IMG/VR virus record: IMGVR_UViG_3300047548_000610
Location: 1 to 48,467 of that record
From: a virus
Strand: one strand, 5' to 3'
DNA length: 48,467 nucleotides
Position numbers and translations under genes: made by a program. The notes beneath the pieces were generated by a model, which saw only the letters and a list, made by a program, of their open reading frames with translations, had not been told where the DNA came from and did no database searches. This document shows, piece by piece, positions 1 through 48,467 of the stretch (the stretch's first letter is position 1; the number at the start of each line of letters is the position of its first letter).

Positions 1-69
1 ATGCCACCATTAAAAGGATTAAAGCCGGGAATATACCGAAAAGAGGAGTATTCGCCGGCTTATTTTTAG
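1..69 (+). other. Possible 3' end of a plus-strand gene, or a 22-codon ORF
   Basis: A plus-strand reading frame runs from the first base to a TAG at 67-69 (22 codons, beginning MPPLKGLKPGIY and ending SPAYF). Because the window begins inside or at this frame, it could be the tail of a longer gene to the left. It overlaps a strong terminator-like hairpin, which fits the end of a gene. I recognise no family, and a chance ORF is possible. Confidence 0.3.
22..68 (+). terminator. Intrinsic terminator at left edge
   Basis: AAGCCGG (22-28) pairs with CCGGCTT (55-61). Inside it GAATA (29-33) pairs with TATTC (49-53), with one bulged G at 54. A T-rich tract TTATTTTT (60-67) follows on the plus strand. 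On the minus strand there is no equally good T tract, so it best ends a plus-strand transcript coming from outside the window, facing the minus-strand tail operon that ends at 77. Confidence 0.65.
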
Positions 70-76
70 AAGAAAT

Positions 77-1357
77 TTAAACTACTAACACTTCAATAAC
101 GCCAAGGCTCTTGTTGTTATCTTCAAGAGCTTTTGCTACGACTGCGCTAGGGTGATCGTCAGCAGTTGCTGATGTGGCATACCCAGCATACATACTTGTT
201 ACAAGTAAATCGCCTCGTTTTACTGGTCCTGCCACCTTACAGGGCACTCGCCCCTTCAATGCGATAAAAGGATGGGTGCTATCCGGTCCTGCATCAGAAT
301 TCATCATATATGCTGGATTTCGACTCACAATACCAATAACTGACGTATTTGCGTGTTCGTTAGTCACTGTAACTTCTTTTTCTCCGCCAATAACTAGGAC
401 AGTACCAACATCATAAGACGAATCAGACTCATATCGTTCTGCCAAGTCCGCATATCGAGCAGAAGTAGCAGTACCGTATAGGATGTTGCCACGTAAATCT
501 TGCACATTAATTGTCCCATCTTGATCTCTCTGAACAATTGTATAAGATGACGTTGATATTGATGCTGTTGAATAATACGATGTACTTGTGGTGCTTGTAC
601 TCGATTTAATTGCATCTGAATTGCCGCCTAACGACTTGTGCGCAGTGTATGCGTTAGTTGACGTAGTAGCATAGTCACTATAAGATGCCGTGCCCCAAAG
701 TTTATAAACACCTGACCGAATTACCGGAACTGTGTAACCGTAGTTTGTTACTGATGTGGCTGTAGTACCTTTTAGTGTAATTCCTCGACCAATCAATGGA
801 AAATCCCCGGGAGATGACGGAGTCACTGTTTGGTTCGCAATAACTGTGATTATATCTTCAGACTGATCCGAAGTGGCAATCGCAGCTTTCAGGATTGGAA
901 CAATTTGCTGCTCTTCTCCCTGCTCTTGTCCAGGTATCCAATATGCTTTGTTCGAGGATGGAGACAGCGGTCCTACAACTTTGAATTCTGCCCCGTCAAA
1001 TGCTTTTAATTGAAAATTATCCGAATCCCACCAAAGATCGCCACGTTGTCTAAGATTTACAGAAGGCTCGCCGCTCTGAACAAAAATGTTTGCTAGATTT
1101 TTGAACCCTTTGCCGTCGTAGTAAACCTTTAATGTTTTATTAGAACTGTCATACCAAATCTGTCCTTTGATCGGTCTCGCCGGAGCTGAAGCACTTGAAA
1201 AATTCTCTAAAAGCTTTAAGAAATTGTCATTAACTACCTGTCCATACCCAGAATAATTTTTACCAACAAAGGTTAAGTCTGTTGAGTTGCTGTCCAAACT
1301 CGCATCGCCCACAGTAGTGAGTTTGGTGCCGTCGGATTTATATAAAATATAAGGCAT
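77..1357 (-). CDS. Tail fibre-like protein, paralog 4 (GQLWYDT module plus YADLAE C-terminal domain)
   Basis: Probable virion tail fibre or adhesin protein of 426 aa. The N-terminal ~125 residues carry the module shared with the next three upstream genes: YG..VNDNFLKLLENF, then GQIWYDSSNKTLKVYYDG, then a second copy GDLWWDSDNFQLKAFDG. The middle is Ser/Thr-rich and low in hydrophobics, as in fibre shafts. The C-terminal ~130 residues contain SARYADLAERY, a glycine-turn region and IALKGRVPCKV. They resemble the peptidase-G2/intramolecular-chaperone-type domain found at the ends of phage appendage proteins; that assignment is from memory of the family. It is the last gene of the minus-strand tail block, 15 nt after its neighbour. 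Exact function (side fibre, adhesin) is inferred. Confidence 0.7.
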   Translation of the reverse strand: MPYILYKSDGTKLTTVGDASLDSNSTDLTFVGKNYSGYGQVVNDNFLKLLENFSSASAPARPIKGQIWYDSSNKTLKVYYDGKGFKNLANIFVQSGEPSVNLRQRGDLWWDSDNFQLKAFDGAEFKVVGPLSPSSNKAYWIPGQEQGEEQQIVPILKAAIATSDQSEDIITVIANQTVTPSSPGDFPLIGRGITLKGTTATSVTNYGYTVPVIRSGVYKLWGTASYSDYATTSTNAYTAHKSLGGNSDAIKSSTSTTSTSYYSTASISTSSYTIVQRDQDGTINVQDLRGNILYGTATSARYADLAERYESDSSYDVGTVLVIGGEKEVTVTNEHANTSVIGIVSRNPAYMMNSDAGPDSTHPFIALKGRVPCKVAGPVKRGDLLVTSMYAGYATSATADDHPSAVVAKALEDNNKSLGVIEVLVV

Positions 1358-1372
1358 CTTGATTTATCCAAT

Positions 1373-2401
1373 TTATAAAATAACTGCTTCTACGTAGCCA
1401 GTATCTTGGCTGTGTGTTAAGGCAACCGCAAATATGTTTAGTTGTAACTCTTGCGTAGCAATAGCACAACCGTTGGGTCCGGGAATCAAATAATCGCCTT
1501 TATTGACATCTCCAACTACTTTAACTGGGACTCGGCCCTTTAAAGCAACGTATGTTCCACCCTCTAGATCCGAATTCATCATATATCCGGGATTTATAGA
1601 AACAACACCGATTGCCTTTGTACCTGGAGAACAAGCACACACTTCAGCGACGCCGCCAACGATCATTACTGTACCAAATTCATATTCAGCATCAGCTAGG
1701 TACTTTTCTGCTAAATCAGCGTACCTAGCTGACGTTGCAACACCGTGACCAACATTAAATCTAATGTCACCGCTACTATCTCTGGCAACCACCTTACTTG
1801 CGTTTGGTTGTTGAACATCGCCAACATCAACTGACCACGTTGTGGCCGCTGATCCGTTAAAGTTGTTGCCTGTAAGATACGACCCCCGAGTCAACGTGTT
1901 GGTTGTATTTGAAGTCAGTGTAATGTTTGCTGTGCCATCAAAGCTCACACCGTTAATAGTGCGTGCAGTATCAAGTCTCGAAGCTGACGAAACAGATAAG
2001 TCTGCTCCACCAACTAAAATATACTCTCCAGCTCCATTCTTAATATACAGTCTATCAACATCAGTGTCATACCAAAAATCATAAGGATTCTGATCTGAAG
2101 GGTCGATAGTTTGGGAAAATTCAAAATTAGGCAAATTGGACCACTTAGCAGATCCTTGATACACTTTTAAATGATTCGTCGATGTTGAAGTATCATACCA
2201 AAGCTGCCCGATAGACGGCGACACAGGAGCCGTGGATTTGGCAAAATTCTCAAGTAAATGTAAAAAGTTTTCGTTTTGATAAAGACCGTAATTAATAACG
2301 TTTTTACCAACTAGCGTCACACTTAGTGATCCGGTATCGACTTGGCCATCTTCGATAAAAAATCGCTCGCTGCCGTCACTTCGTTCTATATTATATGCCA
2401 T
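1373..2401 (-). CDS. Tail fibre-like protein, paralog 3 (GQLWYDT module plus YADLAE C-terminal domain)
   Basis: A 342-aa paralog of the 77-1357 protein with the same two-part architecture. The N-terminal module has YGLYQNENFLHLLENFAKS, GQLWYDTSTSTNHLKVY and a second YDFWYDTDVDRLYIKNG repeat. The short shaft is Thr/Asn-rich. The C-terminal domain has SARYADLAEKY, PGYMMNSD and VALKGRVPVKVVGDVNKGDYL and aligns by eye with that of paralog 4. Start is ATG at 2401, 2 nt after the stop of the upstream gene, so it is probably translationally coupled. Likely a receptor-binding or decoration fibre of the tail. Which of the two YADLAE proteins binds receptor cannot be told from sequence. Confidence 0.7.
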   Translation of the reverse strand: MAYNIERSDGSERFFIEDGQVDTGSLSVTLVGKNVINYGLYQNENFLHLLENFAKSTAPVSPSIGQLWYDTSTSTNHLKVYQGSAKWSNLPNFEFSQTIDPSDQNPYDFWYDTDVDRLYIKNGAGEYILVGGADLSVSSASRLDTARTINGVSFDGTANITLTSNTTNTLTRGSYLTGNNFNGSAATTWSVDVGDVQQPNASKVVARDSSGDIRFNVGHGVATSARYADLAEKYLADAEYEFGTVMIVGGVAEVCACSPGTKAIGVVSINPGYMMNSDLEGGTYVALKGRVPVKVVGDVNKGDYLIPGPNGCAIATQELQLNIFAVALTHSQDTGYVEAVIL

Positions 2402-2403
2402 AT

Positions 2404-3399
2404 TTAAATCCCTATTACATTTCTAAGACCTGATGTAAAGTTCCATGCTGCCCAAGTATGTGCATTTGTCACATAATAAGCCCTAATTTGATATCCTTCT
2501 GTTGGTACATGATATCTACACAATACCCTAGCTTGAGTATTTGGTAAAAGACCAGAGATAACCGTACTTGTTGATGTAGCAGTTGTGGCCGCTGGCGGGA
2601 ACAATACTGTTAAAATTTCACAGATTTTTACATTCTGCTGATCTATTTGCGTGGGGTTGCTGCCGCTATTACCAATTCCAGAATAAACGCTTGCCAAATC
2701 GCTAATATCTAAGGTTGTTGACAAGTAATCATTAGTCAACTGCCCATGAACTTTCATGTCCCCGACAACTGTTACTCCAGATACAACAGTTTTGGATGGC
2801 GTATCTGGCATGTATACCGCTGCGTCAGTAGTATCCATTTCAAATGATGAACCAGTTGGGCTTGAATACGTCAACGCAATCACACTGCCGTAGGACTTGA
2901 GAACCAGTACGTTTTTAGAATCCAGTGTCACTGCCTCTTTCACTGGTGTGTAACTACCAGTAGGCGAGCTTGAAGGCAACACAAATCCTGTCTCACCTAT
3001 CGTGCTAGGATACGAAGGCCCTATGACTCTAGTCTCACCCTGAATGTACATTTTTAATTGCCCATTCACAGAATCAAACCAAAAATCTCCAGGAAGCAGG
3101 CTCGGGGATTGAGAATCTGATATTTCAACAGAACCAACTACTTTAAATCCGTCATCATAAACTTTTAACCTACGTATAGAAGTGTCATACCACAATTGAC
3201 CTCGCAAGGGACTTCTAGGTGGACTCCCAGTAACCGACGCGAAGTTTGCCAACATCTTAACTAAGTTATTGTTAAGGGATTCACCGTAGGAATCTCGATT
3301 CCTACCAATCAACGATATGCTAGTTGTTGATTGATCTATTTGTCCGTCCGCAAGTAAAACCAGTGTTGTACCATCAGTATTTAGAATTGTATAAGCCAT
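2404..3399 (-). CDS. Tail fibre-like protein, paralog 2 (GQLWYDT module, unique C-terminus)
   Basis: A 331-aa member of the tandem family. The N-terminus has the shared pattern: DGTTLVLLADGQID, YGESLNNNLVKMLANFAS, GQLWYDTSIRRLKVYDDG, then a second GDFWFDSVNGQLKMYI. Unlike paralogs 3 and 4 it has no YADLAE domain. Its C-terminal ~90 residues (ending FTSGLRNVIGI) are not recognised. It sits 3 nt after the stop of the upstream paralog and 2 nt before the next, so the four genes are tightly coupled. Probably a baseplate-attached fibre or spike component. The C-terminus may be the tip domain that sets its specificity (inference). Confidence 0.65.
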   Translation of the reverse strand: MAYTILNTDGTTLVLLADGQIDQSTTSISLIGRNRDSYGESLNNNLVKMLANFASVTGSPPRSPLRGQLWYDTSIRRLKVYDDGFKVVGSVEISDSQSPSLLPGDFWFDSVNGQLKMYIQGETRVIGPSYPSTIGETGFVLPSSSPTGSYTPVKEAVTLDSKNVLVLKSYGSVIALTYSSPTGSSFEMDTTDAAVYMPDTPSKTVVSGVTVVGDMKVHGQLTNDYLSTTLDISDLASVYSGIGNSGSNPTQIDQQNVKICEILTVLFPPAATTATSTSTVISGLLPNTQARVLCRYHVPTEGYQIRAYYVTNAHTWAAWNFTSGLRNVIGI

Positions 3400-3402
3400 A
3401 AT

Positions 3403-5217
3403 TTACGTCTTTATTATGTAATTAATATACGTACCAGTATTTGTACCTGTGGTAACATATGTTGAAGTAGTCATATTTGGCACCTTAAATGTTCCAGCGC
3501 CGCTGTCACCACCAAATGTCATACCGATAGCACCATATAGATTTTGGTAAACTGCGTTAGAGTACGAACTCCCGTCACACGCCAACCAACCAACAGGCGC
3601 CCCAGTTCCACCAAACGGCGAGACAAATCCCGGTGGGAAAACTCCTCCTATGAACGCATCTCGATTCATCTTACGCAATTCCGAAGTAGAAGTATCTAAC
3701 ACAAGAATTTGATGAGAACTTGTTGAAACTGTAGCCTGACTCTGTGCCGAAATAGCTGTCGGCGAAAGCGACACTTGAAACGTCTTATCTGCTCCACTTC
3801 CGTTAAAAACAACATCACTTACTGTTTGTACCTGACCAGAAATTCTAAATGTGGTTGCGTTTTGTAATCCTCCAGCATTTCCGGTGATATTACCATACAC
3901 TGTAATTAACGACCCAGCCGGCGATTTGATTTCGCCAGTCATGTAAATATCCTTAAACGACGATTGCATAGAACCAATGCTATATGTACTAGAATTTGCC
4001 GGTACAATAATGCTACCATTTCCCGAAGTACTACCGAGAGTTAGTACACCTGTGCTGGTTGTATTTCCAGAAACGACTACATTCCCTCCAAAAATAGCTC
4101 CACCATCTGCTGTTATGCTACCTTGACTTATTGAAACAGATGTAGAGGTACCGATTACTGCGGTATAAGCAGACATCCCACTTTCAACAATAAGCGTCTT
4201 TTTACTAGTCACACTAGCATTATCAGCCACAAGTATATCAGATAATCCCTGATCGCCTCGTATCTTAAAAAGAATGCGTCCAGTTGACGAATTATTAAGA
4301 ATTATCGCATCTTCATAGTTTTTATAAAATTGAATATACTTTGTACTAGATATAGATGTGTCATTTTTAATAACCACACCGTGACTTCCTTCTCCAGAAG
4401 TTTTAGCAGTCTTAAAAACAACATTACCAGTAATTACTTGACCAAATGCTGAGGTATCGTCTTTTCTTAAAAATTTATCAGTAGTATATACTGATACTCC
4501 GTCCGAGCTTATCAACGATTTCGAAGTTTCAGAAATCCCGTTAAAAACTGGTACTGCCTCTATACCATTACGTCGTGGTAAGTTGATGCCTGGAACAATC
4601 TTATAAAATCCATCTAAACTGAGATTGTCACCAATATTACCGCCACGAAGTATAAAAGTCTCTTGAGAAATTATAGCAATAATCTGGTTATTAGCTATAA
4701 TAGTTGTGACCCAATGAGGATTGCTAGCAGTATCCATCAGTTGAGTAAAACTAACTCCAGTCAGGCTGCTACCGCCAGAACTAGGACCAACTGTTACCCA
4801 AGAATTACTATTAAATAGTTTTAACAAGTTATTGGATGTATCAACCCATAGATCGCCAACTTTAACACTAGTTCCAGTCAATTTAGGGTCAGTACCTTGC
4901 TGGAAAATTCCATTCGCACTAGACCAGCTAGTTGACGATGCAGTGCCGTCCATTATCCTTAAAACTTTTCTATTAGGATTGCTCGTATCATACCAAAGCT
5001 GCCCTTCGATAGGATTCGAAGGAGGATTTGGGCCTGAGAAATTTTCTAATAGGGATAAGAAATTTTGAGCTAGTTTACGACCATAATCGGGATACCCCCT
5101 GCCTATTAGTGCTAGACTAGTATCAACTAGATTGATATATGGTGCTGTTCCCGGCACAACAACTGTTTCAGTTTTCCTAGGATCAGAAAAAATTAAATTG
5201 TAATCATTTTGTGACAT
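3403..5217 (-). CDS. Tail fibre-like protein, paralog 1, with C-terminal tail-collar domain
   Basis: A 604-aa, largest member of the tandem family. The N-terminal module includes YGRKLAQNFLSLLENFSG, GQLWYDTSNPNRKVLRIM and a second GDLWVDTSNNLLKLFN repeat. The long middle is beta-rich and Ser/Thr/Gly-rich, typical of a fibre shaft. The last ~75 residues match the phage tail collar domain: GFVSPFGGTGAPVGWLACDG, then YQNLYGAIGMTFGGD and GTFKVPNM, the short-fibre tip fold known from T4 gp12. It probably serves as a short tail fibre or receptor-binding tip. The collar domain is recognised; the exact role is inferred from family and position. Confidence 0.75.
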   Translation of the reverse strand: MSQNDYNLIFSDPRKTETVVVPGTAPYINLVDTSLALIGRGYPDYGRKLAQNFLSLLENFSGPNPPSNPIEGQLWYDTSNPNRKVLRIMDGTASSTSWSSANGIFQQGTDPKLTGTSVKVGDLWVDTSNNLLKLFNSNSWVTVGPSSGGSSLTGVSFTQLMDTASNPHWVTTIIANNQIIAIISQETFILRGGNIGDNLSLDGFYKIVPGINLPRRNGIEAVPVFNGISETSKSLISSDGVSVYTTDKFLRKDDTSAFGQVITGNVVFKTAKTSGEGSHGVVIKNDTSISSTKYIQFYKNYEDAIILNNSSTGRILFKIRGDQGLSDILVADNASVTSKKTLIVESGMSAYTAVIGTSTSVSISQGSITADGGAIFGGNVVVSGNTTSTGVLTLGSTSGNGSIIVPANSSTYSIGSMQSSFKDIYMTGEIKSPAGSLITVYGNITGNAGGLQNATTFRISGQVQTVSDVVFNGSGADKTFQVSLSPTAISAQSQATVSTSSHQILVLDTSTSELRKMNRDAFIGGVFPPGFVSPFGGTGAPVGWLACDGSSYSNAVYQNLYGAIGMTFGGDSGAGTFKVPNMTTSTYVTTGTNTGTYINYIIKT

Positions 5218-5220
5218 ATT

Positions 5221-5868
5221 TTACATCCCAGTCAAACTCTGTATTCTAACAGTATAGTCTATTTGAATCATACGATTTAAAGATTTCTGTACCGGATGGA
5301 ATATAACATGGGTCAGTAATTCGCCTGTCCCGACCCCGTCGGCGCTATAACCACGAAGACCGATCTCATCAAATACGTATGTTCCGTCAGTATTTGTTGC
5401 GTTATCGAAAGCAGCCTGACCACTGGGTTCTCCAAAATCAAGGAGGCAGCTAACAAGAACATCGGCATAGGGTGTTCCTGCAACGTGCCGGACTTCCATA
5501 AAATTCCTTGATGGGTCAATGTCAGTTGGTTGCTGTGCATCAACAACCTTCGTATATGTTTGATTATATAGGTTCGCACTAGAGCCAACTACGTTAGGCG
5601 TCAAATATGTAATGATCCCAGTTTGATCAACCCGTGTGCCGCCATTCCCAAATGACATCTCAGAAATAAAACCAAATCCTTGATTGCTAATTCCTCTAGC
5701 AAGTGCTTTGGCAAAATTCTCGAAATGTATTGCATTTCGTTTATCAACAAATACTTCAGCTGTTTTCGGGTCGTATATTTTCAAGTGTCCTTGAATGCTC
5801 ACTCCCCCGTGTTCGTTGGGTTTAGTCTGCGGTGCTTGTGGTAATTTCATTTCTTTGTTAGCTTCCAT
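5221..5868 (-). CDS. Conserved T4-like tail/baseplate structural protein (unassigned)
   Basis: A 215-aa soluble protein. A Pro/Gln-rich N-terminus is followed by GGVSIQGHLKIYDPKT, AIHFENFAKALARGISNQG and FISEMSFGNGGTRVD. The C-terminus is beta-rich and ends in YTVRIQSLTGM. I associate this pattern with uncharacterised virion proteins of cyanophage-like T4 relatives but cannot name a T4 gene. It lies between the collagen-like gene and the fibre paralogs, which suggests a connector between baseplate and fibres. The ATG at 5868 lies exactly 5 nt after a GATAAATA late-promoter motif and lacks a good Shine-Dalgarno, so its late mRNA may be leaderless. A second in-frame ATG lies six codons downstream. 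Confidence 0.6.
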   Translation of the reverse strand: MEANKEMKLPQAPQTKPNEHGGVSIQGHLKIYDPKTAEVFVDKRNAIHFENFAKALARGISNQGFGFISEMSFGNGGTRVDQTGIITYLTPNVVGSSANLYNQTYTKVVDAQQPTDIDPSRNFMEVRHVAGTPYADVLVSCLLDFGEPSGQAAFDNATNTDGTYVFDEIGLRGYSADGVGTGELLTHVIFHPVQKSLNRMIQIDYTVRIQSLTGM

Positions 5869-5873
5869 TACGA

Positions 5874-5881
5874 TATTTATC
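5874..5881 (-). promoter_or_regulatory. T4-type late promoter GATAAATA upstream of the 215-aa tail gene
   Basis: The minus strand reads GATAAATA, then TCGTA, then ATG. It differs from the T4 late consensus TATAAATA only at the first base. If transcription starts about 6 nt after the motif, as for T4 late promoters, the first base of the mRNA is the A of the start codon at 5868. Confidence 0.55.
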
Positions 5882-5885
5882 CTAG

Positions 5886-6230
5886 TTAAAAACTCGTCAA
5901 CGCAAGTTTAACCCATGAATTAGTATCAACACACAGATACATATAATTTTCAGAAATAGCAAATGTCCCAACTACACCAGTTGATGTTGAACTGGTCGGA
6001 ACTGTTGTTGTTTTAACAAGTCCTGGGATCCCCCGAGGTCCCGAAGGACCTGAAGGACCAACTGGCCCGAAAGGTCCCATCGGGCCAGTTGGTCCTCTTA
6101 CGGAACTAGATGTTATAGATGATACAACTGTATTTAAAGGGACTCTAAGGGCAACTTGATTATCAACTGCCACAAAATATGTGCCGCTACTAACCGAAGT
6201 TAAAATTGGTAATTTGTTAACATATGGCAT
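5886..6230 (-). CDS. Small collagen-like tail protein
   Basis: A 114-aa protein with eight consecutive G-x-y triplets in the centre (about residues 45-68: GPTGPMGPFGPVGPSGPSGP followed by RGIPG). They are flanked by a beta-rich N-terminus (FVAVDNQVALRVPLNTVV) and C-terminus (ISENYMYLCVDTNSWVKL). Collagen-like triplets in phage proteins usually form trimeric fibre stalks or virion decorations. A clear Shine-Dalgarno AAGGA precedes the ATG. The gene sits 10 nt after the giant wedge protein. It is probably a short trimeric connector or decoration attached to fibres; its partner is unknown. Confidence 0.75.
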   Translation of the reverse strand: MPYVNKLPILTSVSSGTYFVAVDNQVALRVPLNTVVSSITSSSVRGPTGPMGPFGPVGPSGPSGPRGIPGLVKTTTVPTSSTSTGVVGTFAISENYMYLCVDTNSWVKLALTSF

Positions 6231-6240
6231 TTTATATCCT

Positions 6241-9200
6241 TTATAATGGGGTTCCGTTCGAGTCAGTTAACGCAAGACCAGCTGATGTAAGCAGGCCTTG
6301 ATTTTCTCTATTTGGGAGCTCTGCCGGTCTAGCTTGCAAGAATTTTGCCACCGATGTTGTGCTATCCATAATAGATTCAGTTTGTGTCGGTGAAACTTGA
6401 TCATTCCATAAATTAGTTCTGTTAAACTCTCGTTTAACTATGACCAATTTAATGTTTTCTTGGACTCCATTTTCAATATTTAACTCTAACAATTGTTGAT
6501 TTGTAGTTACTGATATTGAAAACTCAGGTTCTACATATTTCATACCATTGTACAAATACCCTAGAACTGAATTTTCGGATTTAGAATTTTCGTAAACCCA
6601 AACTTCATTTGTGGCAGTTACCAAATACGATTCGCCTAAAATATTTGTAGATGGCAAATCTTGGACTGCCGCCACCGATCCTACGATATCAGCTTCTTGA
6701 CTATCGTAAGCTAACGAAATATCGTGTAGGTAGTAGCCGTCTTTTCTAAGCAGTCTTCCACCATAATATACCTGAACTTGATCAGAGTATCGAGTTATTA
6801 CTTCTTGACCTGAGCCGGATACTAAAGTATCAAAATCACTTTGCAATTTAATACCATCCGAAACACTATCTGAATTAGAATTTAACGGATTCACAACAGT
6901 TGTGGTCACTGTACTAATCACATAACTGTTGGTGTTTGTGGTGTAAATTATCTGCTTGTACTGGTTTTCAGCATACGGGATTGTTTGATAAGATCCTTGA
7001 TCAATAACAGGCGTCCCCACTTCCAAATAGGGAGCAAGTCCAGTTCCTAAAGTAGATCTTCTCAACTGAGTCAGCGTGTTATCTACAACACTAAAAAATT
7101 CAATGCGCTCGCCGTTAATTACTACAACACCTGGTATCTTTTTATCAAGTGTTGGTGGTGTTAAAACTGCTGCGTCAACAACGTGTATTTCGATGTCATC
7201 TGCGGTCAATGGCGCGGACAATACCGTTGAATTTCCCTTTGAAAGCCTCTTAAACGACGTTCTCTCAAACACATCATTAAACACTCGATAACCCAACACT
7301 GTACTAGCCAGTTTATCCGAAGTAATAACTGTTATTGTCACAAGATCGGTGCTTAGTATATTGTACCTATCACCAATTTCTATAGTTCTAGAGTCCTCTA
7401 GAATCTTATAATCAATCTTGTTAACTAGAGGAATTCCGTTAACATCAACCCAAACATAGTTGTCATTAAGGACAGATTTGGTTAGCGTAAATCTTCTAGA
7501 TGGTCTGCCGGCAAACTTCTCAACAGTAACCATCATATCATCATGGTTTGTAAACGAAGTTGCTCTTATTATAGAATTTTCTACAGGCTTATTCAATACC
7601 AAATCACCATCAACAACATCAAAAGTAATAGTCGATGCTTCCTCATTCCTAACACTAAGCACCGCAATCGCATCACCTGGGAATAGTATATTTGGGTTAA
7701 ACTGAACAAAGTCTTTAGCGATTGTCACGTTGTATTCGAGATCAACTTTTTTAAGTTTGCCGTTAACGTAGACCCTGATATAATCTACACCTGCATTTGA
7801 TACTGGAAGATTTGGCGGTTCGACGGCAAATATTTCAGTAGATGCGTCATACTTGTAATAAACGACTGTGGGCGGAGCAAGTTTTCTGAACCCAGAGCCG
7901 TCATTTAATTCAACAATCATGTTCACAGCGGCGGGCTCTAGCATTCCGGGAGGTTGTTCTAAAGCAAAAACGCTTGATGGAGAAGTAACAGTAAATGTTT
8001 GTTCTTTAAATTCGTTGTAATACTTGTTCTCAGTTCCAAAGAACCATGCTTGAACAGCATTTGCTGTTGTAGTTGTTAAATTGTAAACATGAACTGATGC
8101 TCTCCTATTTAGGTCGCTGCTTGCTCCCAAAACGTAGTAAGGCGTCGAAGTTGAGTATTGCGATGTTATTGAAGAGCCGTTAACAGTCACATACGCACTC
8201 TTAACAGTATCAGCAGATGATAAACTGTATACCTGTGCTTCTGTAGTTCCAATTTCTGAGACTGCAAAATCTCTATCAATAACGCCAGCCTCTAGAGTTG
8301 ATCGTCCTCCACCAATACCAACAATGTTGTACCCAAGAATTCCATTAGAAGACTGCGGAGAAATAGTTAGAGTGTTCGCAACCCAATCAATATAATATAG
8401 AGAACTGTTAGTTAGTGTAGAGAAGGTAGTACTTGTACTTTCGATGAAAATACGATTATTGTATGTTACAAAGATGCTATCTTTATTTGGAGGGACAAAC
8501 ATCAACTGAACGGTTGTCGTACTGTATGAGCTAACATCAGCACTTCCAGAAAATACTATCGGAGCTCCTCGAGAATTTCGAGTGTATACGTTAATACCTA
8601 TGGAATCTGCTACGAATCCGGGCACTAATTCCTCAGTTGTTTGAGCAATATCTTGAGAAATAAATCCACTTCCATCAACTATAGTCCGGGCTGGATCAAC
8701 GCCAAAAGCATCGATGAATGTACCGCCGTTAATACTTGTATCTAAGATTGCCGAATTCTCATCATATTTCCAGAATTCAATCACCAACCCGCCAACGACT
8801 TGATTAATTATATCAGAACTAAAATACAATTTAGAGGTATTGACTTGTATTTCTACTTTGGAAACAAATACAGACTCATCGGCAAATATCGGTTCATCAC
8901 TTAGCGCGTTGACCAACATCCCAACTGTAATGTCTACAGAATTAACTTCAAAAAACTTGTGAATCGGATCGTAATTTAATACGCTTGCAGTTTTATAAGA
9001 ACTTATGCTATCTGCCCATGAAAATTTTCCATAAGATGAGTAATCATATCCCCATTTTGCGTTATAATCAAAAGTTAATCCTTCGATAACAGTTCCGGGA
9101 AAGTCAATCCCATCCATTACTTGAGCCAAGTCGTTGCCCGGCATCCCGGCTGTAGGTTTATAGAATTTAGTAATTCGTTCAGCCGCGTTATACAGTTCAA

Positions 9201-12200
9201 TATTCTTGTCGTATCGAACTTCTAACAAATGATCTGCTTCGGGTACTTGATTTACAAATACTATCTTTGAATATTTCTTATGATACCCATTATAAACCTG
9301 ATCGTAGAATACCAGTTTATACTCAGATCCCAATACCAAATCACCATCCAATAGTACTGTTATGTTCAATTTGTTGGCATCTGCGAGCCAACTCAATACG
9401 TATTCGCTAGTCGATCCATCACATAAGAATCTGTCAACTACATTATGCTCATCAATTTCTGGCGAGCTAGAAACTCTATCAAATTTGATTCCAACTTTAT
9501 TGGTTCTGACCTTCCCATTGACTAGCTGAGCATACGCCCTGGCTTGTTTGGTATACCCACCCCCATCTAAAACGATTGTAGGAGCAACTCGATAGTTTGC
9601 TCCAGGGTTCAGTATCTCAATATATGTAACTTTTCCAGAAGTAACATATGCTTTTGCTGATGCACCGCCGCCAGTATCTCCATCTGCTGTGTTAAAAATC
9701 ACGGTTGGAGGATATTTATATCCCTCCCCAACGTCGCCAATTCCAACACTACCCACCTTATACAAATAGTTGTCAGACCATGATTTCCAAGGATGCTGCT
9801 CAATAACACTATCTGATAATTCAGCTGCATCAATTTTCAGAGTCTGCGTATTGAAGTAGGGTGGGAAATCAAAATCCGTAGTAAAGGTGTTTGATGGTTC
9901 AAGTATGTCGTAATTCGTAGAAAACGATCTAATTTGAGTATGATAAGGCTTGACCTCTTTAATGTAATCCTCGTAATATGCGCTATCTTGTAACTTATAA
10001 ACAGGTCTTTGATCCAGCGAACCTGCGTAGTTAGTAACGCTGATAAACGAGGTTTTAAACGCCCAATCTAGAATCTTTTGTTCACTCAGAGCATACCTAA
10101 CTGCTTTAAAGAAGAGTAAATTCCAGTTAATTTTCAACTCATTAACAAAAATATCAGATTTTAGTGCCTTCAATATATATGAAAGTTCAATATCAGGAGT
10201 TTGATCGTACAAGGTTTGGTCATAGTTATTGTTACTATCAAACCCTAGATTGTTACCAACTGTGTTCCAAATCCTATCTTGAATTTGTATGGTCCCGTTT
10301 TGACTGTAAACTAGATCATACCCCTTTCCGAAGGTACCAGTATCCGTATTAGTCTTGCGGAGTACTACGTATCTTCCATCGCCTACATTTTTAACCTTAA
10401 CATACTGATTTTCAACAATATCAATTAATGTATCTAATTGATACACGTAATCAACAGTTTCTGTATAGTCTACAAATTTGTTAAAATCTTGTGATTGCCA
10501 ATCGACATAATCCCAGTATAGTCTGGTATTGTACGTTTGAGTCGAAACTCTAACCCATTCAGATATTTCAGTATCTCTGATAAACTTGGCCCACTTTCCG
10601 TTAGATATCGAATCTGATAACACTATCACAGTGAACGGTCTAATTTCTAAGTCAGGTGGTATATCATACCCGTGGCCAGGATCGATAATCTGAGCAGATG
10701 TTACAGATCCAGAACCGTCGATTTCTAGCTTTATTTCAGCAGACCCAGTCATCACTGTCACTTTTGGCGGAGTTTTATATCCTAACCCAGGGTCATCAAT
10801 TGAAACACGAACAACTTTCCCATTATCAACTGAACAACTAATCTTTGCAGTTTTTATGTATCGAACATCAACAAGTGTGAGTAATTCGTTATCTTCAACA
10901 ATTTCATCATACTCACCGGAAGCTAACACTGGCACAGTTTCTTCTTTTAGTAGATTTTCGAAACTGTAATTTCCAGTAATTTGATTTTCGAGCAATACTG
11001 AATTAACAAATTCTACTAAATTTCTAAGGGCAGCTTTCCTATCTTTAAACAAGGTTTGTCTTGGACGAATGCTAATACCGTATCTAGTACGTTCTGATAA
11101 ACTAGGATCTGGAACTGGGTTCCCTAGACTATCGTGACCTAATAAGCTATCAATAAGTTTTTTCTCCAACATTGCTGTTGGCATACTAGAATCAGAACCT
11201 TCTTGTATGAGAGCCCATTCAGTATGTTTAGGTATCGAACCTTTAAATTCATCAAAGGCAATGTTTAAGTTAATAGAATCGCCGACCAAAAGATCGCCCA
11301 CATTGGACAAAATCATTGCGTCTTTAGAAATCAGAGATGCAATTTTTAACCCGTAAGATGTAGGATTTGAAATAATTGAAGAGACTTGGTAAGAACTAAT
11401 CCGCCTGTTTTTACTAGTCGGAACTGTGACTTTATTTTTAACCCAGTAATAGTATCGGTTTGTAAACGAATTCGTTAGAGAATTGTAAACTTGTTTGACA
11501 GATATCGTACTGTTATCGACAAATTTAGGCTGTCCACTAATTCCCTCAGTTAGCCCGGATGGTGTATCAGCTATTGCGCTCCACTCGGATGGCAAATACT
11601 GACTACTCACCCACTCGTAAACATCTATCGTGGCTCCCGGGAACAGTGTCCCCCAATTATTTTTTCTATAAGACAAACTACCTTGCTCGTACCACACATA
11701 CTTAACGGTACTTAGATCCCACCAAAGTTCTCCGACGTGGTCATCTAGCCAGTTGCTAGTGACATCGTTGTTTGTGGAAGCAGTTCCTATACTGTATAGA
11801 GCGGGGTCAAATGATGTTTTATATCTAATTTCTTGATCAGCAATTCCCGGAATCTTGCCTTTAATTGGATCAAACAAATCTAAATAATCAATCACTTGTT
11901 CTGTGTCTACATCAATTAACATAACTTTTTGTATAACATCTGTATCCACAAATTCATCATATTTCTTATATACGTTTAAGCTAGAAATCGAAGGATCCGT
12001 TTTGGTAAACTGATAAACTTTACCAGAAGACTGAGTAGGCGCTGCTACAACTACGGTATCATTAGCGATTACTATAGACCTGCCATAGTCAGATCCAGAT
12101 AACTCGTCAATAGAGTCGATCGGAAATACCTCTTCACAAAGTACATATCTAGAAGAATCACTCAGCTTCTTAAAAATATACACTGTTCCGCAATTATCAA

Positions 12201-15200
12201 CTGTTGAATAAAACTTCGTTGATTTAGCGTCAAATGTAGTTGAATTGTTATCGACTGTCATTTCAGTAGTGATAGATCCCACCGCTGATATTGCTATAGA
12301 GCTCGAATCATCATCTATACTAATCGAAGTCCCAAATTTAAATTTACTGCCCGGAATTGGATTATATATTGTAGAATCATACGCAAATGCTGTACCAGTG
12401 TTGATGTAAACTATTACAGCACCAGTTGACTGATTGATATTTTTAACTTGAGGAACTGTGACTAATAGTACAGTACCATCATTTGATAGTTTAACTGCGT
12501 CACCAAATCTGTCTCCTGATTCCACAAAAGACGGAACTTCGACATTCTGTAAAAATGAATAATTAGATCCTGAAAATATAGAAACTTGATTACTGCCAGG
12601 GGCACTGATTGCTACATAGCTAGCATCTACGCTCTTAGATAGAGAGTATCCCCACTGTGATCCAGTAGACAACGTCGAAGTTGTCAAAGGTGCTACATAC
12701 GAGACCATTAATCCAGTTGTTGATGTCGATATGCCAGTATAGGCTTTTAAATTGCTAATATCATAAAACTGAACTTTAGAATTTTGATTAATGTCTTGTG
12801 CGAGATTGGTGCTAATTTTGATGTAATCGCCTAACTCATTTGATCCGATACTAACTACTGTCGGTCCTTGAATTATATCCTCAAACAGATCCTTTATCCA
12901 GACACGCATCCCTTGCTCAACGCCTTCAGTTGAACGCAGATATATCAAATTATTGCCGCTTAGTGCTGTTGATTGAACGTAAGTTGTTGTGGCCGGCGAT
13001 GTTAATTGATATTCGTAAACCGCCCCAGTACCGGTAGTAAGTGTACCAGGTGCTCCCACTAAAAGTGTATCCCCTTTAAGATCAACAGATGCTCCAAATC
13101 GTTGATAATCTACGGAATTTGGACTGGAGATAATAAATTGAGGTACATCGCCAATTAGTATAGGGTTAACAGAGCTTATTTTTATCAATCCAGACTCTGT
13201 AGAGTTTACAACCGAATTGTATTCTTTAGAAACTTTCAAGCCAACAGTAGATGCTTGTCTAATATTCCCAGCAGCCGGTGCTCCTGCGACAATAAGCCCG
13301 TATCCGCTGTCAGAAAATTCGTTGCTTGAATAACAAATTGCAGATCCAAATTCAGAAATATCACTGTTATAATAGTCGATGTTTTCAGTGTTTATAGAAT
13401 AATTAAACACTCGTTCAGATTCAAATCCAATGTCGTTAAAAACATACACTCTCCCATTATCATAACTACCCAAAAATTCTGGTGAACCTACTAAAATAAT
13501 GGTACTATCTGAATTTTTATAAACTTTAGAACCGAACTTTTGCGACACGCCTCCAGTAGTACTAGATACACTAGTGTAAGTATTAAAACTTTGAGTTTTT
13601 TCTAAAACTTGCCACTTATAAGAACCGTTCTCTTGATTGTCCACCCAGAATTTAGATCCGGTTGGGGCCCTAAGCATCTTAAGATCACTTGGAAACTTGC
13701 TGTGATCCTCAATTCTTGCGCTTGAAAATTCATATAATAGACCCGGACTTAACAATTCTTCGTTAGTAATGTAAGTCAAATCAGATGGAACTGTAAACTG
13801 ATTTAATTTAGGTACAGAAGTTACACGATAAACTCCGTTAACTTGATCGCTAAATTGATTTATTGATATAATATCACCAACTGATAATCCGTGATGTAAG
13901 TCTGTAACAAACGTGATATCACTACCTGGGTTACTAACATACACACCAGCAACCCTCGAATTGTTGAGCTCATATCTCAATATATCCCAATCTCCATTTT
14001 GTTTAAACCCTAGCCAAAATACATCACCCTCCGCGATATCGGAAGTTGAAGCAATGTCTAATAAGCTGTTTTCATTATAAGCAGTGGCTGTGATATCTTC
14101 AAAACTCACATACCCAGCCGAATTTAAAACAAAATTGTTTGTTGACGTAGTTTTGAACGTTTTAGATACATCATAATCCTCAGGGGTTATTAATAGCTCG
14201 CCTTTAGTTATGTAATTGATCAAATCAACTGGTTCGTTTGGTTTCTGATCGACAATATTGATTATTTGCGGATTCTCAACAAACGATCCTTCAATTAAAG
14301 GAAGTTCAATTTCTTGATAGCTAGAGTAAGACCCGTACTGCCCTTGTCTAAATGCCCAATCTTCTGTATAACTAACCTCACCTTGTAAATTAAAAATACT
14401 AGCCTTAGCTAACTTGGTAATTGCGTTTTTTGTTCCCTTCTCACGGATATATCCCTGATAAAACTTATATTGAGCAATTGGATTAGAAAACACATTGTTT
14501 AGATACACTCGCGGTGTGTACCCTATTAAATGCTGAGCCATTTTTTGCTGAGAGGCGTCAAAGTTGTCAATATCTAAACTATAGAAATCCTCAAATTGAT
14601 TAATTTTATAATCAAAATTCGGTATTAGATCGGCAACGGGTTTCTTACCAACTAACGTCCACGAATTTACTTGGTCCGAGAACTTCGCTGCTCCTGTGAT
14701 ATTGCGAATCGCAGAGTAATACTTGCCAGTAAACTTCACAATATCGCCATACTTGTAATCTGTGTACTCTTTCCAGGAATCTATCAACGCTGTATCATAA
14801 ACAAATCCGGGACTGAAGTAGTCACCGTTCCACTCCGCCGTGCGGAATCCTGACAATTTCATTCGACGCTGTCTATATCCAGTTTCTATTTCGTAGATCG
14901 TATCGTTAAACACTGTTTTGTTATTGAACACCATCGCATGTTCTTTTTGTACAGAATTTAACTCAGCAAAATAAATGCCCTCAACAGTGTTAATTGTGTT
15001 AATCACACAAACACCGTCGTTTCTAGAGATCGTTAAATTATTTTTAGAAATTGGCAGCCCGTCGGCTTTTAATACCCGGTATTCATAGAAACTATCGAAG
15101 ATATTATCTACAACACTATTTGGTAAAGAAAACTTTACGTTATCAGCAAACGGACTTAGTGTGATCACACTGTTATCTGCCCAATTTTGCGTAGTCCAGT

Positions 15201-18200
15201 ATAGGAACTCCCTAGAAGACAAGTTCCAGTCAACAATCGTATCCAAATCAGCGCTGTATTGATCAAACACAAATCCTTGCGTCTCTAACCACTTACCGTA
15301 TCCAACAATCACATCAAATACGTCTTGAAGCCTTTCAAAAGTAGTGCCGTAAGGGACGTGAGTAGTTGTATTTTCAAAGGAAGCAGCAACTTGAACAGTG
15401 GCGCCGCCATTAACTGGCAGTGATTGTAATATTTGATAGAGAGAAGGGTTGAACGAGCTGCCAGCTTGATGAGAAACTTTCACTCGGTAAAATTTATTTC
15501 TATAAGAAACAATTTGACCTGCGGAGTAAAAATTACCCGCTATGGCAGACTGAGCCGTTGTTGTGTCCGCTGCTGTTAGGCCGTTATTACTGCCTGCGGA
15601 ACCTTCGCTCCAATTTACATAGGGTTCGGAAATGCCGCCAATGGTGATTGCCGGTGTATTTGTATTCCTAATAGGCATTAACACATTGAAATACGGAGAG
15701 AACTGATCGTATCCTTTCAACACAAATTTTCCCGAAGTCTTCTGGATAACAATTCCGGAAATAGTCACAGTTTTTACTGGATTGCTAACATTCAGTATTA
15801 GTTCGTAGTCTTCTTGAGGGAGCAGTGCTCCCGGACTAGTGCTGTTTGGCTCGATGGCGTCTATGATTATCTGCAACTTATCTTTACTAACAAATCCGCC
15901 AACCTTATAGAACAGGCTAAAATTCGAGTAAGCCAGATCTTCAGCAAGAGTTTTTAAGTAATTACTTGATCTCTGTTTTCCAATTTCTGAAACATATACA
16001 CTGTATCCGCTAGTTAATGCGCCGTTATAACCAGAAACTTTAACAGAATTTAAATTTAAAAATAGCTCGCTGGTGTTTGATACTTTCTGCCCAACCGGAT
16101 TCACAATCACATCTGATGTATCATACATCATTGACGCGTAAGTAGAAGGTTTGGCAACTGCTAATAGGCGTTGAACTGCAAAAGGCCAGTAACTACTACG
16201 CCTCCAAGCCGTCTCAGCCGGTCCGAAGTCGCCAAACTGCCAATCTTTGTATATGTCAGCTGGAGAAATAGCTGTAACTAATGTATCAATTGACACGTTG
16301 TTTCCAAACTCGTCAACTGGGAGGCATGACAGTAGCCCCTCTCTAACATATTTTATGTCAACGCCTGCTCTATGGCCTTGTCTAATTATACCTTTAGATA
16401 AATCCTCCCAGAGCAAATCGTTACCAGAAGTATATGGAGCAATTCCATATTCAGACTCCCACCAACTAGGTTTGTTACTAAACCCTAACATTTCCCAGGG
16501 ATGTGTTCCGGGACGTTCGGTATCGTATAAGTGCTTGAAGATAGATCTCCAGTTTCCTCTAACTTTCGATCCAGTAGCAACAACAGTAGAATCACTGCAA
16601 TTCCATGTAAGGGAACTGCTGTAATCAAAAGTAGAGTTCGTAAAGGCATCAACACCGTAGAACCCTGCCCATTTCATAAAATCTTTTTGTAAAATCTTAT
16701 TAACTTCTGTTACTGAATATTCAGTTTCTCTGAAAGCACCTGGGAAGAATGATATCGCATCCAACAGCTCGGGTCTGTAAGCTGCCTTAATATTGTTGAA
16801 TATTCGTTTTTCGAATTCTAAAACAACATTATCACGATAATCATTATACGCGACCATTAGACTGCCATCATGCCCTTGAATAACCTTAGTAGGCCCAGCT
16901 GCATAAGTGTTATCGATGATGATTTGAGGTTCAAATTTTGGATATAATCCTAATTTAGACGGTGTTGCTGGCACATACGATCCGCTAGTATCATAATAAT
17001 CATCAACTACAATACGATCCCCAGGGACCAGTGGTTTTAAAAATTCTACGAAAGAATCTACTGAATTAAACTGATAATCGACTCCATGTGTTAACTGAAT
17101 ATCATTTAAATAAACTAACACAGATCGAGTGCTTAAAGCCGACGTGTTAAACTCAGACTTAATTGGATAAGAAATATTTCTACTATCAGTGACAATCCAC
17201 GAACGCGCTTCTTTATCGTTGCCGTAAGCAATCATATCCGAATCATACCACGGCGAATTCAAATCTTTATCCGAGTTCAGTTCAGAAAGCGCAATGTCAA
17301 CAGCAGATTTTGGGTCTCCGGCAATTTCAAACTCAGCAATCTTCTTCAAAAATGCTAATTTAAATTGATTGTACTGATCCGCAGACTTTGTGATTGCGTC
17401 AACCGCATTATGCTCTTTAATGCCTAAGAAAAAGGCCGCAAATGCGATAGGGTTAGCATTAGAAATTAACCTAGACCCAGTCTTTCCAACAAACGGCAGG
17501 TCTCTAGAATTATTTGAACCAACCGCGTTGCCATAAAATTCGATGTCTACCTCTGCCATTGTTTTAAAATGATCAGTGAGTTCAGTTAGTGTGAACTCGG
17601 ATACCGAACCGTTTAGTGGATTGTTAGTTAGACTCACCGGAGTCTCGTACCACCCAGAATTTGTAGTCTGCGTTTTGGTTCTTGCTTTAATTAATACATT
17701 TGATAGTCGGTCTAGAGTATAATTGAATTGTATATATGATCTATTAACTTCAGATACAAGTTGCCATTTTGATGAATCAATTTGAACGTTATTAACAAAC
17801 ACTGTAAAACTAGTATCACTGTCAATTGGTTGAGACAATGATGTAATTTCAATAATTGACGTAGCAGTTGACACAGTAAACTGCAATACAGGTATATCAT
17901 AATTTACCGCAACATCCCACGCATTCTTCAAGACATCGCCAGTAGAATAAGAATATTTGCAAAATGCTTTTGCAGCGCTGACAGTGGTAACTTTGTTATT
18001 TTCAAAAATCGAAAAAGTGTCGCTGGTTAGATTGTTAGCAAACATCCAACTACCGACACCAGTTTTAGCCGTAGTCTTGTACTTTATGGAAAATCCCAAT
18101 ACGCTATCATAAACTGTCCCATCAGCATAACTAAAAATTTTATTTCCAGAAAAATTGCTGTTATATACCGAGCCGGATGAATAGCTAATGCCATCTTTAT

Positions 18201-19833
18201 CAAATAAATCAAACAGTGGCGCTTGATTTAGTGACTCATGTTGCTGAGCAAGGACCCAAACATCACCGTTATACCACCAGCTTTTTCCCGAGTAATTCAC
18301 ACCATAATTGACTGCTAGAGAATACCCGATTTCCGGTGAAAAATCCGGAGCCTCGACTAAATCTATTTGATATCTATTGTCGATGATCCGATAGTTAACT
18401 TCATAAATTTTTCCGCGAACTGCGGGGTCAATATCTGCGTTAAAAATTACCCGATGTCCTTGCTCAAGCTTAATACCGTCAATGTGATATATCGCAGATC
18501 CCTCAACTATAGAAAACGCATCAGCAGTGTCATTGTCTATCAAATCTACATTTCGAACACCAGTTGTCCCAAAATTAAACAGTTTTAAATCGGCTTTAAA
18601 CTCAATAATAGGCCTAGTTGCTCTGCTACTAGTTGGCAATTGAGGAACTTGCCCTGTGGCCAAAGCGCTGGCGGTGATGACATCAGCATGAAACCATCTA
18701 TTGTATCTAGTCCAAGGATTTAAGTCTTTGCTTGCTCGATTAATTGTCAAATATTCAGGATTAATAGGGACAGTCTTAAAAGTATCAAACGGATATTTGT
18801 CAAACGTCTCAGCATCAAAGTTATCTTCTAGTGTGCTAGAAAATATTTTAGATCCAGTAAGGAGTGAGTAATCAATAAGTTTTATCTCGTGTCCAACACC
18901 CTCGACGATAAATTCCCGATCACTGTATTCTTCAGGTATAACCTTCCCGGCGAATCGAATTTTCATACCGTTTGACAGTGTGACGCCATTTCCAGAAGTA
19001 AATGACTTTTTGCCGAGGACGTCTAATTCAACATTGATAGACGAATCTTCAAAAGGATCCTTTATAACAATCTGACCTTGAGTGTAATTTACAAGGTCTG
19101 ACGTATAATATAGTATTGACGGTGTGTTTTCATCTACTGTGATATAAAGTGTGCCGTCAGTAAGTCCGTTTCCACTCACATTAAAATTATAAACGTCAGC
19201 ATACCCTAGAGATGGTGCTGTCTTAATGTAAAACGGATATTTCGACTTTATTTCAAATCTGTAGGTGTTGCCTCTGAATAGTGTAATTTGTGGATCTTCT
19301 GTCAAACCATCGGGTGTAAAAACCCATGCTGAGTTAATACTGTTATCAGTGACAGTGTATGTACTAACTGTACCGAAATTAAGTCCTGCGATATCTACTG
19401 TGATTGGGCCTGTTGGTAACCAATAATACTGCTGATAATTAACTAACTTGTCAAAATCAATATGGGGATTGTATGAATGGATTTCAGGCTTAAACAACCT
19501 ATCAAAATTGTTAACAATTCCACCTTCGGTTGCCAACTCGTTGGCCAAATCATCAATTGCTTTAACTTGCTCGATATTCCCGGACTCATCTTTAATAACA
19601 AGCGCAGGCTCTAATTGATAATCCCTTCTCAGCGGCGATGTCTCTGTGATGTAATCATCAGTTTCCGATTTATACGTCGGAGTATTTTTAGTCCCGATGA
19701 ATCCGTCAATTCTTTCAAGTTTTGGTGGCTGAATTAACTGATCAATTGTGCTAGCCAAGAATTTAGAGTTTTTTTCAGTTCTAAAAAATTCAGGTAAAAG
19801 ATTGACAGATTTAATTGGCTTATTTGACATCAT
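6241..19833 (-). CDS. Giant baseplate wedge/tail fibre protein with seven FG-GAP repeats
   Basis: A single 4530-aa open frame with no internal stop. The N-terminus (KSVNLLPEFFRTEKNSKFL, QLEPALVIKD, DKLVNYQQYYWLP) resembles the large structural protein that follows gp6 in cyanophage-like T4 phages, where T4 has gp7. Recognisable internal parts: about residues 2095-2610, seven FG-GAP-like repeats (KFGSKV, EFGSAI, RFGASV, QWGYSL, RFGDAV, KFGTSI, DYGRSI, each followed by a V/A-G/S-x-P strand), suggesting an integrin-like beta-propeller; about 3005-3060 and 3370-3430, paired GxGYxxPP modules; and scattered VYVNGxxL..DY strands towards the C-terminus. It overlaps the gp6 stop by one base (TAATG), so it is translationally coupled. 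Assigned as a wedge protein extended by fibre-like modules. Positional equivalence to gp7 is inferred, not shown by clear homology. Confidence 0.7.
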   Translation of the reverse strand: MMSNKPIKSVNLLPEFFRTEKNSKFLASTIDQLIQPPKLERIDGFIGTKNTPTYKSETDDYITETSPLRRDYQLEPALVIKDESGNIEQVKAIDDLANELATEGGIVNNFDRLFKPEIHSYNPHIDFDKLVNYQQYYWLPTGPITVDIAGLNFGTVSTYTVTDNSINSAWVFTPDGLTEDPQITLFRGNTYRFEIKSKYPFYIKTAPSLGYADVYNFNVSGNGLTDGTLYITVDENTPSILYYTSDLVNYTQGQIVIKDPFEDSSINVELDVLGKKSFTSGNGVTLSNGMKIRFAGKVIPEEYSDREFIVEGVGHEIKLIDYSLLTGSKIFSSTLEDNFDAETFDKYPFDTFKTVPINPEYLTINRASKDLNPWTRYNRWFHADVITASALATGQVPQLPTSSRATRPIIEFKADLKLFNFGTTGVRNVDLIDNDTADAFSIVEGSAIYHIDGIKLEQGHRVIFNADIDPAVRGKIYEVNYRIIDNRYQIDLVEAPDFSPEIGYSLAVNYGVNYSGKSWWYNGDVWVLAQQHESLNQAPLFDLFDKDGISYSSGSVYNSNFSGNKIFSYADGTVYDSVLGFSIKYKTTAKTGVGSWMFANNLTSDTFSIFENNKVTTVSAAKAFCKYSYSTGDVLKNAWDVAVNYDIPVLQFTVSTATSIIEITSLSQPIDSDTSFTVFVNNVQIDSSKWQLVSEVNRSYIQFNYTLDRLSNVLIKARTKTQTTNSGWYETPVSLTNNPLNGSVSEFTLTELTDHFKTMAEVDIEFYGNAVGSNNSRDLPFVGKTGSRLISNANPIAFAAFFLGIKEHNAVDAITKSADQYNQFKLAFLKKIAEFEIAGDPKSAVDIALSELNSDKDLNSPWYDSDMIAYGNDKEARSWIVTDSRNISYPIKSEFNTSALSTRSVLVYLNDIQLTHGVDYQFNSVDSFVEFLKPLVPGDRIVVDDYYDTSGSYVPATPSKLGLYPKFEPQIIIDNTYAAGPTKVIQGHDGSLMVAYNDYRDNVVLEFEKRIFNNIKAAYRPELLDAISFFPGAFRETEYSVTEVNKILQKDFMKWAGFYGVDAFTNSTFDYSSSLTWNCSDSTVVATGSKVRGNWRSIFKHLYDTERPGTHPWEMLGFSNKPSWWESEYGIAPYTSGNDLLWEDLSKGIIRQGHRAGVDIKYVREGLLSCLPVDEFGNNVSIDTLVTAISPADIYKDWQFGDFGPAETAWRRSSYWPFAVQRLLAVAKPSTYASMMYDTSDVIVNPVGQKVSNTSELFLNLNSVKVSGYNGALTSGYSVYVSEIGKQRSSNYLKTLAEDLAYSNFSLFYKVGGFVSKDKLQIIIDAIEPNSTSPGALLPQEDYELILNVSNPVKTVTISGIVIQKTSGKFVLKGYDQFSPYFNVLMPIRNTNTPAITIGGISEPYVNWSEGSAGSNNGLTAADTTTAQSAIAGNFYSAGQIVSYRNKFYRVKVSHQAGSSFNPSLYQILQSLPVNGGATVQVAASFENTTTHVPYGTTFERLQDVFDVIVGYGKWLETQGFVFDQYSADLDTIVDWNLSSREFLYWTTQNWADNSVITLSPFADNVKFSLPNSVVDNIFDSFYEYRVLKADGLPISKNNLTISRNDGVCVINTINTVEGIYFAELNSVQKEHAMVFNNKTVFNDTIYEIETGYRQRRMKLSGFRTAEWNGDYFSPGFVYDTALIDSWKEYTDYKYGDIVKFTGKYYSAIRNITGAAKFSDQVNSWTLVGKKPVADLIPNFDYKINQFEDFYSLDIDNFDASQQKMAQHLIGYTPRVYLNNVFSNPIAQYKFYQGYIREKGTKNAITKLAKASIFNLQGEVSYTEDWAFRQGQYGSYSSYQEIELPLIEGSFVENPQIINIVDQKPNEPVDLINYITKGELLITPEDYDVSKTFKTTSTNNFVLNSAGYVSFEDITATAYNENSLLDIASTSDIAEGDVFWLGFKQNGDWDILRYELNNSRVAGVYVSNPGSDITFVTDLHHGLSVGDIISINQFSDQVNGVYRVTSVPKLNQFTVPSDLTYITNEELLSPGLLYEFSSARIEDHSKFPSDLKMLRAPTGSKFWVDNQENGSYKWQVLEKTQSFNTYTSVSSTTGGVSQKFGSKVYKNSDSTIILVGSPEFLGSYDNGRVYVFNDIGFESERVFNYSINTENIDYYNSDISEFGSAICYSSNEFSDSGYGLIVAGAPAAGNIRQASTVGLKVSKEYNSVVNSTESGLIKISSVNPILIGDVPQFIISSPNSVDYQRFGASVDLKGDTLLVGAPGTLTTGTGAVYEYQLTSPATTTYVQSTALSGNNLIYLRSTEGVEQGMRVWIKDLFEDIIQGPTVVSIGSNELGDYIKISTNLAQDINQNSKVQFYDISNLKAYTGISTSTTGLMVSYVAPLTTSTLSTGSQWGYSLSKSVDASYVAISAPGSNQVSIFSGSNYSFLQNVEVPSFVESGDRFGDAVKLSNDGTVLLVTVPQVKNINQSTGAVIVYINTGTAFAYDSTIYNPIPGSKFKFGTSISIDDDSSSIAISAVGSITTEMTVDNNSTTFDAKSTKFYSTVDNCGTVYIFKKLSDSSRYVLCEEVFPIDSIDELSGSDYGRSIVIANDTVVVAAPTQSSGKVYQFTKTDPSISSLNVYKKYDEFVDTDVIQKVMLIDVDTEQVIDYLDLFDPIKGKIPGIADQEIRYKTSFDPALYSIGTASTNNDVTSNWLDDHVGELWWDLSTVKYVWYEQGSLSYRKNNWGTLFPGATIDVYEWVSSQYLPSEWSAIADTPSGLTEGISGQPKFVDNSTISVKQVYNSLTNSFTNRYYYWVKNKVTVPTSKNRRISSYQVSSIISNPTSYGLKIASLISKDAMILSNVGDLLVGDSINLNIAFDEFKGSIPKHTEWALIQEGSDSSMPTAMLEKKLIDSLLGHDSLGNPVPDPSLSERTRYGISIRPRQTLFKDRKAALRNLVEFVNSVLLENQITGNYSFENLLKEETVPVLASGEYDEIVEDNELLTLVDVRYIKTAKISCSVDNGKVVRVSIDDPGLGYKTPPKVTVMTGSAEIKLEIDGSGSVTSAQIIDPGHGYDIPPDLEIRPFTVIVLSDSISNGKWAKFIRDTEISEWVRVSTQTYNTRLYWDYVDWQSQDFNKFVDYTETVDYVYQLDTLIDIVENQYVKVKNVGDGRYVVLRKTNTDTGTFGKGYDLVYSQNGTIQIQDRIWNTVGNNLGFDSNNNYDQTLYDQTPDIELSYILKALKSDIFVNELKINWNLLFFKAVRYALSEQKILDWAFKTSFISVTNYAGSLDQRPVYKLQDSAYYEDYIKEVKPYHTQIRSFSTNYDILEPSNTFTTDFDFPPYFNTQTLKIDAAELSDSVIEQHPWKSWSDNYLYKVGSVGIGDVGEGYKYPPTVIFNTADGDTGGGASAKAYVTSGKVTYIEILNPGANYRVAPTIVLDGGGYTKQARAYAQLVNGKVRTNKVGIKFDRVSSSPEIDEHNVVDRFLCDGSTSEYVLSWLADANKLNITVLLDGDLVLGSEYKLVFYDQVYNGYHKKYSKIVFVNQVPEADHLLEVRYDKNIELYNAAERITKFYKPTAGMPGNDLAQVMDGIDFPGTVIEGLTFDYNAKWGYDYSSYGKFSWADSISSYKTASVLNYDPIHKFFEVNSVDITVGMLVNALSDEPIFADESVFVSKVEIQVNTSKLYFSSDIINQVVGGLVIEFWKYDENSAILDTSINGGTFIDAFGVDPARTIVDGSGFISQDIAQTTEELVPGFVADSIGINVYTRNSRGAPIVFSGSADVSSYSTTTVQLMFVPPNKDSIFVTYNNRIFIESTSTTFSTLTNSSLYYIDWVANTLTISPQSSNGILGYNIVGIGGGRSTLEAGVIDRDFAVSEIGTTEAQVYSLSSADTVKSAYVTVNGSSITSQYSTSTPYYVLGASSDLNRRASVHVYNLTTTTANAVQAWFFGTENKYYNEFKEQTFTVTSPSSVFALEQPPGMLEPAAVNMIVELNDGSGFRKLAPPTVVYYKYDASTEIFAVEPPNLPVSNAGVDYIRVYVNGKLKKVDLEYNVTIAKDFVQFNPNILFPGDAIAVLSVRNEEASTITFDVVDGDLVLNKPVENSIIRATSFTNHDDMMVTVEKFAGRPSRRFTLTKSVLNDNYVWVDVNGIPLVNKIDYKILEDSRTIEIGDRYNILSTDLVTITVITSDKLASTVLGYRVFNDVFERTSFKRLSKGNSTVLSAPLTADDIEIHVVDAAVLTPPTLDKKIPGVVVINGERIEFFSVVDNTLTQLRRSTLGTGLAPYLEVGTPVIDQGSYQTIPYAENQYKQIIYTTNTNSYVISTVTTTVVNPLNSNSDSVSDGIKLQSDFDTLVSGSGQEVITRYSDQVQVYYGGRLLRKDGYYLHDISLAYDSQEADIVGSVAAVQDLPSTNILGESYLVTATNEVWVYENSKSENSVLGYLYNGMKYVEPEFSISVTTNQQLLELNIENGVQENIKLVIVKREFNRTNLWNDQVSPTQTESIMDSTTSVAKFLQARPAELPNRENQGLLTSAGLALTDSNGTPL

Positions 19834-22800
19834 TAATTCCCACTGTTAAATGCGCTATTTGTTAAATTTAGTTGAGTCGCTGTTATGGCATCGATAATAC
19901 TTATGTCGTTAACAGTTGCTCCACTTATGAAAATTTCGTTACTTAAACATGAAATTTCATATAAGTTTCCAAACGAACTGACTTTTGGAACAATAACAAA
20001 ATTAATTATATTTGGAGTAAGTGCGTTCATAACATACGCCGACAATTCGCTGAATCTAAACGATTGTCCAAAATCCCAATTCTCTAAAGAAAAGAACTCG
20101 TTTATGGCCGTGAGTATATTAGATTTAAGTTCGTTATCGCTTATTGGAATATTTGGATTTCTGACTGCTTTAAATGTTGCTTGAAGACTAGGTGTTGCTT
20201 TGCTACCAAATAAAACTTTGTATCTAACCGGTTGAAATACGATCTCATCACTGATTGTTTTTATAGGTTCAAGCTGTGCCGAGTAATTTTGTTCTAAGCT
20301 TTGGCTTGTCGGAGCAAGGGGTTCAGATCCTGTACCAGATGTTAGCCAAGCTCGATACTCGGCATCGTAGGCCAATGTTAACAAATAAACGTCAACTAGA
20401 TTGCTCTTACTAGGATCGATGCGGCGATCTTCACCGCTGTTGTGCTGATACTGAAATTTTAAATCAGTTCTACCTGGATATGCGTAATATTTCGACTCAT
20501 ATGTGAATACTGGAGACCCCGCGGTTGTTGAATACCTCTTTACTACGTTCTCTGTTTCATCATAGAAGTAAACCAATTGTCCTTCTTCAAAATATGCCAT
20601 ATCATTATCCACAAGTTGTTGTGCAACTGATTCAGTTGGAAAGGAAATAATCGTAGAAGTTGTTATTTGATAGCGTAGTCCGTCATCTAAAGTTTCAAAA
20701 TATACAAATTTATCCAAGTATCCGGCATTTTTAACATCAATGCCAGCTGTGGCTGTAGATAACGGTTGTACAATATTTCCAAAAGTGTCAGGGTCAGTAA
20801 CTTGACCAGAACTATTGAAATCATAAAAACTAACTAACACCTTTTTAGGTTCGATATATCCATCAGATTCTGTAATTGGTCCATCAATTTGCCAAACATA
20901 GTCTTTCTCAAGACTGACTGCTGTAGAAGTTGAAGATTTATTGATAGATAACACTGTAATTTTATCCTTTATTACAGTATCATTTGTAAAATCGTAATTA
21001 ATATTGTTTGTATCTACGAAAAACCCAGTCTGGTTTTGACTCTCAAAAACGTAATTAGTCAATCGATACCGAACTTTGTAGTTTTTGCCAGTCCAAGTAA
21101 ATGCCACGAGCCAACTAGAATCTTTACTAGAGTTAGTTTTATCCCCCTGGAAGTCTAAACTAAACGGTGAAGTTAAGTTTAAATTTGTATCTAATACAAT
21201 AGCCCATGATCTGGTACTGTCGTTTATAGTTAAACCAAAATTTCGTTGATTTAAGCATAAGTTAACTAACTCAGATTCGAACGCATTAGTTAAATTACTC
21301 ACATATTTGGGTATGATTTCGACCAGTGTAGAACCTTCTGGAACAATATCACTAAAAATAACTGGGCCGGTACCATCATCTAATGTGCCTTGCCCAGAGT
21401 TGGTACCATCTCCGAAGACCGCAACTACCGTAGTCCACATTACTGTATTAGTGTTGCCAAAACTATTATTGAATTTAACCAATGAACCAGGAGCTAGATA
21501 CTTTAAATTGTCAGTTGTAAAAATACCAAGACTTAGTGGCTGGTCTGTGCTAGGATCGTAAAAATAACCTCTAGACTGTCCCGACACTTTGTTTACCAAT
21601 TTCCATTTAGCAACAAAATCACTAACAGTTATTCTAGAAAATTTATCGAAATAGAACGATCTCAAAGACTCGGAAGAAATTATTGGAGCCAGTTGTTGCT
21701 TTATTACCGCATACACTTCATTTCTGTTAACAAAATCAAACGTAAAGTTCTGTTCATTAGTGTTCTTATACACAATCCCGTCTGACGCAAAGATATCAGT
21801 TCGACTATATTTGCCAGTAGCGTCCGATAGCTCGAAATACTTACTGATACCACTTGTTGATCGGTTAACACTCTTGACTTTTAGTATATCACTTCCCAAA
21901 GTCAAAGGAGCAATATTGTAATCTTCAGCAGTTACCATCCGATTCTGTAGATAGTATGCTTGCGGGGCTTTGCTCTGTATACTAGCATTAGATTCCGGAC
22001 CTGCGCTATTATTAACAGTATACTGAAGGGATAGCGTAATTGATAGAGTATTCGTCTGCCCTGTCCTATTTGTATAGGGTATCTCAACAACAACACCACT
22101 AAGTTGATCTGGCTTAATGCTATAACTTAAGCCGTTACTTTGTCGATACAATAATTTAAATTGTCCTTTAGGTAGATTACCGAAAGATCCGTCAGCGAAA
22201 TTCAAATCTATTTGATCTCTGTCGCGAGATGTTACACTGTAGAAGTTTCTCTCGTTTTTATCCAAACTATTATAAATGATGTTGTTGCCGGTTACACTTG
22301 GCACCTTTTTCCAAAGAATATCATACTCACCGTTGCTATCGAGTTGCCACAACCACACGTCTGAATCGTTAATACCGGCAGTGTTAACCCCAACAATCTC
22401 ATTAGGTACTGGATTATCTATAGAAAAACTAGCAACCCCCAAAGTCCCTTGTCTAAAATGACAGAAGAATCCCGTATTTGCGCTGCCAGAACCTTGATTA
22501 TCGTTTTTATAGATCAAGCTAAATGAATTAGCCGGTCTAGGTGCTTCCTCGTAAATAGATTTTCCGCCATCGAAGCCGCAAGATGTGATTTCAAAATTCA
22601 TAGCAGTGCCATTTATACTTTTTAAAAAGCTGTACACTGGGACATCTGTATTAGCACTGTTTAATCGATATTGTTCTGTTTGTATACCGTCAACAACTGC
22701 TCGGGCATACGGCTTACCAAACATAATTGTTTGATTCATTGCCGAGTTAATAATTGTTACAAACTGTTGAAACCAATTAGAGTTTGTAGGGTCATTCCAT

Positions 22801-23225
22801 CCGATTACAGTATTCGATAAGTTTGTACCGTTAGAGTCATACACGTTATCAGTCGTAGATACCGCAGTAATCTTCAAAAAGCCAGTCGCCGGGACGTTTC
22901 TTTTTGGAACATAGCTAACTAGCTGAGCCAATCTCAATATGCTGTCTCGACGTTGCGCTGTTTCTAAAAAGTTTTCTCGAGCATTTAAATCTATTCTAAA
23001 ACTTAAATTTTGACCTAGATACGCAATCAAATCAATTAGGGCAATATATTCACTAGAATCAATGAAGTCGTTGAAGTCTTCAGGATAATTTTCCCGAAGA
23101 TAGGTAATCATGGTTCGCCTAATCGTCTCAAAGTCGTAGCTCTTAAAGTCGGCATTACGAAACCCTTGGTAAATCTTTTTCCAGTCCTCAGCGACTAGCA
23201 GCTTTGAGTTTGTTGATGGTATCAT
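19833..23225 (-). CDS. 6: Baseplate wedge subunit gp6
   Basis: Homolog of T4 gp6, the baseplate J-type wedge protein that forms the ring around the hub. At 1130 aa it is much longer than T4 gp6 (about 660). The diagnostic N-terminus is present: LVAEDWKKIYQGFRNADFKS, RRTMITYLRENYPEDFNDF, EYIALIDLIAYLGQNLSFRI, DLNARENFLETAQRRDSILR. The C-terminal part (NELKSNILTAINEFFSLENW, RFSELSAYVMN) matches the typical end of J-like proteins. The extra length lies mainly in the middle, which is beta-rich. It lies directly downstream of gp25, as in T4. An AATAAATA late motif lies about 20 nt upstream of the ATG. Confidence 0.9.
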   Translation of the reverse strand: MIPSTNSKLLVAEDWKKIYQGFRNADFKSYDFETIRRTMITYLRENYPEDFNDFIDSSEYIALIDLIAYLGQNLSFRIDLNARENFLETAQRRDSILRLAQLVSYVPKRNVPATGFLKITAVSTTDNVYDSNGTNLSNTVIGWNDPTNSNWFQQFVTIINSAMNQTIMFGKPYARAVVDGIQTEQYRLNSANTDVPVYSFLKSINGTAMNFEITSCGFDGGKSIYEEAPRPANSFSLIYKNDNQGSGSANTGFFCHFRQGTLGVASFSIDNPVPNEIVGVNTAGINDSDVWLWQLDSNGEYDILWKKVPSVTGNNIIYNSLDKNERNFYSVTSRDRDQIDLNFADGSFGNLPKGQFKLLYRQSNGLSYSIKPDQLSGVVVEIPYTNRTGQTNTLSITLSLQYTVNNSAGPESNASIQSKAPQAYYLQNRMVTAEDYNIAPLTLGSDILKVKSVNRSTSGISKYFELSDATGKYSRTDIFASDGIVYKNTNEQNFTFDFVNRNEVYAVIKQQLAPIISSESLRSFYFDKFSRITVSDFVAKWKLVNKVSGQSRGYFYDPSTDQPLSLGIFTTDNLKYLAPGSLVKFNNSFGNTNTVMWTTVVAVFGDGTNSGQGTLDDGTGPVIFSDIVPEGSTLVEIIPKYVSNLTNAFESELVNLCLNQRNFGLTINDSTRSWAIVLDTNLNLTSPFSLDFQGDKTNSSKDSSWLVAFTWTGKNYKVRYRLTNYVFESQNQTGFFVDTNNINYDFTNDTVIKDKITVLSINKSSTSTAVSLEKDYVWQIDGPITESDGYIEPKKVLVSFYDFNSSGQVTDPDTFGNIVQPLSTATAGIDVKNAGYLDKFVYFETLDDGLRYQITTSTIISFPTESVAQQLVDNDMAYFEEGQLVYFYDETENVVKRYSTTAGSPVFTYESKYYAYPGRTDLKFQYQHNSGEDRRIDPSKSNLVDVYLLTLAYDAEYRAWLTSGTGSEPLAPTSQSLEQNYSAQLEPIKTISDEIVFQPVRYKVLFGSKATPSLQATFKAVRNPNIPISDNELKSNILTAINEFFSLENWDFGQSFRFSELSAYVMNALTPNIINFVIVPKVSSFGNLYEISCLSNEIFISGATVNDISIIDAITATQLNLTNSAFNSGN

Positions 23226-23243
23226 AATTTTTCTACTGTACCG

Positions 23244-23251
23244 TATTTATT
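23244..23251 (-). promoter_or_regulatory. Late promoter-like AATAAATA upstream of gene 6
   Basis: The minus-strand sequence AATAAATA followed by CGG differs from TATAAATA at the first base. A start about 6 nt downstream would give a leader of roughly 13 nt before the gp6 ATG at 23225. It falls in the 46-nt gap between gp25 and gp6. Confidence 0.45.
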
Positions 23252-23271
23252 TAACGCATAAAGTGGGCAGT

Positions 23272-23709
23272 TTATTCAGAGACTAGACCAAGTTTTTGAT
23301 CAAAAGTGAGAATCATATTAGACGACTGGTCTGTGCCATTTAACATAAGAGTGAGCTCTAAAATGTATCCAGACTCAAACTCAGTAACTTGAATTTGCGT
23401 AGGGGAAACTCTAGGGTCATAGTTACAAATTTCAGTAACATCTTGCGTCAGTAATTCCCTGACTTCATCAGTTAACGGCTCCATCAAGAGTTCCCATATA
23501 ATACTCCCAAAGTCAGGGTTCATGACCCTTTCACCCTTACGTGTATTGAAATGATTAATAATATCTTGTTTTATGATATCAAAATCATACAGTTTTGTGT
23601 TAGTCTGTGTCACATCGACTGAACTAAAACCTTTGTAAAACTGGCTTTGTTTTACAGGAGTTTGTAATACAGAGGTTTCATTGTTGATTTCTAAATTCTT
23701 ATACGGCAT
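23272..23709 (-). CDS. 25: Baseplate wedge subunit gp25
   Basis: Homolog of T4 gp25, the small wedge protein that binds the gp6 core and helps sheath assembly start. Length of 145 aa is close to T4's 132. The hallmark of the gp25/GPW family is seen: FNTRKGERVMNPDFGSIIWE followed by LLMEPLTDEVRELLTQDV. The C-terminal strand pair (QIQVTEFESGYILELTLMLNG) is also typical. It lies between gp5 and gp6. The start codon at 23709 is 5 nt after a CATAAATA motif, and there is no evident Shine-Dalgarno. CTGGT/ACCAG flanking that motif could fold into a 5-bp hairpin directly before the start. Confidence 0.92.
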   Translation of the reverse strand: MPYKNLEINNETSVLQTPVKQSQFYKGFSSVDVTQTNTKLYDFDIIKQDIINHFNTRKGERVMNPDFGSIIWELLMEPLTDEVRELLTQDVTEICNYDPRVSPTQIQVTEFESGYILELTLMLNGTDQSSNMILTFDQKLGLVSE

Positions 23710-23714
23710 ACTGG

Positions 23715-23722
23715 TATTTATG
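23715..23722 (-). promoter_or_regulatory. Late promoter CATAAATA directly before gene 25
   Basis: The minus strand reads CATAAATA, then CCAGT, then ATG, matching seven of eight bases of the T4 late consensus. It lies inside a CTGGT/ACCAG inverted repeat. The expected start point coincides with the A of the gp25 start codon. Confidence 0.55.
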
Positions 23723-25868
23723 CACCAGTTTTTACAGGATTTCCGTTACTATCGTTCAAAATGCCGTTGCCTCCGGTGCCTACATATCCCTCAGGTTGTA
23801 TACCTTTTTCCCTAAATTTTGCCAAATACTCATTATAATACTGAGTTCTATTAGCTAAATGATTTAAGCCCCCGTTAACTAATCCAGTGACTTGTCTTTG
23901 ATCGCTCCAATCAAAAGTTGGATCAGTAGCAGGCTTATCCATGTATCGATTTTTAAATCCTCGCTTATAAACATTGAAGAAATACAGAACTGATTTGGCA
24001 GCCCACTCTAAACTTTCTAGTTTATCCGGGCTGTTTACAAAATCCTGTCCTAAAGACTTAGAGATCTTAGCATAAACATCTCTGCCAGTTAACTGTATAA
24101 AGCCACGCCCTTTAAACTTGGCCCCATCGCCAGGTTGAGTGTTACCCAAATCGGCTCTACCATCATATTTGGCAAAATAGCTATCTCCACCGAGTTCTTT
24201 TAGATGAACAAACCCGCCACTTTCAACTTTGCATTGGGCCATCCAAGCAGCCAATTTCACAGGATCAGTAACTCCACCAGCAATAAGAGTCGCTTGAAGA
24301 TATGCTTCATTAGAAGCAGCACTTTTTGATGCTGGCAGTTCTACCGGATCAGTATTCACCGGTACTGGAGAATCGGCGCTAATAGGCGCAGTCGGACTTG
24401 ATTTCAAATCCCCAGATCGCTTGACTGAAATATCAGTTGAGCTCGGAGAAAATCTAGAAGGATTAATATTTTCATGATGGTCCCACGGCTCATGTGTAGG
24501 AACTCGCTGCATAATGCTAGTGATACTTGAGCTCTTAAAAAAGTTGCCATTTGCCCACCCAGACGACGGACTTCTGTTAGGTAAATTAAATTTTTCAAGC
24601 TGCGTGGGCTGCGTCGGAGCATTGGCAACTTCAGCGGCAGGGCCATTAAAATGTACATCTGCGCCTGTTAGCAGCACATTGCCAGCTGCTCCGAGGCTGA
24701 TATTTGCGCCGCTGTTTAATCTCATACCACCTTCACTAATTATGTTTGATGTGGCTCCGGCTTGAATCTTTAAATCAGATCCAACTGTTAGATTGTATTC
24801 CCCGCCAAACTGTAATTTGCCATTATCACCGCATACTAGATAAAATCTATCAACAGAGTTGATTTCCATGCCACCGTAAGCATTCATGTTGATATTTCTC
24901 CCTGCTTCAATATTAACATCTCGATCAGCTCTGAAGTTAAAATCTTGCTCTGTATGAATACTTACGCTATCTCTAGCATAGATATCAATCTTACCGTTGC
25001 TAGTTAATTCGACCCATGCTGTACCTTTGCTATTAGCAATGTATATTAGATCATGGCTGTTGTGCATGAGAATTTGATGACCAGTTCTTGTCCTAATCCT
25101 CACAAGTTCGTTTTGTCCGTTAACATCACCATCGTCCATGACAAATGTAGATCCGCCTAATCTACTGACTGGTATCCTAATTTTTCTGTCATATCCAATT
25201 TCTCCTCGTTTAGCATTAATAGAAGTATCTACCGGGCCCGGAGTGCTAATGCCAAAAACACTGCTTGGCACTTCCCTACGAGCGCTGCTAGAAGTTACTC
25301 CCCTAACAGTATCTAAGAGTAACCCCTGAGCCAATAGTCTATCGGCAAAGGGGTGAACTGGTTTCCCTATTCTCTCAACGTTGGTATTTTCTAATCGTTG
25401 TGTACTTTTATTATATTCAGCGACAGGCAGGTATGTTGTACCGTATTTTCTTTCTTGCTCAGGAGTAAGAATAGTTTGCTTACTAGCCGCAATTCCGGGA
25501 ACCATGTGATTTTGGAACATGTCCTGGACGCACCCCATCCAGTACCCCTGGTTCGGATCACCGTCAATGAAAATTACCATAACAGTTGTGCCGACGTCGG
25601 GCGGAACCATCCACATTCCGTAGCTTTTTTGCACATCGTTAAAATCTCCAGAGTTGTTTCCTTCAAATCTAGAGCTAGTCACACCATAAAACGGATTTAA
25701 GTACCGAACGATATAAGTTTCACCTTGACTCATTACTGAGTTGGGGATGCCTTTAATGATAGCCACTTCTAAACTACCCATGTACGTTGGGTCTAGTAGG
25801 TTTGTAACTTCTGCTAAAAACGGTCCAGGTGTCGGTAATTTCCCTCTCGATCTTGTATCTATTGCCAT
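23718..25868 (-). CDS. 5: Baseplate hub needle gp5 with C-terminal GH19 chitinase-like domain
   Basis: A 716-aa central spike protein. About residues 10-130 form the gp5/VgrG-type OB fold (MWMVPPDVGTTVMVIFIDGD, GYWMGCVQDMFQNHMVPG). About 230-420 is a VgrG-like beta-helix with short repeats such as DVNIEAGRNINMNAYGGMEI and LKIQAGATSNIISEGG. About 520-700 resembles glycoside hydrolase family 19: AAWMAQCKVESGG contains a candidate catalytic Glu, and FKGRGFIQLTGRDVY matches the family signature. T4 gp5 instead carries a T4-lysozyme domain between the OB fold and the helix, so both the enzyme type and its position differ. It probably punctures the envelope and cleaves peptidoglycan. Substrate is inferred from GH19 endolysins. 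Confidence 0.88.
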   Translation of the reverse strand: MAIDTRSRGKLPTPGPFLAEVTNLLDPTYMGSLEVAIIKGIPNSVMSQGETYIVRYLNPFYGVTSSRFEGNNSGDFNDVQKSYGMWMVPPDVGTTVMVIFIDGDPNQGYWMGCVQDMFQNHMVPGIAASKQTILTPEQERKYGTTYLPVAEYNKSTQRLENTNVERIGKPVHPFADRLLAQGLLLDTVRGVTSSSARREVPSSVFGISTPGPVDTSINAKRGEIGYDRKIRIPVSRLGGSTFVMDDGDVNGQNELVRIRTRTGHQILMHNSHDLIYIANSKGTAWVELTSNGKIDIYARDSVSIHTEQDFNFRADRDVNIEAGRNINMNAYGGMEINSVDRFYLVCGDNGKLQFGGEYNLTVGSDLKIQAGATSNIISEGGMRLNSGANISLGAAGNVLLTGADVHFNGPAAEVANAPTQPTQLEKFNLPNRSPSSGWANGNFFKSSSITSIMQRVPTHEPWDHHENINPSRFSPSSTDISVKRSGDLKSSPTAPISADSPVPVNTDPVELPASKSAASNEAYLQATLIAGGVTDPVKLAAWMAQCKVESGGFVHLKELGGDSYFAKYDGRADLGNTQPGDGAKFKGRGFIQLTGRDVYAKISKSLGQDFVNSPDKLESLEWAAKSVLYFFNVYKRGFKNRYMDKPATDPTFDWSDQRQVTGLVNGGLNHLANRTQYYNEYLAKFREKGIQPEGYVGTGGNGILNDSNGNPVKTGA

Positions 25869-25879
25869 AGTTTATGCTT

Positions 25880-28800
25880 TCACGACATTAATTTGTCTAA
25901 CGGACTGCTGCCTGATGATTTGCTGCCAAATTTAGATGTCACAGATGTAGCAACAGTATTTGCTGTATTTAAAACTTGATTACCTAGTGATGAAATAGAA
26001 GATTCTACAGATTTTATAGAACCAGTTATTGACGAAATTTGCGATTGGGCGGACTGTAGTTTACCTCGCAGCGCTGTCGTATCGACGGGGTTCGAAGTCA
26101 TAAGCTGAGAATTTAACACCGCTTGAGGAGAACTGGCAAGTTGATCAATAGCCCCGTCAACTGCTGCTGTCGGGGCCGTCACAAATGGTTGCGTTGCTGG
26201 AATATTTGCGAGTTTTGCCGTAGATAGGTATTCCAACGATAACCCAGTAGCAACTGCCGCAGACAAGTTAGTGTTTTCAGGTATTTTATCTGATATTTGT
26301 TTTAATTCATCAAGCACTTTGCTTTTAATATTATCACCTAAACCAGATAACTGAGAAGCGTTAATACCAAATTTACTAGCAATTGCTGCTGGATCTGTGG
26401 TCGTTCCGTCGAGTAGACTAGTAATTTTATTGCCTGCATCAGAAACTAGCTTTGCAGCATCATTCTTGATAAAGTTGACCTTGGTCATCGCCGAATCAGT
26501 TACAGAAACTACCGAGTCAACTACTTTGCTACCAATGTTTTTTACATCAGAAATTTGTTTTTCAGCATTTTGAACAAATGCTGTTGCTCCTTCGCCTATT
26601 CCAGAACCCACAACAGACACTTGATTTTTTAAAGTGGCTGCTTGAGTTTGTATTGTATTAACAATCGTGGAACTGATTTTATTAGATGATTCGGCAGATC
26701 CAATAGATGACGCTGCTTGAGATATAGATGCAACATTACCCAAACTACTCTGAGTTAGAGCGACTAACCCAGATGCTTGCATCCTAATGCCGGAGGCAAG
26801 CTGTGAAACACCTCCAGGAATGTTTCCACCAAATATCGCTGCTGCCGAAGTTAACTTGCCAATTCCGCTCGAAACAGCGCCACTAACCTGAGTAAGTAAA
26901 GAATTTGAAGTCCCTCCTAGACCCCCAACAGCATTTGTAAAATTGCTTAATACTCCGGGCAATCCGGGACTTGCTATACCCCTACCCAATGTAGTTAGTA
27001 AATTTAAATTTTGTGGACGCTGACCGGCATTAGTTCCGGTGGTTGAATCAGTCGCAACTTGATCGTTTGGGTTTGGCACAGTTTTTATAGTGTCCTTGAT
27101 AGCTGTAGGTTCACCTTTATTAACAATCTGCCCGGGCATTCTCATAATACTCAAACGCTGTTTAAACACACCATCGTTAAAAGTGCTTACAACCGTGTTC
27201 ACTGCGTAGATCCCACTAAAGGGAACCTTTTCCGAATCAAAATATAATCTCCCGCCGTTTTCCGTTGATGTTAAATCAACTGGGTTTCTAAAATTAATTG
27301 TAATTAAGACTTGCCCGTTTAGGTATGCCGCCTCATTATCCACCGTAATAGTTCTACTAAGAGTCGTTGGAATATAATTTCCTATACCCCCAGTAACTAC
27401 ATATAAGGGATCTCCAATAATCTCAATCTCACCAGTAAGCATGTTCGATGTGGAATCAACAACAGCCTTGTGCATGGTTCTTGCTAAAGAATAGTAAGAA
27501 TCTCTCTGAGGTTGCCCGCCGCTAACTCCCATTTCCGAAACAGATTGTGGTACTTGAAATACTGTAGGGACTACATTTCCACTAACTTGTATCTTACCAA
27601 CATCGTCACCAGTTCTCTGTGCTTGAACATCGTTCGATCTACCAGCTGCGTTAGGGCTCTTACCACTGTCACTATTACCAAAAGCATTTGGTATGGCTTC
27701 AAAGTAGAGATTATTAAAATTTAATTTAAAATTCAATATATCAACATTCTGTCCAGTATACATGTAGTTGTATTCTCGGATACTCAACGACGAAATCTTG
27801 TCAATTTTATACTGCTGTCCTTGAAGTCCAGGAACTTTTGTAAAATGTATTTTGTAAGGGGTAACTACATATGTAAATTTTTGAAAAGGCTTCCTAGAAC
27901 TAGGGTCTATCTCAGATTTATTTGATATTTTTGTAGTAATTAAAAAGTAATCTATAAATCCGTACTCATCTATTACTTTAGGGTCTTCCAAATTTCTAAG
28001 CTTATTACGGATAAATTCACTATCCACTATCAGCGCGGCGATAATTTCATTAATTCGTTGCTTTTCTGCGAATTGAACCTGCGGCGGAGTGCCTTTTGAA
28101 GGATGAAGTTTGACTGTTTCAGGAGATTTAGCTTGTTCTTCTGCGGTGGGTTGCTGTTTGCCACTTTCTTTTTGTGCGGTTGGCTTGGAGTTTTCGCCTG
28201 GATCTGGGAACTTATAAATTGCGTTACTTTTTAAAAGTTCGTCAACTGCTGCTTTCCCAATATCATTAGTCGAGTTATAATCAAGAGTCCCGTCCGGTGA
28301 TAAGACAGGAAACAGAATCTCATATTCGTCATAATTCTTAACATTTGTACTTGATTTAGCTTTGCCGTCATCATCTTTGCCTTGCTTGGTAATTTTGATC
28401 ATCAAATCTTCTAGGATTTCCTGAACAGTGTTACCAGCCATATTAATCGACTTCTTGAGGACACTAGGTTGTCCATGGACTTTTTGATCAAAAGGAACAC
28501 CAGCACATCTATACTTGGTTCCTTGCTCGCTGACATCTACTTCAACGCCGGAGAACCCGAATACAAAATATCTTTCAGCATTTGGTATTTTAACTGGCGT
28601 GCCGACTAGGTCCGAATCCGGATATCCCCAGAATTCTAACTTTAAAACATAGCTGGCTTGTGCATATGTTGGATATCCAGCAGCGATAGCAGATACTTGT
28701 AATGCTTCAATAAAGCCATTAATACTATATGGTTCAGTTACTTCAAATTTTATTCCGGTTGGTAGTGTTGTTCCTCCAGCCTCTGTAAAACTCATTATAG

Positions 28801-29275
28801 TTTCGATTTCGACGTTGTTAATAAACATGTCGAATCTGCCAGGACTGTTCTTGTTAAAACTATCAACAAGATCTTTACCAGAAAAATCAGTCTCAGTAAT
28901 ATCTTTCACTGATCTTACCAAGATTCTACCGCCTTCTCTAATTTCCGTAACGTCTTGACCAACTACCTTATCAATCCCAAACACATTCGTAGAAATACCT
29001 AGTGTGCCTTTTCCTCCAGACTTTAGGATTACTAGATCCAAAGCACTATTTCTGTAAGAATCTGGATTTTCTACCGCATCCTTTCTTAGCGCCGCTAGTG
29101 TAAAATTATAAGAATAAGACCGATACCCGTCTAATACATTATGAATCGAGTTTTGAGTGACGCTAGGAGCTGATGGAGCCGCAGTAGTTTCGTCAACTTT
29201 TGTTTTGCGTTCAGTATTTGAAGAGTCGAATGATCGTAATAATTGTGCTGCGCTCTTTGTTTGAACTGTAGACAT
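25880..29275 (-). CDS. Large baseplate hub-like structural protein
   Basis: A 1131-aa protein with no T4 name that I can assign safely. The N-terminal ~700 residues look globular and beta-rich (NFTLAALRKDAVENPDSYRN, DMFINNVEIETIMSF, LKLEFWGYPDSD, FKLNFNNLYFEAIPNAFG), with a charged, low-complexity stretch near residues 345-400. The C-terminal ~400 residues switch to Ala/Ser/Gly/Thr-rich, probably helical sequence without cysteine or tryptophan, resembling a tape-measure or coiled-coil segment. It lies between gp5 and gp53, where a hub protein comparable to gp27 would be expected. Hub function is inferred from position only. Confidence 0.6.
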   Translation of the reverse strand: MSTVQTKSAAQLLRSFDSSNTERKTKVDETTAAPSAPSVTQNSIHNVLDGYRSYSYNFTLAALRKDAVENPDSYRNSALDLVILKSGGKGTLGISTNVFGIDKVVGQDVTEIREGGRILVRSVKDITETDFSGKDLVDSFNKNSPGRFDMFINNVEIETIMSFTEAGGTTLPTGIKFEVTEPYSINGFIEALQVSAIAAGYPTYAQASYVLKLEFWGYPDSDLVGTPVKIPNAERYFVFGFSGVEVDVSEQGTKYRCAGVPFDQKVHGQPSVLKKSINMAGNTVQEILEDLMIKITKQGKDDDGKAKSSTNVKNYDEYEILFPVLSPDGTLDYNSTNDIGKAAVDELLKSNAIYKFPDPGENSKPTAQKESGKQQPTAEEQAKSPETVKLHPSKGTPPQVQFAEKQRINEIIAALIVDSEFIRNKLRNLEDPKVIDEYGFIDYFLITTKISNKSEIDPSSRKPFQKFTYVVTPYKIHFTKVPGLQGQQYKIDKISSLSIREYNYMYTGQNVDILNFKLNFNNLYFEAIPNAFGNSDSGKSPNAAGRSNDVQAQRTGDDVGKIQVSGNVVPTVFQVPQSVSEMGVSGGQPQRDSYYSLARTMHKAVVDSTSNMLTGEIEIIGDPLYVVTGGIGNYIPTTLSRTITVDNEAAYLNGQVLITINFRNPVDLTSTENGGRLYFDSEKVPFSGIYAVNTVVSTFNDGVFKQRLSIMRMPGQIVNKGEPTAIKDTIKTVPNPNDQVATDSTTGTNAGQRPQNLNLLTTLGRGIASPGLPGVLSNFTNAVGGLGGTSNSLLTQVSGAVSSGIGKLTSAAAIFGGNIPGGVSQLASGIRMQASGLVALTQSSLGNVASISQAASSIGSAESSNKISSTIVNTIQTQAATLKNQVSVVGSGIGEGATAFVQNAEKQISDVKNIGSKVVDSVVSVTDSAMTKVNFIKNDAAKLVSDAGNKITSLLDGTTTDPAAIASKFGINASQLSGLGDNIKSKVLDELKQISDKIPENTNLSAAVATGLSLEYLSTAKLANIPATQPFVTAPTAAVDGAIDQLASSPQAVLNSQLMTSNPVDTTALRGKLQSAQSQISSITGSIKSVESSISSLGNQVLNTANTVATSVTSKFGSKSSGSSPLDKLMS

Positions 29276-29277
29276 TA

Positions 29278-29577
29278 TTAGATCCCCAACGCAAGTTTAA
29301 TAGTCGTGATCTTGGGCAGATATATCTTAACACCAGATTCTAAATCAAAAACTGGATCTTTAATCACAGATTTATTCCTAACAGCAAATACCCACCACAG
29401 ACCCACATCTTTATACAAATCATGGGCTAACAAGTCCGGACGGTATTCGTAGTTTTTTGTTACTTCAAAAAGTATATCATCTGTTTCTTCAGGCAAATCT
29501 CTAAAATCGATCACATCTAAATATCCAGAAGTCATAGATGTTGTGTAATACGGGCTTGTGTTTTTATAAGATATCAT
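29278..29577 (-). CDS. 53: Baseplate wedge subunit gp53
   Basis: A 99-aa protein of the gp53 family, which joins neighbouring wedges and the hub. T4 gp53 is about twice as long, so this is the short form seen in cyanophage-like phages. Supporting segments are YEYRPDLLAHDLYKDVGLWW, VFAVRNKSVIKDPVFDLESG and VKIYLPKI. They form the typical pattern of a short helical region followed by a LysM-like end, which is also found in other phage baseplate proteins. Its start overlaps the stop of the upstream 312-aa gene by 4 nt (coordinates 29574-29577), indicating coupling. It is followed 2 nt later by the hub-like gene. Confidence 0.8.
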   Translation of the reverse strand: MISYKNTSPYYTTSMTSGYLDVIDFRDLPEETDDILFEVTKNYEYRPDLLAHDLYKDVGLWWVFAVRNKSVIKDPVFDLESGVKIYLPKITTIKLALGI

Positions 29578-30512
29578 AGATAACCTGCTTTTCTAACATA
29601 CTTTTGATTCAACCACCCAGTTACATTGAATTTACGCATTTCGTCTCTGCTATAAATTGGATTGCATGTAACCTCAATAGTTGACATCACGGGCACAGCA
29701 GTCTTTTCATATTTTCCAGAAATAGTTTTGCCGTAAGTAAAATAATCCACATTATCCGGAAGAGTGAGGCTAAAGCTAGAAATGACAACTGGCACATTCT
29801 GTAACATAAAAGTTCCATAAGCGTTTAGCCTACAAACTGGAGGCGGTGCTCCGCTATCAGCATCACCAGAACTTCCGCCACTTCTCATTTTAGTCAATGA
29901 TCTCAGCAAATGAACCGTGGCAATAAAAGTTTCTGCTTCCGAGTCATTTTGCACTGTAAACTTACCACTAATTGTAATAGGTTCGACCTTACTTCTTTTA
30001 TAAAAATAAACTGAAAAGTTAGAATGAAGAGGCTGTTGATCTGTATACTCAGCAGAGTGTTTAACACTAATGGTCGGTGTGTATGGGAAAATAATTCCCT
30101 GGAGTTGTTTCAAAACAAGATCTGATCCAGAAGTTAGATCAGTCAAGTAATCATCAGGCACTCGAATTTTAACACGCATGTCTGAATTAATCTGATCTCC
30201 GGCAATACTCTTGAATGTGACTGATACGTCTGGAGGACTTGGCTGTAGGGCACCAGGCGGTACCTTAGAATTCCTACCCTCATTTGAATAATTGCTAGTG
30301 TTGGTAGTAGTGTCTCCAACAATTTCAGCATTTTCATATTTTACCGCAGTGTTAACATCGGACTGCGACGGTACCGTGACTTGCGTTGGCAGTGGCGGTA
30401 ACCCCCCTCTCGCCCTAATGAACGGATCAGTGGGGTCGGCGCTGCCTAACCACTTAAGTTGATCTCCAGTTAATCCTGCTTTAGCTGCTTCAATTTCTTC
30501 TGGTGTAGCCAT
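29574..30512 (-). CDS. Tail tube/baseplate structural protein (unassigned), first gene of the tail operon
   Basis: A 312-aa protein and the first gene of the 30-kb minus-strand block. Residues about 130-300 are the recognisable conserved part: GIIFPYTPTISVKHSAEYTD, PLHSNFSVYFYKRSKVEPIT, AETFIATVHLLRSLTKMRSG, then a PPPVCRLNAYGTFMLQNVPV stretch. This looks like the beta-barrel of tail tube or baseplate connector proteins. The N-terminus is Pro/Thr-rich and probably flexible. It is adjacent to gp53, so a tube-to-baseplate adaptor role (the job of gp48 or gp54 in T4) is reasonable, but I do not see clear homology to either. The Shine-Dalgarno AAAGGA precedes the ATG. Confidence 0.6.
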   Translation of the reverse strand: MATPEEIEAAKAGLTGDQLKWLGSADPTDPFIRARGGLPPLPTQVTVPSQSDVNTAVKYENAEIVGDTTTNTSNYSNEGRNSKVPPGALQPSPPDVSVTFKSIAGDQINSDMRVKIRVPDDYLTDLTSGSDLVLKQLQGIIFPYTPTISVKHSAEYTDQQPLHSNFSVYFYKRSKVEPITISGKFTVQNDSEAETFIATVHLLRSLTKMRSGGSSGDADSGAPPPVCRLNAYGTFMLQNVPVVISSFSLTLPDNVDYFTYGKTISGKYEKTAVPVMSTIEVTCNPIYSRDEMRKFNVTGWLNQKYVRKAGYL

Positions 30513-30528
30513 GGTATATCCTTTATCA

Positions 30529-30536
30529 TATTTACC
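30529..30536 (-). promoter_or_regulatory. Candidate late promoter of the tail operon (GGTAAATA)
   Basis: The minus strand reads GGTAAATATG. It matches the last six bases of TATAAATA and has GG instead of TA at the first two. A start near 30523 would leave a short leader containing the AAAGGA ribosome site of the 312-aa gene. It is weaker than the other late motifs in this window. Confidence 0.35.
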
Positions 30537-30569
30537 AAAATAAATAAAGTACTAAGTTATCTAAATTGA

Positions 30570-30597
30570 TTGACAACTGCCATTTCAATGTTACAAT
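30570..30597 (+). promoter_or_regulatory. Sigma70-type promoter for gene 55
   Basis: TTGACA (30570-30575), a 16-bp spacer, and TACAAT (30592-30597) preceded by TG at 30589-30590 (extended -10). This is a near-perfect host-type promoter in the divergent gap. Transcription would start about 12 nt before the gp55 ATG. It indicates early expression by unmodified host polymerase. Confidence 0.75.
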
Positions 30598-30615
30598 TAA
30601 AAAAATTATAAAAAT

Positions 30616-31530
30616 ATGTCCGAATTCCCCGCAACACTAAGAAAAGTCAAGTACTTAAACAACAGAGATTTGCTTGCTGAAATACACAGAAGTAAATGCT
30701 CGTTTTCAAAATTCACCGGTCCTGAGCACAGTCAATATGACATTATCCTAACCAGCTTATCTCAGATTAACGATAAAGTTTTAGCCGAGGCCAAAAAGAA
30801 TCGCGCGAAACGAATCGGTGTTCAACTGTTCACCGAAGCTAGAAATTCCGGAGACAAAAAATCAAAACTGTCTGAATGTACCCCAGACCCCGAAACAATC
30901 AACGAGACTGACTTGATCATCAGAATAATGACCTACGATCACATACCGTTGGCTCCTGGAAGAAAGAAAACAACAAAATCAGTCGCCGATAGTCATGAAA
31001 AGGTAAACTTCCCCCCATTCCAGCATTGGAAATACAATGACGAAGGTGAACTCGTTTGTGTAGGTAAAAGTCACTGGATCGGAGATCTCCAAACTGGGAA
31101 ATTTAGTAAGGATCATGGACGAATTACTGAAAACTTAGGTAGAATGTTTATGAAACTAAGTGAAAGGTATGCGCAAAGAAGCAACTGGAGAGGCTACACG
31201 TATGTTGACGAAATGCGAGGACAGGCGATTCTACAACTAAGCCAGGTCGGTTTACAGTTTGATGAGTCCAAGTCAGAAAACCCATTTGCGTACTATACTT
31301 CAGCGATCACCAACTCATTCACAAGAATTTTGAATATTGAGAAGAAAAATCAAAATATCCGTGATGACCTACTTGAAGACGCAGGGCTAACCCCTAGTCT
31401 AACTAGACAAAATTCTCATGAATATGCTGAAGAAATTGCTAGACAAGCCGAAATTTATAAAAACATGAAGCTTCCAAAAAGCGAAGACTGTGAATTCGAA
31501 GAGGATGACGAATTCAAAGAAACTGACTAA
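30616..31530 (+). CDS. 55: Late transcription sigma factor gp55
   Basis: Homolog of T4 gp55, which binds host RNA polymerase core and directs it to late promoters. The conserved sigma region 2-like core is at about residues 185-275: NWRGYTYVDEMRGQAILQLS, VGLQFDESKSENPFAYYTSA, ITNSFTRILNIEKKNQNIRD. It is followed by the family's C-terminal DLLEDAG..PSLTRQNSHEY. At 304 aa it is longer than T4 gp55 (185 aa). The first ~170 residues are an extension (basic patches, VNFPPFQHWKYNDEGELVCV) of the sort seen in aquatic T4 relatives. An acidic C-terminal tail (EEDDEFKETD) may be the clamp-binding end. Driven by the sigma70 promoter at 30570. Confidence 0.9.
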   Translation: MSEFPATLRKVKYLNNRDLLAEIHRSKCSFSKFTGPEHSQYDIILTSLSQINDKVLAEAKKNRAKRIGVQLFTEARNSGDKKSKLSECTPDPETINETDLIIRIMTYDHIPLAPGRKKTTKSVADSHEKVNFPPFQHWKYNDEGELVCVGKSHWIGDLQTGKFSKDHGRITENLGRMFMKLSERYAQRSNWRGYTYVDEMRGQAILQLSQVGLQFDESKSENPFAYYTSAITNSFTRILNIEKKNQNIRDDLLEDAGLTPSLTRQNSHEYAEEIARQAEIYKNMKLPKSEDCEFEEDDEFKETD

Positions 31531-31535
31531 ATCTA

Positions 31536-31564
31536 TTGATATCAAAGTTAAATTATGCTAAACT
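31536..31564 (+). promoter_or_regulatory. Sigma70-type promoter for genes 47-46
   Basis: TTGATA (31536-31541), a 17-bp spacer, and TAAACT (31559-31564) preceded by TG one base upstream (TGC TAAACT). It lies in the 58-nt gap between gp55 and gp47 and would start transcription about 18 nt before the gp47 ATG. Confidence 0.6.
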
Positions 31565-31588
31565 CTAAGTTGGGAGATTAGCATATTC

Positions 31589-32602
31589 ATGTCTTTATTT
31601 AAAAAAGTAGCCTGCTTCACAGACCTTCATGTTGGCCTGAAAAGCAACAGCACCACACATCTAAGTGACTGCGAAGAATTTATTGATTGGTTTATAGACA
31701 CAGCCAAAAAGGAAGGGGCAGAGACTTGTATCTTCCTTGGTGATTGGAGTCACAATCGAAATAGTCTAAACCTAATCACACTAGACACTAGCATCCGTTT
31801 ACTGGAAAAACTAGGAGCTGCTTTTGAGCAGTTTTTCTGGTTTCCAGGTAATCACGATTTGTTCTACAAAGACAAACGTGACATTCATAGTTCAGCGTTT
31901 GGACGACATATTCCAGGCGTTACTGTGGTCGAAAAAGTAACTACCCTAGGTGATGTGACCTTAGTACCGTGGTTGGTAGGTGACGAATGGAAAAACATCA
32001 GCAAGACCAAAAGCAAATACATGTTCGGGCATTTTGAGTTGCCTTTGTTCTACATGAACGCAATGGTTCAAATGCCTGACCATGGCGAGCTACAAGCCGA
32101 CCACTTTAAGCATCAAGATTATGTTTTTAGTGGGCATTTCCATAAGCGGCAAGCTCGTGATAAGATTCATTACATTGGCAATGCTTTTCCACACAACTAC
32201 GCAGATGCGTGGGATGATGATAGAGGGATGATGATTCTGGAATGGGGTAGCGAGCCTAAGTATATTAACTGGCCTAACTGTCCGAAATATCGAGTAACAA
32301 AGCTGTCTGAACTCATAGACAAGCAGAACTCAATTATGAAGACTAAAATGTATCTAAGAGTAAACTTGGATATCGACATTAGTTTCGAAGAAGCAAACTT
32401 CATTAAAGAAACATTTGTTAAGGATTACGATATCAGGGAAATCAGTCTGATACAAGACAAGTCAGCAATCGAGGGCGCAGTTGAAGAAACTGGAACTCAA
32501 GCGTTTGAAAGTGTTGATCAGCTTGTAACTCGAGAACTAATAAACATCGAATCTGAGTCATTCGACAAAACGCTATTATTAAACATTTACAACAATATCT
32601 AA
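31589..32602 (+). CDS. 47: Recombination endonuclease subunit gp47 (SbcD/Mre11-like)
   Basis: The nuclease half of the gp46/gp47 complex, which resects DNA ends for recombination-dependent replication. Its metallophosphoesterase motifs appear in order: FTDLHVG (D12, H14), GDWSHNR (about 51-57), GNHD (about 86-89), FGHFELP and GHFHKR (about 182-187). The length of 337 aa matches T4 gp47 (339). It is followed by gp46 with a 1-nt gap, so translation is coupled. The extended -10 promoter at 31536 and the early-type neighbours suggest expression before late genes. Confidence 0.93.
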   Translation: MSLFKKVACFTDLHVGLKSNSTTHLSDCEEFIDWFIDTAKKEGAETCIFLGDWSHNRNSLNLITLDTSIRLLEKLGAAFEQFFWFPGNHDLFYKDKRDIHSSAFGRHIPGVTVVEKVTTLGDVTLVPWLVGDEWKNISKTKSKYMFGHFELPLFYMNAMVQMPDHGELQADHFKHQDYVFSGHFHKRQARDKIHYIGNAFPHNYADAWDDDRGMMILEWGSEPKYINWPNCPKYRVTKLSELIDKQNSIMKTKMYLRVNLDIDISFEEANFIKETFVKDYDIREISLIQDKSAIEGAVEETGTQAFESVDQLVTRELINIESESFDKTLLLNIYNNI

Positions 32603-32603
32603 C

Positions 32604-34388
32604 ATGGCATTTACACTAAAATCTCTAACGGCGAAGAACTTCATGAGTATCGGAAACGTATCACAAGCCGTTGATTTCGACAAAGAGCACTTAACGCTAG
32701 TTTTAGGTGTAAATTTGGACTTGGGTGGAGACGATACTGGTAGCAGAAATGGCACCGGGAAAACAACAATCGCGAACGCATTAAGCTATGCCCTGTACGG
32801 TCAGGCGTTGACTAACATTAAAAAAGAGAACCTGATCAATAAGATCAATGGTAAAAATATGTTAGTGACCGTGGAATTTGAAAAGAACGGTCTAAATTAC
32901 CGAATCGAACGTGGTCGAAAACCAAACATATTAAAGCTGTATGTAAACAATAAAGAAATCAAATCCACTCAGGATGAGGATGAAAGTCAGGGCGACAGTC
33001 GTGAAACACAAAAAGCAATTGAACAAATGCTCGAAATGAGTCATACAATGTTCAAGCACTTTGTCGCACTGAACACATACACTGAACCATTTTTGAGTCT
33101 CAGGACTTCAGAACAACGAGAAATTATCGAGCAACTGCTGGGTATAACTATTTTGAGTGAAAAGGCAGAAAGCCTTAAATCACTAATAAAAGATACCAAG
33201 GATCAACTACAGCAGGAAAATTTCAAGATTGAAAGCATTAAAACAGCTAACAGCAATGTCCAAAAAAGTATCAGCAGTTTAGAAATAAAAAGCTCAGCAT
33301 GGCAACAAAAGAAAGAATCCGACTTAGCAAAGCTCGCAAAATCTATATCCGAGCTTGAAAGCGTTGATATCGATAATGAGCTTGTTCAACATGCCGCATT
33401 AAAAGCATGGGAGCAAACGGACACTGCTTTTAGGAATTTATCTAAACAACGCGCAACCCTCGAAGCGGCGTTGGCTCAAGCAGAAAAAACAGTTGCCAAA
33501 TATACCAAAGAACTAGAAAAACTCTTAGACAAAACATGCCCGGCGTGTGATCAAAATCTACACGATCACAAGCATCAAGAGATGTCAGATGTTGCCGAAA
33601 AGAATCTCTCAGACGCGGTTATATACCAAGAAAAAGTTTCAAGAGACTTAAACACAGTAGTCAGCAGTCTAGCGCAACTGAACGTACAACAGCACAAGCC
33701 CCTGACATTTTACGATAGTGAGTCGGAGGCCCTCGGGCATAAGAATAATCTAAACAATCTGATTAGAAATTTAGAAACTAAATTCGCTGAATCAAATCCC
33801 TATGATGAACAGATCGTAGAACTAAAGAAAACTGCTATCCAAGAAATTTCGTGGGATCGCATTAACGAGCTATCTTCTCTAAAGGACCATCAGGAGTTTT
33901 TACATAAACTGTTAACTAACAAGGACAGTTTTGTTAGAAAAAAGATTATCGATCAGAATCTGAACTATCTAAACAACCGCCTAAGTTATTATATTAGCAA
34001 GTTGGGGCTGCCACATATGGTCGTGTTCCAAAACGATCTAAGTGTGGAAATTACTCAGTTAGGTCAAGATTTAGACTTTGATAACCTAAGCAGAGGTGAA
34101 CGCAATCGTTTAATTTTAAGTCTAAGTTTCGCTTTCCGTGATGTATGGGAAGGATTATATCAAAATATAAACTTGCTGTTCGTTGACGAGCTGATGGATG
34201 CTGGCATGGACTCGGCTGGTGTCGAAGCAGGTCTAGCTGTCCTAAAGAAAATGTCTCGTGATAGGAGCAAAAACATTTTCCTAATTTCCCACAAGGACGA
34301 GCTAGTAGGAAGGGTTAACAATGTGTTACGAGTGATCAAGGAAGCAGGGTTCACTAGTTATTCTCCGGATACTGATTATGTCGACTGA
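32604..34388 (+). CDS. 46: Recombination endonuclease subunit gp46 (SbcC/Rad50-like ATPase)
   Basis: SMC-type ATPase partner of gp47. At 594 aa it is slightly longer than T4 gp46 (560). Features in order: Walker A GSRNGTGKTT (about residues 46-55); two coiled-coil arms rich in K/E/Q; a zinc hook CPAC (about 312) at the apex; the ABC signature LSRGERNR (about 495); Walker B LLFVDELMDAG (about 524); and an H-loop ISHKDEL (about 562). All catalytic elements look intact. It overlaps the next small gene by 11 nt. It uses DNA ends and ATP and tethers ends with gp47. Confidence 0.95.
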   Translation: MAFTLKSLTAKNFMSIGNVSQAVDFDKEHLTLVLGVNLDLGGDDTGSRNGTGKTTIANALSYALYGQALTNIKKENLINKINGKNMLVTVEFEKNGLNYRIERGRKPNILKLYVNNKEIKSTQDEDESQGDSRETQKAIEQMLEMSHTMFKHFVALNTYTEPFLSLRTSEQREIIEQLLGITILSEKAESLKSLIKDTKDQLQQENFKIESIKTANSNVQKSISSLEIKSSAWQQKKESDLAKLAKSISELESVDIDNELVQHAALKAWEQTDTAFRNLSKQRATLEAALAQAEKTVAKYTKELEKLLDKTCPACDQNLHDHKHQEMSDVAEKNLSDAVIYQEKVSRDLNTVVSSLAQLNVQQHKPLTFYDSESEALGHKNNLNNLIRNLETKFAESNPYDEQIVELKKTAIQEISWDRINELSSLKDHQEFLHKLLTNKDSFVRKKIIDQNLNYLNNRLSYYISKLGLPHMVVFQNDLSVEITQLGQDLDFDNLSRGERNRLILSLSFAFRDVWEGLYQNINLLFVDELMDAGMDSAGVEAGLAVLKKMSRDRSKNIFLISHKDELVGRVNNVLRVIKEAGFTSYSPDTDYVD

Positions 34389-34686
34389 AAAACTAGAAGC
34401 ATATAAGCGGGCATACTCCCAGTATGCTGCTGAACTAATACACTTACACAATTACCATTTAAGATTTTTAGTAAGTCAAGGTGAAGGGTCCAAACGACTA
34501 GTGAGGACTACTATCTCAAAAATGGTGAGATTAGAACGAGAGCTTGCTAGGTTGTGCCACGAGGCTTATCTCGAATATAGAGAAAATCACAAAGCGCATA
34601 GGGCAAGACAAAAAGAGATTAGAGCAAAGGCAAAACCCAGAGTGATGCCAAGGCATTACGGTAAAAAGGCCAAGAAAGACCCGTAA
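34378..34686 (+). CDS. Small basic conserved protein downstream of gp46
   Basis: A 102-aa, strongly basic protein. The N-terminal 75 residues look helical (AYKRAYSQYAAELIHLHNYH, MVRLERELARLCHEAYLEYR). The C-terminus is a run of Lys/Arg (KAHRARQKEIRAKAKPRVMP, then YGKKAKKDP), suggesting nucleic acid binding. Its ATG lies inside the last codons of gp46 (overlap 34378-34388), so it is co-translated. Similar small proteins follow gp46 in cyanophage-like phages as far as I recall, but no function is known to me. A modulator of the gp46/47 complex is possible but unsupported. Confidence 0.65.
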   Translation: MSTEKLEAYKRAYSQYAAELIHLHNYHLRFLVSQGEGSKRLVRTTISKMVRLERELARLCHEAYLEYRENHKAHRARQKEIRAKAKPRVMPRHYGKKAKKDP

Positions 34687-34728
34687 TGTTCCTAATGTGG
34701 GTGCCAGAAAAAAATCACCAATAAACTG

Positions 34729-34771
34729 CCCACATAAATAGATAACAAATTAAAGTTATTGTTTATGTGGG
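34729..34771 (+). promoter_or_regulatory. Start-codon-sequestering hairpin of the GIY-YIG endonuclease gene
   Basis: CCCACATAAA (34729-34738) is perfectly complementary to TTTATGTGGG (34762-34771). Inside, ATAAC (34742-34746) pairs with GTTAT (34755-34759), leaving an 8-nt loop. The 3' arm contains the ATG at 34765. Read-through transcripts from upstream genes would bury the start codon. A late motif sits in the 5' arm, so a late transcript would lack that arm. Confidence 0.75.
34733..34740 (+). promoter_or_regulatory. Late promoter CATAAATA inside the hairpin arm
   Basis: It matches seven of eight bases of TATAAATA. A start about 6 nt downstream (near 34746) removes the whole 10-nt 5' arm of the sequestering hairpin and leaves a 19-nt leader before the ATG at 34765. 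Confidence 0.6.
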
Positions 34772-35175
34772 TTTACCAGGGAAATGTCGTTGACGAGTTG
34801 CCAGAAGACTGTGTTGGGTTTGTTTACCTGATTGTTAACACACTCAACGGGAAAAAATACATAGGCAAAAAACTTTCCAAATTCTCAAAAACTTCATATA
34901 AAGTAGTAACACTCAAGAACGGGACGAAAAAACGAAAAAAAATTCGTTCCAAGATAGACTCTGATTGGAAAACATATTGGTCGAGCTCGGAAGATCTAAA
35001 AAAAGATGTAGAAACACTCGGAGAATCAAATTTCACACGTGAAATTCTAAAATATTGCTCATCAAAAAATGAACTGTCTTATTACGAAGCAAAATTCCAG
35101 TTCGACGAAGATGTGCTATTACATGAAGACAAATGGTACAACAAATGGATTTCTGTAAAAGTTAGGTGTATGTAG
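34765..35175 (+). CDS. GIY-YIG homing endonuclease (free-standing)
   Basis: A 136-aa protein of the GIY-YIG nuclease type found in T4-like phages. The GIY element is GFVYLIVNTLNGKKYIGKKL near residues 18-37, followed by an R/K-rich loop and a characteristic DWKTYWSSSEDLKKDV and CSSKNELSYYEAKFQFDEDV segment. It has only this catalytic-like domain and no clear DNA-binding extension. I start it at the ATG at 34765 (MWVYQGN). A TTG six bases upstream is in frame but lies in the hairpin loop side. Context (between gp46 and non-coding DNA) and regulation by a hairpin plus internal late promoter match selfish homing genes of T4. Cleavage site unknown. Confidence 0.8.
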   Translation: MWVYQGNVVDELPEDCVGFVYLIVNTLNGKKYIGKKLSKFSKTSYKVVTLKNGTKKRKKIRSKIDSDWKTYWSSSEDLKKDVETLGESNFTREILKYCSSKNELSYYEAKFQFDEDVLLHEDKWYNKWISVKVRCM

Positions 35176-35185
35176 CAAAAAACTC

Positions 35186-35215
35186 TTGACAAGCGATTGT
35201 CAAATACTGTAATAT
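35186..35215 (+). promoter_or_regulatory. Sigma70-type promoter with overlapping palindrome
   Basis: TTGACA (35186-35191), an 18-bp spacer and TAATAT (35210-35215). The -35 box is part of a perfect inverted repeat TTGACAA-GCGA-TTGTCAA (35186-35203), an operator-like arrangement. A second weaker pair, TTGACA (35224-35229) and TAATTC (35247-35252) with 17-bp spacing, follows. No protein gene starts nearby, so the transcript is probably non-coding. Confidence 0.65.
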
Positions 35216-35221
35216 ATCATA

Positions 35222-35691
35222 AATTGACACCAAGTCTAGCATTTTTTAATTCTCTTTTTAGGCACTTTTTTAATTTCGTCGTCGTGACATAAGGTTGGCA
35301 GGCCGGGCTAGAATACTGCTAACGAACCCGTTCTGATGTGAGACGGTAGTTAATTCTCTACTTCACGATAGAGGCTTTTGAGCACTATCCCTTTGCGCAA
35401 AAAGGGACGCCTTAAATCGACTTCCTGACGGTAAATCCACACATAGGACGCTTGGTTTGCTCAATCGGAATGGTTCTAAAACGAGTTGTAAAACACGATG
35501 AGTACAATATAGATCGTGACAATCCTGCAATGATTTACAAAAGCACCTGAAAGTAAATCTTAAAAATCGCTGTTGGTTGGGTATGGAGCAGAGCCCATAA
35601 CAGGAGTTTACAATCAAATATTTGCTGGCATCATAAAAATTGGTCGGCAAGAAATCCAATTGCTGATCCCTTGCGACGGGTCAATTTTTTT
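35222..35691 (+). ncRNA. Candidate structured non-coding RNA (about 470 nt)
   Basis: This stretch has no convincing plus-strand reading frame but is bounded by a sigma70-type promoter and a terminator-like hairpin. It holds many local hairpins. CGGG (35304-35307) pairs with CCCG (35327-35330). TCCCTTT (35388-35394) pairs with AAAGGGA (35401-35407). TTGT+CACGAT (35486-35499) pairs with ATCGTGACAA (35513-35522). GATTTAC (35532-35538) pairs with GTAAATC (35553-35559). TATGG pairs with CCATA near 35583-35599. The number and regular spacing of perfect stems suggests a folded RNA. I do not recognise the class. A minus-strand 98-aa frame here looks like chance. Confidence 0.5.
35658..35691 (+). terminator. 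Terminator-like hairpin ending the candidate RNA
   Basis: AAT (and TGA) upstream of T-CCC (35658-35670) pairs with GGG-TCA-ATT (35678-35686) around the loop TTGCGAC, with small bulges. It runs directly into a T tract (35685-35691). The stem is imperfect, so confidence is moderate. Confidence 0.5.
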
Positions 35692-35692
35692 G

Positions 35693-35712
35693 GCACCCCC
35701 TTGCAAGGGTGC
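35693..35712 (+). repeat. GC-rich inverted repeat
   Basis: GCACCC (35693-35698) pairs with GGGTGC (35707-35712). The centre is the perfect 12-bp palindrome CCCTTGCAAGGG (35698-35709). There is no T run after it, so it is not a terminator. It could be a protein-binding site or a separate RNA stem. Confidence 0.45.
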
Positions 35713-35799
35713 TCCATGGCTCTAGGTCAAGGGGATAACAAAAAATAAAAAATAAAACAGCAACAGTTAAAACAGTTCAACAAAAGAAAAAATAACTGA

Positions 35800-35870
35800 G
35801 TTTGCGTAAGCAAACGAAAGTTAGGTTAACGCAGTTAACCTCTTACAGTTAAGTAAGACTGCTTGTTTTT
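35800..35870 (+). terminator. Three tandem hairpins with alternative terminator fold
   Basis: Hairpin 1: GTTTGC-GTAA-GCAAAC (35800-35815). Hairpin 2: AGGTTAAC-GCA-GTTAACCT (35823-35841). Hairpin 3: CTTAC (35842-35846) with GTAAG (35853-35857). In an alternative fold GCAGT (35831-35835) pairs with ACTGC (35858-35862) and extends hairpin 3 to ten base pairs with a 6-nt bulge, followed directly by TTGTTTTTT. Hairpin 2 and this terminator exclude each other, as in attenuators and riboswitch platforms. Confidence 0.5.
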
Positions 35871-35875
35871 TCAAT

Positions 35876-35883
35876 GATAAATA
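35876..35883 (+). promoter_or_regulatory. Late promoter GATAAATA before the DUF3820-like gene
   Basis: Seven of eight bases match the T4 late consensus. A start near 35889 lies downstream of the ATG at 35874 and upstream of the ATG at 35904, so it favours the second ATG as the true start. Confidence 0.6.
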
Positions 35884-35903
35884 TCTCTAACAAAGAATTT
35901 ATC

Positions 35904-36089
35904 ATGAAAGAATACTACAAGGAATACGCATACACAAAGATGCCTTGGGGGAAGCACAAAGGAAAATTTTTAAAAGATATTCCTGAAGATTACCTCAAGT
36001 GGGCTGTTGCTAACTGGAGTGACCGAGGAGTTGCTGAGATGTTCAAAATCGAATTACTAAGGCGTGTGCCCGCTCTTAGACGCGGCTAA
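35904..36089 (+). CDS. DUF3820-like small protein
   Basis: A 61-aa protein carrying the core motif MPWGKHKGKFLKDIPEDYLK followed by WAVANW. This is typical of the DUF3820 family (small proteins in phages and bacteria, some next to exonuclease domains). Biochemical role is not known to me; a nucleic acid-related role is a guess based on those fusions. I choose the ATG at 35904 rather than 35874, because a GATAAATA late motif overlaps the earlier start and the domain begins just after 35904. Shine-Dalgarno is weak (AAAGAA). Confidence 0.75.
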   Translation: MKEYYKEYAYTKMPWGKHKGKFLKDIPEDYLKWAVANWSDRGVAEMFKIELLRRVPALRRG

Positions 36090-36090
36090 C

Positions 36091-36098
36091 ACTAAATA
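36091..36098 (+). promoter_or_regulatory. Weak late promoter-like ACTAAATA
   Basis: It matches the last six bases of TATAAATA, with two mismatches at the start. A start near 36104 would leave the AAGGA ribosome site intact before the ATG at 36119. Confidence 0.35.
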
Positions 36099-36118
36099 CG
36101 CAAAACAAGGAATTGACT

Positions 36119-37966
36119 ATGGACATCAAGTATTTTATCAGTGAAGCTGCTCCTCAACCTAGGGCACGACCGAAGTTTAAAACAGCAGTAACTCCTGGTG
36201 CTGCGCCGACTCCATCTAGCCCTGCCCCGGCTGCCCCAACGGCAAGACCAAAAAATATTTTTACTGATTCTGCATTATTCCAAGCAGCGTGGGACCAGTA
36301 TGTTCAGTCCAAGACTAGCGGCGATATTCCTTATAGACTCATTTCAGATGTTCGCATGTTAGAAGTTCTCAAAGATATGTGGATGAGGACTGGCGGGACT
36401 GAACTTAAGGAACATATAGCTAACTACGATCAACAACAACTACTGGTTGAAGCTATTAATAGAAGTCATCCTATCTATGAAGGCTGCTACTCTGCGGCAA
36501 AGATGCTGAATGAGGCAACACTTTCGCAGGATCAGATTCAACAAGTATTTCAAGCTGCCGGTGATGCTTCAGAACACGGAATCCCAACAGGATCTGGAGG
36601 TGCCCCAACGAGAGCTGGAAGTACCCCAACAGGTACTGGTACTGCGCCGACAGGCTCTGGTGCTGCTTCCAATAGAACACTTCTTGGTAAAATTACCGAT
36701 AGAGTTTCTGGAGCCTGGAACAAACTCAAAACTTCAATTAGCCAGTCAGGACCAGTACGCGGATTTGATACACTAGTTGATCAACTTCAAGGACAGATCA
36801 TCAAAGCAACTGGCGGTAAAGACGCTGCGGTAGCTCAACAGTTGTTAAAATACCGCCAGTTCGCAAAAAAGCATCCAATTATGCAAGGCGCAATTTACGC
36901 AATTTTTGTTGCGTTAGCTGCCACAGCTGCTGGAGCAACAGGTCCAGCAGCTATTGGTGGAATTGCAGGCGGGCTGAAGCTTGCCGACAGACTTCTTCAA
37001 GGTGACAAAGCATCAAGCGCAATTTGGAGAGCATTTAAGACCGGCGGTGTTGCTGCAGCAGGTACCGCAGCAGTCCAAGGCCTTGCTGGAAGCAACGCTG
37101 CTCAGGGGTCAACAGGCCAGTCTGCTGATCCTTCGGCCGCTTCTGGAGAGCCTGCAACAACAGCATCAGCAGCAGCCTCCACAACTGGCGGATCTGAACA
37201 AATGATTGCCACAGTTCGTCCTGGAAACACTCTGAGTCAAATTGCCCAATCACACGGTGTTAGCGTGAAAGATTTGTTGGCGGCAAATCCTTCAATAACA
37301 AACCCAGATGTGCTGCGTCCCGGAATGGAGCTAGTGATCCCGGATGCTTCTGGGACAACCTACGCATCCGGAGTAGGAACGGCTGCTGATACTGCTTCAA
37401 AAGTAGCATCTGGACAGTATACACCTAGCGCAATTTCCGCAGCGCAAGCTGCCAGAGCCGGCATTAGAGAAAATCGAAAGGTCACTGACGCAGAAATTGC
37501 CAGTATCTTTACTAGCGTGGTTGATGAGGGATTTTTAAGCGGTCTAAAAGCAGCAGCTAAAGCAGGCTGGCGAGCAGCAACAAATAAAGTCACTTATGAA
37601 AAGCTAGACATGAACTGGAGACGAAATTTTGGTGATAATCCAGTTGACGGCCCTGTCGAAGAGCAAGTTGTGAGAGATTTCCTTAAGAAACAAGGTGTTG
37701 CGGATGATGTGATTGAATACGCAATTCGCAAAGTTCTTGGTGCTGGCCCAGCACCAACAACCGACACACCCTCAACTGACGCAGCACCGCAGCCAACAAC
37801 AATTAAAGACTCAGCGACTCTAAGAAGCGACTTTGAATCATTCATGGATTCGGGCGGGTCAATTTCTCCGCAAGTGCGAGGTGTTCTACAAGATATCCTC
37901 AAAACAGCACTGGGAACAGTTCGAGAAAGTTTAGAACTGCTAACACTAAAATATAAACTAATTTAA
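36119..37966 (+). CDS. LysM-domain structural or ejected protein with hydrophobic segment
   Basis: A 615-aa protein, not a T4 homolog that I recognise. In order: a Pro/Ala-rich N-terminus; a helical region (about 55-150); a Thr/Pro/Gly/Ser-rich linker (about 154-185); a hydrophobic Ala/Gly segment (about 257-290: AIYAIFVALAATAAGATGPA, then AIGGIAGG) that could cross a membrane; a second low-complexity linker; a LysM peptidoglycan-binding domain (about 363-408: VRPGNTLSQIAQSHGVSVKD..NP..LRPGMELVIP); and a helical C-terminus. The combination suggests a virion protein acting at the envelope. I start at the ATG at 36119 with AAGGA 7 nt upstream; an in-frame TTG at 36113 is less likely. A strong bidirectional terminator follows. 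Confidence 0.7.
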   Translation: MDIKYFISEAAPQPRARPKFKTAVTPGAAPTPSSPAPAAPTARPKNIFTDSALFQAAWDQYVQSKTSGDIPYRLISDVRMLEVLKDMWMRTGGTELKEHIANYDQQQLLVEAINRSHPIYEGCYSAAKMLNEATLSQDQIQQVFQAAGDASEHGIPTGSGGAPTRAGSTPTGTGTAPTGSGAASNRTLLGKITDRVSGAWNKLKTSISQSGPVRGFDTLVDQLQGQIIKATGGKDAAVAQQLLKYRQFAKKHPIMQGAIYAIFVALAATAAGATGPAAIGGIAGGLKLADRLLQGDKASSAIWRAFKTGGVAAAGTAAVQGLAGSNAAQGSTGQSADPSAASGEPATTASAAASTTGGSEQMIATVRPGNTLSQIAQSHGVSVKDLLAANPSITNPDVLRPGMELVIPDASGTTYASGVGTAADTASKVASGQYTPSAISAAQAARAGIRENRKVTDAEIASIFTSVVDEGFLSGLKAAAKAGWRAATNKVTYEKLDMNWRRNFGDNPVDGPVEEQVVRDFLKKQGVADDVIEYAIRKVLGAGPAPTTDTPSTDAAPQPTTIKDSATLRSDFESFMDSGGSISPQVRGVLQDILKTALGTVRESLELLTLKYKLI

Positions 37967-37969
37967 AAA

Positions 37970-37997
37970 ATAAACCGCCAACTGGCGGTTTATTTTT
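37970..37997. terminator. Bidirectional terminator between convergent genes
   Basis: TAAACCGCC and GGCGGTTTA form a 9-bp stem with a 4-nt loop (AACT). On the plus side ATTTTT follows; on the minus side the flanking A-run gives a T tract. It ends both the LysM gene and the minus-strand chaperone genes. The 3' flank TTATTTTTAGAAGAA is shared with the terminator at the left edge (60-74). Confidence 0.85.
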
Positions 37998-38226
37998 AGA
38001 AGAACGGCATCCCAGTTTCTTTAGATACTTGAATGTTTTCTTCTATGATTTTTCCAACTATTTGTCGTTCATCAGAGGATAACAAATGCGCTTCGCTGTA
38101 GCTTATCCCGCCTCGCATAAACCAGCAAATTTTTAAAAGTTCTTCTTTAATGGCCTTTATATCTCGATCAAATGAAGTGAGAAGTTTTTCAATACCTTCA
38201 TTGTCTAGATACAAAAGCCTTAACCG
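37996..38226 (-). CDS. Frameshift extension of the gp26-like tail chaperone (no start codon of its own)
   Basis: A short frame with the conserved-looking end KICWFMRGGISYSEAHLLSS followed by DERQIVGKIIEENI. It has no ATG before residue 34 of the short form; the only nearby start is a TTG at 38214 with AGG just 2 nt upstream. It lies in the -1 frame relative to the gp26-like gene and stays open back through the slippery heptamer T TTT TTC at 38232-38226. Slippage there would give a 363-aa fusion (287 gp26 codons plus 76). This is the same layout as the gpG/gpGT tail assembly chaperones of lambda. I therefore annotate it as the T-like extension rather than an independent gene. Confidence 0.75.
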   Translation of the reverse strand, partial: RLRLLYLDNEGIEKLLTSFDRDIKAIKEELLKICWFMRGGISYSEAHLLSSDERQIVGKIIEENIQVSKETGMPFF

Positions 38227-39086
38227 AAAAAAGTTGACGGATCAAATGTTAGAGGAACTTCAATAGTCTCGCCAGTGACTCCTGATTCCCGCATTTCATC
38301 AGTAACTGAAACGACTAGGGGCTTGATAGCATTAGCAGTCTGTAACTTCTTTAGATGCTCGTCAATAGTTGTAAAGATTGACTTTTCGCAGTTCGAAACA
38401 AATTCAAAAATGTGATCGGGATTAGACGTGCTGCCATTGACAGTGTCTATCCTGCTGATACTGTTTGAAACAACACCTAGTGTTGCTTTGGAAAGTTTGG
38501 CAAATCCTTCTTTAAAGACTCGAACTTTAGTATCCTCATCGACCTTATCATCGTTAACGACCATCATTAGTTTTTGAGTCTCGAAGGTTTGATTTGCAGC
38601 CTCAGACATTAGTTTATAATTGATAGGTTTAACAAATACAGTAATGTCGCTGTTAAGTGGAATTACGTCATCCCATGTGATCTGATTAGACAACTGATCC
38701 ATAACTAATCTGAGATCAATTTGATATTCTAAATCTAAATCCTTACCGGCGGTGACTGGCACAGTCATCAGTTCACCATATGTGGCAATTCTAATAGCAA
38801 TTAGCAGGTAATCCAAGTCAATACTTGGTGTATGCCACGCATTTTTAATATTTGGAATACAACTCTGTATCACATCTACAACTGCCTGCCCGTTCATAAG
38901 AGCGTCCGGAACCTTTAGACTGAGTTCGTCTTTGGCAGTCATAGAATACACGGGATACTCGCCGGTCTCTGTCAGTTCTAGACTAGACTCGGGCCAAAAA
39001 CGACCATTGCTAGGCAGTCTGATATGAATTTTAGGCTGACGCATGAACATTGCCAAGGGATTAGCAGTTTTTCCAGTGAATTCCAT
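38220..39086 (-). CDS. 26: Baseplate hub/tail chaperone gp26-like protein
   Basis: A 288-aa protein of the T4 gp26 family (longer than the 208-aa T4 protein). The N-terminus MRQPKIHIRLPSNGRFWPES, then VYSMTAKDELSLKVPDALMN, GQAVVDVIQSCIPNIKNAWH and DLDYLLIAIRIATYGELM are the typical conserved blocks. In T4, gp26 is listed with the baseplate hub. By analogy with other tailed phages, proteins like this are thought to help load the tape measure protein. Its last codons ACT TTT TTC GGT TAA contain a slippery heptamer leading into the next frame. It is transcribed away from the tape measure gene from a GATAAATA motif at 39143-39136. Confidence 0.8.
   Translation of the reverse strand: MEFTGKTANPLAMFMRQPKIHIRLPSNGRFWPESSLELTETGEYPVYSMTAKDELSLKVPDALMNGQAVVDVIQSCIPNIKNAWHTPSIDLDYLLIAIRIATYGELMTVPVTAGKDLDLEYQIDLRLVMDQLSNQITWDDVIPLNSDITVFVKPINYKLMSEAANQTFETQKLMMVVNDDKVDEDTKVRVFKEGFAKLSKATLGVVSNSISRIDTVNGSTSNPDHIFEFVSNCEKSIFTTIDEHLKKLQTANAIKPLVVSVTDEMRESGVTGETIEVPLTFDPSTFFG
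38226..38232 (-). other. Programmed -1 frameshift site (T TTT TTC)
   Basis: In the gp26 frame the codons are ACT TTT TTC GGT TAA. A -1 slip on T TTT TTC re-pairs both tRNAs (TTT to TTT, TTC to TTT) and continues CGG TTA AGG CTT TTG with no stop for 76 codons. A possible downstream stem AATGAAG (38202-38196) with CTTCATT (38177-38171) lies about 24 nt further on, farther than usual for a stimulator. Confidence 0.75.
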
Positions 39087-39100
39087 AGGGGTTTATCTCC

Positions 39101-39108
39101 GATAAATA
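39101..39108 (+). promoter_or_regulatory. Late promoter GATAAATA for the tape measure gene
   Basis: Seven of eight bases match the late consensus. A start near 39114 gives a leader of about 56 nt before the ATG at 39170. It faces away from the minus-strand late promoter at 39136-39143. Confidence 0.6.
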
Positions 39109-39135
39109 AGTTGTCGATAAGTATCTTAACTGTTT

Positions 39136-39143
39136 TATTTATC
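39136..39143 (-). promoter_or_regulatory. Late promoter GATAAATA for the gp26-like gene
   Basis: The minus strand reads GATAAATAAAAC. A start near 39130 gives a leader of about 44 nt before the ATG at 39086. The two late promoters here overlap head to head: each one's transcript runs through the other's site. Confidence 0.6.
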
Positions 39144-39169
39144 TGCGTAGATAACCTCGGAAAACAACA

Positions 39170-41491
39170 ATGGCTGACGTATACGGAACTATAGGGAATG
39201 AACAAGTAGAGCTAAACAATGCTGCGACTGAACAAACGCTCAAAGCACTGTTGGCATTAGCTAAAGTTGATTCAAACACCTTACAAAAGCTAGCAATAAA
39301 ATCTGGAGTAGACGCAAGCGCAATTGCGCAGCTTAATTCAGCAGTAGATGACAGCAGTGATTCGATCGGCGCTGAAAACAGAATACGAGAAAGAAATACT
39401 AGGTCGTTAGAAGATCAAACAGCCAAATATAACAAGTATAATGTTATTTTGGGCGCATTGGGTACTGTCACGTCTGATCTAATGGAGGGAACTGCTAGCG
39501 CGAGCAAGATGTTTACTATAGCATCGACGACTCTATCGCAGTATAACCCTGTTTTATCTCAAATGTTGAGCATTGGCTCAAAGTTATTAGCAATACAAGA
39601 GCAAAACTTTGCCGCTTTTCAAAAAATGTCCAATGTAGGCGTAAACTTTGCCGGTGATCTGATAGAATTAAGGCAAGCAGCTGCAGGCAGCTATTTAACA
39701 CTTGACCAATTCAGCAATCTAGCCTCTGCCAATGGTGAAATGTTTGCTAGAATGGGTGGCAGCGCTAATCAGGGAGCAATTGCTTTTTCAAAGTTTAGCA
39801 ATAATATACTAAAAGGCGAGTTTGGGACGCGAATAACCGCATTAGGGTATTCCTTTGAAGACGCTAATCAATATATGGCAACATTCATAGGCCTAATGGG
39901 AGTTAAAGATGCGAATGATTTAAGAAGTTCATCATCGCTAGTAGAAAGCACCAAAGGATATTTGGACCAGTTAGATAGACTTGCAGATATTACAGGTAAA
40001 AGCAGAAAAGAACAAGAAGAAATCATGAAAAAACAGGCGCTAACCGCCGATGTTAACATGACTGCTGCGAAGATGACAGATGAAAAGCAACGGGCAGCAT
40101 TTTTGTCAAATGTTCAATTCATGACTTCTATGTACGGTGACGCTGGTAAAGATATGGCCGTTGCTCAAGCACAAGGTCGATCGGTGATAACCAAAGGCGG
40201 GCAAATGCTAAGTGCCTTGGCCCCAGGAATGCAAAGCGCAGTATCAAAAATGCAACAAGCCGGGGAGATGTACGGAGTCGGGTCAAAGCAGTACATCGAA
40301 GCCCAGAATGACGTTAGACTTGCTGCTCAAGCGATGGGCACTCTGCCCCCGGCATTGTACAGCGCAAATAAGGATCTTCAAGAATTAGGCACAGCAACAA
40401 ACACAGTTGCGAAGGACCTGTTAACCGGACAAACAACTAAGTCTGCTATGGATAAGGCTGAAGCAGCCCGACAGCAGGCAATTGCCGATGCTCAAGAATC
40501 CTCAGCAGCAGCAATGGCAAACATGAATAAAGCGTTTCTTGAAGTTAGTGCTGCGTTTTGGAAAGCCTTAAAACCTGTTTTTGATGGGATGACTCCAGTC
40601 ATTAACGGTCTAGCAGATTTTGCTGGATGGCTTGCTTCGTTGATTACTGAATTTCCGAAAGTCACAGCAGCTGTGGCAGCGTTGGGTGTAGTAGTTTCAG
40701 GGTATATTACATGGAAACTAAAACAACTAGCGGTTGAGAAGGCCGGCAGTGTTGCTACGAGGGTTTTAGGTGGAGGGGGCGGAGCAGCCGGCGGTGGAGC
40801 AGCCGGCGGTGTCCTTGATAGGATTGGCGGTGCTGGCGGAGCAGCCGGTGGGGGAATGATGCAGGGAGTTGCTGCTGGCCTACGAGCATTTGCGAATCCA
40901 CAAGTGGCCATCGGAGCCGCAGTGTTCGCCGCGTCTATAGCAGCAATCGGAGCCGGCATTGCCGCAGCAGCATGGTTAACTGGTAAGGCACTACCGACGC
41001 TAGCTGAGGGACTGACTGCGATTCAAGAACTTGATGGTGAAAACTTGCTGTCAGTGGCAAAAGGAGCAGGTGCGTTCGGACTCAGCTTGTTAGCATTTGT
41101 GCCATCTGCTCTGTTTATCATGCCAGCGGCTCTAGGTGTTAATATGCTTGCCGAAGGTTTGCTCAAGATGAATAAAGTTGATACTGGTCAGCTGTTAAAA
41201 GTTGCTGAAGCCATGGAAAAGGTAAACGCAGCAACTCCCTCAGTAGCACAAACACTAAAAATGGGATTCGCTGGTATAGTTAACAAGGTTGTTGGACCAT
41301 CTACACCTGCTGCAGCGCCCGTCAGTGAAACCTCGATCTCCCCTGAAGCGAATCCTGTGGCTGCTGAACTAAAACGGTTAAATAGTGTAAACGCGGAAAT
41401 GCTACGAAGCATTAAGGAAGTAGTTGAATATTCCAAGAGAAATGTTGATGCTACAAAGTCGTTAAATGGCAATCTCTTCGCAACAGTATAA
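39170..41491 (+). CDS. Tail tape measure protein (gp29 equivalent)
   Basis: A 773-aa, helical, Ala-rich protein with the features of a tape measure. It has a long coiled N-terminal half (TASASKMFTIASTTLSQYNP, NFAAFQKMSNVGVNFAGDLI, DQLDRLADITGKSRKEQEEI). Three hydrophobic segments follow at about 493-520, 578-608 and 631-660, and a Gly/Ala-rich stretch at about 534-565. The hydrophobic segments are typical of tape measure proteins that insert into the host membrane. T4 gp29 is 590 aa, so a somewhat longer tail than T4's would be expected if length scales. It sits next to the gp26-like chaperone, as expected, but on the opposite strand. Sequence homology to gp29 itself is not obvious by eye. 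Confidence 0.72.
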   Translation: MADVYGTIGNEQVELNNAATEQTLKALLALAKVDSNTLQKLAIKSGVDASAIAQLNSAVDDSSDSIGAENRIRERNTRSLEDQTAKYNKYNVILGALGTVTSDLMEGTASASKMFTIASTTLSQYNPVLSQMLSIGSKLLAIQEQNFAAFQKMSNVGVNFAGDLIELRQAAAGSYLTLDQFSNLASANGEMFARMGGSANQGAIAFSKFSNNILKGEFGTRITALGYSFEDANQYMATFIGLMGVKDANDLRSSSSLVESTKGYLDQLDRLADITGKSRKEQEEIMKKQALTADVNMTAAKMTDEKQRAAFLSNVQFMTSMYGDAGKDMAVAQAQGRSVITKGGQMLSALAPGMQSAVSKMQQAGEMYGVGSKQYIEAQNDVRLAAQAMGTLPPALYSANKDLQELGTATNTVAKDLLTGQTTKSAMDKAEAARQQAIADAQESSAAAMANMNKAFLEVSAAFWKALKPVFDGMTPVINGLADFAGWLASLITEFPKVTAAVAALGVVVSGYITWKLKQLAVEKAGSVATRVLGGGGGAAGGGAAGGVLDRIGGAGGAAGGGMMQGVAAGLRAFANPQVAIGAAVFAASIAAIGAGIAAAAWLTGKALPTLAEGLTAIQELDGENLLSVAKGAGAFGLSLLAFVPSALFIMPAALGVNMLAEGLLKMNKVDTGQLLKVAEAMEKVNAATPSVAQTLKMGFAGIVNKVVGPSTPAAAPVSETSISPEANPVAAELKRLNSVNAEMLRSIKEVVEYSKRNVDATKSLNGNLFATV

Positions 41492-41502
41492 AGTAAATCA
41501 AT

Positions 41503-44502
41503 ATGGCATGGTTAAAATATTTTACCCCAGTTAATACTAATGGACAAATGAGTCCAATTAGTGGCTCGATGGTCTCGAACGCAAATCCCAGTAGGACTAA
41601 CTATTCTAGCTATTTGCCAGATGTGTATGCTGGCCACCCGAATCGTCTTGAAAGATACGGTCAGTATGACACTATGGATACTGACAGTGAAGTAAACGCT
41701 GCTTTAGATATATTAGCAGAGTTTTGTACACAGGAAAACACCGAAAATAAAACGCAGTTCAGCCTCAATTTCAAAGAACAAGCGACGAATGCTGAAGTGA
41801 CAATTATTAAAAAGTACCTGCAGCAATGGTGTAAACTTAATAAATTTAATAAGAGGTTGTTTAAGATTGTTAGAAACGCCTTCAAGTATGGCGACGTATT
41901 CTTTGTTCGCGATCCAGAAACGCAGAATTGGATGTATGTAGACCCTGCTAAAGTTGATAAAATTATTGTAAATGAAAGTGACGGCAAAAAACCTGAACAG
42001 TATCACATCAGAGATTTCAATCCAAACTTAGAAGCTCTATCAACTACTGCTATTAACCCTAGCAACTTACAAGGTGGAGGAAGCACTTTTGGTGGGAGTT
42101 ACGGAACTGGACAAGGTGGCGCTGGTGGAAGCCGTGGTATGGTTGGATCGTTTCCGACAAGCGCGAGCTCTAGTAGATTTACAACTAATCAAAATCAATA
42201 CGCAATTGACGCACGACATGTGATCCACATCAGCATGAGCGAGGGACTAGACAATAACTACCCATTTGGTAACAGCTTGCTGGAAAGTATCTTTAAAGTT
42301 TTTAAACAGAAAGAACTATTAGAAGATGCGATTATCATCTATCGCGTACAGCGTGCCCCAGAACGCCGTGTGTTCTATATTGACGTTGGAAATATGCCTA
42401 GCCACTTGGCAATGGGATTTGTTGAACGAGTGAAGAACGAAGTCAACCAACGACGCATTCCAAGTACAACTGGCGGTAGCCAAACAGTTGTTGATTCATC
42501 GTACAACCCGTTGTGTTTGGATTTAGATACCAAAATACCATTACTAGATGGGAGAACCTTAACTCTTACTGAACTTATTGAAGAATTCAACGAAGGTAAG
42601 GAAAACTGGGCATATAGTTGTAATCCTGAAACTGGCGAAGTTGTCCCTGGCGTCATTAACTGGGCAGGGATCACTCGTAAAAATACCGAAGTTATTAAGT
42701 TGACTTTCGATAATGGCCGAGAATTAATATGTACACCGGATCATAAAATTCCAGTATTCGGACGTGGATTTGTTGAAGCTAAAGATTTAACTCCATCTGA
42801 TAGTTTAATAGCATTTAATACCCAAATGGCGCCAATCGCCGGCGGCGGTAACGATTACCAGCAAGTTTGGGACCATTCAACAAAATCATGGAAATGGACT
42901 CATAGAGTAGTTGGAGAGTTTTTTAGATCCAGAAACAAGCACCAAGAATTTACATATTTAGAAGAGAATATTGGGAAGCCAAAAACTGTAATTCATCATA
43001 GAGACTCCAATAGGTATAATAACGATCCAAGGAATTTGACCTATATGGATAAGGCCGATCACATTTTGTTCCACGCCTCTCAAAAGAAAGACTTTTGGGA
43101 AAATATGTCTAATGAATATAGAGCAGAAATGACTGGAAAAATTTCTAATACCTTAAAACATCATTGGCAAAATATGTCAGAGCAAGAACGACTTTCTGCT
43201 CTGTGGAATATTAGATCAGCACAGAAAAAAGCCGTGTGGATGCGGGCTAATGATCCCGATACTGCTGCTAGGTATAAAAAGAACGCATCTGAAGCACGTA
43301 AAAAATATATTCAAAATAATCCAGATTTTTCTGACCAACTGTTAGTGAATTTGGAAAATCGAGTTAAAATTAAAAATCAAGAATTAGTCTTAACATTTGA
43401 CATGCTTCAAATTGTAGCAGACAAAGTCAAGTCCGGTGTGACTAATAAAAATCAAGTGATTGAACTCTGTGATAACGATCGTAAATTACTTGAGTTGGTT
43501 AAACTCAACAATAGTGATTCGTTAGATTATAAAAATGCTCATTGTAAAATTGATTTTACAAAATTCGGGTATTCTAAATTGGACAGGTTGCTCGCCCTAC
43601 ATGGATACAAGAACTGGAAAACGTTTGTGAAGGAAATTGCAAATTTTAATCATAGAATTGTAAAAATTGAAAAGGTTTCTAATAGAGATACTGGCACAAT
43701 TACTATTGATGGAACTGAGCGCTGGCACAATTACCATACTTTTGCTATTGAATCTGGAATTTTTGTTAAAAACTCTATTAATGAAGATTACTTCTTCCCA
43801 CAAACAGCAGAAGGTCGTGGTTCAAAAGTTGAAATCCTTCCAGGCGGAACGAACTTAGGTGAGATTGATGACTTGAAGTACTTTACTAACAAGCTGTTTA
43901 GAGCATTAAGAATTCCTAGCAGCTATTTGCCAACAGGGTCTGATGATGGCGGATCGAACTTCAACGACGGTCGGGTCGGAACCGCGTACATTCAAGAACT
44001 ACGATTTAACAAATACTGCGAACGATTACAGTCTCTAATGAACGATATTTTCGATTACGAGTTCAAACTGTATTTGAAAAACAAAGGAATCAATGTCGAT
44101 GACAACATCTTCGATGTAAAGTTTAATCCTCCACAGAACTTTGCTAGCTATCGTCAAGCAGAGATGGATACGGCTCGCGTGAACACGTTTGGCACAATGT
44201 CTCAAGTTCCGTTTGTAAGTAAGAGGTTTGCGCTGAAACGATTCCTCGGCCTATCCTCAGAGGAGGTTGCTGAAAACGAAACCTTATGGAAAGAAGAAAA
44301 CGTTGATTCTGATCAACAACTAAGCGCAAGTGCTGAGTTGAGAATGCAAGGAATTACTGCAAACGGAATAGGGTCGGATCTAAGCGGCCTAGCCGGAGCA
44401 ACCAGTGTCCCTGCTCCGGGTGAAGAACCTGAAGCCGGTGGCGAAATGCCCGGAGCAGAAATGCCAGGAGCAGAACCTACTCCACCGACGTCTGGAGTAT
44501 AA
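41503..44502 (+). CDS. 20: Portal vertex protein gp20 interrupted by an intein
   Basis: The portal ring at the head-tail vertex, through which DNA is packaged. The open frame is 999 aa. Removing the intein (residues 338-757) leaves 579 aa, close to known gp20 sizes (T4 524). Portal segments include DTDSEVNAALDILAEFCTQE (near residue 60), NNYPFGNSLLESIFKVFKQK (about 250), APERRVFYIDVGNMPSHLAM, and after the intein NEDYFFPQTAEGRGSKVEIL, LGEIDDLKYFTNKLFRALRI and PSSYLPTG. The N-extein ends SSYNPL and the C-extein starts SINEDYFF, so splicing restores the conserved portal segment. The C-terminus is Pro/Gly/Glu-rich. The stop codon overlaps a perfect TATAAATA. Confidence 0.95.
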   Translation: MAWLKYFTPVNTNGQMSPISGSMVSNANPSRTNYSSYLPDVYAGHPNRLERYGQYDTMDTDSEVNAALDILAEFCTQENTENKTQFSLNFKEQATNAEVTIIKKYLQQWCKLNKFNKRLFKIVRNAFKYGDVFFVRDPETQNWMYVDPAKVDKIIVNESDGKKPEQYHIRDFNPNLEALSTTAINPSNLQGGGSTFGGSYGTGQGGAGGSRGMVGSFPTSASSSRFTTNQNQYAIDARHVIHISMSEGLDNNYPFGNSLLESIFKVFKQKELLEDAIIIYRVQRAPERRVFYIDVGNMPSHLAMGFVERVKNEVNQRRIPSTTGGSQTVVDSSYNPLCLDLDTKIPLLDGRTLTLTELIEEFNEGKENWAYSCNPETGEVVPGVINWAGITRKNTEVIKLTFDNGRELICTPDHKIPVFGRGFVEAKDLTPSDSLIAFNTQMAPIAGGGNDYQQVWDHSTKSWKWTHRVVGEFFRSRNKHQEFTYLEENIGKPKTVIHHRDSNRYNNDPRNLTYMDKADHILFHASQKKDFWENMSNEYRAEMTGKISNTLKHHWQNMSEQERLSALWNIRSAQKKAVWMRANDPDTAARYKKNASEARKKYIQNNPDFSDQLLVNLENRVKIKNQELVLTFDMLQIVADKVKSGVTNKNQVIELCDNDRKLLELVKLNNSDSLDYKNAHCKIDFTKFGYSKLDRLLALHGYKNWKTFVKEIANFNHRIVKIEKVSNRDTGTITIDGTERWHNYHTFAIESGIFVKNSINEDYFFPQTAEGRGSKVEILPGGTNLGEIDDLKYFTNKLFRALRIPSSYLPTGSDDGGSNFNDGRVGTAYIQELRFNKYCERLQSLMNDIFDYEFKLYLKNKGINVDDNIFDVKFNPPQNFASYRQAEMDTARVNTFGTMSQVPFVSKRFALKRFLGLSSEEVAENETLWKEENVDSDQQLSASAELRMQGITANGIGSDLSGLAGATSVPAPGEEPEAGGEMPGAEMPGAEPTPPTSGV
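42514..43773 (+). mobile_element. Intein with HNH homing endonuclease in gp20
   Basis: A 420-aa in-frame insertion (gp20 residues 338-757). Block A is CLDLDTKIPLLDGRTL, beginning with the splicing Cys. Block B is ELICTPDHKIPVFGRGF, with the TxxH motif. The C-terminal blocks are WHNYHTFAIESGIFVKN followed by Ser of the extein. Between them lies an HNH nuclease (about residues 494-525: VIHHRDSNRYNNDPRNLTYM and DHILFHAS). The penultimate residue is Lys instead of the usual His. A+T content is visibly higher than in the exteins: two 60-nt samples counted by hand give 27% and 33% G+C against 48% in one extein sample. This suggests recent transfer. Confidence 0.92.
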
Positions 44503-44505
44503 ATA
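44498..44505 (+). promoter_or_regulatory. Perfect late promoter TATAAATA before the 82-aa core gene
   Basis: An exact match to the T4 late consensus, overlapping the gp20 stop codon. It is followed by TTATC and then ATG at 44511, so the expected start point is the A of the start codon. Confidence 0.65.
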
Positions 44506-44510
44506 TTATC

Positions 44511-44759
44511 ATGCTGCTGAGAGAATTCATTTATTTTGACAAAGATCGAGCCGACCCACAAGATGACGGGAGATATCTCAGTCAGAATGATACATCGGTT
44601 TTGAAAAAAGATGATTTGAGAAAATCTAGATTGACCTTGCGTATGCTAAATGATATCAGGAAAGCTAGCGAAGCCCATGCTAAAGAAAAAACTGAAGAGC
44701 TGGGTTTGATTAGAAAGATGTACGCAGCTCCACCGCCCGAAGCATCTCCTATGGCATGA
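44511..44759 (+). CDS. Small prohead core protein (gene 67 position)
   Basis: An 82-aa charged, helical protein (FIYFDKDRADPQDDGRYLSQ, LKKDDLRKSRLTLRMLNDIR, AKEKTEELGLIRKMYAAPPP). It lies directly after gp20, where T4 has gene 67 (80 aa), a prohead core component. Its start MLLREFIYFDK resembles small proteins at the same place in cyanophage-like phages as I recall. Homology to T4 gp67 is not visible, so the role is inferred from position and size. There is no Shine-Dalgarno, and the ATG is 5 nt after a perfect late promoter, which suggests a leaderless late mRNA. Confidence 0.65.
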   Translation: MLLREFIYFDKDRADPQDDGRYLSQNDTSVLKKDDLRKSRLTLRMLNDIRKASEAHAKEKTEELGLIRKMYAAPPPEASPMA

Positions 44760-44760
44760 G

Positions 44761-44768
44761 TATAAATA
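44761..44768 (+). promoter_or_regulatory. Perfect late promoter TATAAATA before a terminator
   Basis: An exact match to the late consensus directly after the TGA of the 82-aa gene. The only thing downstream before the next gene is an intrinsic terminator at 44800-44830, so its main product would be a short RNA of about 55 nt unless the terminator is read through. Confidence 0.5.
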
Positions 44769-44799
44769 AAATATCTTAAAAGATGTTTCTATCATTATG

Positions 44800-44830
44800 G
44801 GCTAAAAACCACCCGTTTTTAGCCTATTTT
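44800..44830 (+). terminator. Intrinsic terminator between the two core-protein genes
   Basis: GGCTAAAAA (44800-44808) and TTTTTAGCC (44816-44824) form a perfect 9-bp stem with a 7-nt loop, followed by TATTTT. It separates the gp20/82-aa unit from the gene at 44901. Confidence 0.75.
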
Positions 44831-44851
44831 ATATAACTAAATTTAATTTTC

Positions 44852-44859
44852 TGTAAATA
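44852..44859 (+). promoter_or_regulatory. Late promoter-like TGTAAATA for the 44901 operon
   Basis: It matches TATAAATA except for G at the second position, and lies within CTGTAA/TTACAG, a 6-bp inverted repeat. A start near 44865 gives a 36-nt leader with AGGAG 8 nt before the ATG at 44901. A plausible promoter for the core/gp21/gp22/gp23 genes. Confidence 0.45.
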
Positions 44860-44900
44860 GTTATTACAGTATTGCCGCAACCACATAGGAGAACCATGCA

Positions 44901-45944
44901 ATGTCTACAAAATTTGAACAATTGCTAGATTACCTTGTAAACGAGGAGATGGATAAGGCTAATGAGCTATTCCACGATATCGTTGTCGAGAAGTCTAGAG
45001 AAATCTACGAAAACCTAATTGCTGAAGAAGCCGAAGAAGAAGAAATGGACGAGTCGTCATGTGACGATGAGGAAATGGGCGAATCTACCGAAGAGCTAGA
45101 AGACAGCTACGAAATGAGCAGCGAAGCCGAAGAAGACGACGCCGAAGCCGATGATGACTTTGGCGGCGACGAAACTGACGATTCTCTCGACGATGTTGAA
45201 ATGGACGGATCGGATGAATTCGGTTCAGATGATGACACGGGCGGGGAAGAAGGCGACGAGTCGCAGGCAATTTTTGATATTAAGAATGCAATTGCTGAAC
45301 TAGAAGCAGCATTCGCAGACTTAGAAGCCTCGCAAGGCGCAGACGGCGCTGATGATTTCGGAGACGCTGAGTTTGGCGACGAAGAGAGTGACGATGAATT
45401 TGGCGACGAAGAAAGCGACTCTGAGTTTGGTGATGAAGAATTCGGCGACGAAGAAGAAACCGACGAAATGATGGGTATGTACGAGGGTCGTAGAATGACT
45501 CGCGAATACCGTGAAAAAGTTGGAAACGATTGGGACAAGAACAGTCAAAAAACTCAAGGTCAAATTGTCGGCGCAAACAGCGGCGAAAAAATGCCTGGCT
45601 CTGACGAAGGCCGTAGCCCGATTAGCAGCGGAAAAGGCAAGCCAACAACTGGCGCTAGCGCTGATAACATCTTAGGTAAGAGCGCAACTGCTGCCGAAGA
45701 TGGTACAAAGCCTCACGGCAAAGTCGGCGGTCTAGTCAAAGGCGGCGGCAAGTTTACCGGAAACGGCACTCACAACGTTGACAATGTTAAGAGTGGTGTG
45801 AAGACACTGAGCAAGCAGGGTTCTGGTTATCCAGGCAACAATAAGAGCTCAGGCCCTGTGGGTTCTGGATCCGGTGACAAAGCTGGTCAAACCAGTGTTG
45901 CGCCTGAGACTAAGAAGCAGTTCCTCCCACCTCACACTAAGTAA
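44901..45944 (+). CDS. Acidic prohead core/scaffold protein (gene 68 position)
   Basis: A 347-aa protein in the place of T4 gene 68. The first ~45 residues are helical (FEQLLDYLVNEEMDKANELF, VEKSREIYENLIAEEAEEEE), like the start of T4-like core proteins. About residues 45-195 are extremely acidic, with repeated E/D-rich units such as EFGDEESDDEFGDEESDSEF. The C-terminal ~140 residues are Gly/Lys/Ser-rich and basic (GKVGGLVKGGGKFTGNGTHN). The opposite charges of the two halves could let it mimic DNA and bind capsid. It is followed by gp21 after 13 nt. A core-protein role is inferred from position and composition. T4 gp68 is far shorter (141 aa). Confidence 0.65.
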   Translation: MSTKFEQLLDYLVNEEMDKANELFHDIVVEKSREIYENLIAEEAEEEEMDESSCDDEEMGESTEELEDSYEMSSEAEEDDAEADDDFGGDETDDSLDDVEMDGSDEFGSDDDTGGEEGDESQAIFDIKNAIAELEAAFADLEASQGADGADDFGDAEFGDEESDDEFGDEESDSEFGDEEFGDEEETDEMMGMYEGRRMTREYREKVGNDWDKNSQKTQGQIVGANSGEKMPGSDEGRSPISSGKGKPTTGASADNILGKSATAAEDGTKPHGKVGGLVKGGGKFTGNGTHNVDNVKSGVKTLSKQGSGYPGNNKSSGPVGSGSGDKAGQTSVAPETKKQFLPPHTK

Positions 45945-45957
45945 TTAAGGAAACAGG

Positions 45958-46587
45958 ATGTCAATTGCTTACCTAAGAGAACACCTAAGTTTCGATCAAT
46001 CTGGTATTGTACTAGAGTCTGACGACAAGGATGGCAAAAGTCTTTACCTAAAAGGCATTGCTATTCAAGGCGGTATTCGAAATGCCAATCAGCGAGTTTA
46101 CCCAGTCCACGAGATTGAACGCGCTGTTAAGACTCTAAACGATCAGATTCAAAACGGGTACAGTGTCTTAGGCGAAGTAGACCATCCTGATGATTTGAAA
46201 GTTAACTTGGACCGTGTATCCCATATGATTACTCAGATGTGGATGGAAGGTCCAAACGGGTACGGAAAGATGAAAATCCTTCCAACCCCAATGGGCAACC
46301 TAATTCGCACTATGCTTGAAGCAGGAGTAAAACTTGGCGTTAGTTCTCGTGGAAGCGGCAACGTAAATGACGCAAACGGCCAAGTATCTGATTTTGAGAT
46401 TATTACTGTGGATGTCGTTGCCCAACCCAGCGCACCTGGCGCTTATCCTACTCCTGTGTATGAACATCTAATGAACACACGCGGTGGTATGAGAGCGTTT
46501 ACAGTTGCTCAAGAAGTGAAAGAAGATCCAAAGGCCCAGAAATATCTTCAAGAAAGTCTCTTGAATATTATTAAAGGTCTAAAATAA
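45958..46587 (+). CDS. 21: Prohead core protease gp21
   Basis: The serine protease that cleaves core and capsid proteins during head maturation. At 209 aa it matches T4 gp21 (212). Catalytic motifs are visible: GEVDHPDD with His76 and SSRGSG with Ser129/130, the usual His and Ser of the U9/herpesvirus-like protease fold. Conserved flanks are LYLKGIAIQGGIRNANQRVY, VSHMITQMWMEGPNGYGKMK and SDFEIITVDVVAQPSAPGAY. The start is supported by AAGGAAACAGG just before the ATG. It lies between the acidic core protein and gp22, in the T4 order. Confidence 0.95.
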   Translation: MSIAYLREHLSFDQSGIVLESDDKDGKSLYLKGIAIQGGIRNANQRVYPVHEIERAVKTLNDQIQNGYSVLGEVDHPDDLKVNLDRVSHMITQMWMEGPNGYGKMKILPTPMGNLIRTMLEAGVKLGVSSRGSGNVNDANGQVSDFEIITVDVVAQPSAPGAYPTPVYEHLMNTRGGMRAFTVAQEVKEDPKAQKYLQESLLNIIKGLK

Positions 46588-46604
46588 AGCCCGAGGAGAA
46601 ATAG

Positions 46605-47693
46605 ATGTTGGACGCATTCAAACAATTAGTTGAATCTGGCGTAATGTCAGAAGAGACAAAATCAGTCGTCGAAGCAGCATTTGCTGCTAAGATTCAAGAG
46701 AATCGCGACCAAGTCACCGCTCAACTTCGTGAAGAATTTGCTCAAAAATACAATCATGATAAAACTGTCATGGTTGAGGCAATTGATAAGATGTTAAGCG
46801 ACAGATTGGCCGCAGAAATGGCCGAGTTGTATGAGGACAAAAAGGCGCTAGCTGAAGCAAAGCTACAATACAAAACACGTATTGCTGAAGATGCTAAGAA
46901 GTTAGAAGGTTTTGTTATCAAGCAACTGGGTAAAGAAATGGTGGAATTCCAAAGTGACCGCGTGCGAGTTGCTGAAAATTTCCAAAAGCTAGAACAATTT
47001 ATTGTTAAAGCACTAGCAAAAGAAATCAACGAATTTGCGCAAGATAAGCGCGATCTAGCAGAAACTAAGGTTAAGCTAGTCCGTGAAGCAAAGAGCAAGT
47101 TTGAGGGTATTAGACAGTCGTTTATTAAGCGTTCAGCTAAAGTTGTTGAAGCTGCTGTAACTAAGAAACTAACTTCAGAGATTCGTCAACTGAAGGAAGA
47201 TATCGAAAGTTCTCGCAACAACGATTTCGGCCGCAGAATTTACGAAGCGTTTGCGCAAGAGTTCAGCTCATCATTCTTAAATGAAAAATCAGAAACCAGC
47301 AAGCTGTTAAAGATTATTCAAAAGAAAGAAGTAGAACTTGCTGAAGCAAAACAGCAAATAACAGAAAAGCAGCACATTGCAGAATCTAAGGAACGCGAAC
47401 TCCGTGTTACCAAAGATTTGATGGAACGCAAGGCTGTTATGGCTGAGATGTTGGCTCCGTTGGACGCTAACAAGAGAGAAGTAATGCAGAGTTTACTTGA
47501 AAGTGTACAAACTTCCAAACTAAGCGTCGCATTCGAAAAATACCTACCCGCTGTAATGGAAGGCGATCGTAAAGTTACTAAGAAAACAGTACTTGCTGAA
47601 AGCAAAGAAGTTACCGGCAACCGCGAATCGAAGCCAGAGGTAGGCTTAGACAATATTGTTGATATCCGTAAATTAGCTGGAATCACGAAATAA
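46605..47693 (+). CDS. 22: Prohead scaffold protein gp22
   Basis: The main scaffolding protein of the prohead core. At 362 aa it is longer than T4 gp22 (269). It is almost entirely helical and charged, with long coiled-coil stretches (ALAKEINEFAQDKRDLAETK, KKLTSEIRQLKEDIESSRNN, EVELAEAKQQITEKQHIAES). The N-terminus (LDAFKQLVESGVMSEETKSV) and C-terminus (LDNIVDIRKLAGITK) are characteristic of the family. It has a strong Shine-Dalgarno GAGGAG. It is expected to be cut by gp21 into small peptides at head maturation. It is followed 20 nt later by the capsid gene. Confidence 0.92.
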   Translation: MLDAFKQLVESGVMSEETKSVVEAAFAAKIQENRDQVTAQLREEFAQKYNHDKTVMVEAIDKMLSDRLAAEMAELYEDKKALAEAKLQYKTRIAEDAKKLEGFVIKQLGKEMVEFQSDRVRVAENFQKLEQFIVKALAKEINEFAQDKRDLAETKVKLVREAKSKFEGIRQSFIKRSAKVVEAAVTKKLTSEIRQLKEDIESSRNNDFGRRIYEAFAQEFSSSFLNEKSETSKLLKIIQKKEVELAEAKQQITEKQHIAESKERELRVTKDLMERKAVMAEMLAPLDANKREVMQSLLESVQTSKLSVAFEKYLPAVMEGDRKVTKKTVLAESKEVTGNRESKPEVGLDNIVDIRKLAGITK

Positions 47694-47713
47694 ATTCAAG
47701 GAGACAAGAGAAA

Positions 47714-48467
47714 ATGTCACAACTGTTAAATGAAAGATGGTCAGAGACCAAAGAAGCTCTGCTTGAAGGCCTACAAGGAAATAAGCGTGCTACCATGGGC
47801 GTTTGCCTAGAGAACACACGCCGTCACCTGGCTGAAAGCGCAACTGCTGGCGCAACCAGCACTGGCAACATCGCAACCCTAAACCGCGTTATTCTTCCGG
47901 TTATTCGTCGCGTTATGCCTACCGTTATTGCTAACGAGATCGTCGGCGTTCAGCCAATGACTGGTCCTGTTGCTCAAATCCACACTCTGCGTGTTCGTTA
48001 CGCCGATGATGGTGATGGTGTTGTTGCTGGCGAAGAGGCACTGAGCCCATTCAAGATTGCTGCTGCTTACAGCGGTAATAACAACAATTCTTCTCCAAAG
48101 GCCGATACCACAGCTAACTTGGAAGGCCGTCCTGGTCGTAGAATGAGCATCCAAATTCTGAAGGCACCTGTCGAAGCTAAGAGCCGCAAGCTCAGCGCTC
48201 GCTGGACCTTCGAAGCTGCTCAGGATGCACAAGCTCAACAAGGTATTGACATCGAAGCAGAAATCATGGCCGCACTGGCACAGGAAATCACTGCTGAAAT
48301 CGACCAAGAGATTTTAGCTAGCCTGCGTGGTCTAAGCACTGTTGAAGAAACCTATGACCAGTCACTGGTTAGCGGTACTGCAACTTTCGTCGGTGACGAA
48401 CACGCTGCTCTGGCAATTCAGATCAACCGCGTTGCTAACCTGATCGCTCAACGCACTCGTCGTGGCG
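47714..48467 (+). CDS. 23: Major capsid protein gp23 (partial, runs off right edge)
   Basis: The first 251 codons of the major capsid protein. The start is ATG at 47714 with AAGGAG upstream. It continues in frame to the window end with no stop. Recognisable parts: LLNERWSETKEALLEGLQGN (the N-terminal region cut by gp21), NLNRVILPVIRRVMPTVIAN (NLARDLVGVQP-like in T4), GVQPMTGPVAQIHTLRVRYA, KLSARWTFEAAQDAQAQQGI and EIMAALAQEITAEIDQEILA. All are highly conserved in T4-like gp23. Roughly half of the ~450-500 aa expected is present. G+C is visibly higher here than in the tail genes, as usual for this highly expressed gene. Confidence 0.95.
   Translation, partial: MSQLLNERWSETKEALLEGLQGNKRATMGVCLENTRRHLAESATAGATSTGNIATLNRVILPVIRRVMPTVIANEIVGVQPMTGPVAQIHTLRVRYADDGDGVVAGEEALSPFKIAAAYSGNNNNSSPKADTTANLEGRPGRRMSIQILKAPVEAKSRKLSARWTFEAAQDAQAQQGIDIEAEIMAALAQEITAEIDQEILASLRGLSTVEETYDQSLVSGTATFVGDEHAALAIQINRVANLIAQRTRRG

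Follow-up and report, generated by a model that had tools for sequence, protein, structure and literature searches.

The stretch of DNA analyzed here (hereafter the window) is the whole of the 48,467-bp virus record IMGVR_UViG_3300047548_000610, to which all coordinates refer. Judged from its gene content, it derives from a T4-like myovirus, with genes for the late sigma factor gp55 (30616-31530) and for gp47 and gp46 (31589-34388), and with a baseplate hub protein, a portal and a head protease also among its T4-like genes. The closest match to its gp46 in cultured phages is found in the group of the Pseudomonas jumbo phage PA5oct (47.6% identity), in which the gene order resembles that of the window. 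The portal gene (41503-44502) encodes a protein of 999 amino acids in which an HNH-endonuclease-like stretch, at about residues 465-549, splits two portal-matching stretches and is likely to be an intein. A SegE-type endonuclease gene is followed by an intergenic gap of 698 bp (35176-35873), the largest between the main genes of the window (the runner-up measures 253 bp), which contains no credible open reading frame: the only one exceeding 60 amino acids is an antisense frame of 98 amino acids with a TTG start. A gene on the same strand follows from 35874; the start of the frame listed there (35874-36089) overlaps a late-promoter-like site, GATAAATA at 35876, and the true start is likely the ATG near 35904. 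The main features of the locus are the following.

34733 to 34740, plus strand: CATAAATA, a site resembling a T4 late promoter, 5' of the SegE gene; its function is inferred.
34759 to 35175, plus strand: SegE-type GIY-YIG endonuclease gene (Pfam PF19835, 5.9e-31).
35186 to 35215, plus strand: TTGACA-18-TAATAT, a sigma-70-like match that is not above chance.
35283 to 35730, plus strand: body of the structured non-coding RNA, based on nhmmer homologues, covariation, a match to our model R1 (35282-35477) and alignments of the 3' domain.

We conclude that the gap very likely contains the gene of a large, stand-alone RNA, non-coding and structured, about 450 nt in length. A preliminary description, made from the sequence alone, had proposed at 35186-35691 a hairpin-rich non-coding locus running from promoter to terminator, a candidate phage structured RNA. 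The features that it described are all present: about 470 nt without a credible protein frame, at least five local stems of 4-10 bp (one with a bulged AAAA), the TTGACA-18-TAATAT sequence, and a hairpin with a T run at 35664-35691. Its boundaries, however, needed correction. Promoter-like sites of this type occur as often as in shuffled sequence (4 observed versus 4.3 expected), and the sigma-70 reading was discarded as evidence. The terminator reading is doubtful (4 terminator-like sites versus 2.0 expected), and the hairpin is probably internal to the RNA, since conserved sequence extends downstream of it in relatives. Folding energy was also discarded as proof of structure: as it is unremarkable by itself (z = -1.48), the structure had to be demonstrated by the comparison of homologues. 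Both homologues and strong covariation were found, so that the candidate is supported and the outcome that would have refuted it, no conservation and no covariation, is not borne out. The preliminary description missed the true ends of the RNA, its distant kinship to the Polynucleobacter-1 motif (RF01718), and its copies in bacterial islands with late promoters.

Homologues were searched with nhmmer in loci fetched via the neighboring proteins. Within these loci the nucleotide homologues lie mostly directly 3' of SegE; a SegE homologue sits just 5' of the RNA in most phage relatives, and the SegE protein cluster adjoins the RNA in 73 loci. The common core, CCGTTCTGATGTGNGACGG, is present in at least 119 viral contig stretches and 58 bacterial genome stretches. 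Four of the latter (L317, L325, L350 and L360) were dropped as chance core matches, and the remainder belong mainly to Polynucleobacter, Limnohabitans and Rhodobacteraceae. The carriers of the RNA amount to more than 100 uncultured phage contigs, which we assign to T4-like freshwater phages, and about 54 bacterial contigs. A nucleotide search with the window RNA and three relatives against 50,697 phage records gave chance matches or nothing; R1 found no match in nine cultured phages, and five of their regions searched with filters off gave chance-level scores. Divergent copies beside SegE (L140, L069, L113, L112 and similar) score 20-29 bits with R1, and in L140 the core loop differs. Separately, in a different phage group (L279, L221, L291, L213, L255 and relatives), the core hairpin lies within what appears to be another structured RNA, near a terminase and portal operon and oriented away from it. 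This class was left out of the family, as it has only the core hairpin (24 nt) in common with R1, a resemblance that may reflect chance or a shared module.

The fold of the 5' domain was derived from an alignment of 70 sequences, with a counted structure of 33 pairs in eight helices, of which the following elements are given in window coordinates.

35283 to 35287, plus strand: 5' strand of pseudoknot PK1 (CGTGA), pairing with TCACG at 35363-35367 in the P4 loop.
35297 to 35320, plus strand: helix P2 (35297-35301 with 35316-35320), 96.5% of cells paired, two-sided changes at 5 of 5 pairs.
35321 to 35351, plus strand: helix P1 (35321-35323 with 35349-35351), enclosing P3, 86.8% of cells paired.
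35328 to 35346, plus strand: core hairpin P3, CCGTTCTGATGTGAGACGG, common to window-type, bacterial and RF01718-type members.
35357 to 35372, plus strand: helix P4 (35357-35360 with 35369-35372), whose loop makes the pseudoknot; 92.1% of cells paired, two-sided changes at 4 of 4 pairs.
35378 to 35464, plus strand: long-range helix P6 (TTGAGCA at 35378-35384 with TGCTCAA at 35458-35464), a counted helix with 99.4% of cells paired.
35390 to 35405, plus strand: hairpin P5 (35390-35394 with 35401-35405), 88.5% of cells paired.

The helices of this alignment were recovered by mutual information with no structure supplied. Standard pairs fill 92.6% of cells, versus 66.9% in shuffles and 31-47% when the partners are slid, and two-sided changes number 596 versus 174 in shuffles. 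The covariation score of 0.649 compares with 0.195 for shuffled alignments and falls to 0.07-0.12 when partners are slid by one to three columns. It should be kept in mind that this alignment also served in part to name the structure, which is therefore favored over its slid versions, and that the structure controls, for the 5' and the 3' domain alike, are all tree-free. The individual helices nevertheless leave little doubt about the fold; P6, for instance, is built from dozens of different stems, all of them pairing. In the pseudoknot PK1, 76% of cells are paired and two-sided changes occur at 4 of 4 pairs; compared with swapped partners, 72 of 75 sequences give a good match, where 53 were expected and 63 was the maximum in 100 shuffles. 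The core of P3 is invariant in the alignment, but this is no evidence, because the core was itself the search pattern. The R1 match at 35282-35477 must likewise be read knowing that the window belongs to the R1 seed.

The RNA body starts near 35283, and its conserved parts extend beyond the T run to about 35730, with the following elements in the 3' domain and at the end.

35532 to 35559, plus strand: hairpin P8 (GATTTAC at 35532-35538 with GTAAATC at 35553-35559).
35579 to 35596, plus strand: hairpin GGGTATGGAGCAGAGCCC, conserved in a 17-sequence alignment.
35664 to 35691, plus strand: hairpin and T run, the proposed terminator; the conserved sequence of relatives continues downstream.
35692 to 35713, plus strand: terminal hairpin (GGCACCC...GGGTGCT), with counterparts at the equivalent place in relatives.
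35679 to 35684 and 35725 to 35730, plus strand: copies of the short repeat GGTCAA flanking the terminal hairpin, read by eye in the window.

P8 is paired in 17 of 17 sequences of the 3' domain alignment, with 14 different stems. Around the terminal hairpin, 58 of 122 RNAs carry a matched repeat with a CTCA or CTA lead, versus about 5 expected, and in these cases the repeat is the same within one RNA and different from RNA to RNA; the window, whose GGTCAA lacks the CTCA lead, is not counted among the 58. Pairing of the repeats with an internal complement is ruled out, as the complement is depleted within the same RNA (1 of 78 versus 4.8). We infer that this depletion fits recognition of the repeat by a partner. 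Short AGGCA-type repeats also recur in the leader 5' of many copies (e.g., L197, L309, L273, and near 35254 in the window).

In an Rfam scan of the window no family reached its gathering cut-off, GOLLD and ROOL included, and the caution of the preliminary description in not matching the RNA to a known class was justified. A relaxed search found RF01718, Polynucleobacter-1, with 13.6 bits over 35293-35438 (gathering cut-off, 37 bits), the other relaxed matches in the window being chance-level or sub-threshold. Of 20 related loci, ten reach a gathering cut-off, nine or ten of them for RF01718 (the scan gave ten RF01718 matches and one tRNA), whereas none of the 18 bacterial-genome loci scanned does. 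The seed of R1 contains window-type and bacterial sequences only, RF01718-type sequences having been excluded, and yet R1 matches RF01718-type members over its full length (positions 1-178) with about 41-65 bits. Since R1 finds these members end to end, the superfamily is larger than RF01718, which represents its 5' domain alone. The window RNA is a relative of RF01718 rather than a formal member, and its 5' domain fold is homologous. In the original 2010 table, Polynucleobacter-1 is listed from freshwater Burkholderiales with RNA 'y', cis-regulatory 'y' and switch '?' (PMC2864571). The job of the Polynucleobacter-1 RNA is unknown. As far as we searched, its description contains no long 3' domain, bacterial islands or late promoters.

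The surroundings of the bacterial copies differ from those in phages. Their neighbors include tyrosine integrases in 41 loci and DUF6641 in 34, besides other small families, and in eight loci the cluster of an AAA protein that matches the phage clamp-loader family phrog_168 (8.6e-21). In the genus to which one Polynucleobacter genome (G001) belongs, 25 of 121 genomes have the RNA, as do 5 of 198 and 2 of 200 genomes in two families, with one to three copies per genome. An integrase together with a patchy chromosomal distribution, as expected of phage satellites, is thus seen for the bacterial copies. A search for attachment sites in the island flanks revealed matches that were all lineage-specific, without a clear flanking repeat. 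We infer that the islands resemble satellites of T4-like phages; excision, helper dependence and mobility have not been shown. One Limnohabitans contig (L376 and L377) carries two related islands about 16 kb apart, each with RNA, integrase and late promoter, and in one bacterial island (L377, 5735-11439) a 19-nt palindrome, GTGTCGTGTTACACGACAC, recurs several times, possibly as a regulator or terminator site.

The core of the T4 late promoter, TAAATA, is found 55 times in the 200 bases 5' of the core of 51 bacterial copies, versus 2.6 expected; the sites lie mostly 60-100 bases upstream, and nearly all copies are preceded by one. In window-type phages the count is 19 versus 2.3 expected (the window being counted twice in this set), and in other phages 16 versus 5.7, several of these inside the RNA itself. 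Within the islands, a late promoter is also present 5' of DUF6626 (6 of 10) and of two other small families, and absent before the large integrase (0 of 14) and the clamp loader (0 of 8). T4 late transcription requires gp55, gp33 and the clamp gp45 (PMC2988020, PMC7892883). Late-phase expression of the RNA in islands is likely, a conclusion drawn from promoters only, without expression data. Directly 5' of the window RNA a late promoter is lacking, as it is for many phage copies placed straight after SegE, and it is possible that readthrough from the late-like site at 34733, through SegE, also feeds it.

We propose that the phage locus encodes a stand-alone RNA of about 450 nt, from a superfamily whose 5' domain is the Polynucleobacter-1 motif, and that satellite-like islands have a copy of their own, preceded by a T4-type late promoter. 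In such islands, production of the RNA would depend on a T4-like phage to supply gp55. During the late phase the RNA would work in trans, as such or within an RNP, in virion assembly, packaging or late takeover, and the version in the island would compete with or redirect that of the phage. The homology, the secondary structure with its pseudoknot, the distribution and the promoter enrichment are shown. The explanation as a whole could prove right or wrong with much the same probability. That the RNA functions in assembly, packaging or late takeover, which is inferred from timing and from the sharing of the RNA between phage and presumed satellite, we consider somewhat more doubtful than that, and no evidence singles out one molecular step.

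Of the alternatives, an RNA-only oligomer or cage is unlikely although it remains compatible with our results. GOLLD and ROOL form nanocages (PMC12286853), and the present RNA is likewise large, ornate, phage-borne and pseudoknotted; against this, covariance models detect no homology to either, the RNA does not reach the length of GOLLD, and the window contains no tRNA gene. A role as cis-regulatory leader or riboswitch for the gene that follows, as might be suggested by the tentative cis-regulatory assignment of Polynucleobacter-1 in 2010 (PMC2864571) and by the same-strand gene at 35874, is also unlikely: the downstream genes vary among relatives, in the window the next gene has a late-like site of its own at 35876, and the RNA greatly exceeds the motif in length and stops well short of that gene. 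A 6S RNA-like decoy or regulator of the phage-modified RNA polymerase would suit the late-promoter timing in islands, which would profit from disturbing the helper's late transcription; we consider it improbable, as Rfam scans gave no 6S match and the fold is multibranched and pseudoknotted rather than one long bulged hairpin. Also hard to sustain is the view of the islands as defense loci for which the phage late promoter serves as an alarm, with the RNA as an effector or decoy copied from phages. Late-promoter control would fire only during infection and the islands are patchily distributed, but the island proteins tested gave weak AAA matches and no specific defense family, the integrase and clamp loader suit a satellite better, and phages themselves carry the RNA. 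Finally, a self-splicing intron or a product of the neighboring homing endonuclease, suggested by the GIY-YIG gene directly upstream in the window and 73 loci, is very unlikely: neither group I nor group II introns were matched in Rfam scans, the RNA lies between genes without interrupting any, and the bacterial copies lack a GIY-YIG neighbor.

The late, trans-acting RNA shared by phages and islands thus remains our preferred reading. A bolder version, which we offer as a possibility, is that the islands of freshwater and marine bacteria represent a hitherto unrecognized class of satellites that parasitize T4-like phages, each using T4-type late promoters to switch on its own copy of the RNA, which would serve in virion assembly or packaging; if true, a large RNA would be used by phage and parasite alike in a late step. 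We found no account of this combination of RNA, islands and late promoters in the literature searched, of which our coverage was partial, nor any satellite that combines a large structured RNA with late promoters of the T4 type. Only Polynucleobacter-1, a short distant relative, had been catalogued. The present results extend that orphan motif of 2010 to a large and widespread phage RNA of which it forms the 5' domain, provide a biological setting and a link to bacterial islands apparently wired to T4-like late transcription, and open its function to tests in hosts that can be cultured, for example Polynucleobacter and Limnohabitans.

All together, the RNA can be placed beside three known systems. 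It shares with Polynucleobacter-1 the core hairpin and the layout of the 5' domain, whereas RF01718 measures 141 nt and the window RNA roughly 450 nt. Like GOLLD and ROOL, it is a large, ornate phage RNA of unknown function (PMC12286853), and thus a further case for the question of what such RNAs do, but the present RNA adjoins SegE or integrase genes instead of tRNA islands. As in phage satellites (PLE, PICI, PICMI and similar), the islands carry an integrase, some of them together with a T4-type clamp loader; judged from promoters alone, their late genes also appear to be keyed to a phage.

Follow-up and report, generated by a model that had tools for sequence, protein, structure and literature searches.

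The gp26-like gene of this virus is very probably a tail-assembly chaperone gene of a T4-like (jumbo-type) myovirus, in which a -1 frameshift stimulated by a downstream RNA stem would yield a short and a long product. The gene was found in a 48.5-kb virus record (IMG/VR record IMGVR_UViG_3300047548_000610), and 'the window' hereafter means the whole stretch of 48,467 nucleotides that was analyzed. The short product is called TAC-N, the -1 extension TAC-C and the fusion TAC-NC, and the positions of all features are collected in Table 1. We infer the slipping itself, its rate, the stem as its cause and the chaperone role of both products as follows. Most ribosomes would keep to the 0 frame and terminate at 38220, so that the short TAC-N of 288 aa is made, and a fraction of them would be made to pause at T TTT TTC by the stem-loop 6 nt downstream. 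The paused ribosomes would slip back by one base, with both Phe-tRNAs re-pairing on TTT TTT, and would then read 76 more codons to produce the long TAC-NC of 363 aa. The tape measure protein would be coated by many copies of TAC-N and a few of TAC-NC, whose helical TAC-C domain would bring in the tail tube subunit, in the manner of lambda gpG/gpGT. The locus can encode both a short and a long form, and the -1 extension is conserved at the sequence level.

Table 1. Features of the putative frameshifted chaperone locus and its neighbor (positions in the window)
Feature	Position	Strand	Basis
TAC-N, gp26-like tail-assembly chaperone (putative), 288 aa, 0 frame	38220..39086	-	PF12322, phrog_150, AF2/BFVD
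Slippery heptamer T TTT TTC (X XXY YYZ, 0 frame)	38226..38232	-	Sequence, conservation
6-nt spacer GGTTAA, includes the 0-frame stop TAA (38222-38220)	38220..38225	-	Sequence
Stem 5' arm, GGCUUUUGUAUCU	38207..38219	-	Stem search, covariation, folding
Stem-loop loop, 42 nt, predicted to fold further in this phage	38165..38206	-	Stem search, folding
Stem 3' arm, AGAUAUAAAGGCC	38152..38164	-	Stem search, covariation, folding
TAC-C, putative -1 extension, 76 codons plus TAA (37998-37996)	37996..38226	-	Conserved -1 frame, AF2
Probable tape measure protein, 773 aa, candidate client	39170..41491	+	Position, RaK2 annotation, GAP32 similarity

The 288-aa open reading frame matched PF12322, the Pfam family of T4 gp26, with an E-value of 1.2e-8 (35.4 bits against a curated cut-off of 24.5) and phrog_150, 'baseplate hub', with an E-value of 3.9e-12. 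Its AF2 model had a pLDDT of 86.5, and the best matches to it in BFVD were T4-like entries named 'baseplate hub assembly protein'; the fold had no significant match in the PDB, and a nucleotide search of annotated phages returned no match. On the minus strand, the 3' end of the gene reads ...TCA ACT TTT TTC GGT TAA AGG..., and the slippery heptamer that the original prediction had placed in the last codons is indeed present there and in frame. The -1 frame after the slip runs CGG TTA AGG CTT TTG TAT CTA GAC AAT GAA... and stays open to its TAA. The downstream frame thus lies exactly in -1 and is open across the slippery site, as had been claimed, and the fusion has the predicted length of 363 aa (287 + 76). 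The 72 codons given earlier for this frame are counted from its TTG; the extension that follows the slip comprises 76 codons. The sole start near the downstream frame is this TTG at 38214, 5 nt past the 0-frame stop and with an AAGG 3 nt away, in agreement with the earlier description of a TTG with a badly spaced AGG.

We compared this site with those of its relatives. A single scan of IMG/VR found 76 loci that encode the gp26-like gene, and the site was checked in those containing the 3' end of the gene; 16 isolated jumbo phages (PA5oct, RaK2, 121Q, GAP32, CBB, Munch, BF, Atu_ph07, Phosso, XaC1, XbC2, Kaldavass, Hallingskeid, SCTP-2, Vibrio 2.275 and XacN1) were also included, and these pooled with this phage amounted to 69 distinct fusions. 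At all of the IMG/VR loci with the 3' end, the heptamer was in frame and the -1 frame remained open for ~70-74 codons past the 0-frame stop, except that two contigs end at 34-36. T TTT TTC was found in 15 of the 16 jumbo phages and T TTT TTT in XacN1, all in frame, and their -1 frames were open for 57-75 codons beyond the 0-frame stop. The +1 frame was shut within 15 codons at all of these IMG/VR loci and in all of the jumbo phages but one, Atu_ph07, where it ran for 29 codons. The 0-frame stop was located 10, 16, 19, 25 or 40 nt from the start of the heptamer among the 69 fusions, and the codon preceding the heptamer occurred in seven variants (ACT, AAT, TAT, GAT, AGT, CAT and CGT), which all end in T and encode differing amino acids. 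Other in-frame copies of TTTTTTC in the same genes numbered just 3 in 18,922 positions. Judged from these comparisons, the heptamer with its open -1 frame is not due to chance. Loss of the heptamer and a different relative frame had both been named in advance as findings that would speak against frameshifting, and neither was seen, given that T TTT TTC is kept in 69/69 distinct fusions and the downstream frame lies in -1 in every case. Essentially all members of this large group of T4-like phages, both uncultivated and jumbo, share the frameshifted chaperone layout.

The six-T run present in all sites also raises the question of transcriptional slippage, in which RNA polymerase would slip on the run and the long form would be translated from a mixed mRNA. 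Such slippage is possible in HTVC008M and phiM12, where the T runs are longer. However, six T's make a short run for RNA polymerase to slip on efficiently, and the retained X XXY YYZ register and the covarying stem downstream both fit slippage by the ribosome. We therefore consider an origin of the long form in transcription to be extremely improbable.

Under frameshifting by the ribosome, which we prefer, the region behind the heptamer would be read as protein in the -1 frame. Its substitution pattern indicates that the extension is evolving as a protein under purifying selection in that frame: variability at the three codon positions was 0.32/0.22/0.48 among the 69 relatives, and the median dN/dS was about 0.23, which is a guide value because many pairs are saturated. 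Conservation starts exactly at the slip, with FFRxRLL followed by the invariant residues W37, R40 and R56, and the AF2 model of TAC-C is all-helical with a pLDDT of 86.6. The 72-aa downstream frame alone gave nothing usable against Pfam and PHROG. Taken together, the selection in the -1 frame, the conservation beginning at the slip and the helical prediction favor a fusion over a separately started gene.

Such a gene would begin at TTG 38214 and be translated by termination-reinitiation coupled to the gp26-like stop. The short distance of 5 nt between the stop and this TTG and the AAGG upstream are consistent with reinitiation, as are the retention of TTG at the same place in 24 of the 69 relatives, the presence in seven of an ATG at extension codon 1-2 (0-based) that overlaps or adjoins the stop, and the separate hypothetical genes entered in GenBank for several jumbo phages. 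On the other hand, 36 of the 69 have no ATG, GTG or TTG within the first 12 extension codons (one relative is without any start), and the protein is conserved from FFR on, upstream of any start. Reinitiation also leaves unexplained an invariant in-frame heptamer after a variable codon and a covarying stem at the distance of a slip stimulator, and we regard it as very improbable. A good downstream start, the third of the findings named in advance, is thus not the rule in the relatives, and with all three negative, the programmed -1 frameshift of the original prediction is supported.

In GenBank, the -1 extension is entered as separate hypothetical genes with internal starts in several jumbo phages (our loci L077-L093) and is not annotated at all in the PA5oct and RaK2 records. 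These treatments of the extension in jumbo phages are probably annotation errors. Database entries contain either the 'baseplate hub' gene on its own or this gene plus a spurious small hypothetical one, and the present analysis supplies a corrected gene model.

By comparative analysis, a covarying stem is conserved downstream of the heptamer, an element that the original prediction had missed. In this phage, GGCUUUUGUAUCU pairs with AGAUAUAAAGGCC through 13 pairs, two of which are G-U, around a loop of 42 nt, and the stem core begins after a 6-nt spacer, inside the 5-9 nt range for a stimulatory RNA structure. An explicit stem search put the start of the stem 4-7 nt past the heptamer in most sequences. 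When folded against shuffles, 80-nt windows downstream of the heptamer gave a mean z of -2.8, compared with -0.2 for a 60-nt internal control; folding in short windows (45-60 nt) was rejected as a stem detector, because with a loop of about 42 nt the stem was missed. Pairing was retained in 87.9% of the cells of 33 aligned sequences, with two-sided changes in 9 of 17 pairs. Compensatory cells numbered 41, against 13.4 +/- 3.1 in shuffles (0/500) and 3-9 when the arm was slid, and the top three covarying column pairs obtained with no structure assumed (22-73, 23-72 and 21-74) are all within the stem. A synonymous-recoding control in which the protein was kept gave a mean z of -3.7 in the 33 sequences and -4.2 in this phage, compared with -0.7 for a control stretch. 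The stem region of this phage had a fold z of -4.8 (0/200 shuffles), and a search of positions 38000-38300 against Rfam gave no match.

Stems of other sequence occur at about the same place in other relatives, namely GCCTCCT/AGGAGGC in the group L052-L068, within which it is invariant, AGGATCTCAA/TTGAGATCCT in L042, GGCTCTTTGTACT/AGAACAAAGAGCC in Atu_ph07 and CCATCAAGTCC/GGACTTGATGG in XacN1; this is also the case for Phosso, and S-PM2 has a 14-bp hairpin there. L044 and L073 differ in that the hairpin is compact, with loop lengths of 8 and 17 nt instead of the long loop, at an unchanged distance from the heptamer. Where a group has a clear stem, its 5' arm begins at roughly +4 to +10 past the heptamer; the position of the 3' arm and the length of the loop are variable. 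The RaK2/GAP32-like enterobacterial jumbo phages have a weak stem or none (mean z, -1.3), although their heptamer is invariant, and RNAalifold gave no credible structure for the RaK2-like group. Because these phages keep an invariant heptamer without a convincing stem, the stem is not universally required. A Shine-Dalgarno-like stimulator upstream was found in 0 of the 69 distinct relatives.

The RaK2/GAP32-like group, with its heptamer and little or no stem, would also suit a stem with a role other than frameshifting, such as mRNA stability, a terminator-like function or coupling, and a slip brought about by the heptamer alone. However, the 5' arm is held at the classic stimulator distance while the 3' arm and loop vary, and no poly-U tract follows the stem. 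Thus, we think such a role unlikely and suggest that the stem probably triggers the slip. On balance, we lean towards the wider view that, in a broad jumbo/T4-like lineage, a long-range stem that is selected and covarying drives chaperone frameshifting; its 5' arm would be fixed at the slip site, and its 3' arm, loop length and sequence would have been rebuilt several times. This would represent an undescribed class of phage frameshift stimulator, lost from T4 together with the slip site and either weak or no longer present in the RaK2-like phages.

The 773-aa neighbor is probably the tape measure protein and hence the candidate client of the chaperone. The RaK2 open reading frame in the same place is annotated as 'similar to ... 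tail tape measure protein', and in a six-sequence set the neighbor showed weak similarity to its GAP32 counterpart (E-value, 2.8e-7); against Pfam, it had no match at a usable E-value. The original prediction had likened the locus to the lambda gpG/gpGT layout beside a tape measure gene, which is borne out for the short form and its predicted -1 fusion but not for the gene arrangement: the tape-measure-like gene adjoins the chaperone gene but is divergent from it, on the opposite strand. Beyond it, at 41503-44502 (+), a T4-type portal gene (gp20, PF07230) is split by an intein, in frame and carrying an HNH endonuclease region (PF14890 at residues 345-643, HNH_3). On the other side, a 617-aa LysM-domain protein (PF01476) with Pro/Ala-rich linkers is encoded at 36113-37966 (+), convergent with the extension and ending about 30 nt from its stop. 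A 138-aa open reading frame at 34759-35175 (+), with a TTG start and GFVYLIVNTLNGKKYIGKKL near its N-terminus, resembles a GIY-YIG homing endonuclease by eye.

Among other T4-like phages, the T TTT TTC site is also present in S-PM2, KVP40 and phiW-14, and T TTT TTT in HTVC008M and phiM12; in these five, the -1 frame is open for 55-62 codons past the stop. T4 differs in having two genes and no heptamer at the end of gene 26 (GAG TTC TTT GAG TTA CTA TAA), whereas this phage has one gene with a slip site. T4 gene 51 is on the opposite strand from gene 26, so that the two are separate, divergent genes. A direct HMM comparison of the fusion profile with T4 gp26/gp51 gave a match too weak to use, and the relationship to T4 was therefore established through Pfam: gp26 and its paralogue gp51 both match over their full length PF12322, the family to which TAC-N of this phage is also assigned. 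The -1 extensions of S-PM2 and KVP40 can be aligned with the C-terminus of gp51, and the extension family of this phage gave an alignment of 32 columns with the gp51/S-PM2/KVP40 set (hhalign P, 3.5e-5; probability, 72%), a possible sign of a shared C-terminal domain. Within the Straboviridae, the slip site is kept in KVP40 (L099/L104) and absent in T4 (L094), which carries gene 51. The change between a single slip gene and two genes thus seems to have taken place inside this family. How T4 came to replace a slip site by two genes becomes a sharper question, given the slip site of KVP40 in the same family. Vladimirov et al. in 2022 reportedly described frameshifting in several T4-like groups, and genes 26 and 51 in T4.

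The frameshifted chaperone type itself is already known in T4-like phages, since Vladimirov, Gautam and Davidson (2022; Virology 566:9-15) identified their tail-assembly chaperones, according to passages in PMC12846349 and PMC10885494; the earlier statement that T4-like phages have no standard annotation of this kind is out of date. Citing that work, passages in PMC12846349 place polyT -1 slip sites in 'TAC-N genes of T4-like phages', and passages in PMC10885494 attribute separate short and long genes to other T4-like phages. As portrayed there, these chaperones have a gp26-type TAC-N, a polyT -1 slip near the 3' end and a short -1 C-terminal domain, as in this phage. In those passages of PMC12846349, the slip site of a related locus is backed by conservation, and an RNA stem is not named. 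A 2016 review (PMC5009743) describes G-T frameshifting as conserved 'except T4'. The covarying stem is the new part; we found no description of it in the literature, and Vladimirov et al. (2022) may contain one. The comparative set of heptamer, TAC-C domain and stem is ready for testing how phages tune the ratio of short to long product.

In lambda, the slip heptamer is G GGA AAG and the gene order is G-T-H. In this phage, by contrast, the heptamer is T TTT TTC and is followed by a long covarying stem, and the tape measure candidate is divergent, not downstream. The likeness to lambda gpG/gpGT (Levin 1993; Xu 2004, 2013, 2014; PMC5009743) consists in a short form with a rare -1 fusion, a slip at the 3' end of the gene and a position beside the tape measure gene.
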